From Oxalobacteraceae bacterium (GTDB lineage Bacteria > Pseudomonadota > Gammaproteobacteria > Burkholderiales > Burkholderiaceae_D), in the NCBI GenBank assembly GCA_947464955.1, contig CANHZI010000024.1:1-36746 (forward strand): DNA of 36,746 nt. The letters are read 5' to 3'. Below are positions 1 to 36,746 of this stretch, piece after piece. The notes under the pieces are model-generated. The model saw only the letters and a list, made by a program, of their open reading frames with translations, searched no databases and was not told the DNA's origin. Positions within the stretch are counted from its first letter, which is position 1. Every line of letters begins with the position of its first letter. The position numbers and the translations under genes are program-made.

Positions 1-1
1 C

Positions 2-3000
2 AATCAACTGCCGATTGAGCGTGAGCGCGCATACTTTTTTCAATCGATCTTACGCGAACTGTTATCGCAACGAGAGATCGACATAGAAGCCCTGATACAA
101 GAAGCAAAAGCGGACTCGGTGAAGTCGAGCGCGAGTTCTTTGGCGTCAGTGCTCGACCGAACATCAAGCACACAAGCTAAGCTGATCACTCAATCAGACG
201 AGACCAGCCACTCATTGGTGAATGCTACCGTGGCCGACGCCAGTAACGAGCAAGAAGCCCTACTTCATAGTATCGGTGCAGATCCCATACCGCATGCGAT
301 ACGCTTTCTACAAGCGATCGTGACGACGTCGATACCGACAGCATCGACATTTGACAGCGAAGGTCTGAGTGTACCCAAGCATGCAGATATCGCGACAACT
401 CAACAACTATGGCGAAGTAAACCCGCTCTACGCGCTTGGTTTATGAACTTCTTCTGTGAGGCTTTGCTTACCAACATTCGTCAGCAGAGTGTGAACGTCC
501 GTGTCGATAGCACACTGCAAGGAAATTTGACCGAAATCGCACATTGGCGACGCATGATACGCGACAGCCTGCAGCAGGCTCAGGACAGTCACCTAAGTTT
601 GATTTTAGGTGCAGCACTAGCCTCCCCTCATGCGAACTTCTTGAAGAAAGTATTGAAGCAAGAATTCGGCTTTGACGATGCGAAAATTGAGGCGTTTAAG
701 AACCCGGCTTCGGCGCAAGTCGAGCGTACTTCCGATTGGGAACAGGGCTTGATTGAAATGCTAGCCTTGTTCAAAGTATCTTCAGATGCTGAACCAAGAG
801 CGATGCCTGCACCTATTTATGGGGTATCAGACAAGGCGGTATCAAATAATCCAGCATCGGACGATGTCAGATCGAACAGTACTGCAGCATCTCAGCCTAC
901 GCTGCTCGAGCACTTGAGCACTTACTTATTCAGCACCCCAAGTGAGCACAAACAAACTGAAGATCAAACTTCTTCAACACCCGCAGAGAGGATTTCCCCT
1001 CTGCCGCGCGGATGGCGAGACACATTACCGCAAACACTAGCGGATGCTTTCCTAAGCTTAAACTTAGAAAAATTAGATGTAGTTTGGCCGGCACTGATTG
1101 ATTTTCATCGCGCTGATCTTGTTCGTGCTCAGCAACGTTATTTATCCCACGCCCATCAACGCCAAGGCCTATTGGAACAAAATCCGCGTGACAAGATTCT
1201 CGATTTAATTGAAGTCAATTCGGATAGGCTAGCTGCGCTAGTTCGCGAACTCAGCCTCGAGCTCAATACTCTACAAGAAATTTGGCGACTGCCAAATTCG
1301 GTTCAAGCATTGCAGCAGGATTTGTTACAGCACGCTTTCCATGCAAGCCTCAATAGGAGCTATTTACAGAAATCGAGCGCACAACAGTTGCTTCAGCTTT
1401 TACGTCAAAACAAAGACTGGCCGAAGAGCAGTGCAGATGAAGCAGATCTATTGCGCAAGGCGCTGTTCACATTCAATAAGAAGAATCGCCCAATACTAGA
1501 ACAAAGCTTCATCGCGATCTGTCACATGCTCGATATGGAACAGCTGACTATCGCCTTGGAGAATAAACAAGAAGCCAGCACAGAGCAGTTTGATGAAGAC
1601 TTAAGTCATAGCAGTGCCATAGTCGATGACCTCAAACTTTACGAGCAGTTCAGTCGGAAATCCTTGAGTAAAGCCGATACCGCAGAAGTCTTACGTCAGA
1701 TTTCTATGCGTAAATCCACCAACGAGGATCAAGGTCAAACTACATCACGCAGCGTTGAGGCTAGAGATAATGGCTCCACGCTGATTCAACAGCTGCAAGT
1801 AGAACTCGCCAATCGTGTCTGGACCACCAATACCGTGGAAGAAAGTCCGCACCTGTGGACGAAATTCGCACAAGCACTGCGCGCGCAGGCGAGAGAATTT
1901 CCCATCCTCGACGACAACAAACAAAGTACAGAAATCAGTTTTTATCGCTCCGACGAGATTTTGCCAGAACTCATCAGCGATGATCTGATTCAGAGCTTTG
2001 CCGAAGCCGATTTTGCTCTAAGTAAACAAGCTATCGAGGAGGAAGTAAATCAGAAGCGTGAATCACCAGTATCGACATCACCAACTCAGGAATCTGCGTT
2101 GGAAGAAGTAGAGACAAACGAATTAACATCTGTAGAAAACACTGATCTCATGACCCTCAGTGTCTTGCTTCAGTCTCTCGTGCCCATGAGCTCAGCAGAG
2201 CAACTGTGGGCGCGCAAATTTATTCGCGAATCCATGCTAGCGGCGCCGCGTTTTGTGGACTCCATTACGCGACTCTTGACGCGAGAGAGAATCAGGCAAC
2301 GTTGGTGTGCATTGCTCGAGAATGCCGATCTCGAGTATTTCTTTGGCCGTCATAGCCCAGAGATTTTTCCACATCTAGCAAAACTTGCTCATGCCTTCCA
2401 TGCCCAAGGGCTTCCCTGCATTAGCCAGAACGGACAGCAGTTCACAAAAGACTTCTGGATCATTGCATATCGCCTGCGCTTCGGATCAGAGTTAAAGAGT
2501 TTCAAGCAATTTGCGCCAGCGCTCATGAGTGCGCTCGCACAAGGGCTAGGCTCAACAGAAAAAACTCAGTCGCAGGAAGTCGCCTCTGCGAAAAATATAG
2601 AACAAGAACAACAGCAGCTTCGTCAGTTACAGCCACAAGTCGCGCCGTCAACCGACAGCCTACTCCAATCCCTACGCAATGAGCTTGAGCATCAAGCGCA
2701 GATCCGCAGCGAGCGACAGATCGCGCTAGAACGACAACAGCAAGCAGAACTTGCTGAGGTGAAGAAAAGAGCTCGCCTATTGGGAGAGGAAGAGGAGATT
2801 CCTTATGGCGAAAGCAATGTCAATAACGCGGGTATGGTAATCATTGCGCCTTATGTACAGCGTCTCTTCAATATTCTTGAATTGACCAAAGATGGTGCAT
2901 TCATTGACGACGCGGCAGCGGAACGGGCGGTCCATTTACTGCAATACGTGGTCTGTGCTCAAAGCCATACACCCGAATATCAACTCGCACTGAATAAACT

Positions 3001-3316
3001 CTTGTGCGGCATTCATGGTGGCGTGCCTATCGTCGCTGGTATCGAAGTCACGGAACACGAGAAGAATGTGATAGAACAAATGCTAAATGGGGTGATACAA
3101 CACTGGAGCGCATTAGGAAAGACATCGATCACTGGCTTAAGACAAACATTTTTGGCTAGGGAGGGACAACTCAGTTACGCAGACGAAAGTTGGCAGTTAC
3201 GTATTCCTCCATCCACTTTTGACATGTTACTCGACCGTTTGCCATGGAGTTTCTCGATGATACGGTTTCCGTGGATGCGCGCACCGCTCCATGTCACTTG
3301 GCGCACACAGTCCTAG
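2..3316 (+). CDS. Contractile injection system tape measure family protein (5' partial)
   Basis: The reading frame is open to the left edge, so the start lies outside the window; the GTG at 119 is internal. About 1104 residues are visible. The last ~170 residues carry the hallmarks of the CIS tape-measure family (Pvc14-like): a NNAG...P.. stretch near 2820, RAVHLLQY near 2930, LNKLLCGIHGG near 2995, FLAREGQL near 3150, then DMLLDRLPW and a closing PWMRAPLHVTW. A Gln/Glu/Arg-rich likely coiled coil (about 2660-2800) precedes this domain. In known systems the protein sets sheath/tube length inside a phage-tail-like particle. The next gene is the AAA+ ATPase that normally follows the tape measure in Pvc-type loci, which supports the call. 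The central region is divergent and rich in Gln, Ser and Glu. Only the C-terminal domain is confidently assigned. Confidence 0.88.
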   Translation, partial: NQLPIERERAYFFQSILRELLSQREIDIEALIQEAKADSVKSSASSLASVLDRTSSTQAKLITQSDETSHSLVNATVADASNEQEALLHSIGADPIPHAIRFLQAIVTTSIPTASTFDSEGLSVPKHADIATTQQLWRSKPALRAWFMNFFCEALLTNIRQQSVNVRVDSTLQGNLTEIAHWRRMIRDSLQQAQDSHLSLILGAALASPHANFLKKVLKQEFGFDDAKIEAFKNPASAQVERTSDWEQGLIEMLALFKVSSDAEPRAMPAPIYGVSDKAVSNNPASDDVRSNSTAASQPTLLEHLSTYLFSTPSEHKQTEDQTSSTPAERISPLPRGWRDTLPQTLADAFLSLNLEKLDVVWPALIDFHRADLVRAQQRYLSHAHQRQGLLEQNPRDKILDLIEVNSDRLAALVRELSLELNTLQEIWRLPNSVQALQQDLLQHAFHASLNRSYLQKSSAQQLLQLLRQNKDWPKSSADEADLLRKALFTFNKKNRPILEQSFIAICHMLDMEQLTIALENKQEASTEQFDEDLSHSSAIVDDLKLYEQFSRKSLSKADTAEVLRQISMRKSTNEDQGQTTSRSVEARDNGSTLIQQLQVELANRVWTTNTVEESPHLWTKFAQALRAQAREFPILDDNKQSTEISFYRSDEILPELISDDLIQSFAEADFALSKQAIEEEVNQKRESPVSTSPTQESALEEVETNELTSVENTDLMTLSVLLQSLVPMSSAEQLWARKFIRESMLAAPRFVDSITRLLTRERIRQRWCALLENADLEYFFGRHSPEIFPHLAKLAHAFHAQGLPCISQNGQQFTKDFWIIAYRLRFGSELKSFKQFAPALMSALAQGLGSTEKTQSQEVASAKNIEQEQQQLRQLQPQVAPSTDSLLQSLRNELEHQAQIRSERQIALERQQQAELAEVKKRARLLGEEEEIPYGESNVNNAGMVIIAPYVQRLFNILELTKDGAFIDDAAAERAVHLLQYVVCAQSHTPEYQLALNKLLCGIHGGVPIVAGIEVTEHEKNVIEQMLNGVIQHWSALGKTSITGLRQTFLAREGQLSYADESWQLRIPPSTFDMLLDRLPWSFSMIRFPWMRAPLHVTWRTQS

Positions 3317-3325
3317 GAAAAGAAG

Positions 3326-4672
3326 ATGGAAATTACACTCAACACTCATGCCCTTGAGCGAGAAATCGCCTGGTTTAGCAAAGTTTGCGAGACTCGCTTC
3401 GAGCACTATTTTCAACACAATGAGCAAGATATCGATCTTGATCAAGTCTGTCCGCCCCCCGCTCTTTCCGCCACTGACGGCCCGTATGCCAAAGTCGTCT
3501 TGGAATTTGGATTCGGTTACGCGGAACGGATCGTCATGATGTTAGCGCTGCTGCCCCATATACGACCACAAGCACTCGATTTATTCTCGCTACAGAATTC
3601 GGCCTTAGGACGTGCCTATAGCGAAATCGGCGGATGGCGTGGCAAGACGCATAGCGGCTTTTTGCCGACTTGTGAAACGGCTTCTTTTATTTTGGCTGGC
3701 AGCAATCTCGGCAAACGATTTGCTGTCGCGCGTCTGTTTAAAGATGATCATGCTTTTGCACGGCGCGGCATCATCAAATTAGACTCACAAGCGAGCGGTG
3801 AACCTGCTTTTGGTGCAGCCTTACAACTCAGTCATGAATTTTTGCAATTACTTGCAGATGGAGAAGCAGACAAACCTGACTTCAGTACCAATTTCCCTGC
3901 AAAATTAATGCAAACCAAACTCGAGTGGTCTGATTTGGTGCTCAACCAAGAAGTAATGGAAGAGGTCAATAATATTGTGACCTGGCTGCGCAGCCCTGAG
4001 AAAATTTTACAGAATTGGGGCTTGGAAAAAGCTCTCAAACCTGGCTATCGAGCCATGTTTTACGGTCCGCCAGGAACAGGAAAGACGCTCACTGCCAGCC
4101 TCATCGGCAAGGCTGTGGGTTCAGATGTTTATCGGATTGATTTATCGATGGTCGTTTCAAAATACATCGGTGAAACAGAAAAGAATTTGGCTGGCGTGTT
4201 TGACCAAGCGCAAAACAAGAATTGGATTCTGTTCTTTGATGAGGCCGACTCCCTGTTTGGCAAACGTACTCAGGCCAGTAGCTCGAACGACAGACACGCG
4301 AACCAAGAAATTTCATATCTCTTGCAAAGAGTTGAAGACTTTCCTGGTGTCGTGATTCTGGCGACAAACCTAAAGGCCAATATCGATGCGGCGTTCGCTC
4401 GACGATTTCAAAGTGAGGTTTACTTTGCGATGCCAGATGCGGCGCAACGCGAACGCCTGTGGCGCGGACTCTTCGCCAATACGAATAAACTCGATCAAGA
4501 TGTGAATTTCCGAGAAATCGCTGAACGCTATGAACTAGCAGGTGGCGCCCTGCTCAATGTCGCTCGTTATGCTGCGATTCGCGCTGTCAAGAGTAACCGT
4601 GATGTGATCACACAAGATGATTTACTTGCCGGTATAGGTAGAGAATTTATGAAGGATGGGAAAACACTGTGA
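3326..4672 (+). CDS. AAA+ ATPase of a contractile injection system (Pvc15-like)
   Basis: 448 residues. The C-terminal half is a single AAA+ module: Walker A GPPGTGKT at residues 247-254, Walker B FFDEAD with D305/E306, sensor-1 ATN near 340 and an ARRF arginine-finger region soon after. The N-terminal ~200 residues are a family-specific domain without a motif I can name. AAA+ ATPases of this type sit just after the tape measure gene in extracellular CIS loci and are thought to help assembly. The start ATG lies 9 nt after the upstream stop, with AGGAAAAGAAG as ribosome site, and the 3' end overlaps the next gene by 4 nt, so the three genes are one operon. All nucleotide-binding residues look intact. 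Confidence 0.88.
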   Translation: MEITLNTHALEREIAWFSKVCETRFEHYFQHNEQDIDLDQVCPPPALSATDGPYAKVVLEFGFGYAERIVMMLALLPHIRPQALDLFSLQNSALGRAYSEIGGWRGKTHSGFLPTCETASFILAGSNLGKRFAVARLFKDDHAFARRGIIKLDSQASGEPAFGAALQLSHEFLQLLADGEADKPDFSTNFPAKLMQTKLEWSDLVLNQEVMEEVNNIVTWLRSPEKILQNWGLEKALKPGYRAMFYGPPGTGKTLTASLIGKAVGSDVYRIDLSMVVSKYIGETEKNLAGVFDQAQNKNWILFFDEADSLFGKRTQASSSNDRHANQEISYLLQRVEDFPGVVILATNLKANIDAAFARRFQSEVYFAMPDAAQRERLWRGLFANTNKLDQDVNFREIAERYELAGGALLNVARYAAIRAVKSNRDVITQDDLLAGIGREFMKDGKTL

Positions 4673-7600
4673 AACGACTATATCAGTTCAACAGACAAAC
4701 GCTCGCTCTCGCGTGCTTATTTGCCGCCAGCGTATTTGCCAGCGCAACTAGCCATGCGTTTCAAATTGAGATTAGCACTACGACCAGTAATCCAGCAAGT
4801 GCCGCGAAAAAGAGCCAGGTTGAACCGGCTAAACCGGCAAAAGCGGGAAGCCAAGACGGTGCCGCCTCAGCAGCCAGCGTGACAACGACGCAGACTAAAG
4901 CGCCCGGAACAACGAAAACGGTCGATATCGTTGGCTACAACCGCAATATCAAACAAGAGCACTTCAAAGGCTTGAGTAAAGATGTGGTGTTGCGTATGCA
5001 AAGGCAACTCGAATCAATTTACAAGCTGCTACCAGATTGGCAGCACGACTACGCACTCAAAGGCGACCCGCTCAACGACGGTATCGTAGGGCCCATCACT
5101 CTCTCCTGGTTGCAACGCTTTGCTTTTAGCTTTAAGGCACACACTGAGGGCGACTATGCTAACAGTTTAGCCAACAATATTAATCGTATCGCGCAGTTTA
5201 GTATCAAACACAAAGATGAATTAACCATACTCATGAGCCCAGAGTTCGAAGCATGGGATTTCATGCAAGCGGAGAAGGTTAAACAGCAAGACTTTCAAAT
5301 TCGTCGACAAGGAAGTGATAAGGAGCTAATCGAGCTGGTCAACCGCTTTCGCGGCCAACGCAAATCGGCACCAAGAGTCGCGCCACGTACGGTGATCGAT
5401 GAAAGTGCATTTTTCTACTACAAGCTCAACCAAAATGATCTCGACCTCCTCGGTGGAAAAGATCAAATTGTGCAGATCCTGAGCGCGCTAAAGGATAAGG
5501 AATTCACCTCAAGCGAAGCCTTACGTGTCGCAGTGAAGCAAGCTTTTGGTGGACGCGATCACTTAGTCAATCAGATTTGGCCCTTGATCGAACGTAATGC
5601 CGCTGATTTTGACGGTTATCTCATTAACGAAGCCGCACTTAGTCGCTTAAAAGAAGCGAGTGAATTTCCATCGGCGGTTATTGATGAGTTACGTTTGCAG
5701 GGAACAATCTATTTCAAGACGCGAGAACTATTTGACGCTTTCATTACTGAAAAATTCGCGAGCGACGCGCTGATCTTGAGCGAAGATGAACGTGAGCAAA
5801 TCGCTGAAGCCTCGCAAGTGTTTGACAATATTCATCTGACGGCACAATCCATCGCGAATATTAAAGTCCAGCTAAAAGGAAACGTACAGAACAGTGGTAT
5901 CCCATCAGTACTGGTACGTTTGCTAGGGCAAATCAAAGACGTTAGCTATCCAGAGCTAAGCTTGCTACGTAGCGCAGTCATATCAAAAATGATTATGGGT
6001 ATTGGCGCCTGTAAGATGAATTCACCAACCAGCAATGCGTATGTCGCCGGCCTTCGCATGCCAGATGAAGAATTCGCATTACTCGCCAAAGATCTCAGCG
6101 CTTTGCAACCACAAAGCATGGATGGCAGGATTGACCATAGTTTCGATGCGAAAAAAACCTTCGAAGAACTGAAGCGTCTGCGTCTGCAAGTAAGCCAATG
6201 CGATAAGCCAAGTTTTCAAGAAAGCCGTCGATTGATACAAGAGATTTACCACAACTATCTCGCCATCGCGATTGAGAACATGGCGAAGAAACGTATCCCA
6301 GATGAGATCGCGCCGATCACCTTGAAAGGTGGGGACTGCGGTTGTGCGCTCGATGATTTCGCTGGCGTCGTGTACGGATTTTATCCCTACTGGAATAATC
6401 AAAAAAGCGAACAGACCATGAACTTCCATGTGCTCAATCGCGTCGCCTACTATGGGCTCACGGTCGATAATGTGGGTGATTTGCGCCTTGGTCTGGTGCC
6501 ATTTGATGTCAAGGATGGTTCAGCAGCATCAAATCAATTTATCCGCCTGGCGCATCAATACAACTCTAAAGTCGATTGGCTTATTCAGAAGAACGACTGG
6601 AACGGTGATTGGAAGCGCTACTCACGCGAAAATAAACAAGCAGTCTTGCGCAAGTTGATTGTGAATATCAGCAATCTTCTCAGAACACGTTTGAAGGACA
6701 CAGGATCTCAATTGCGCCCCTACGTCACTTTAGGGATGTCAGCCCCAATTACTCGCGGAGATGGCGTTACTGTTTACTTCCAAAACTACCCTAAAGATGC
6801 AGACTCGGCGCTATTGTTCAATGAATTCTTCCTCGCCTTACGGAAAGAACTGGCGAAAGACAAAGTATGGATCAATATTCTGGTTGCACAAGACGTGCTC
6901 AACGACGACACTGAAGGGCGTCAGGGTGCCTTTGCTTTACCTAATTTGATTAAGCTTAAAAAAGCTTCAAACCAAAGAGGGACAACGGTCAATCGCGATC
7001 TGATCGACGAATACTTGCTGGTTCTGCTCAACGAGCCAAGTACAGATGCCAAGAAACAATTACGTCTGAATATCGAAAGCGAACAAGGTCTGCATGGGAA
7101 TGCCCGCGCTGAATTCTTACGTAGCGTCATTCCGGTAATGCAGTTCGACAACCATAATTGGCAACAACTCGAAGATGACGTCGTCTATGCCAGCGACAAC
7201 TTCGGCGGCATGGGCTTGTGGGCACCTGACTTTGACAACATCGCCAAACCGACAACAAATATGGCAGAACCCTGTTATCGCGGTCAGCAAATTGCTCTGT
7301 GCATCTTGCGCAACTTCCGCGAATCTAACCAGGTCGAGAAGCTGCCCTCAGCGATCGCTCGCTTTGCATGCGTCAACCGTTGGTACTTACAATTGGCATT
7401 GACCGGCTTCCTTCTCATCGCTATTACTTTAGCCGTTCTGTTCGCAAAATACTGCGAGGTTCAATCCTTAATTAAGCGCTACTTCCTGTGGGTGCTCGCT
7501 TTCAATATTGTGCCGCCACTGGTGATCTTCATACTTCTCCTGTTTTTTGATCCCTATTTGACAAGCCTATCGAAAGGCAATTTGCCGTTTATTATTGCGA

Positions 7601-8091
7601 TTGGAGTGATCTTGGTAGGGACGATTGCAGGCTATCTCTATCTTCGTTCGCAACGTGATCTGCCGCAAAGGCAACGAGCATTGCCGCAACGCCAAGGAAT
7701 GGGTTTCCCGATTATCTCGTGGACGATAGAAACCGATGAACATGGCTTCCGTTGGATCATTCGCAATCGCGGAACGGGCTACGGCATCATTAAGAAGGTT
7801 GAAATTCTGCTCGATGGTCAATCAGTGGCAGATGCTAAGACCGCGCTTGAGGCAGTGCTTGGACCCGACAAAAATCTGCTGTGGAAGAGCCTGCCGCTGA
7901 TCGGGCAGAAGATTATGCCTGGTGAAACCGTGACAGGGATCTCAATTACCGATCCCGAGTCTGCACTTGCCTTTGACAAGAAGCTGCGTGAACATCAGCT
8001 TCAAGTCATGATCACCTATTACTCCGCCAATAATGAACATTGGATTAGCGACGGTAAAGAGGTATCGGCGATTGGCGCGGCTTCCTATTAG
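4669..8091 (+). CDS. Exported membrane protein: PG-binding-like region, degenerate GH18-like domain, three C-terminal TM helices
   Basis: 1140 residues, start GTG overlapping the ATPase stop (GTGA), with AAGGATGGG upstream. A Sec signal peptide ends near SHA|FQ (about residue 30), followed by an Ala/Lys/Thr-rich linker. Residues ~105-150 (QRQLESIY...DGIVGPITLSWLQRF) resemble PG_binding_1. From about 555 a GH18-like barrel seems to begin (VVYGFYPYW, then NRVAYYGLTVD). The segment matching the chitinase DGxDxDxE motif reads DGVTVYFQ (698-705), so both inner Asp and the catalytic Glu are replaced. Hydrophobic helices at ~905-927, ~938-961 and ~972-992, with basic loops, place the last ~150 residues in the cytoplasm by the positive-inside rule. 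I know no named family for the whole chain. Translational coupling to the CIS genes suggests a role as envelope anchor, release factor or wall-binding partner (inference). Confidence 0.68.
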   Translation: MKRLYQFNRQTLALACLFAASVFASATSHAFQIEISTTTSNPASAAKKSQVEPAKPAKAGSQDGAASAASVTTTQTKAPGTTKTVDIVGYNRNIKQEHFKGLSKDVVLRMQRQLESIYKLLPDWQHDYALKGDPLNDGIVGPITLSWLQRFAFSFKAHTEGDYANSLANNINRIAQFSIKHKDELTILMSPEFEAWDFMQAEKVKQQDFQIRRQGSDKELIELVNRFRGQRKSAPRVAPRTVIDESAFFYYKLNQNDLDLLGGKDQIVQILSALKDKEFTSSEALRVAVKQAFGGRDHLVNQIWPLIERNAADFDGYLINEAALSRLKEASEFPSAVIDELRLQGTIYFKTRELFDAFITEKFASDALILSEDEREQIAEASQVFDNIHLTAQSIANIKVQLKGNVQNSGIPSVLVRLLGQIKDVSYPELSLLRSAVISKMIMGIGACKMNSPTSNAYVAGLRMPDEEFALLAKDLSALQPQSMDGRIDHSFDAKKTFEELKRLRLQVSQCDKPSFQESRRLIQEIYHNYLAIAIENMAKKRIPDEIAPITLKGGDCGCALDDFAGVVYGFYPYWNNQKSEQTMNFHVLNRVAYYGLTVDNVGDLRLGLVPFDVKDGSAASNQFIRLAHQYNSKVDWLIQKNDWNGDWKRYSRENKQAVLRKLIVNISNLLRTRLKDTGSQLRPYVTLGMSAPITRGDGVTVYFQNYPKDADSALLFNEFFLALRKELAKDKVWINILVAQDVLNDDTEGRQGAFALPNLIKLKKASNQRGTTVNRDLIDEYLLVLLNEPSTDAKKQLRLNIESEQGLHGNARAEFLRSVIPVMQFDNHNWQQLEDDVVYASDNFGGMGLWAPDFDNIAKPTTNMAEPCYRGQQIALCILRNFRESNQVEKLPSAIARFACVNRWYLQLALTGFLLIAITLAVLFAKYCEVQSLIKRYFLWVLAFNIVPPLVIFILLLFFDPYLTSLSKGNLPFIIAIGVILVGTIAGYLYLRSQRDLPQRQRALPQRQGMGFPIISWTIETDEHGFRWIIRNRGTGYGIIKKVEILLDGQSVADAKTALEAVLGPDKNLLWKSLPLIGQKIMPGETVTGISITDPESALAFDKKLREHQLQVMITYYSANNEHWISDGKEVSAIGAASY

Positions 8092-8111
8092 CGTCTGATT
8101 TGCTTCAGTTC

Positions 8112-8159
8112 AAAAAGAGATGGTCTCGCATAGACTCATGTGGACCGTCTCTTTTTTTT
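8112..8159. terminator. Bidirectional Rho-independent terminator
   Basis: An inverted repeat (AAAAAGAGATGGTCT ... GGACCGTCTCTTTTT, with two G-U pairs) is followed by a run of T on the + strand and by T5 on the - strand. It lies between the CIS operon and the convergent doxX-like gene, whose stop codon overlaps the T run. Confidence 0.88.
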
Positions 8160-8547
8160 ACTCCGACTTCGCACTCGCTCCGTGTACCACCACCATGAGT
8201 AAGCCACCCGCAAGCGCCAAGTTTTTCATGAAGTGAATCATTTGGTTTTGCATCTCTGCTGCTGGAACTGACCAGAAATCATGGAAGATCACTGCAGCAA
8301 CAACGGTGAAACCTGCTAATAAGAAAGCTGCAATACGAGCGCGATAAGCGAATACCAACATCAAGCCACCGCCAAGTTCAACGATGATGGCCATGATCGC
8401 GGCGAGGCTCGCCAATGGCAAACCCTTGCTCGCGATATACCCTACCGTACCATCAAAGCTGGTGATTTTGCTGGCGCCAGAGAGTACGAAGATCAACGCG
8501 ATCAGAATGCGAGCGACGATTGGGAGTGTTTTTTCTAAGGTTTTCAT
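8158..8547 (-). CDS. DoxX family membrane protein
   Basis: 129 residues with four hydrophobic helices. The N-terminal pattern ARILIALIFVLSGASKI, then the GGLMLVF and HFMKNLALAGGLL regions, is typical of DoxX/YphA-type proteins. These are small inner-membrane proteins linked to redox or thiosulfate-related stress; the exact activity of this branch is not settled. The start ATG has AAGGAAG just upstream. Two short hairpins and a long palindrome separate it from the pirin gene, so it may have its own promoter or be attenuated from upstream transcription. Next to pirin and azoreductase it fits a redox-stress cluster. Confidence 0.85.
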   Translation of the reverse strand: MKTLEKTLPIVARILIALIFVLSGASKITSFDGTVGYIASKGLPLASLAAIMAIIVELGGGLMLVFAYRARIAAFLLAGFTVVAAVIFHDFWSVPAAEMQNQMIHFMKNLALAGGLLMVVVHGASAKSE

Positions 8548-8590
8548 AGGTCTTCCTTTTTAATGATTTAGTTCGTTTGGTTTAGAAAAT

Positions 8591-8629
8591 GCGGGCGTGA
8601 CTTCACCCGCGAGCATCGTGAGGATGCTC
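8591..8629. other. Two adjacent small hairpins upstream of the DoxX gene
   Basis: GCGGGCGTGA/TCACCCGC (8591-8610, one bulge) is followed directly by the perfect 7-bp stem GAGCATC/GATGCTC (8611-8629). There is no strong T tract on the - strand, so this could be a weak terminator, an attenuator, or just structure in the leader. Confidence 0.4.
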
Positions 8630-8672
8630 GTTGCTTTTACTGCCGTTCAACTTTATTGACTAACTTAGATTA

Positions 8673-8748
8673 TTAGACTTACGCAAAATTGCGCTGGCTC
8701 GGCAAGGCCAACTCAACAACGCCAGCGTCTGTTTTGCGTAAGTTCTAA
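8673..8748. repeat. 76-bp near-perfect palindrome (MITE-like or REP-like)
   Basis: The outer arms share TTAG and ACTTACGCAAAA with their complement; inner arms are GCGCTGGC and GCCAGCGT, around a ~28-nt centre. The ends abut the pirin stop codon and an AT-rich flank. The size and terminal repeats resemble a small non-autonomous element or a REP-like hairpin; on the - strand it could also stop transcription after pirin. No second copy was noticed in the window. Confidence 0.5.
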
Positions 8749-9651
8749 TTAAATGCCTTGTCCCAGATTCGTCGTGATCGTATCGACCAAACGTCCGTGA
8801 CGGAAGTCATCAATCGCTTTAAAGATTTCCTCTTGCGAGTTCATCACAAAAGGACCGTACTGGGCGATCGTCTCGCCCAATGGACGACCGGCAACCAAGA
8901 TCAGACGTGCGTCTTCACTGGCGGTGATGGTGACGCCATCGGCCATTGGCCATTTCTTCAAGATCGCCATTCTTTGCAAGGGCACTTGCTGTTGGCCGAC
9001 TTTCACTTCACCGCGATACACATAAATGAAGGCGTTAAAGTCTGCTGGAATCGCTTGCGTAAAACTTGATCCTGCTGGCATGTGCACATCGAGATAGATA
9101 GGCTCAGTGGTAACGCGATACATAGCACCGGCAACGCCGTGGCTTTGCCCCGCGATCACACGGGCAACCACGGCAGCAGATGTTTCAATTTCAGGAATAT
9201 CTGCTGCCTTAAAATCGCGATACCACGCGGGTGTCATTTTGTCTTTGGCTGCCAAGTTCAACCACAACTGAAAACCTTCCATCCGACCATGTTCTTGTTC
9301 AGGTAGTTCAGAGTGAATCACACCACGACCCGCCGTCATCCATTGCACGCCGCCATTTTCCAGCAAACCCTCATTGCCAGCGCTATCGCGATGACGCATG
9401 CGACCTTCTAGCATATAGGTGATAGTCTCAAAACCACGATGCGGATGGTCGGGGAAACCAGCGATATACTCGTCTGGATTATCGCTACCAAAGGCGTCGA
9501 GCATCAAGAAAGGGTCGAGGCGATACTGGTAAGGCTGGGTTAGTACACGAGTCAACTTCACGCCAGCGCCATCGGAGGTGGCCTGACCCACCACCAATTG
9601 CTCCACTGCGCGCGATTGTTGGATGACTTCTGAAGTGACGACGGTTTTCAT
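8749..9651 (-). CDS. Pirin family protein
   Basis: 300 residues. The N-terminal cupin carries the pirin signature HPHRGFETITY followed by EGRMRHRDSAGN and GRGVIHSE, supplying the His/Glu ligands of the mononuclear iron site. The C-terminal half contains the second cupin (YVYRGEVKVG) and the pirin tail AGRPLGETIAQYGPFVMN. Bacterial pirins are cytosolic; some oxidise quercetin and others modulate enzymes. It follows the azoreductase on the same strand with a 57-nt gap holding a hairpin. Quinone/flavonoid handling is a plausible shared theme (inference). Confidence 0.93.
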   Translation of the reverse strand: MKTVVTSEVIQQSRAVEQLVVGQATSDGAGVKLTRVLTQPYQYRLDPFLMLDAFGSDNPDEYIAGFPDHPHRGFETITYMLEGRMRHRDSAGNEGLLENGGVQWMTAGRGVIHSELPEQEHGRMEGFQLWLNLAAKDKMTPAWYRDFKAADIPEIETSAAVVARVIAGQSHGVAGAMYRVTTEPIYLDVHMPAGSSFTQAIPADFNAFIYVYRGEVKVGQQQVPLQRMAILKKWPMADGVTITASEDARLILVAGRPLGETIAQYGPFVMNSQEEIFKAIDDFRHGRLVDTITTNLGQGI

Positions 9652-9680
9652 GGTGCTACTCTCTTTCTGTTGTGAGGTTT

Positions 9681-9703
9681 TGGCCAGTACAAAAGTCTGG
9701 CCA
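9681..9703 (-). terminator. Hairpin between azoreductase and pirin genes
   Basis: A perfect 7-bp inverted repeat TGGCCAG ... CTGGCCA with a 9-nt loop lies just after the azoreductase stop. On the - strand it is followed by AAAACCTC and not T, so it is a weak terminator, an mRNA-end stabiliser or partial attenuator at best. Confidence 0.4.
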
Positions 9704-9708
9704 ACTAA

Positions 9709-10308
9709 TTATGCAACTAAGGCTTCAATCTGCGATTGTGCCTCGCTAATGGCGCGTTGTTCACCTTCAGTGCCCATCGCCAAGCCTTCAGCGTAAATAA
9801 ATTCCACATCGGTCATGCCGAGGAAAGCGAAGAAAGCTTTCAAGTATGGCATTTGCGTATCATTGGGCGTGTTGCGATACAAGCCACCGCGGGTTAATAC
9901 GACGTAGACTTTTTTACCTTTCAGCAGACCTTCTGGGCCAGTGGCAGTGTAGCGGAAAGTCACGCCTGCTCGGGAAATCGCATCAATCCAGTTTTTTAAT
10001 TGGGATGAGATACCAAAGTTGTACATCGGTGCGCCAATCACCAACACATCTGCCGCTTGCACTTCAGCGATCAATGCATCATCGAGCGCAACGCGAGCTG
10101 CTTGTTCTGGCGTGCGTTTATCTGCTGGCGTGAACAATGCTTGTAAGGCCGTTTCGTCCAATGCTGGTTGAGGCGTAATCGCTAAATCGCGCAGTTTGAA
10201 ATTGGCATTCGCATGCTGTTCCTGCAAACGTGCACTGACTTGATTTGCCAAGTTAGTGGAATGGGAACCGGCTACCCGGGCGCTGGAATTAATTTGCAAA
10301 ATGTTCAT
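9709..10308 (-). CDS. azoR: FMN-dependent NADH-azoreductase
   Basis: 199 residues, flavodoxin-like fold. The N-terminus [17 protein letters not shown] holds the FMN phosphate loop. Further on are [33 protein letters not shown] and the [16 protein letters not shown] segment of the AzoR/AcpD family. It reduces azo dyes and quinones with NADH in the cytosol. An upstream in-frame ATG at 10341 exists, but the ATG at 10308 has AGGAG 7 nt before it and gives the usual family N-terminus, so I chose it. It diverges from a LysR regulator, the common layout for regulator and target. Confidence 0.95.
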
Positions 10309-10402
10309 GGTGTCGCTCCTTGTCGTTAATTCAGCGATCACTCATTTGGGTCGCTGCGTTGAAAGTAAGCACACTTTATACGTTCCAAAAACTATGCGGA
10401 AG

Positions 10403-10421
10403 ATCATAAAATGGATATGAT
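10403..10421. promoter_or_regulatory. Candidate LysR operator between azoR and lysR-type gene
   Basis: ATCAT N9 ATGAT, a 19-bp interrupted palindrome, lies midway in the 144-bp divergent region. A second, wider repeat flanks it (AACTATG near 10390 and CATAGTT at 10427-10433). LysR regulators usually bind such dyads between divergent genes. No binding evidence is available. Confidence 0.4.
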
Positions 10422-10452
10422 TGTTCCATAGTTGAACCAATGAGGAAATACT

Positions 10453-11346
10453 ATGCAACTCGACCCCAACGACTTATTGCTGTTTGCCCGTGTCGTGCAA
10501 GAGGGTAGCTTTAGCAAAGCAGCGCAACGATTAGCGATCCCCAAGTCGACTTTATCGCGGCGCATGAGCGCCTTAGAGACCCAGCTAGGGGAGCGCTTAC
10601 TTCTGCGGACAACACGCAAGCTCGTAGTAACTGATTTCGGCAATAGCGTGTTAGCCCACGCTCAACAAGTCACCGAAGAAGTCGAAGCAACGCTCGCCTT
10701 GACCCAGCTTCGGCATTCCGAACCCAGCGGTCGTTTGCGTGTTTCTATGCCAGCCGACTTCGCCAACAACACCATGACCTCGTTGCTTGTGCGCTTTATG
10801 AAGAAATATCCCGCCATTACTTTGGAGATGGATCTGACACCGCGACGCGTCGATATCATCGGAGAGAACTTCGATTTGGCGATTCGTATGGGCACACTAC
10901 CCGATGATGCTTCTCTCGCAGCCAAACTATTAGCAGTGTTTTCGGCCAGCCTGTATGCGGCACCGAGCTATCTTGCCCAGTTTGGTGAGCCGCAAGAACC
11001 TGAGGCGCTGATGGAACACAAAACTTTGCGATTACTGGCGCGTAATGGTGACCCGGCCGTTTGGAACTTGAAATCGGGAGATCAGACTTGGGTAGGTGTG
11101 CCACCCGGTAGCGCCACTGCCAATTCACCTGAAATGCTACGACGGCTGGCACTGGAAGGCATGGGCATTGCGCTGCTATCTGAGCAATTCGCGCGTTGTC
11201 ATGTGCATGATGGAAGCCTAATTCGCGTGCTCCCAGAATGGCATTCACCGGAATTCAATGCTTGGGCGGTGTTCCCTGGTCGACGTCTGATGCCTGCCAG
11301 AACTAGAGTGTTTATTGATGCCATGATGGAGGAATTAAGCAACTAG
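10453..11346 (+). CDS. LysR family transcriptional regulator
   Basis: 297 residues. An N-terminal winged helix-turn-helix (DLLLFARVVQEGSFSKAA, then STLSRRMSALE) is followed by the type-2 periplasmic-binding-protein fold used for effector sensing (RLRVSMPADF..., DLAIRMG, ending with AVFPGRRLMPARTRVF). The sequence resembles the CrgA-like branch. The start ATG has AGGA 7 nt upstream. It sits divergently from azoR, so control of azoR-pirin (and perhaps doxX) by a quinone-like or electrophile signal is likely, by inference from position. Confidence 0.92.
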   Translation: MQLDPNDLLLFARVVQEGSFSKAAQRLAIPKSTLSRRMSALETQLGERLLLRTTRKLVVTDFGNSVLAHAQQVTEEVEATLALTQLRHSEPSGRLRVSMPADFANNTMTSLLVRFMKKYPAITLEMDLTPRRVDIIGENFDLAIRMGTLPDDASLAAKLLAVFSASLYAAPSYLAQFGEPQEPEALMEHKTLRLLARNGDPAVWNLKSGDQTWVGVPPGSATANSPEMLRRLALEGMGIALLSEQFARCHVHDGSLIRVLPEWHSPEFNAWAVFPGRRLMPARTRVFIDAMMEELSN

Positions 11347-11708
11347 GCCAATAAGACCGCCGCCTTGTTCCCAGGTTCATATTCGGAACACGCAGAATTT
11401 AAATAAAACATCACAAATATTAATCGAGCCACCGCCCCTCAGATGAATTGTTCAAGTTGCCATACGATGTCAGGGTGATATCAAGCGTAAGCAGTAAATA
11501 CGACACTTTCTTAAAACTAAAGAAAGATTTGCTCGAGGCCACCGAAGATTCTGATCTTCGCCCCAAAAAACTCTACTAAGATTAAAGTTCAGTCCCTGTT
11601 GATCGCTTGCAATCTCGATTGCTAAGCATACTCGCCAAGGACCACAAGGTCTTGAATTACGGCCTGCTAGATACCCAGAGGGATTTACTCATCAGGGGGA
11701 GTTTCGCC
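11347..11708. other. Intergenic region before the TPR-GGDEF gene
   Basis: No convincing gene. A perfect 7-bp hairpin CGAAGAT/ATCTTCG at 11543-11560 is followed by CCCC and A6, which would not terminate + strand transcription. The promoter and leader of the following gene presumably lie here; I could not pick a clear -35/-10 pair. Confidence 0.5.
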
Positions 11709-13589
11709 ATGACAAACGCACCTGCAATTCGCTTCGGATCAGCATCTTGGTTCTGGCTGGGTTTCGTTTCTTTGCTCTTAGTTGCGCTATGTTGCGGCCA
11801 AAACGCGAGCGCTATCACTGCACAACAGCAGAATAATTTAGAACAAATTACTCAGGATAGCCAGCAATCCTACACTCTCACCGAAGCCAAGATTCTTGCG
11901 GAGTTAAAGACCAACGCTGATCCCGATTATCGTTTACAGCTTTTAATCAAACAGGCACAACTTCACGACCTGTATCAACGCTATGAGCTCTTGCTTTCAG
12001 TCGCAAAAGAAGGCCAAGTACTTGCACAAACATTAAAGCAAGACTCATCCCAGCTTTTGTTTAACATCATGGAAGCAAATGCACTTAACCTCATTGGAAA
12101 GTCGTACGAGGCTTTACGTATTCACCAGGGCGCGGCAAGCCTGCTTCAGGGAAGCAAGCCTGAAGTTCGCTATTTCGGAATACTGTCATTAGCAAATGCC
12201 CATATGGCCCTCAACCAAAACGAACTTGCGACCAAAGAGCTCAATAGCATCGTCAATGCGACCGATGCACCGCCGATGTTGAAGTCCAAAGCGAGTTTGG
12301 CACTCGCTGAGCTACAAATGAATATCCTTCAATATGCCAAAAGTCTTGAGTATTAACGCAAAGCTTTAGAGATAAGCCCAGCATCCATGAACCAACTTAT
12401 ACTCACCGCAGAAATGGGCATTGCGCAGGCACTCAATGGGCTCAAAAAACACCAAGAGGCCATCCTCAAAATTGATAAAGTCATTCACGACTTTCATCAA
12501 AGTGGCAACCTGAACGCAGAAGCATATGCCTTGTTATTAAGAGGCTATTTCTATTCCAAATTACATCAATTCTCACGTGCTGAACCTTCATACCTTCAAT
12601 CTGCAGCGCTTTATGAAAAACTCGGCAATCCACAAAAACTCTCGAATATCTATACGCATTTATCCGGTCACTATACTGATCTTAAAGACATAGACAAAGC
12701 GCTTGAATATGGAGAGAAAACCCTTGCACTCGCACTCAAGTCAAGCAATCTAGGACTACAATGGGATGCCTATGCCATCTTGGCTGAAGCGAGAGCGGTC
12801 GAGGGCAATCACAAGTTAGCTTACCAACATATGGGTAAGGCGTTTGAGACACTGCTTGAGAGTTCCAAACAAACTTTAGAGAGCCAGACTATCTTAATGC
12901 GTGAGCAATTTGATGCCGAACGCAAGGAAAAGGAGAACACCATCTTGGCCGAGAAACTGGCGATAGATGGGCTTATTCTAAGTAGCAAGAAGCGCGAAAT
13001 TTGGATCTTGAGCATACTCGTCATTGTCATGACGATTTCCCTCGTCGCTTTGCTTCGCGCTTATCGCAGCACGCGCTACCTAGCGCAGCACGATGGTCTA
13101 ACAGGCCTGCTCAATCGGCGTCAAGTTCTCCGTCAAGGAGAACAAGAGTTCGAACGCGCCAAACGCTACCATACGCCGCTTTCGATCGTCAGTTTCGACA
13201 TCGATCATTTCAAAGAAATCAATGACGAGTTCGGACATGCAGAAGGTGATAAGGTCTTGAAGTGCGTTGGCAATATTTGTAAAGACGTCGTTCGAGGCAG
13301 TGATTTTGTAGGCCGGCTCGGTGGAGAAGAGTTTCTCATTGTTCTCTCGCATAGCGAAAAAGAAGGCGCCCTTAAGTTTGCGGAGCGTGTGCGCGAACGG
13401 CTCAGCCAAGACGTCAATCATCATTTACGTTGTACTGTCACTGCGAGCTTTGGAGTCGTACAAATGTCAGCTAATGACACTGATTTCGAAAGTCTCTTAC
13501 AACGCGCTGACATCGCCATGTATCACGCTAAATCACATGGTCGAAATCAATGCTCAACCGTTGATTTGCAAATTGTCTCAAGCGCCTAG
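11709..13589 (+). pseudogene. TPR-repeat membrane diguanylate cyclase split by one in-frame stop codon
   Basis: The ATG at 11709 has GGGGAG 8 nt upstream and opens a signal-anchor/signal peptide (WFWLGFVSLLLVALCCGQNASA). Periplasmic TPR-like helices follow. At 12354-12356 a TAA interrupts the frame at codon 216; the same frame continues without change in phase (KSLEY*RKALEI, a TPR helix where Tyr would be expected) through more TPRs, a membrane helix (EIWILSILVIVMTISLVALL) and a GGDEF domain with GGEEF at codons 538-542 and an RGSD inhibitory site. The cyclase half is intact. If the stop is real the protein is truncated before its output domain. An internal start at 12387 could make only a signal-less fragment. 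Sequencing error or readthrough is also possible. Confidence 0.85.
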
Positions 13590-13660
13590 AGCGATTGATC
13601 AGCGACATTCCTGATCTGTTCGAGTCCATAAAACTGGTGTCACCTGCGCTTGTTTCTCAC

Positions 13661-15679
13661 TTATTCTAGGGTTTGATCTAAGAATCGAATATGTCTACGT
13701 ACATATGTGGGTCTCAAGTGTCCATCATCCTTGTACTTAGGCGTCAAGTCATCGTCAACGCTACTGCAAACGTCGTCTCGGCATATGGTATCGGTTGGAT
13801 CAATTACGATGGCACCACTGTCATGCCCAAGTTGAATCAAATCCTGCTTTATTTTCGAAAAAGCCGACTCAAACTCACTTAGGCGCCTGCCGCCGGTGCG
13901 TAAGGAAAAGCCTTGCCAGAGACTCATGATCGACCGCTTGGCGATGTACGATGGATTAAACTCGAGACCGATGGGAATGTTCAAAACCAAATAAACATCC
14001 AAGCCGCGACGCTTCATCATCTTGATTTCGTCCGCTAGCGCGCTTAAGGCTTTACGGTATCCCTCAGAGTCCTTACCGATCGGATACTCTTTTCCATCTG
14101 CTACAAATTTCGTGTTTTGAGTCTCAATAAAAAGATAGCCATACCACTGTGCAGCGATTACCACTTTGCGAATATCTGCCCTTGAATTCAAAACTTTGAC
14201 AACGCCATTGGCAACGCCCTCGCATAGGGTATTTTGTTTGGATACGGTATTTGGAATGGGCAAACATCCGCCTTCACTCAAGAAAATGATCTTGTTCGAT
14301 TTGGGATTTTCTTCGATCAAATGAGCGGCTCTTGGATAGTACTGTTCTAAGTTACTGTCGCCAATGAACAAAGTCGTTGCGTTACCTTCGGAATTTTGCT
14401 GAAACAGACTTACACCAGCCAAATCGCCGCGTTTCATTTGCCCCGGAAATTCCCACTCATTCTGTGCTTTTGAAATCGCCTGAAATTGTGATGCACGGAA
14501 AACCAATCCATCACGTGAGTAGGTGTTATAGCCGAGATAGGCTAGCGCCATCATCAAGATCAGCAATACTGCACTAACCATCACTGGAGACCTCGTATGA
14601 CGTATCGGCTTCTCGATCAAGAGGTAGGTTAGCGTAGCAAGCACGACCGCCAAGGCCAACATCCATAACTTCATTTGGTTGGTCGCTTGGCCGACTTCTA
14701 AGATGGTGAGCAAGGACAATAGAGGCCAATGCCAAAGATATAGGGGGAAACTAATTAATCCTATCGCCACCATTAGCCGATTTGACAGCAACACCTTAGC
14801 GAGTTGGCTATCTTTACCAGCGAATATTAGGCATGCAGCACCCATCGTCGGCAACAAGCCATACCAGCCCGGAAATTGTTTTTCATCTCGAATTAGAATA
14901 AAAGCGCTTGCGATGACGATGGCACCGATCACGGACAATAAATTCGAAGCATTTACACTCAAGCTTGAACCGTTTTCATCGATGCCTCTAAGGTCTTCTC
15001 TTCGTTTAACAAAGATCGCGACGATGCCGCCAATCGCGAGTTCCCAAGCTCTAGTATGAGGAAGGAAAAAGGTTTGCACTGGGTCAATTGTGATCAAGCA
15101 CACGTTCGCAACAAAAGAGCATAAGGCTAAAACTACCATTGGAATCAAGGGCCTAGCTCTACACTTCAATATCAAGATTAAGAATAAAGGCCAGAAAACA
15201 TAGAACTGTTCTTCAACGCCGAGTGACCAAAGATGCAGTAATGGCTTTTGTTGAGAAGCAACATCAAAGTAGCCGCTTTCAAGCCAGTACATTACATTCG
15301 CACCAAAGCCCGCACTCGCAGCCATATGCTGACCGAGCATCTTATATTCGGATGCCAGCAAGCTACGCCAGCCGAGGACATAGACACTCAACATCACCAG
15401 CAGAAGTGCCGGAAAAATGCGGCGTATTCGGCGCCCATAGAAATCCAAGATACTGAAATGACCTTGATCAACCTGTTTCAGGATAATCGATGTAATTAAA
15501 AATCCGGAAATCACAAAAAAGATATCGACACCAATGAATCCCGAAGGTAAGAGGTGGGGGAATGCATGGTAAATCAGCACAGCGATAACAGCGATTGCGC
15601 GCAATCCATCAATATCGGGGCGATAAGCATTGTGAAAGGGTTTAGGTGAGGCGGAGTTCGGCGATTTTTTGATGGTCAT
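13661..15679 (-). CDS. OafA/YrhL-type membrane acyltransferase with C-terminal SGNH-like domain
   Basis: 672 residues. The N-terminal half is an acyltransferase-3 membrane domain of about ten helices, opening with YRPDIDGLRAIAV...YHA and GFIGVDIFFVISGFLIT, and later SLGVEEQFYVFWP and FPLYLWHWPLL. The C-terminal ~270 residues are periplasmic and resemble an SGNH domain (FIGDSNLEQYYPR near residue 430, and DDGHLRPTYVRRH at the end, giving the Ser and the Asp/His parts). Such proteins O-acetylate lipopolysaccharide, exopolysaccharide or peptidoglycan; the substrate cannot be told. It lies alone, convergent with the broken cyclase and with a weak ribosome site. Confidence 0.92.
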   Translation of the reverse strand: MTIKKSPNSASPKPFHNAYRPDIDGLRAIAVIAVLIYHAFPHLLPSGFIGVDIFFVISGFLITSIILKQVDQGHFSILDFYGRRIRRIFPALLLVMLSVYVLGWRSLLASEYKMLGQHMAASAGFGANVMYWLESGYFDVASQQKPLLHLWSLGVEEQFYVFWPLFLILILKCRARPLIPMVVLALCSFVANVCLITIDPVQTFFLPHTRAWELAIGGIVAIFVKRREDLRGIDENGSSLSVNASNLLSVIGAIVIASAFILIRDEKQFPGWYGLLPTMGAACLIFAGKDSQLAKVLLSNRLMVAIGLISFPLYLWHWPLLSLLTILEVGQATNQMKLWMLALAVVLATLTYLLIEKPIRHTRSPVMVSAVLLILMMALAYLGYNTYSRDGLVFRASQFQAISKAQNEWEFPGQMKRGDLAGVSLFQQNSEGNATTLFIGDSNLEQYYPRAAHLIEENPKSNKIIFLSEGGCLPIPNTVSKQNTLCEGVANGVVKVLNSRADIRKVVIAAQWYGYLFIETQNTKFVADGKEYPIGKDSEGYRKALSALADEIKMMKRRGLDVYLVLNIPIGLEFNPSYIAKRSIMSLWQGFSLRTGGRRLSEFESAFSKIKQDLIQLGHDSGAIVIDPTDTICRDDVCSSVDDDLTPKYKDDGHLRPTYVRRHIRFLDQTLE

Positions 15680-16011
15680 AGTAGTTTACCAAGTACCTCA
15701 AGCGATTAAGGCGCTCGAAGTACCTCTTTGATTTTTTGGGTCTTGGACCCTGCGCTGGGGAATGGCAAATTATATAACAAGCTACGCTTGTAGCATCTAT
15801 TTTTTCGAGCTAGAGAGCAAAAAACAGAAAATATATTTAGATTTTCTTGCCTCAGCTATCCAATAAATCCGAGTCAGGACGACCGTTGACAGCCATAACA
15901 CGGTACTTTTCACTTCGAAAGATCACAACAATGGCATCAATTTGAAAACAAATTGATTATTAAATTCACATTGAATTATAATGATTTTTTGTTATTTAAA
16001 ATAGTCAATTC
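15680..16011. other. AT-rich intergenic region between divergent genes
   Basis: No ORF of note. The region becomes strongly AT-rich towards the lipoprotein gene and holds the promoter candidate listed separately. The acyltransferase promoter should be on the opposite strand here, but I see no clear one. Confidence 0.5.
15953..15982 (+). promoter_or_regulatory. Candidate sigma-70 promoter for the lipoprotein gene
   Basis: TTGATT, an 18-bp spacer and a perfect TATAAT end 29 nt before the ATG at 16012. The predicted leader is therefore about 20-25 nt, which fits the lack of a strong ribosome site. Confidence 0.55.
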
Positions 16012-16563
16012 ATGCATATTCGAAAACTATGGCAGTTTCACCTGCTTTCATTAAGCTTGCTCTTGAGTGCTTGTGGAGGCGAAACAAACGAACTGCTTCC
16101 TAGCCCCGTGCAGGTCACAGAAGCACAAATCCTGCAGCATCAGTCGATCTGGAATGCCAACAAACTCAGCAACTATCGTTTCGTGTATAGCAGTGTGGCT
16201 CGATGTGACTCAGCCGATGCACTTCCTGCTGTGACAATTACAGTGAAAAACGGTCAAGCGGTCAGTGCAACCATCCCCACTTACGTTGAGGTCAAGGCTG
16301 GCACTCCCGGTGCGATTGCAGAAACAATCTCTGGTCCGGATGGCAGTAGCACACGATACTTCGTCGTTGGGTTAAGCGAGATCTCTGGCCTCCGTCTCGT
16401 GATAAACGACGTGTTTAAAACGATGTTAGAGCTCAATCAAAAACAAAAAATCAAGGGTATTCGTTTTCATGAATCCACCGGCAGCCCTGAGACTTTCGAA
16501 AGTGTAGGGCAAAGTAAATGCGAGAGTTTTGTCGTGGGGCTCAGTAAACCCGAACCAATCTAA
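16012..16563 (+). CDS. DUF6174-like lipoprotein
   Basis: 183 residues. The N-terminus has a clear lipobox LLSAC with lipidation at Cys21. The mature region, with WNANKLSNYRFVYSSVARC and a paired C-terminal Cys (QSKCESF), looks like the DUF6174 type: W...NYRF.Y...C followed by V.VKNGQAVS. Function is unknown. With no Asp at +2 (the residue after Cys is Gly), outer-membrane sorting is likely. The next gene starts 59 nt later in the same direction and encodes another exported protein. Confidence 0.65.
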   Translation: MHIRKLWQFHLLSLSLLLSACGGETNELLPSPVQVTEAQILQHQSIWNANKLSNYRFVYSSVARCDSADALPAVTITVKNGQAVSATIPTYVEVKAGTPGAIAETISGPDGSSTRYFVVGLSEISGLRLVINDVFKTMLELNQKQKIKGIRFHESTGSPETFESVGQSKCESFVVGLSKPEPI

Positions 16564-16622
16564 AAGGATCTGAAGGGATTTAACCAAGCCTATCCTCCTC
16601 ACCAATCTGGAGCAATCGCACT

Positions 16623-17276
16623 ATGTTATTTCGTAATTTGATGTTTTCCCTAGCTCTTACCCTGAGCTATGCGCTCCCTGCTCTAGCGGCTGATGTTGAT
16701 CCCTTATGGACGAAAGTGATTGCGTCGAATAAGGAGGCAAAAAAATGGGCCGCAAAGGACGTAGAGCAGGTTATTCATGCAAACAAAGATGGCGACCCAG
16801 TCAAAACGGTCACGATCAAGAAGCAGCTTAGCGGATGGGACAAGGGAAAGCCTCAATACACCATTCTAAGCATGAATCCGCCAGCAAAAGACGGCAAAGA
16901 AAAACCAAAGGCATTTGATTTAGCAGAAATGTTTGAGCCGATGGAACCCGAGTTTTTCTCGCCGAAAGCAAAAGTAAAACGTAGCGACAACCAAACTTAC
17001 AATGGCAAACCTAGTGTCGTTTTCGAAGTATCAGAGTCAGCTGGCACACTCAAAATCTGGGCTGATCCAAGCAATGGTTTGATTCAAAAGCGTGTGCTCG
17101 AAATGAGTATGCCACTGGCTTTCGAAGGAAACATCACGACTTTTTACCAAGTTGATAGTAGCGGCAAAAGTTTGCCCAGCGAGTCCGAAAGCAATATAGA
17201 AGTTAAAATCCCGTTTAAGAAAGCCAAAGTACAAATGAAAGATATCTACGCAAACTGGGTTGCACAAGCAAAGTAA
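16623..17276 (+). CDS. Exported LolA-like / outer-membrane lipoprotein-sorting-like protein
   Basis: 217 residues with a Sec signal peptide (MLFRNLMFSLALTLSYALPALA|AD). The mature part alternates short beta-strand stretches (KPSVVFEVSE, GTLKIWADPSNGLIQKRVLEM, GNITTFYQVD, PSESESNIEVKI) in the way of LolA/LolB-fold periplasmic proteins. I see no motif that fixes a lipoprotein carrier role, so the fold assignment is tentative. It may be cotranscribed with the preceding lipoprotein gene. It is rich in Lys and Ala. Confidence 0.5.
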   Translation: MLFRNLMFSLALTLSYALPALAADVDPLWTKVIASNKEAKKWAAKDVEQVIHANKDGDPVKTVTIKKQLSGWDKGKPQYTILSMNPPAKDGKEKPKAFDLAEMFEPMEPEFFSPKAKVKRSDNQTYNGKPSVVFEVSESAGTLKIWADPSNGLIQKRVLEMSMPLAFEGNITTFYQVDSSGKSLPSESESNIEVKIPFKKAKVQMKDIYANWVAQAK

Positions 17277-17601
17277 TTACAGACACTCGGGACCATTGAC
17301 AAGGATTGAACCTTGAGTCGACAAGCTAATTTTTCCGGGAACAACAAAATTACAACAAGTACTCTTAGGGGCCAATACCGACGTGATTGAAAAACCAAAA
17401 ACTATCAATAAGCTAGGCATGGCGGGAAATCTTAGTAGGGAAAATGTGGATCCCTTTTGTTCAATGCTCCCGAGAGAAATGGTTTCCCTATAACGAATAG
17501 GGATAATAGAAAAATCATTGGATTTAATATTGCTTTCGACTTAATCTTAATTGCTAGGTACGGCAAAAAGCCCTTCTACCAAAATTATTGTCGAGGTGAA
17601 C
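17277..17601. other. Intergenic region with two small hairpins
   Basis: No gene seen. AGGGA/TCCCT followed by TTTT (17437-17459) may be a weak terminator. TCCCTAT/ATAGGGA with a 5-nt loop (17485-17503) is a perfect 7-bp dyad and might be an operator for the following c-di-GMP gene. Confidence 0.4.
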
Positions 17602-20600
17602 ATGCAATCTGCAGCAATACCTTTGAATGAGAAGGAGCGTCTACAATCCCTCTTGAATCTTGCAGTACTCGACTCTAACGCCGAGCAAGAGTTCGACGCC
17701 TTGGTCAACGCCGCAGCCTTAGTTTGTGGCGTGCCGATTTCCCTAATTAGCTTGGTCGATGCGGAGCGGCAATGGTTCAAAGCTAACGTGGGGCTTGAGG
17801 AAGCCAAAGAGACCTCTAGAGAAATCGCCTTTTGTTCCCATGCGATTTTATCCAATGATTTGTTTGAGGTGACAGACGCAACACAGGACCTGCGTTTCTT
17901 CGACAATCCATTAGTTACTGGCACCCCCGATATTCGTTTTTATGCTGGCGTTCCATTAACTCTCAAAGATGGTAGCAACGTTGGCACATTATGCGTGATC
18001 GACCGCCAAGCCAAACAATTGACTCGAACACAAAAAGACATTCTCGCCAATTTAGGCCAAGTGGCAGTGCTAGCGCTTGAAGGACGTCGCTTGGCTCTGG
18101 AGCAGGCAAACGTCAGCGCTCAATTTAGTGCGCTTTGCGAAGCTTCACCGCTAGGCATTTTCGCGACCAACAAAGACGGTGATTGCATCTACACGAATGA
18201 GCGCTGGCAAAAAATATACGGCCTCAGTATGGCTCAAAGTCTTGGGAATGGATGGGCAAATACCTTGCATCCTGAGGACAAACAAAAAGTATTCAGTAAC
18301 TGGCAAGAAAGCGCACGTCTGAACATAGACTTCGATATGCAGTTCCGTATTCAAATGCCAGGCGGCGATTTACGTATCGTTCATAGCATCGCGCGCCAGA
18401 CACAAAATGATAGAGGCGAGTGCACTGGCTTTGTCGGCACCGTTCAGGACATTACCGCACAAGTTTCGGCACAGCGCATTAACGATTCTCTCTTGACCAT
18501 GATTCGTGATCAAAGAATTATGTCGATTACAGATCTCGAAGGCAATATGATCGAAGTCAACGACGCGTTCTGCGACATTAGCGGCTATTCTCGTGAGGAG
18601 TTAATCGGACAAAATCATCGAATGATCAGCTCTGGAGTGCATACTCATTCCTTTTTCCAAGAAATGTGGCGTTCAATTTCAAATGGCAATTCATGGAACG
18701 GAGAAATTTGTAACCGCAGCAAATCTGGCAGACTCTATTGGGTCGAAAGTTTAATCGCTCCTCTAAGAGGCGCAGATGGCGCAATTGAGCGTTACGTATC
18801 GATCCGCACCGATGTCACAAAACGACGTAAGGAACAGGAGCAATTACGCCAAAGTGAGACTTTCTTAGATAAGACGGGACGTCTTGCCGGTATCGGTGGC
18901 TGGGAGGTCGACTTACTTGATAATTCAATTTTCTGGTCTGCCGAAACTTGTCGTATCCATGAGGTTGAAGTTGGATATCGCCCAAGCTTAGAAGAAGCAA
19001 TCAATTTCTATGCGCCAGAAGCCAAGTCTATTATATCCAATGCGGTACAGTCAGCGATACAGTCCGGAAAATCATGGGATCTCACATTACCCTTAATCAC
19101 AAAGGCGGACAAAAGAATTCATGTTCGTGTTTTTGGTAGCGTCGAATTTGAGAATGGATTGCCCCGCCGCTTGGTTGGCGCGTTTCAGGATGTCAGCGCA
19201 CAAGTGAACCAAAGCTTGCAGCTGCAAGAGTCCACCAAACGTTTTGAACTTGCAGCTGACGCAGGTGAAATCGGTATTTGGGAGTACGATTTACGCGAAC
19301 AAAGTTTGAATTGGGATTCGCGTATGTACAAGTTATATGGCATTCCCCCAACCAAAGACCTTGATAACTATAGTTTGTTGTCGCAGCATATTCACCCAGA
19401 AGACTTGGCTAAAGCCGAGAGCGCGCTAACTGATGCGATTCGTGGCATCGCTGAGTTCAATACTGAATTTAGGATTGTTAGTTTTGGCAAAGACATTCGT
19501 CACATTCGCGGTGCCGCCACTGTTGATCGTGACGCTTTTGGCAGAGCAATACGTGTAGTTGGCGTCAACTGGGACGTGAGCTATCAACGCGAAATCGAAG
19601 CGAATCTAGCGCAGCAGCATGAGCTGCTAAGGGTCACCCTCAACTCAATCGGTGACTCAGTGATTACCACCGACGCTAAAGGTCACGTGACTTGGCTTAA
19701 TCCTGTAGCAGAAAGAATGACGGGCTGGGCCAGCTCTGACGCTGTCGGCCGACCGCTTTCACAGGTCTTCCATATCGTCAACGCGGAGACTCGCCTTGCG
19801 ACCGAAAATCCAATTGAGACCTGTTTGGATCAAGGAAAAATCGTGGGGCTCGCTAACCACACCTTGTTAATTTCACGTCACGGTGAAGAGTTCGGCATCG
19901 AAGATTCCGCCGCACCCATTCGTGACGAACAAGGAACACTACTTGGTGCCGTTTTGGTATTTCACGACGTTACCGAACAACGCCGCATGTCCGGTGAAAT
20001 GAGCTACCGTGCAACCCATGATGACCTTACGGGCCTATTCAATCGGACAGAGTTCGAAACTCGATTGCGACGCTTGCTGCAAAAGACACATGAGGAAGCT
20101 AGCGTACATGCATTACTCTACATCGATCTGGATCAATTTAAATTGGTTAACGACGCTTGTGGACACTCCGCAGGTGACCAGTTACTACAGCAGGTAAGCA
20201 AGATCATGGCAGAAGGAATACGCTCCGGCGATACGCTCGCCCGATTAGGCGGTGATGAATTCGGCGTAATTCTCGATCACTGTAACGCCGAACAAGCGCA
20301 AAGAGTGGCACAACAATTGTGCGATCGAATGGAAGAGTTCCGTTTTTCTCATGATGGACGACGTTTTAGAATCGGTACAAGTATTGGTCTCGTACAGATC
20401 AGCAACGTGTTTGGCACTACGGCGGCGATCATGCAAGCTGCTGACACATCCTGTTACGCTGCAAAGGAGGCAGGTCGAAATCGCGTTCACACCTGGTTCG
20501 ACACAGACCAAGCAATGCGCGAACGTCATGGCGAGATGCAATGGACAACCCGCATCGAGCAAGCATTAGATGATGATGACTTCGTGCTTTTCGCGCAAAG

Positions 20601-21300
20601 AATTGAGAACCTAGCTCCAGACGCACATGGTATACATGCGGAAGTTTTAGTGCGTATGCAAGAACGTGATGGCAGTATTATCGCTCCTGGTGCATTTTTA
20701 CCTGCCGCAGAACGTTTTAATCTTGTATCCAGAATCGATCGCTGGGTACTCAACCATGTTGTTCTGTGGATGCAGAATCTAAATGACTTAGACGCAATTG
20801 AAACGCTCTGCATCAATCTTTCGGGGCAATCGATAGGCGATCGTGCCTTCCATCGCCTAGTCACAGAAAAACTCTCAACTCTAGATCAAAAAATTTGCAA
20901 ACGGCTTTGCATCGAGATCACGGAAACCGCAGCAGTAACTAACCTTGCAGATGCCGCGCTGTTTATAGAAAGTATGCATTCACTTGGCGTACGCATCGCC
21001 CTCGATGACTTTGGTGCTGGCGCCTCTTCGTTTGGATATCTTAAAAATCTCAAAGTCGACTATATCAAAATCGATGGGCAATTCATTAAAGACATCATTG
21101 ACGATCCCCTTGATGACGCCGCAGTAAAGTGTTTCGTCGATGTCGCGAGGGTCTTGGGCGTCAAAACGATTGCTGAATATGTCGACAAAAAAATCGTGTT
21201 AGACCGAATTTCAGAATTGGGCGTGCATTACGCACAAGGGTTCTATTTGCATAAACCTGCCCCGCTAGAAAATCTGATCGCAGCACGTATTGCTTACTAG
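17602..21300 (+). CDS. GAF-PAS-GGDEF-EAL c-di-GMP cyclase/phosphodiesterase
   Basis: 1232 residues, no membrane segment visible. Order: GAF (~20-170, FCSHAI), then five PAS-type repeats starting near 176, 304, 430, 550 and 676, a GGDEF domain (~807-970) and an EAL domain (~990-1230). The cyclase site is intact (GGDEF at 883-887, inhibitory RSGD just before). The phosphodiesterase motif reads EVL (E1014), and INLSG, EITET, DDFG (D1135/D1136), KIDG and AEYV are all present, so both activities could work. I chose ATG 17602 (GAGGTG upstream) over a TTG at 17551. It ends 4 nt from the stop of the opposing PAS-GGDEF gene. The ligand sensed by GAF/PAS is unknown. Confidence 0.93.
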   Translation: MQSAAIPLNEKERLQSLLNLAVLDSNAEQEFDALVNAAALVCGVPISLISLVDAERQWFKANVGLEEAKETSREIAFCSHAILSNDLFEVTDATQDLRFFDNPLVTGTPDIRFYAGVPLTLKDGSNVGTLCVIDRQAKQLTRTQKDILANLGQVAVLALEGRRLALEQANVSAQFSALCEASPLGIFATNKDGDCIYTNERWQKIYGLSMAQSLGNGWANTLHPEDKQKVFSNWQESARLNIDFDMQFRIQMPGGDLRIVHSIARQTQNDRGECTGFVGTVQDITAQVSAQRINDSLLTMIRDQRIMSITDLEGNMIEVNDAFCDISGYSREELIGQNHRMISSGVHTHSFFQEMWRSISNGNSWNGEICNRSKSGRLYWVESLIAPLRGADGAIERYVSIRTDVTKRRKEQEQLRQSETFLDKTGRLAGIGGWEVDLLDNSIFWSAETCRIHEVEVGYRPSLEEAINFYAPEAKSIISNAVQSAIQSGKSWDLTLPLITKADKRIHVRVFGSVEFENGLPRRLVGAFQDVSAQVNQSLQLQESTKRFELAADAGEIGIWEYDLREQSLNWDSRMYKLYGIPPTKDLDNYSLLSQHIHPEDLAKAESALTDAIRGIAEFNTEFRIVSFGKDIRHIRGAATVDRDAFGRAIRVVGVNWDVSYQREIEANLAQQHELLRVTLNSIGDSVITTDAKGHVTWLNPVAERMTGWASSDAVGRPLSQVFHIVNAETRLATENPIETCLDQGKIVGLANHTLLISRHGEEFGIEDSAAPIRDEQGTLLGAVLVFHDVTEQRRMSGEMSYRATHDDLTGLFNRTEFETRLRRLLQKTHEEASVHALLYIDLDQFKLVNDACGHSAGDQLLQQVSKIMAEGIRSGDTLARLGGDEFGVILDHCNAEQAQRVAQQLCDRMEEFRFSHDGRRFRIGTSIGLVQISNVFGTTAAIMQAADTSCYAAKEAGRNRVHTWFDTDQAMRERHGEMQWTTRIEQALDDDDFVLFAQRIENLAPDAHGIHAEVLVRMQERDGSIIAPGAFLPAAERFNLVSRIDRWVLNHVVLWMQNLNDLDAIETLCINLSGQSIGDRAFHRLVTEKLSTLDQKICKRLCIEITETAAVTNLADAALFIESMHSLGVRIALDDFGAGASSFGYLKNLKVDYIKIDGQFIKDIIDDPLDDAAVKCFVDVARVLGVKTIAEYVDKKIVLDRISELGVHYAQGFYLHKPAPLENLIAARIAY

Positions 21301-21304
21301 TTCT

Positions 21305-22999
21305 CTAGGTCAACGTGGCTGAAAAAAGAAAGGTGTTTTTACCAGATTTCTTTGCCTCGTACATGGCATCGTCTGCCAGTTTAAGTAATTGCTCCGCTGT
21401 TTGATCATCGTTCTGCAACATGCCGATACCTATCGAAGTGCCAACATTCAGTTCATGGATACCTACCTGTATCGGTATATTCACGACTTCGATCAGGCGT
21501 GACGCGATTATCGCAACATTATCGTGACTATCTGGATTATCTAATAAAATGACAAATTCATCCCCCCCAAAGCGGGCTACAGTGTCGGAATCCCGTAATT
21601 CACTTGAAAGTCGATTAGCGACTGCTTGGAGCACAAAGTCACCAATTTCATGGCCACACAGATCATTAACTAACTTAAATCCATCTAAGTCTAAAAATAG
21701 TAATGCAATCTGACGCTTCTCGCGCTTAGCCATTGAGATTAAGCGCTCAAGGCGTTCCATAAAAAGTAGACGGTTCGGCAGACCTGTCAAACCATCATGG
21801 AAGGCCATGTGGTGCATCATTTGCTCTTTGTCCCACCTTTTTGTGACATCATCAAACACGCCGACAAAACTAGTGATCTCACTCTCATCATTTCGGATCG
21901 CTGAGATTGATAAAGCTTCTAAAAAATCTGAATCATCTTTGCGTTTACTCCAGACCTCACCTTTCCATTTCCCTTTACTTTTCAATTCCCGGTAAAGGCC
22001 TCGAAAGAATTCATCGCTATGACGAGATGACTTAAATAAGCTGGCATTCTTACCAATGGCTTCCTCAGCGGAATAGCCAGTTAATCGGGTAAAGGCTTGG
22101 TTCACAGATAGGATGATTAAATTGGGATCAGTGACCATAATACCTTCGGAAGTCACTTCAAAAACACTAGCCGCCAATCGTATTGCAGCGTCCGCTTCCC
22201 TTAGCGTCGAAATATTGGTAATCAGTGCAAAGAAACCGTTGATCTCTCCCATAGAATCACGATCGGGTAAATAGTGGGCGAGTGTGTAGGCTAGGCTACC
22301 GTCCGGTCGACGTATTTCGCGTTCAAACTCCTGAGGCTGTCCCGCCAATACTCCCTCGATATGAGGTACATTTCGAGAAAAAAGCTGCACTCCCAACAGA
22401 TCTTGCATGTTGATACCCAACATCTCCGCCTTGTTTATCCCAAACCATTTAACGTATTCGGCATTTGCAAATCGGCAGATTAAATTTTTATCCCAGTATG
22501 CGATTAAACTTGGCAGGCCATCTGTAATGGTGCGTATAAACCTCTCTCTCTTGGTGCTTTCAAAAGACAAGTTTTCAGCCTTCTGTCGAGCTTGCAATAA
22601 TTCTTGCTCAAAACGGCTACGCTCCATCGTTACATAGAAAATCCACGTGTACCTTTCAAGGTCATTCGACGTCGTTTTCTGACAGTTAACATAAACTGGG
22701 ATCTTGGTCCCCGCGCTATTAATTAACTGAAGTCGGATTTCATTGACCAGCCCATCCTTCAACAGCATGGGAAATACATGCGTTTGCAAGAAGATCCTAC
22801 TTGCCATTGGAAAAAACACATCCATGGCCTTCGAAACGACGGAAGTTAGATCTGCATCCGTAAGTCTCAGAAGGCTCTGGTTCGCAAAGCAAATGATGCC
22901 TTTGCGATCCGTGACTAAGACTGGGCACGGTATCTGGTCAAAGTTTTCCACGAATACAAAATCAGTCTGATGTGCCGAGATATTCGCGAATACAATCAA
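21305..22999 (-). CDS. PAS-GGDEF diguanylate cyclase, partner of the RsbQ-like hydrolase
   Basis: Up to 564 residues. An N-terminal PAS (CPVLVTDRKGIICFANQSL) and two further PAS domains (SLIAYWDKNLICRFANAEY; EGIMVTDPNLIILSVNQAF) are followed by a GGDEF domain with GGDEF at 478-482 and an RDSD inhibitory site. No membrane helix. The frame has no early ATG: the likely start is TTG at 22999, inside the last 38 nt of the upstream hydrolase gene; a GTG at 22951 is an alternative. The overlap points to coupled translation and matched amounts of both proteins. By analogy with RsbQ-RsbP, one PAS domain probably receives the hydrolase signal. Confidence 0.9.
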   Translation of the reverse strand: MIVFANISAHQTDFVFVENFDQIPCPVLVTDRKGIICFANQSLLRLTDADLTSVVSKAMDVFFPMASRIFLQTHVFPMLLKDGLVNEIRLQLINSAGTKIPVYVNCQKTTSNDLERYTWIFYVTMERSRFEQELLQARQKAENLSFESTKRERFIRTITDGLPSLIAYWDKNLICRFANAEYVKWFGINKAEMLGINMQDLLGVQLFSRNVPHIEGVLAGQPQEFEREIRRPDGSLAYTLAHYLPDRDSMGEINGFFALITNISTLREADAAIRLAASVFEVTSEGIMVTDPNLIILSVNQAFTRLTGYSAEEAIGKNASLFKSSRHSDEFFRGLYRELKSKGKWKGEVWSKRKDDSDFLEALSISAIRNDESEITSFVGVFDDVTKRWDKEQMMHHMAFHDGLTGLPNRLLFMERLERLISMAKREKRQIALLFLDLDGFKLVNDLCGHEIGDFVLQAVANRLSSELRDSDTVARFGGDEFVILLDNPDSHDNVAIIASRLIEVVNIPIQVGIHELNVGTSIGIGMLQNDDQTAEQLLKLADDAMYEAKKSGKNTFLFSATLT

Positions 23000-23789
23000 C
23001 CACTAGCGCGGGTTCACTCATGTGAGCACAATGTCCCTGAACCTCTAAAACCCTAAGGCTACTACCTGCGAGGTGACGATGAACATACTCGCCCACACTT
23101 AGCGGAGCCAATGTATCGGTCTGGTGTTGTATGATCAGTGAAGGACAATCTACTTTCGGCAAATCTGCTCGATTGTCAGAAAAAAAGGTGGTCCTAGCGA
23201 AAACTTTCGTAGTAATAGGATCTGTCGAACAAAAACTGTCCGATAACTCCACCGTGATTGTGCCAGAATCACCCTGTGCGGAAACTACAGGAGCTAAGTA
23301 GTTTGCCCAACCAATGTAATTTTGCTCCATCAGTTCCAACAGCCCTTCCAAATCCTCTTTTTCAAAGCCACCAAAGTAACTTGGAGGATCATTGATAAAA
23401 CAAGGATTTGGCCCCACCAAAATCATCCGTTCAAACAATCCAGGACGAGCAATCGATGCAAGTATTCCGACGTTACAGCTCACTGAATGCCCAATAAAAG
23501 TTACTCCACTCTTTAGGCCCAGTGCGTCGCAAACCTCTAATACATCCTGCGCATAGCCTTTGAGATGGGAATACCGTGATGGATCAAATGCCGACAGATC
23601 AGACTTACCAGAACCGACATAATCAAACAACACCTGCTGATGGGTTTCTCTGAATGCAGGCGTTATCCTGTCCCACATCGTCTGATTACATCCAAATCCG
23701 TGTGCGTACAAAAGCACGGGGCCTGCAGAACCGAGAATACGAACGTTGTTCCGCAGCAGAACGGCTTTTTCGCCATGATTGATTTGCAT
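22962..23789 (-). CDS. rsbQ: RsbQ-like alpha/beta hydrolase (KAI2/D14 family)
   Basis: 275 residues, very close in pattern to Bacillus RsbQ along the whole length: YAHGFGCNQTMWD, VLFDYVGSGKSDLSAFD, GYAQDVLEVCDALGL, GHSVSCN, GPNPCFINDPPSYFGGFE, NYIGWANYLAP, SFCSTDP and GHCAHMSEP. The triad is Ser102, Asp225 and His253. In Bacillus, RsbQ is needed by the PAS phosphatase RsbP to report energy stress, and plant relatives sense karrikins and strigolactones. Here the partner is a PAS-GGDEF protein whose start overlaps this gene. The ATG has AGAGGA 7 nt upstream. The small molecule handled is unknown. Confidence 0.92.
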   Translation of the reverse strand: MQINHGEKAVLLRNNVRILGSAGPVLLYAHGFGCNQTMWDRITPAFRETHQQVLFDYVGSGKSDLSAFDPSRYSHLKGYAQDVLEVCDALGLKSGVTFIGHSVSCNVGILASIARPGLFERMILVGPNPCFINDPPSYFGGFEKEDLEGLLELMEQNYIGWANYLAPVVSAQGDSGTITVELSDSFCSTDPITTKVFARTTFFSDNRADLPKVDCPSLIIQHQTDTLAPLSVGEYVHRHLAGSSLRVLEVQGHCAHMSEPALVVDCIREYLGTSD

Positions 23790-23850
23790 TTCGATATCCT
23801 CTCGCGATGAATTGACTGAAGGGTGGTCCCTCTAGCGGACAATATTCACC

Positions 23851-23878
23851 ATAGTAAAGAGAAATCCTGAATAGTCAA
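23851..23878 (-). promoter_or_regulatory. Candidate promoter of the rsbQ-like operon
   Basis: On the - strand TTGACT, a 16-bp spacer and TACTAT lie about 60 nt before the rsbQ-like ATG. The match is moderate (-10 four of six). Confidence 0.4.
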
Positions 23879-24030
23879 ACTAAACCGGTTTTCTCTTCCC
23901 CAAAAAAGGAATTTTCTTAAATGACCAAGATTCGCCAAGTATAAATAGCATGAATTTGCTCCGTCGTATCGATGAGCAAATCAAAAACGGACGAGCATCA
24001 CGCCATCCGCAATTCTCTAAATGAAATTCA

Positions 24031-25425
24031 CTAATCAATAATTTTCAATGGATTGGTGCGCTTCCAATCCCCGCGAGTGAAATCGGGGAAGACTTGCGAA
24101 CGGCCCTCCTCTGCCACTGACTTCTCACTCAATGGCCCAACAGCTGACCAGAAAGCGCCTTCATACACGTTTTGATCGAGTGCTTCACCTTTGCGTAAGC
24201 ATTCGATAATGCGATATAGCATCAAGAAGTCCATGCCGCCATGACCGCCCATCTTGGTTGCTAATTCACCTAAGCGAACATATAAAGGATGCTCATACTT
24301 TTGTGCAATCGCTTCCCACTCTTTACCTTCCGCCCACTTGTGATAGTTGCTGGTAATGCCTTCCACTGAAATGCGATTGGGGAAGCCAGCTAACACGCCA
24401 TTCACACCTTGTATCATATTGTGACGGGTGTAAGGACGTGGTGTGGTTTCATCCCACTGCACCATGATGGTACGCCCGAGCTGCGTCTTGATAATCGAGG
24501 TATTGATATCGCCACCTTTGAAATCGAGCTCTTTGAATTTGGGTGAAGTCAGTTTGGTCGATTTCTGTGCATAAGCGGCACGGCCTTTGGCGGGCGATGA
24601 GAATGAAGTGATACGACCGAAATTATCTTCACCACGCGCCAAGTTCATGTATTGAGCGACTGGTCCCAAACCATGGGTAGGATACAAATTACCATTGCGT
24701 TTCGCGTATTCGAAAGTACGCCAAGAACCCGTTGAATCACCATTCTCCATTTGGAAACGCAAAGCGTGAATGTAAGCAGCTTCTGCATGTAACAAATCAC
24801 CAAGCACGCCTTGACGCACCATGTTCAGATACAACAATTCTTCACGCCCGTAATTGACGTTTTCCATCATCATGCAATGACGGCCTGTCGCTTCGGAGGT
24901 ATCAACTATCGCCCACAGGTCTTTGATGGTGGTGGCCATCGGCACTTCAACAAAAGCATGTGCACCAGCCTTCATACTGGCAATCGCCATTGGCGCGTGT
25001 AAATCCCATGGCGTGTTGATAAATACGGCGTCGGGCTTAGTTTCCGACAACATCGCACGCCAGCCGTTTTCATCGCCAAAATAAACTTTAGGCGTATGTC
25101 CAAATTTGGCGACTGCAGCTTCCGACTTACGAGCGCGTGCTTCTACTAAGTCAGCAATACCAACGAACTGCACACCTTCAATTTCAGCCAATTGCGAAGC
25201 ATGGCCTGAACCGCGTGCACCAACACCAATAATCGCCACTTTCACTTTGTCGAGCTTAGGCGCGATAAAGTCACCCATGTATTTGCCAGTTTTTGGCCGC
25301 TCATTGCCATTGATCGCTTTTTTGCTTTGGGCGTCGGCTTGACTCGCTGTCAAAGCGGCCAGACTAGCGCTAATACCGCCCAAGGTTTTCAAAAATCCAC
25401 GACGCATAGGTGTTTGGTTGGACAT
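24031..25425 (-). CDS. Tat-exported Gfo/Idh/MocA-type protein, GH109-like (alpha-N-acetylgalactosaminidase family)
   Basis: 464 residues. A twin-arginine signal (MRRGFLKTLGG...ALTASQADA) precedes a Rossmann domain with VKVAIIGVGARGSGHASQL binding NAD. Family markers of GH109 follow: INTPWDLHAPMAIASMKAGAHAFVEV, NLYPTHGLGP (Tyr/His of the active site), GHGGMDFLMLY and PLSEKSVAEEGRSQVFPDF. GH109 enzymes cleave glycosides by an NAD-dependent redox mechanism; family membership is firm, substrate is not. Tat export fits a protein that folds around its nucleotide before leaving the cytosol. I chose ATG 25425, since the upstream start at 25506 would add an unlikely 27-residue extension. It has no transporter or other glycan gene next to it. 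Confidence 0.82.
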   Translation of the reverse strand: MSNQTPMRRGFLKTLGGISASLAALTASQADAQSKKAINGNERPKTGKYMGDFIAPKLDKVKVAIIGVGARGSGHASQLAEIEGVQFVGIADLVEARARKSEAAVAKFGHTPKVYFGDENGWRAMLSETKPDAVFINTPWDLHAPMAIASMKAGAHAFVEVPMATTIKDLWAIVDTSEATGRHCMMMENVNYGREELLYLNMVRQGVLGDLLHAEAAYIHALRFQMENGDSTGSWRTFEYAKRNGNLYPTHGLGPVAQYMNLARGEDNFGRITSFSSPAKGRAAYAQKSTKLTSPKFKELDFKGGDINTSIIKTQLGRTIMVQWDETTPRPYTRHNMIQGVNGVLAGFPNRISVEGITSNYHKWAEGKEWEAIAQKYEHPLYVRLGELATKMGGHGGMDFLMLYRIIECLRKGEALDQNVYEGAFWSAVGPLSEKSVAEEGRSQVFPDFTRGDWKRTNPLKIID

Positions 25426-25533
25426 AGTGCACTCACAAAGTAAGGAGGGGTTTAGGGCATAATGGGGCGAATATCTTGACTGCCTCAAGTATTGCTCCAC
25501 ACGCAAACAAAATTAGACGAGTAAATTCTACAG

Positions 25534-25582
25534 AAACTTAAGCAAGGTGCGCGTGATTAATATTCAAGGCCTCCTTAAGTTT
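25534..25582. promoter_or_regulatory. Inverted repeat in the divergent GH109/thioesterase region
   Basis: Perfect 9-bp arms AAACTTAAG (25534-25542) and CTTAAGTTT (25574-25582), 31 bp apart, i.e. centres about four helical turns from each other. It could be a pair of operator sites or a leader hairpin; a TATAAA follows at 25584. Confidence 0.35.
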
Positions 25583-25610
25583 TTATAAATGAAGAAGGAA
25601 ACACCACGCC

Positions 25611-26021
25611 ATGATGCCTATCGATACCATGCAAGACTTTCTCGCGAGAGAATTCCCACAAAGTACCGTACAAGTGATCTCCTTGGGCGATCACACAGCG
25701 AGCGTGCGCCAGGATATCAATGATGCGCATCTACGACCTGGTGGCACGGTCTCGGGCCCGGTTTTGATGACTGTCGCCGACGTCGCCATGTATGTTGCGG
25801 TACTCAATGAAATTGGTATCGTGCCACTGGCAGTCACAAGCAATTTGAACATCAACTTTCTACGCAAACCCTCAGCCGAGCGGGCGATTATTGGCGTTTG
25901 CCATTTGCTCAAAGTGGGCAAGAGCTTGGCTGTGGGTGAAGTCAGTTTGTATTCTGAAGGTAGCGAAGATGTCGTAGCACATGTAGTCGCAAGCTATGCG
26001 ATTCCACCAAAACGGGTCTAG
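25611..26021 (+). CDS. PaaI family hotdog-fold thioesterase
   Basis: 136 residues. The motif HLRPGGTVSGPVLMTVADVAMY is the helix-and-loop signature of the PaaI-type hotdog acyl-CoA thioesterases, followed by TSNLNINFLRKPS and a C-terminal VASYAIP strand. It would hydrolyse an acyl- or aryl-CoA in the cytosol as a tetramer; the acyl group is unknown. ATG 25611 or 25614 could be used, with AAGGA upstream. It stands alone: diverging from GH109 on one side and closed by a terminator on the other. Confidence 0.85.
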   Translation: MMPIDTMQDFLAREFPQSTVQVISLGDHTASVRQDINDAHLRPGGTVSGPVLMTVADVAMYVAVLNEIGIVPLAVTSNLNINFLRKPSAERAIIGVCHLLKVGKSLAVGEVSLYSEGSEDVVAHVVASYAIPPKRV

Positions 26022-26030
26022 TTCGAATAC

Positions 26031-26055
26031 GCGCAACGCAACACTTGCGCTTTTT
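26031..26055 (+). terminator. Rho-independent terminator after the thioesterase gene
   Basis: GCGCAA/TTGCGC stem (8-nt loop) followed by TTTTTC, 10 nt after the stop codon. Confidence 0.85.
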
Positions 26056-26099
26056 CTTGGTTGATAGGCATTTCATTTTACTCAGACGGGTAATTCTTT

Positions 26100-26128
26100 T
26101 TGACAAGTCAACAACGACTTCGTATGCT
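26100..26128 (+). promoter_or_regulatory. Sigma-70 promoter with dyad in the spacer
   Basis: A perfect TTGACA, 17-bp spacer and TATGCT lie about 50 nt before the binding-protein ATG. The spacer carries AAGTC N6 GACTT (26105-26120), a dyad positioned where a repressor would block polymerase. Confidence 0.6.
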
Positions 26129-26180
26129 GTGCTGAGTTTGTGTGAGCACACACCAAAGATTCAACTAAAGGAATCGAACA

Positions 26181-26915
26181 ATGTGGAAACAGTTCGTCCC
26201 ACGAGCGCTCGTACTATGTGCCCTCAGCGCAAGCTGGCAGAACATTCACGCGGCAGAACCGCTCAAGCTCTTATACGAAACCCGCGAACCGTTTGTTTTT
26301 AAAGATCCCCAAGGAAAAATAACTGGCGTAATCGCGGAAACAGTTGCACGCGCACTCTCTAAGTCCAACATTCGCTTCGAGTGGGTAGAAACGCCATTTA
26401 AGCGTCAATTGAGCGTAATCGAACGCAATGACCAAAGTAGTTGTGCCGTGGGCCTATTTAAAAATTCTGAGCGCAGTCGCTACGCGAAGTTTTCTGAAGC
26501 AATTTTTCATGATCAGGATCGCCCATCGATCATGCTAACCCATCGTGACTTGAAATTACCGCCGTCACTCGATTTACTACAAGCATTGACTCAAAGCGGC
26601 GGACGCTTACTTAAGAAAGAAACCGCTTCTTACGGCCAGACCATAGATGATGCGATTGCCAAGTCTGGGGTTCAAATCGTGACTACCACAGCAGAATCAC
26701 GCAATATGGCCAAGATGATCGTCGCTCGCCGGGCAGACTTTATATTTGTGTCAGTAGAAGAAGCACAACAATTAATCAAAACCATCCCAAATGGAGAGCA
26801 ACTCTACATCTATACGCCAAGCGGCATGCCGCAAGTGCAGGATCGCTACCTGATGTGCACTCAACGCGTACCAGAAGATTTGCTCAAACGTTTTAATCAG
26901 TCGATTTCATTCTGA
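26181..26915 (+). CDS. Periplasmic substrate-binding protein of the SBP_bac_3 type
   Basis: 244 residues with a signal peptide ending HAA|EP. The opening LKLLYETREPFVFKDPQGKITGVIAETVARAL is the usual first strand-helix of family-3 binding proteins, and VGLFKNSERSRYAKFSEAIF matches the next conserved block. No permease or ATPase gene follows, so this is an orphan; such proteins occur as sensors or partners of remote transporters. AAGGA lies 8 nt before the ATG. The next gene (Rid-like) starts 28 nt later in the same direction, with its own AGGA. Confidence 0.82.
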   Translation: MWKQFVPRALVLCALSASWQNIHAAEPLKLLYETREPFVFKDPQGKITGVIAETVARALSKSNIRFEWVETPFKRQLSVIERNDQSSCAVGLFKNSERSRYAKFSEAIFHDQDRPSIMLTHRDLKLPPSLDLLQALTQSGGRLLKKETASYGQTIDDAIAKSGVQIVTTTAESRNMAKMIVARRADFIFVSVEEAQQLIKTIPNGEQLYIYTPSGMPQVQDRYLMCTQRVPEDLLKRFNQSISF

Positions 26916-26943
26916 ATCGTATTCACAACACTAAAGGAAACTC

Positions 26944-27330
26944 ATGCCCCGTCAACGCATTAGCTCAGGCTCCACCTTCGAAGAAACCATAGGCTATTCA
27001 CGGGCCGTCGTTCATGAAAACTGGGTCTTTGTTTCTGGCACGACTGGCTTTGACTATAGCAATATGACGATTGCCGATGACATTGTGACCCAAACTGATC
27101 AATGTCTACGCAATATCGCCGCAGCCTTAGAACAAGCAGGCTCGAGTTTAGCTGATGTGGTGCGGGTCAATTATGTAGTGCCGAATGCCGATGAGTTTCC
27201 GCTTTGCTGGCCGACCTTGCGCCAGTATTTCGGCGAAGTTCGCCCTGCAGCCATGATGATTTCAGCAGGCTTGGCCGACCCGCGCATGAAGATAGAAATT
27301 GAAGTGACGGCCATCAAAGCTTCTGCCTAA
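26944..27330 (+). CDS. Rid family (YjgF/YER057c/UK114) protein lacking the catalytic arginine
   Basis: 128 residues: NWVFVSGTTGFD, QTDQCLRNIAAALEQAGSSLADVVRVNYVV and a C-terminal KIEIEVTAIKA mark the Rid fold, which forms trimers. In RidA the deaminase arginine sits in a PxRS motif before the last strands; here the block reads RPAAMMISAGL, with Ala in that place. Subfamilies without the arginine generally lack imine deaminase activity. AGGA 5 nt before the ATG. Probably cotranscribed with the preceding binding protein. Confidence 0.88.
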   Translation: MPRQRISSGSTFEETIGYSRAVVHENWVFVSGTTGFDYSNMTIADDIVTQTDQCLRNIAAALEQAGSSLADVVRVNYVVPNADEFPLCWPTLRQYFGEVRPAAMMISAGLADPRMKIEIEVTAIKASA

Positions 27331-27407
27331 AACGCGATGAATGAAGGCATCGCTGGATTTCGGGTGTAAACTAGCGACTTGGTTCACAAACACAAGAAGT
27401 GCAAGAC

Positions 27408-27890
27408 ATGAAATTTGAACATCTCGTTGAAATCAACGATCTAGAGAATCCGATGATCGAGGTCATCACCCGCGAGCAACTGTGGCGCGGTTTAGTGCTG
27501 CGTGCCGAGTCGCCCAAGATGTTTATTTCTTACATCGATCAATGCGCAATTACGGATCGCACAGAAGTATCGATGACGCGCGAAATTCAATATGGCAATT
27601 TGCTCGTCACCGATCATGTCAGCATGGTGCATAACGATTACGTGCATTATCAAGTACCTGCACAAAATGAAATTCCACCCTCATCACTGCGCATGACGAT
27701 AGAAGAACCTGAACCTGAGCGCTTGTTCGTGCGCTTCTGCTATGAAGATGCACACACAGCAGAAGAGGACGAAGCCAATGAAATGTATGATGATTATCGC
27801 CGTTCCGCCTATCACGAGGCTGATGTTGATACCATACGCGTCATTCGCGAATTAGCCGAAGGCGGCCTACTCAACGCCCTCATAAACTAA
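27408..27890 (+). CDS. DUF1857 (AtaL-like, SRPBCC-type) protein
   Basis: 160 residues. The start KFEHLVEINDLENPMIEVITREQLWRGL resembles the DUF1857 family, followed by VSMTREIQYGN, MTIEEPEPERLFVRFCYE and a C-terminal helix (DTIRVIRELAEGGLL). The fold is expected to be a START/SRPBCC hydrophobic pocket; no reaction is established to my knowledge. I chose ATG 27408 (AAGAAG upstream) over GTG 27399. It lies 77 nt after the Rid gene. Confidence 0.72.
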   Translation: MKFEHLVEINDLENPMIEVITREQLWRGLVLRAESPKMFISYIDQCAITDRTEVSMTREIQYGNLLVTDHVSMVHNDYVHYQVPAQNEIPPSSLRMTIEEPEPERLFVRFCYEDAHTAEEDEANEMYDDYRRSAYHEADVDTIRVIRELAEGGLLNALIN

Positions 27891-27965
27891 GCGACAATAA
27901 TTGACGGACCTTTGGCAATCCTTGCGCAACACAGCCCATCACCTTATACCGATTGAAAGCAACCT

Positions 27966-29012
27966 ATGTCTACTACACCAGCACCCTTCCTCGCTAAGAA
28001 GCTCAAACGCAAACAGTTCGCCTGCACAGGTGATGCCCATATCCAAGGGGATCTGCAAATCACCAACCAAGTGATCGTCGGTGGTGATTTGTTGGTTGAC
28101 GGTCACCTCGAAGCGGAAGAAGTATTTTGCCTCGGTAAGTTGACCGTTACCGGCGACATTCGCGTGCAATCTTTGTACGTAGGTCAGGCACTCGATTGCG
28201 CCGGTGATATCGATGTGGAACACATGCTTAAGACGGGTGCGAATGCCGAATGGATGGCGCGCCTGTTAGAGTTTGATCAAGCTAAACCTGCCAAAGACGG
28301 CAGCTCTTTCATCGATAAACTGGTACACCCCAGTATCTTGAAACGGGACGCCCACCACGAGACTTTCGGTGGCTACGGCGACATCCAAGTGCTCGGCTAT
28401 CTCGCTTGTGACGTCTTAGATTGCCATGGCAATGTACAACTCGACGACGTACTTGATGTCGGTGAAATTCAATACGTCGGTGGCCACTTGAGCGCAATTG
28501 CGATTGCCGCCGATGGTGACATCAACATCAAAGGTGAATTGTTCTCAGAAACCGATATTGCCGTCCATGGCGGTATCTACGTCGGCGAAATTATTTGCCA
28601 AGGCAATCTGCAAGCAGACTCTATCCATAGCAATGGCGACATCAGCGCCTGGGGCAGCATTCGCGCTGTCGGCCAGATCACTAGCCTCAACGGCGAAATC
28701 CACAGCGGTCGTTGGATCGCAACTAAAGGCACGATCTACGCAGCGAAATACATCAAAGCGGGTGAAGCGGTCGTGGCAGAAAAAGGCCTGACCTGCGGTG
28801 CCGACTACGGCATCCTCGCGGCAACCACCATGAAACGTTCCTTGTGGGAAGAACGCGGCTACGTCTCAGCACCAACCAAACCGAAATTGCTGTTATCAGG
28901 TAAATTCGTTGAAGGTAAAAAGCTCAAGCATATCGACAGCTTGGAAAAGAAACGTGACTGGGAACTCGACTGGGAAGTACCACGTCGTTTGGCGCGGGAT
29001 ATGATTAACTGA
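27966..29012 (+). CDS. Bactofilin-like polymer-forming beta-helix protein
   Basis: 348 residues built of short strands with a turn about every 6-20 residues: GDAHIQGDLQITNQVIVGGDLLVDG, KLTVTGDIRVQSLYVG, then after a ~60-residue helical insert GDIQVLGYLACDVLDCHGNVQL and many GDI/GNL/GEI turns up to about residue 280. This is the right-handed beta-helix pattern of bactofilins, but twice their usual length and interrupted. The C-terminal ~60 residues are charged and probably helical. No signal peptide or membrane helix, so cytosolic. Function unknown. The stop overlaps the next start (TGATG), suggesting coupled translation. Confidence 0.65.
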   Translation: MSTTPAPFLAKKLKRKQFACTGDAHIQGDLQITNQVIVGGDLLVDGHLEAEEVFCLGKLTVTGDIRVQSLYVGQALDCAGDIDVEHMLKTGANAEWMARLLEFDQAKPAKDGSSFIDKLVHPSILKRDAHHETFGGYGDIQVLGYLACDVLDCHGNVQLDDVLDVGEIQYVGGHLSAIAIAADGDINIKGELFSETDIAVHGGIYVGEIICQGNLQADSIHSNGDISAWGSIRAVGQITSLNGEIHSGRWIATKGTIYAAKYIKAGEAVVAEKGLTCGADYGILAATTMKRSLWEERGYVSAPTKPKLLLSGKFVEGKKLKHIDSLEKKRDWELDWEVPRRLARDMIN

Positions 29013-29437
29013 TGATGCTCACGACTGGCGAGTATCGGTTTACGTCCTCTCTGTTTCAAATCGAAGCAGGAGAGGAATCAGAAACAAACCCGCAATGCTT
29101 CGGAAAGGCACTCGCCCAGTGGATGCTATCTCAACTCAAAACCAATGGTCTTTCGATTACCGAAGAGATCGTTGCGGAAGATTGGGGTTGGTTGGTGATG
29201 GTGAGCCGCAAGCCATTTCAGTTTTGGGTGGGCTGTGTGAGTCAAAAGGACGATGACTATAAAAGTATTCCGAATGCTTGGTGCGTTGTCGTTGGCACTG
29301 AACCTAGTCTCATACAGTCAATATTCAAAGCACAAGAGATCCAGGACACTCTGGCAGATCTAAACTCAAGAGTTGAGGAAATTTTACAATCGAGCACCGA
29401 GATATTTGATCTCCATTTCCACCGCACCACAACTTGA
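29012..29437 (+). CDS. Small unknown protein translationally coupled to the beta-helix gene
   Basis: 141 residues, no signal or membrane helix. ATG 29012 shares its first base with the preceding stop; ATG 29015 is an alternative. Visible features are GEYRFTSSLFQIEAGEE near the start, a central EDWGWLVMV, FWVGCVSQ, and a C-terminal helix (TLADLNSRVEEILQ). The alternating strands suggest an alpha/beta domain of the type common in small immunity-like or accessory proteins, but I cannot name the family. Coupling implies it acts with the beta-helix protein. Confidence 0.6.
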   Translation: MMLTTGEYRFTSSLFQIEAGEESETNPQCFGKALAQWMLSQLKTNGLSITEEIVAEDWGWLVMVSRKPFQFWVGCVSQKDDDYKSIPNAWCVVVGTEPSLIQSIFKAQEIQDTLADLNSRVEEILQSSTEIFDLHFHRTTT

Positions 29438-30018
29438 GAAGAATCGTAAGCCGATTGATAACAGTTCGTGCTTTCTTGTCCTGATGCTGGTTGACGACTA
29501 ATTAATTTCAACTTCATCATATAAAGAGTTAGATCAACATTGTCACTCTAACCACAAAAATCAAAATTTCCCACAGTAAAAAGCACGACCGTCCAAACAA
29601 AATACCGTTCCATTTTTGCCACGAAAAATACCAGTTAGAGTATTTATTCTAATTTTTACTCTCAGCCGCAAAAACTCCCAATGCCAGAGGGCAGACCAGT
29701 CTATTTTCCTTTCTTTTCTTCCCGCAGTTTGAAAACACGATGTCATTTTGTAATTGAATTGTCACATCGCTGTGTCAGGCTTCGTTTGTTTGCAAAACAA
29801 ACATATAAAGAGTATTGATTTCAGGCAAAAAAAGCAGCTCGAAAGCGAGCACCCAATGCATCCTGGGCGATACCGAAAAAATTTTTATAACTAGAAATGG
29901 CGATTCAGCGCTGCGCATAAACACGATTTATTCGTCTTGGCGCTGCGTCATCAGTTCGCAAAGACCATGTTTGGTGCGGGACACACTGCCCACACCAAAA
30001 CATGTGGGAGAGGAAACC
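29438..30018. other. Long AT-rich intergenic region and structured leader
   Basis: 581 nt without a convincing gene. The first half is AT-rich. A perfect dyad GTTTGTTT gca AAACAAAC (29784-29802) may be an operator. From about 29837 a series of hairpins (listed separately) leads to the start of the PHP gene. The open frame from 29815 gives no family-like sequence before 30019 and is probably not translated. Confidence 0.55.
29837..30004 (+). ncRNA. Candidate structured 5' leader RNA
   Basis: Hairpins in order: GCTCG/CGAGC with a 4-nt loop (29837-29850), CCCA/TGGG (29852-29867), CAGCGC/GCGCTG (29906-29945) and a ~14-bp stem CATGTTTGGTG(C)GGG/CCC(A)CACCAAAACATG (29966-30004) that ends just before the GGGAGAGGA ribosome site. 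The pattern fits no riboswitch class that I can name; it might regulate translation of the downstream gene. Confidence 0.35.
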
Positions 30019-32814
30019 ATGATTCACCTGAAGAATATCCGGCGCAAGTCCGGAGCAGTTTGCTTGTTCGCGCTCAGCGCACTGACTTTCACCGCAAGTT
30101 CCACTGTTTATGCGGCAATCACAGACCATCACGAATTCGAAGCCAGCTTACACGTGCCTTACCGTGCGGCCGCGAATGCAAGAGCCGGCGATGAGTCCCG
30201 CACTTTTACTCTGGACTTCAGTTTTCCGCACAATCAAAAGGAACAGACAGTCGCTTGGAAGCTCGAACTGCTGACGCCCAGTGGACGCGTTGTGCAAACT
30301 TGGAACGGTGCAGAAAAATTACTAAAGCAAGCTGTTCTAAAACAAATCTACTGGGCCGGCCGTACCGCAGCGAATGCTAACGCACTGCCGGATGGTGTTT
30401 ATCAATTACGCTTAACTGCCGCCGCGGTTGAAACGAAGGAAGTCTTAGGCGCGACCAGAAAACCAGTTCCGCAATTGGTCAATGAGGTCTTGCTCCACAA
30501 TAAAGCAGAAGTCACAGAGCAATCTTGGCCTATGCAAGTTGGTGTAGCCAACCAGGTCGCGATGCCAGCCTTCGCGCCAATGAACACTGGCAAGAGCCCA
30601 CGTCAGATGAGTGCGCCACCGGCGGCAAAGACGACAATGGCACCTGCCGTCCCTGCCACAAACTCACTGCCATATACGGTTTACTATGGTAACTTGCACA
30701 GCCAAACCAACCATAGCGATGGTGGTGGCAACTTAAGCTCTTGTACTGGCGCACAGAATCCACAATCCGCGGCATTTGGCCCGACGGATGCTTACCAATA
30801 TGCGTTGAATCGTGGCCTCGATTTCTTGATGACCTCAGAGCACAACCACATGTACGACGGCTCTGACGCCACCAACGCTAGTGCGAACCCTGTCACTGCG
30901 AAGAATCTTTACCAATCAGGTTTGACAGCAGCCAGTAGCTTCAATTCCAGCCACCCTAACTTCTTGGGTATCTATGGCATGGAATGGGGTGTGATCAATA
31001 ACGGCGGTCACATGAATATTTTCAACGCGAATGAATTATTGGGTTGGGAATACAACAGCAGCAGCCAACTGATCGCTGATACTTTAACGACTAAAGGTGA
31101 CTATGCTGCGCTCTACACCTTGATGCGTCAACGTGGCTGGATTGGTCAATTCAATCATCCTGCAACCAGCGGTCAGTTCCAAGTCAATGGCGTTCCACTG
31201 GCCTATACCGCTGACGGTGACCAAGCGATGGTGGCTTGTGAGGTATTAAACACCTCTGCTTTCTCCACCAACACCACTGAAACAGAAACCGGTCGCAGCA
31301 GTTATGAATCTGCTTGCAACAAAGCTCTGGAAGCGGGTTACCACGTTGCCTTCACGACCAACCAAGATAACCATTGCGCGAACTGGGGAGCTTCCTACAC
31401 CAACCGCAATGGCGTCTTGATTCCGAATGGTCTTCCGCTCAACAACGCCAATTTTATCGCTGCTTTGAAAGCACGTCGCATGTTTGCGACCATGGATAAG
31501 AATTCGCAATTGGTATTGACTGCGAATGGCCGCATGATGGGCGAACGCTTCAGCAATTCTGGTGCTTTGACTTTAACGACGAATTTCGCCAACAGCGCAG
31601 GACGTACTGTCAGCACTGTCCAAATTTTCGAAGGTGTACCAGGCCGTAATGGCACTGTCACTCAGTTGAGCAATACAGCGGTGACAACAATTACTCCAGC
31701 ATCTGGCGAACACTTCTACTATGCCAAAGTGACGCAAGATGACGGCAAGATCTTGTGGTCAGCACCGATCTGGGTGAGCCAAGGCACAAGCGCAGGCGAC
31801 ACCACGGCACCGACTGTAACAGCAACAGAAACAGGCACCAGCGGCACAATTACCTTGAATGCGACAGCGAGCGACAATGTTGGCGTGAGCAAAGTGGAAT
31901 TCTATGTGGATACCGTGTTGAAAGGTACAGCAACAACTGCACCTTACAGTTTAGCGCTCAACTCGACGACATTAACCAACGGCACACACAGCTATATCGC
32001 AAAAGCCTACGATGCAGCGAACAATATGGGAAGTTCAAGCCCAGTGAGCTTTAGCATCAACAATCCTGTTGCTGATACTACCGCACCGACCGTCAGCGCC
32101 AGCGAGACTGGCGGCAGCGGCACCATTACTTTGAGTGCGACGGCGAGCGACAACGTTGGTGTCAGCAAGGTGGAACTATATGTCGACGGCAGTTTGAAAT
32201 CGACCTTGACCAGCGCTCCTTACAGTACAACATTGAATTCGACGACACTGGCCAACGGCAGCCATACTTTGGTCGCCAAAGCCTACGATGCAGCCAACAA
32301 CATCGGCACCTCATCGAGCGTAGCGTTCAGCATCAACAACACAGTATCGAAACAATTGATCTTGAACGGTGGTTTTGAAAGTGGCGCCACTTCTTGGACT
32401 GCAACAAGTGGCGTGATCAGCAATGACACCACACAAGCATCACGTGCGGGTACTTACAAAGCCTGGCTCAATGGTTACGGTGCGGCACATGTCGATAGTT
32501 TGTATCAACAAATTACGATTCCAAGTACAAGCACTTCAACCACCTTGAATTTCTGGTTGAAAGTTGTGTCAGATGAAACCACGACGACACAGGCCTACGA
32601 CACGCTGGCAGTTCAAATTCGTAATAGCAGTGGCACCGTGCTCAGTACACTTGCGACTTACTCCAACTTGAACAAAGGCACGACCTACATCAGCAAGTCT
32701 TTCGACTTGAGTGCTTATAAAGGTCAAACAATACGTATCTACTTCTTGGGAACTGAAGGATCGGTCACAGCGACATCGTTCTTGATCGATGATGTCAGTG
32801 TCGTCACACAGTAA
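30019..32814 (+). CDS. Secreted PHP-domain protein with two Ig-like repeats and a C-terminal jelly-roll-like domain
   Basis: 931 residues; ATG 30019 has GGGAGAGGA upstream and starts a signal peptide (LFALSALTFTASSTVYA|AI). An N-terminal beta domain with FlgD-like strands (KLELLTPSGRVVQTW...YWAGR) covers ~30-150. A PHP-type metal hydrolase follows: YYGNLHSQTNHSDG (H227, H232, D234), TSEHNH, GMEWG, GGHMNIF, FNHP and QDNH supply metal ligands. Two 92-residue Ig repeats (31798-32073, 32074-32349) come next, then a jelly-roll carbohydrate-binding-like domain (LILNGGFESG...FLIDDVSVV). It is probably a secreted or surface phosphoesterase-like enzyme; the substrate is unknown. No LPxTG or PEP-CTERM tail is seen. 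Confidence 0.82.
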   Translation: MIHLKNIRRKSGAVCLFALSALTFTASSTVYAAITDHHEFEASLHVPYRAAANARAGDESRTFTLDFSFPHNQKEQTVAWKLELLTPSGRVVQTWNGAEKLLKQAVLKQIYWAGRTAANANALPDGVYQLRLTAAAVETKEVLGATRKPVPQLVNEVLLHNKAEVTEQSWPMQVGVANQVAMPAFAPMNTGKSPRQMSAPPAAKTTMAPAVPATNSLPYTVYYGNLHSQTNHSDGGGNLSSCTGAQNPQSAAFGPTDAYQYALNRGLDFLMTSEHNHMYDGSDATNASANPVTAKNLYQSGLTAASSFNSSHPNFLGIYGMEWGVINNGGHMNIFNANELLGWEYNSSSQLIADTLTTKGDYAALYTLMRQRGWIGQFNHPATSGQFQVNGVPLAYTADGDQAMVACEVLNTSAFSTNTTETETGRSSYESACNKALEAGYHVAFTTNQDNHCANWGASYTNRNGVLIPNGLPLNNANFIAALKARRMFATMDKNSQLVLTANGRMMGERFSNSGALTLTTNFANSAGRTVSTVQIFEGVPGRNGTVTQLSNTAVTTITPASGEHFYYAKVTQDDGKILWSAPIWVSQGTSAGDTTAPTVTATETGTSGTITLNATASDNVGVSKVEFYVDTVLKGTATTAPYSLALNSTTLTNGTHSYIAKAYDAANNMGSSSPVSFSINNPVADTTAPTVSASETGGSGTITLSATASDNVGVSKVELYVDGSLKSTLTSAPYSTTLNSTTLANGSHTLVAKAYDAANNIGTSSSVAFSINNTVSKQLILNGGFESGATSWTATSGVISNDTTQASRAGTYKAWLNGYGAAHVDSLYQQITIPSTSTSTTLNFWLKVVSDETTTTQAYDTLAVQIRNSSGTVLSTLATYSNLNKGTTYISKSFDLSAYKGQTIRIYFLGTEGSVTATSFLIDDVSVVTQ
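31798..32349 (+). repeat. Tandem 276-bp repeat encoding two Ig-like domains
   Basis: Two consecutive in-frame units of exactly 92 codons, both opening DTTAPTV and sharing TASDNVGVSKVE.YVD, NSTTL.NG.H and AKAYDAANN. They differ at many synonymous and some replacement sites, so the duplication is not recent. Confidence 0.9.
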
Positions 32815-32856
32815 ATCAAGCAGTAAATCGATTAGTGCTTAGAAGTTAAAGCAAAA

Positions 32857-32890
32857 TGAAAAAGGCTCGCAAATTAGCGAGCCTTTTTCA
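32857..32890. terminator. Strong bidirectional Rho-independent terminator
   Basis: Perfect 14-bp stem TGAAAAAGGCTCGC/GCGAGCCTTTTTCA with a 6-nt loop, with T5 runs on both strands, between convergent genes. Confidence 0.93.
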
Positions 32891-32911
32891 TCGTTAGGAC
32901 TGCACTTAGAT

Positions 32912-33805
32912 TCAATGCGCACTTGGATGAAACCACAAAGAGGCGTCTTGCAAAGGCGTTTCTTTGGGTAGCAGATGGTTTTTCATTTCTATCAGTCGAC
33001 GATGTTTGAGATTGAGTTGCTCGATCGCGCGCGCATTGTACTTCCAAAAAATCGCATCAAAACTGCCGTCTTTCAACATGGTACGTATGCCCGTTTCCAA
33101 CCTACGATGCAGTTGCGGCTGATTCTTAGAGACAAACAAATAGTCAGGCCAAGGATAGTGGATCAGTAAGCTTTTTTCGATCACAAGCTTGCTCCCCTCC
33201 TCTTGTGCTCGAGCTAATGATTTTGCTGCTTCGTTAATTCCCATTGGCAGAAAATCAAAGCGGCCATAACTTAACATCCGGAACAAATTACTATATTTGG
33301 CTTCGACCACTGCGATACCATTGGCCTGATACAGGCGACCATCATCCCAGCCGACTCCCTGCCCGATACTATACTTTCGCAAGTCAGCCAAGCGCTGCAC
33401 CTTTTGCATCGCATCTTGCTTGTCCTCGACAATCAGGGCCACCCGATATCCAAGCAAGCCTTTGCGCAAAGGCACGCGTATCGGCAGCAGGAGTTTTTCT
33501 TTTTCTACCGTGGTCGAAGTCCAAATCACCGATAACTCACCAGCATCAAGACTGGCTCTCGCCCTACGCCCATTCATGAATACTTTGGATGGCATCAGTT
33601 CAAAAGGACCAAATTGGTCGGTAGTCTTTTCGAGCGCTGTTTTCAGAATCTCTTTGATATCAGCATAGCGATCTTCATCTTTGTCCTCGTCAGCTGGATA
33701 GATCACGCGCGTCACTGAAGCTTGAGGCTGTTGAGCAGTCACTGGCGAAGCCAAGGCTACATAGGCGACACACCATATCGAGAAAAATGTCAGTGAGATT
33801 TTCAT
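32912..33805 (-). CDS. Periplasmic substrate-binding-like protein
   Basis: 297 residues with a signal peptide (SIWCVAYVALASPVTA|QQ). The body follows the type-2 binding-protein plan: VTRVIYPADEDKDEDRYADI, then KGLLGYRVALIVEDKQ, LRKYSIGQGVGWDD, FRMLSYGRFDFLPMGINEA and a C-terminal helix pair ending GSFDAIFWKYN. No transporter genes are nearby. The N-terminal PADEDKDEDRY segment is highly acidic. It may be a receptor part of a signalling system, perhaps with the neighbouring kinase (inference from position only; they are separated by a terminator). The ribosome site is weak. Confidence 0.72.
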   Translation of the reverse strand: MKISLTFFSIWCVAYVALASPVTAQQPQASVTRVIYPADEDKDEDRYADIKEILKTALEKTTDQFGPFELMPSKVFMNGRRARASLDAGELSVIWTSTTVEKEKLLLPIRVPLRKGLLGYRVALIVEDKQDAMQKVQRLADLRKYSIGQGVGWDDGRLYQANGIAVVEAKYSNLFRMLSYGRFDFLPMGINEAAKSLARAQEEGSKLVIEKSLLIHYPWPDYLFVSKNQPQLHRRLETGIRTMLKDGSFDAIFWKYNARAIEQLNLKHRRLIEMKNHLLPKETPLQDASLWFHPSAH

Positions 33806-33890
33806 GGCGAATATGAATTGATGGCAAGCATTGACCTTGCTTTGGCTGTTTCAGGCATTGTGCGCCAACAATTCACCACTCACAAAACAA

Positions 33891-33928
33891 AACGGTGTGC
33901 TATCCACCTCAGGTGATAGCACACCGTT
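33891..33928 (-). terminator. Rho-independent terminator of the acyl-ACP reductase-like operon
   Basis: Stem of ~18 bp with one bulge (AACGGTGTGCTATC...ACCT / AGGTGATAGCACACCGTT). On the - strand it is followed by a T-rich tail (TTGTTTTG), 43 nt after the stop. Confidence 0.82.
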
Positions 33929-33971
33929 CAAAAAACGACAGACTCTTATTATTGTTGTATCAAATCAAAAC

Positions 33972-35162
33972 TTAGGACCTCACAACACTCAAGCCTGTTA
34001 GCGTCTGACGTTCTACCTTAAGATTCTGTTGGCCTGACAAATCCCGCTCTAAGTCAAAGTTTTCGACCAAATGGCCAAAACAAAAAGCTGGTGCTGCTTG
34101 AATCTTATTGCTCTCAAAGTTATAAGCTAAAACGGCCATGTTTAATCGATTCACCTGAAACCAATTTTGGTTGAGCAAAGCGTGTTGATGCTCGTGAAAA
34201 ATGGCGCGATATAGTGTCAACGATTCAGCAAAGCAACCAAATACACTATTCGGTGCGAGGTTCAACATGCCAGAGGAGACCTTGCCCAACACAAAACGCA
34301 AGTTAGGCGACCATGCATTGCCTGCGTCTTGACGTACGACGACATGCTCACAGCGGGCGTAGGTCGCAGCATCGAGATTCGCAGGCTCCGCCACATCCAC
34401 CACGAGCAATTTCTTATTCGCATGGCGCAAATGTTCAATCGCATCGACTGTCAATTTTGCATTTGGGCTATGAGTGCAAGCAAATACCGCATCGACTTTG
34501 CCGATGTGCGCGATATCGCTATGTAATTCGATTGGGAAGTTGGAAGAGAACTCATTCAACAAGGTCGGATTGGTTCCGAAACCAACGACCTCATACCCTT
34601 CGGCCAGCAAGAACTTGGTCACCTCTGTTCCCAAAATACCGTAAGGACCAATCACCAATACGCGACTTTGCTTACTGAGTTTCGCTTTCTGCAAAGCGGC
34701 AGCGATATCCTGGCACAAGAGCAAGGCAGTTCCGTTATCACCAATCGTGAACAACATATGGGGGAACATCGCCTTCAACTCCGCGCCATCGCGGCCGAAC
34801 AAACGTTTGGTCGAGGCTGCTAACAGAACAACCTTAGCGCCGCGCTTGTCGGCCCACTTCACTGCATTGATAAACTGTTGCTTGGCCATTTGGCGGCCAG
34901 ATTTGGTCAATAACTCTTCTGCGGTAACATAGATACCACGTACCCTTCCAGCTACGCCATTCATGTAAATACGGGCGCCCGAAGAATGTCCTTCGCGTGG
35001 GGACAAATTTCCCCAAAACAGATGACGCTCTTGCTCATCACGCACATTGGTAACAATCACGACGTCGACCGTCGCACGACCGGTCAAAAAGCGCCAATGG
35101 CTACGCCAATCAAGAATTGCTAAGCTTGCACGCCAGAGGCTAACTAAAATTGCTGCGAACAT
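33972..35162 (-). CDS. Acyl-ACP reductase (AAR)-like NAD(P)-dependent reductase
   Basis: 396 residues. Similarity to cyanobacterial long-chain acyl-ACP reductase is seen at several points in order: GRVRGIYV, QFINAVKWADKRGAKVV, TIGDNGTALLLCQDIAAA, the nucleotide loop VIGPYGILGTEV (from G172), and FGCFAESL, in which C310 aligns with the AAR catalytic Cys. AAR reduces acyl-ACP or acyl-CoA to fatty aldehyde with NADPH. The N-terminal ~50 residues begin with a hydrophobic helix (FAAILVSLWRASLAIL) that may hold it at the membrane. GGGAGTG precedes the ATG. It follows the histidine kinase by 87 nt on the same strand. The family call is good; the substrate is inferred. Confidence 0.65.
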   Translation of the reverse strand: MFAAILVSLWRASLAILDWRSHWRFLTGRATVDVVIVTNVRDEQERHLFWGNLSPREGHSSGARIYMNGVAGRVRGIYVTAEELLTKSGRQMAKQQFINAVKWADKRGAKVVLLAASTKRLFGRDGAELKAMFPHMLFTIGDNGTALLLCQDIAAALQKAKLSKQSRVLVIGPYGILGTEVTKFLLAEGYEVVGFGTNPTLLNEFSSNFPIELHSDIAHIGKVDAVFACTHSPNAKLTVDAIEHLRHANKKLLVVDVAEPANLDAATYARCEHVVVRQDAGNAWSPNLRFVLGKVSSGMLNLAPNSVFGCFAESLTLYRAIFHEHQHALLNQNWFQVNRLNMAVLAYNFESNKIQAAPAFCFGHLVENFDLERDLSGQQNLKVERQTLTGLSVVRS

Positions 35163-35226
35163 ATTTCACTCCCATCACTGAATGTTTCAATGATGAGCAG
35201 TGTAGAGATTGGCGGTTGGCGAGGAC

Positions 35227-35244
35227 ATACGGAAAACACCGTAT
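35227..35244 (-). other. Small hairpin between kinase and reductase genes
   Basis: ATACGG/CCGTAT with a 6-nt loop lies 6 nt after the kinase stop. Too weak and without a T run for a terminator, so the two genes can be cotranscribed. Confidence 0.3.
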
Positions 35245-35249
35245 TCGCA

Positions 35250-36746
35250 TCAAACTAAGGTAACACGTAGGCAAAAAGCGCTGCCTTTGCCTGGCTGAGA
35301 AAGAATGCTCAATTGATAATTGCATTGGCGGCATAGGCTGTTGACGATGTAAAGACCAAGGCCAAAACCCTCGCTAGCCTGCTGAGCTTCCTCGCCGCGG
35401 GTAAAGGCTTGCATCAGTTGCTCGCGCAGATCAGAAGCGATGCCAGGGCCGGTATCCCATACTTGAAACTCTACAGCATCGGGTCGACGCCGCACGCCGA
35501 CGACGACGCGTCCTTTTGCGGTATAGCGAATTGCATTCGACACTAAATTACTCAAGATCCGATACAACAGCACCGAAGAACCCTGCAAATGTTGGTCACA
35601 GGCGTGTATCGATAGTCGCAAACCCTTTTGCTGTGCCACAGTCTCAAACTCACGCAGCAATTGTTGTAATAAATCATGCACGGCAAAGGATTGACTCAAG
35701 TCCACGGCTTCATCTCGGGTTTGCACAATCAATTCTTTGAGTAAGCCTTGTGCATAATTGAGCGTGTTCTCTACATGCTCGGCGACCGCTTTGTTTTCTG
35801 GCTTTTGGCCCATTGCTGCTAAAGCAAACCTTAAGGAAGCGAGCGGTTGTGCGATATCGTGGCTGGCGGAGGCCAATTGCATTTGCTGTTGTTTCGCTTT
35901 TTCTAGCGCTTGCAATTTGCTCTGCTCAGCTTGCAAGAGTTGTTCGGTCTCTGCCATACGGCGCAGGCGCAATTCCGCTTGGTGTTCGTTGAAAAGTCGT
36001 ATTTGATTCCATACTGCAGCTGCGAAGAAGATCGCTTCCAGAACATAACCAATCTTAGGATAACTAAGAAAATCAATTTGCGGAAAAGGATTGCCGACCG
36101 TGATACTCAACATCAAGAGCACCACCACAAACAACACCTGAGACGCGGTACCAATCAAATAGAAACGTGCGGCTGGAATTTGTAATCGCAAGGCATGCAC
36201 GGCAGCGATCAAGGCCAGAAGCGCGTAAATCATCGATATCGGCATTGCGATCTGATCAACGCCGATCACAACTTGGAAGATCAACGCCACCATATGCAAC
36301 CAAAACGCGCCGATATGCCACAGATAGAGTTTAAGCATCCGTGTGCGCATCTGCAGGAAGCGAATGGCAAACGTGATATGCCATAGGGTCATGATTAGTG
36401 CCAAAGTCCCTGGCATCTTCATATTCATGACAGGACTATCTGGCCATAGGTATTGAAATCCATAACCTTCAAATTGCGAAAGCAAGGCCAAATTAGAAAG
36501 CACTAAGCCTGCATAAATGCGGTAATTAGCATTGTGTACCGAACTAAACACCAGCACCAAGAGTGGAACGACCACGATTAAGAAGCCAAAAATCGCCCCA
36601 TTCAGCAAATGCGATAAGGCATCGTGCTCCAGAAAAGCCTTTTCATCGTACATCTGCATCTGCAAAGGTGTGTTGCCGTGCGTTTGAAAGTGCACAACAA
36701 GCTCAGATGCTTGCGCTTGCGGTTCGAGCGGCACCATCAAACGGCG
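35250..36746 (-). CDS. 7TMR-DISM sensor histidine kinase (5' partial)
   Basis: The frame is open to the right edge, so the start is outside. About 498 residues are visible. First comes the end of a periplasmic DISMED2-like domain (VVHFQTHGNTPLQMQMYDEKAF), then seven hydrophobic helices (~45-240) of the 7TMR-DISM type, a coiled linker (LRLRRMAETEQLLQAEQ) and a kinase core: H-box ASHDIAQPLASLR with the phospho-accepting His near visible residue 294, N-box SNLVSNAIRYT, G1 WDTGPGI, G2 GFGLGLYIV. No receiver domain is attached and no response regulator gene lies in the window. DISM sensors bind small ligands, often carbohydrates. It is transcribed with the acyl-ACP reductase-like gene. Confidence 0.9.
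   Translation of the reverse strand, partial: RRLMVPLEPQAQASELVVHFQTHGNTPLQMQMYDEKAFLEHDALSHLLNGAIFGFLIVVVPLLVLVFSSVHNANYRIYAGLVLSNLALLSQFEGYGFQYLWPDSPVMNMKMPGTLALIMTLWHITFAIRFLQMRTRMLKLYLWHIGAFWLHMVALIFQVVIGVDQIAMPISMIYALLALIAAVHALRLQIPAARFYLIGTASQVLFVVVLLMLSITVGNPFPQIDFLSYPKIGYVLEAIFFAAAVWNQIRLFNEHQAELRLRRMAETEQLLQAEQSKLQALEKAKQQQMQLASASHDIAQPLASLRFALAAMGQKPENKAVAEHVENTLNYAQGLLKELIVQTRDEAVDLSQSFAVHDLLQQLLREFETVAQQKGLRLSIHACDQHLQGSSVLLYRILSNLVSNAIRYTAKGRVVVGVRRRPDAVEFQVWDTGPGIASDLREQLMQAFTRGEEAQQASEGFGLGLYIVNSLCRQCNYQLSILSQPGKGSAFCLRVTLV

Follow-up and report, generated by a model that had tools for sequence, protein, structure and literature searches.

P3, a membrane protein with a GH18-like barrel encoded in a contractile injection system operon: a candidate envelope dock

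Contractile machines at membranes and the present locus

The T6SS membrane complex (TssJLM, with TagL-type PG anchors) is an inner-membrane and wall anchor of a contractile machine. Membrane links are also described for contractile injection systems (CIS). In Streptomyces, contraction in situ requires CisA (SCO4242), a membrane protein proposed to recruit free cytoplasmic particles to the membrane. CisA is reported to have 468 residues and one helix; its cytosolic N-terminus is flexible, its periplasmic C-terminal domain resembles solute-binding domains, and its gene lies just downstream of the baseplate genes (PMC12237407). In the thylakoid-anchored CIS of Anabaena, Cis13 (All3316) has its own C-terminal membrane helix (PMC8894136).

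The window analysed here is the whole 36,746-nt stretch of an Oxalobacteraceae genome (G000:C24:1-36746). It is a contig end, and its 5′ edge falls inside a CIS tape-measure gene, which is followed by an ATPase gene and by the gene of a large membrane protein, P3.

2..3316, + strand: 3′ part of the CIS tape-measure (TMP) gene, 5′ open, 1104 aa remaining (PF19268 CIS_TMP, E 4.2e-74)
3326..4672, + strand: AAA+ ATPase gene, 9 nt after the TMP stop (PF00004, E 5.9e-29)
4669..8091, + strand: P3 gene, GTG start, 1140 aa, encoding an exported-looking, CIS-associated inner-membrane protein
8112..8156, + strand: intrinsic terminator, hairpin of -28 kcal/mol with a U-run (z -4.77, 0/200 shuffles)

The start of P3 overlaps the ATPase stop by 4 nt (GTGA). 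We take the ATPase, by its position, to be Afp15/Pvc15-like. The terminator closes the operon, with convergent genes on either side; it is absent from the consensus-scan list, a bulged stem being the probable reason. Coordinates, Pfam matches and the hairpin thus bear out the layout given in the initial annotation, which had also called for a search for the upstream CIS genes. These are present in the same genome, where contig C8 carries the cap, sheath, tube, spike, gp25, baseplate J and fibre genes of a CIS locus. Judging by the gene order of relatives, C8 and C24 are probably two halves of one locus. The full Afp/Pvc-type set (sheath, tube, baseplate, spike, TMP, AAA ATPase) occurs together in U. 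aquatile (G239), and its two halves are both found in the present genome. The cap gene, thought to be missing behind the ATPase, actually opens the operon, here on the other contig. In the P3-bearing loci read whole, the TMP frames span 1175-2520 aa. In the G015 locus, the roughly 5 kb preceding gp25 showed no sheath gene. Loci that seemed to lack the ATPase proved to be an ORF-calling artefact in GC-rich DNA, and a six-frame profile search recovered the gene.

P3 and CisA are alike as CIS-locus membrane proteins with a periplasmic folded domain, a predicted one in P3. By layout rather than by sequence, P3 differs in its signal-like N-terminus, its GH18-like domain, its three helices and the place of its gene behind the ATPase. 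With the thylakoid system, P3 shares the concept of an anchored CIS, and Cis13 shares an N-terminal motif (chain residues 1-41, E 0.0028) with the fibre that accompanies P3. Cis13 differs from this fibre by its membrane helix (PMC8894136): the P3-associated fibre shows a conserved tip, and in 12/12 sequences no 19-residue stretch exceeds 1.5. P3 is a separate membrane protein. P3 would work like the T6SS membrane complex as an inner-membrane and wall anchor. It differs in that P3 has no Pfam match with E ≤ 1, eCIS_core included, that TssL/DotU has 0 matches to PF09850 in this genome (97.79% complete), and that the CIS has a tape measure.

A homologue of P3 is present in the PDB. Chain B of 9r9a, an 864-aa 'Uncharacterized protein', matches P3 in three stretches (E 1.1e-57) covering the N-terminal region, the barrel and the helices, the helix stretch alone giving 3.9e-5. 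It ends in ...DKP like the short-tailed P3 members and is without the large cytosolic tail. The PDB sheaths closest to the sheath of the related U. aquatile locus are 9r9h, 9r9i, 9r9n and 9rce ('SalCis12', E 3.8e-205), and entry codes together with homology suggest that 9r9a stems from the same CIS project. The entry is not among the matches listed in the fold searches, to which no meaning is attached. A literature search, with bioRxiv outside its scope, returned nothing pairing 9R9A with a contractile injection system or naming SalCIS, and nothing pairing Undibacterium with a contractile injection system.

Architecture of P3

4669..4761, + strand: signal-peptide-like start, aa 1-31, charged and then with a hydrophobic core ending near SHAFQ
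4951..5148, + strand: PG-binding-like segment, aa 95-160, DGIVGPITLSWLQRF, with the motif DGxxGxxT
5149..6303, + strand: mostly helical middle, aa 161-545 (secondary structure, low-confidence model)
6304..7368, + strand: CxC and GH18-like barrel region, aa 546-900 (weak fold and profile searches, motif column)
7369..7662, + strand: three transmembrane helices, aa 901-998 (hydropathy), with conserved C901, R904, C929 and D961-P962
7696..8058, + strand: cytosolic ApaG/Ig-like tail, aa 1010-1130, in some Undibacterium and close kin only

Over 11 residues the hydrophobic core of the start reaches a peak of 2.48, against a maximum of 1.84 within residues 41-900, and by eye the start looks signal-peptide-like; yet a 19-residue hydropathy scan with threshold 1.6 does not flag it. 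An N-terminal hydrophobic segment is flagged in 16/25 members. The PG-binding-like region is present as the DGxxGxxT motif in the window P3 and in 17/20 aligned members, but Pfam PG_binding_1 does not reach its cut-off, its best E of 0.011 coming from 2/16 members and none in the window P3. The motif is absent from 3/20 members, and 2/16 match an Ig-like domain. The N-terminal module thus appears variable, PG-binding-like or Ig-like, and wall binding as a general property of the family is unsupported.

The barrel is matched weakly by both fold and profile searches, and its best structural neighbours include SleL and YdhD. In the window P3, DGVTVYFQ (aa 698-705) replaces the GH18 catalytic DGxDxDxE, and the full motif is missing from 16/16 aligned rows. 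The column of the catalytic Glu holds D in 6 rows, Q in 3, P in 3, and E, R, S and K in one each. P3 differs from GH18 glycosidases such as SleL, YdhD and the chitinases in the loss of this motif and in being a membrane protein of a CIS operon. The barrel, tentatively GH18-like as annotated, seems to be a chitinase-like domain that has lost its activity. CxC plus barrel, and the helices, are the best-conserved shared parts of P3. AlphaFold gave a mean pLDDT of 41.6 and pTM of 0.28 for full-length P3 (9 sequences), and pLDDT 58 and pTM 0.64 for the barrel alone. Because both models are weak, fold claims are hedged here.

Hydropathy alone predicts P3 to be a membrane protein with an extracytoplasmic domain. 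Three hydrophobic segments lie at aa 905-994, and the would-be cytosolic loops are more positively charged; the conserved residues of this region are invariant columns of 16 sequences. The C-terminal segments number three in 23/25 members and two in G362 and G257. The large cytosolic tail following the helices was correctly noticed in the window P3, but it occurs only in some Undibacterium and their close relatives. It is missing from the 15 short-tailed members, so that a general role for it is unsupported. These members have a handful to about 20 residues after the last helix, and the C-terminal residue is Pro in 12/15.

Linkage of P3 to the CIS and its fibre

CIS_TMP lies no more than 2-3 kb upstream of P3 for every convincing match: 14/14 among 43 Undibacterium genomes, 13/13 among 300 genomes of the order and 5/5 among 398 genomes of the phylum. 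The co-occurrence with CIS that was to be checked for the homologues is thereby observed. Neither P3 nor CIS_TMP is found in 27/43 Undibacterium genomes, and P3 has been retained in two of the phylum's classes. These counts do not include three fragment-only matches without CIS_TMP. In the order, G178 was dropped as a membrane-helix match (E 3.8e-4, aa 931-1004 only); in the phylum, G437 and G338 were dropped, matching only at profile positions 113-180. With them included, P3 and CIS_TMP go together in 13/14 (order) and 5/7 (phylum). No relative of P3 was detected in viral contigs by profile, no match to P3 aa 538-1010 in plasmids and no match in PHROGs; in NCBIfam the membrane helices alone drew a match, and this one lay below threshold.

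The G530 locus is informative. Its ATPase gene is on the opposite strand and groups with the ATPase of P3-less G220 (100/100), while P3 still lies behind TMP. Thus P3 goes with the CIS structural module, and gene neighbourhood indicates that it is a dedicated CIS part. P3 is not a mere tracker of long tape measures, since G205, G220, G408 and G701 have a long TMP without P3. In the sheath tree the P3 loci form one group, a weak one (86/71), and long branches occur among the other loci; the P3-CIS co-occurrences may therefore be few independent events. Four near-copies (L007, L004, L006, G284) and pieces <151 aa were left out of the trees, which carry a long-branch warning for G279, G220, G205 and G448.

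A conserved short fibre with a conserved tip stands beside P3 in 17/17 loci with the fibre site read. In the genus, the fibre site was read in G000, G239, G694, G701 and G707; L002-L009, G170, G502 and G350 (fibre site not read) and the decayed G707 locus lie outside the count. Identity is 50% in the tip, 53% in the N-terminal Cis13-like end and 26% in the middle. G701 has the fibre tip with P3 absent. Several P3 loci carry eCIS_core cargo downstream of P3; the present genome has 3 matches to eCIS_core (DUF4157), two on C27 and one on C142, contigs other than that of P3.

Possible roles of P3

As P3 is a membrane protein linked to the CIS structural module, an anchor fits better than a free effector, as the initial annotation had supposed; the docking itself goes a step further. 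On balance we lean towards the view that P3 serves a distinct type of CIS as its dedicated envelope dock, most likely holding the particle at the inner membrane by analogy with CisA but with another architecture. P3 would be exported and then held in the inner membrane by its three helices, with about 870 residues in the periplasm comprising the variable N-terminal adhesive module (PG-binding-like here), the helical part and the barrel, the last retained as a binding or scaffold fold and not as an enzyme. The short cytosolic end, usually Pro-terminated and in this lineage enlarged by the extra domain, would face the particle. A particle with a long tape measure, assembled in the cytosol, would be recruited baseplate-first through the cytosolic loop and the C-terminus of P3, perhaps contacting the conserved fibre tip, and would fire while held at the envelope.

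The CIS_TMP linkage, the G530 arrangement, the helices, the fibre tip (17/17), the Pro end (12/15), the absence of DotU/TssL and the CisA precedent speak for such a dock. Against it, the short-tailed members offer little cytosolic sequence for docking, long-TMP CIS without P3 exist, the fibre tip occurs in G701 despite the absence of P3, the PG-binding-like motif is not universal, and confidence is low for both structure models. The eCIS_core cargo, in P3 loci and elsewhere in the genome, would also suit a released particle, and the independent co-occurrences are possibly few.

A bolder proposal, which we advance tentatively and hold to be rather doubtful, is that P3 marks a separate proteobacterial class of CIS whose particles are not released: they would stay docked for good and fire outward across the producer envelope, making the system a T6SS counterpart with a tape measure. 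In a single protein, P3 would then provide the whole trans-envelope anchor: the chitinase-like barrel would act as a wall- or glycan-held brace, joined to the three helices, and the C-terminal '-[KRL]P' end would be the signal by which the baseplate or the conserved fibre tip docks.

Unlikely, though the best of the rivals, is a role of P3 in sensing stress or the envelope and in triggering the particle, such as has been proposed for CisA. Free particles would be recruited on signal only and fired into the producer's own envelope instead of at neighbours, leading to programmed death. The CisA precedent of free cytoplasmic particles and a membrane protein needed for contraction, with a periplasmic domain likened to solute-binding domains (PMC12237407), agrees with this, and the conserved barrel could bind a glycan signal. 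The signal itself is hypothetical, however, the architecture of P3 differs from the published layout of CisA, and tape measures of at least 1175 aa, in the P3 loci read whole, are not obviously required for self-puncture.

Could P3 instead protect the producer or its kin, as a shield or plug of the inner membrane against the own particle or as the receptor in kin cells? Its CIS linkage would also suit an immunity partner, and a conserved fibre tip a conserved receptor. Immunity genes usually track effectors, whereas P3 follows the structural module and is very large for an immunity protein, which makes this account improbable. Slightly more improbable is a release device that opens the producer's wall for particle escape, like a fused holin-endolysin. 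The helices, the PG-binding-like segment and a fold with SleL and YdhD among its best neighbours would suit it, but none of the 16 aligned members retains the full catalytic motif, and the Glu column holds mostly D, Q or P; the lytic role once suggested is for this reason unsupported, and P3 is unlikely to be a lysin or an injected effector. Least probable of all is an effector or surface display protein merely sharing the operon, for although P3 stands at the operon end with eCIS_core cargo behind it in several loci, it has its own signal-like start and membrane helices, carries no Pfam family such as eCIS_core and is kept across two classes.

For non-T6SS contractile systems at the producer's own membrane, published accounts include tCIS fibres and CisA. 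P3 is conserved and operon-linked, and in two classes of the phylum it accompanies a single CIS lineage and a single fibre type. It gives a specific gene and a short C-terminal motif for the study of CIS-membrane contact, and it might help to separate anchored from released CIS in genomes.

The CIS locus on contigs C24 and C8

The window is contig C24 of the Undibacterium genome under study (G000) from its first base, so the locus of the contractile injection system (CIS) is cut on the left. The sheath, tube and baseplate genes expected upstream, if the initial annotation was right to place P3, the third gene, in a CIS operon, are present on contig C8, which carries the remaining half of the locus.

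Features of the G000 CIS locus. C8 genes were assigned by profile, or by place (place and sequence start relative to the U. aquatile locus).
C24 2–3316: tape-measure protein (TMP), 5′ end open
C24 3326–4672: AAA ATPase
C24 4669–8091: P3
C24 8112–8156: terminator
C8 13872–14447: cap (profile)
C8 (locus L136) 13063–13863: 266-residue protein between cap and sheath (place and sequence start on C8); its counterpart in locus L064 is at 12846–13652
C8 11519–13045: sheath (profile)
C8: two tubes and a third tube protein (place)
C8: spike (place)
C8: small, presumably PAAR-like protein (place)
C8: gp25 (place)
C8 3199–7038: baseplate J (profile)
C8 2378–3202: fibre (profile)
C8: 97-residue protein (place)
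C8: Cis12-like gene, 5′ part, running off base 1 (profile)

Since a Cis12-like gene precedes the TMP gene in U. nitidum, whose P3 shares 82% identity with the G000 protein, C8 and C24 are most likely neighbours in the genome. The protein of about 270 residues between cap and sheath, without a match in Pfam, NCBIfam or PHROG, was found in 13 P3 loci for which the sequence read includes the start; among P3-less genomes it has weak matches in G205 and G701 and none in G220.

A small methyltransferase gene lies directly 3′ of P3 in several loci (among them L007, 13349–13945; L008; genomes G214, G281, G069, G029 and G362); that of G000 is on the minus strand of C8 (L136, 14974–15741), past the cap gene at the opposite CIS end. 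A search of the 5 kb upstream of gp25 in the P3 locus of G015 (G015:C1:3140000–3145186, L065) found neither sheath nor cap gene, so the CIS of this genome may be divided within the chromosome.

Co-occurrence of P3 with the CIS

P3 is a CIS gene. Its homologues were searched for a link to the CIS, and the convincing matches in the order, phylum and genus samples all occur with CIS_TMP (PF19268), in keeping with the initial assignment. Among 43 Undibacterium genomes, P3 was matched in 14 and CIS_TMP in 16; the 16 include every P3 genome, 27 genomes have neither, and in 14/14 P3 and TMP share contig and strand and are no more than 2 kb apart. CIS_TMP occurs without P3 in G701 (genome 89% complete) and in G707, where a decayed remnant (G707:C2:456469–458135, L155) comprises a TMP end with stops and an ATPase frame, with no P3. 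The order sample gave 14/300 genomes for P3 and 19/300 for CIS_TMP; both occur in 13, where P3 adjoins TMP or the ATPase, and six have CIS_TMP without P3. The fourteenth match, G178, covers the P3 helices only and was rejected.

In the phylum sample the P3 profile (A2) matched 7/398 genomes, five convincingly and each with CIS_TMP just upstream; of these carriers, G530 and G596 represent other orders within the class, and G362 represents another class. CIS_TMP itself was found in 10/398, one of them below the cut-off, and five of the ten have no P3. The two rejected matches (G437:C1:528045–528248 and G338:C29:205387–205590), without CIS_TMP, each cover one short segment, perhaps a shared repeat, at profile positions 113–180 beside the PG-binding-like region. 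Because G000 was counted in three samples and G239 (U. aquatile) and G015 in two each, the distinct P3 carriers number 28.

The 13 P3 rows of the sheath tree form one group against seven without P3 (support 86/71, not strong); thus much of the co-occurrence may reflect shared descent. In G530 the ATPase gene is downstream on the opposite strand, and its product groups with the ATPase of P3-less G220 (support 100/100); P3 still follows TMP. P3 therefore goes with the structural module rather than with the ATPase.

G000 has three cargo candidates outside the CIS operon, the eCIS_core proteins encoded on C27 and C142 (L151–L153). In Solimicrobium silvestre a 1052-residue eCIS_core protein is encoded directly 3′ of P3 (L009, 13568–16726). 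No DotU/TssL was found in the G000 genome.

Tape measure and fibre of the P3 loci

Long TMP frames accompany P3 but can exist without it. Those read whole in P3 loci span 1175–2520 residues, and that of P3-positive G692 shows 1004 and may be cut by a contig end; P3-less frames fall into a short set of 492–804 residues (G115, G218, G170, G427, G448, G279) and a long one of about 1310–1485 (G205, G220, G408, G701).

The fibre of the P3 loci is short. It is similar to Anabaena Cis13 at the N-terminus (E 0.0028) and, in the middle, to Bdellovibrio fibre proteins (8ond, named bd2133, E 1.7e-5). It is present in 17/17 P3 loci with the fibre site read (including G000, G694 and G257, whose copy is on another contig), a count that excludes L002–L009, which end before the site. 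Of nine P3-less loci read there, six gave no match, two the N-terminal motif alone (G205, G448) and one the tip (G701). Conservation across 12 sequences is 50% at the tip, 53% at the N-terminal end and 26% in the middle. Receptor binders directed at varying targets do not usually have so uniform a tip; its conservation suggests that the partner stays constant, with P3 as a candidate. The tip of G701, a genome without P3, argues against strict dependence.

P3 as a putative dock

A homologue of P3 has a deposited structure (9R9A) with the entry name 'Uncharacterized protein', so the family is likely under study by others; no paper on 9R9A or SalCIS was found in the literature collection searched. 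The whole protein has no family in Pfam, NCBIfam or PHROGs.

We favour P3 as a dock for the CIS particle: its periplasmic part would be held by the wall or glycan, its three helices would span the membrane, and its cytosolic end would be presented to the particle, which might fire either outward or into the cell's own envelope. Among tested systems, the closest parallel is the Streptomyces membrane protein CisA, which is required for contraction in situ yet absent from the extended particle structure (PMC12237407). A possible contact for P3 is the cage of Alg11 homologues, which the AlgoCIS authors regard as the T6SSiv attachment site at the inner membrane (PMC8894135). We call P3 a CIS membrane adaptor of a different architecture from the known kind.
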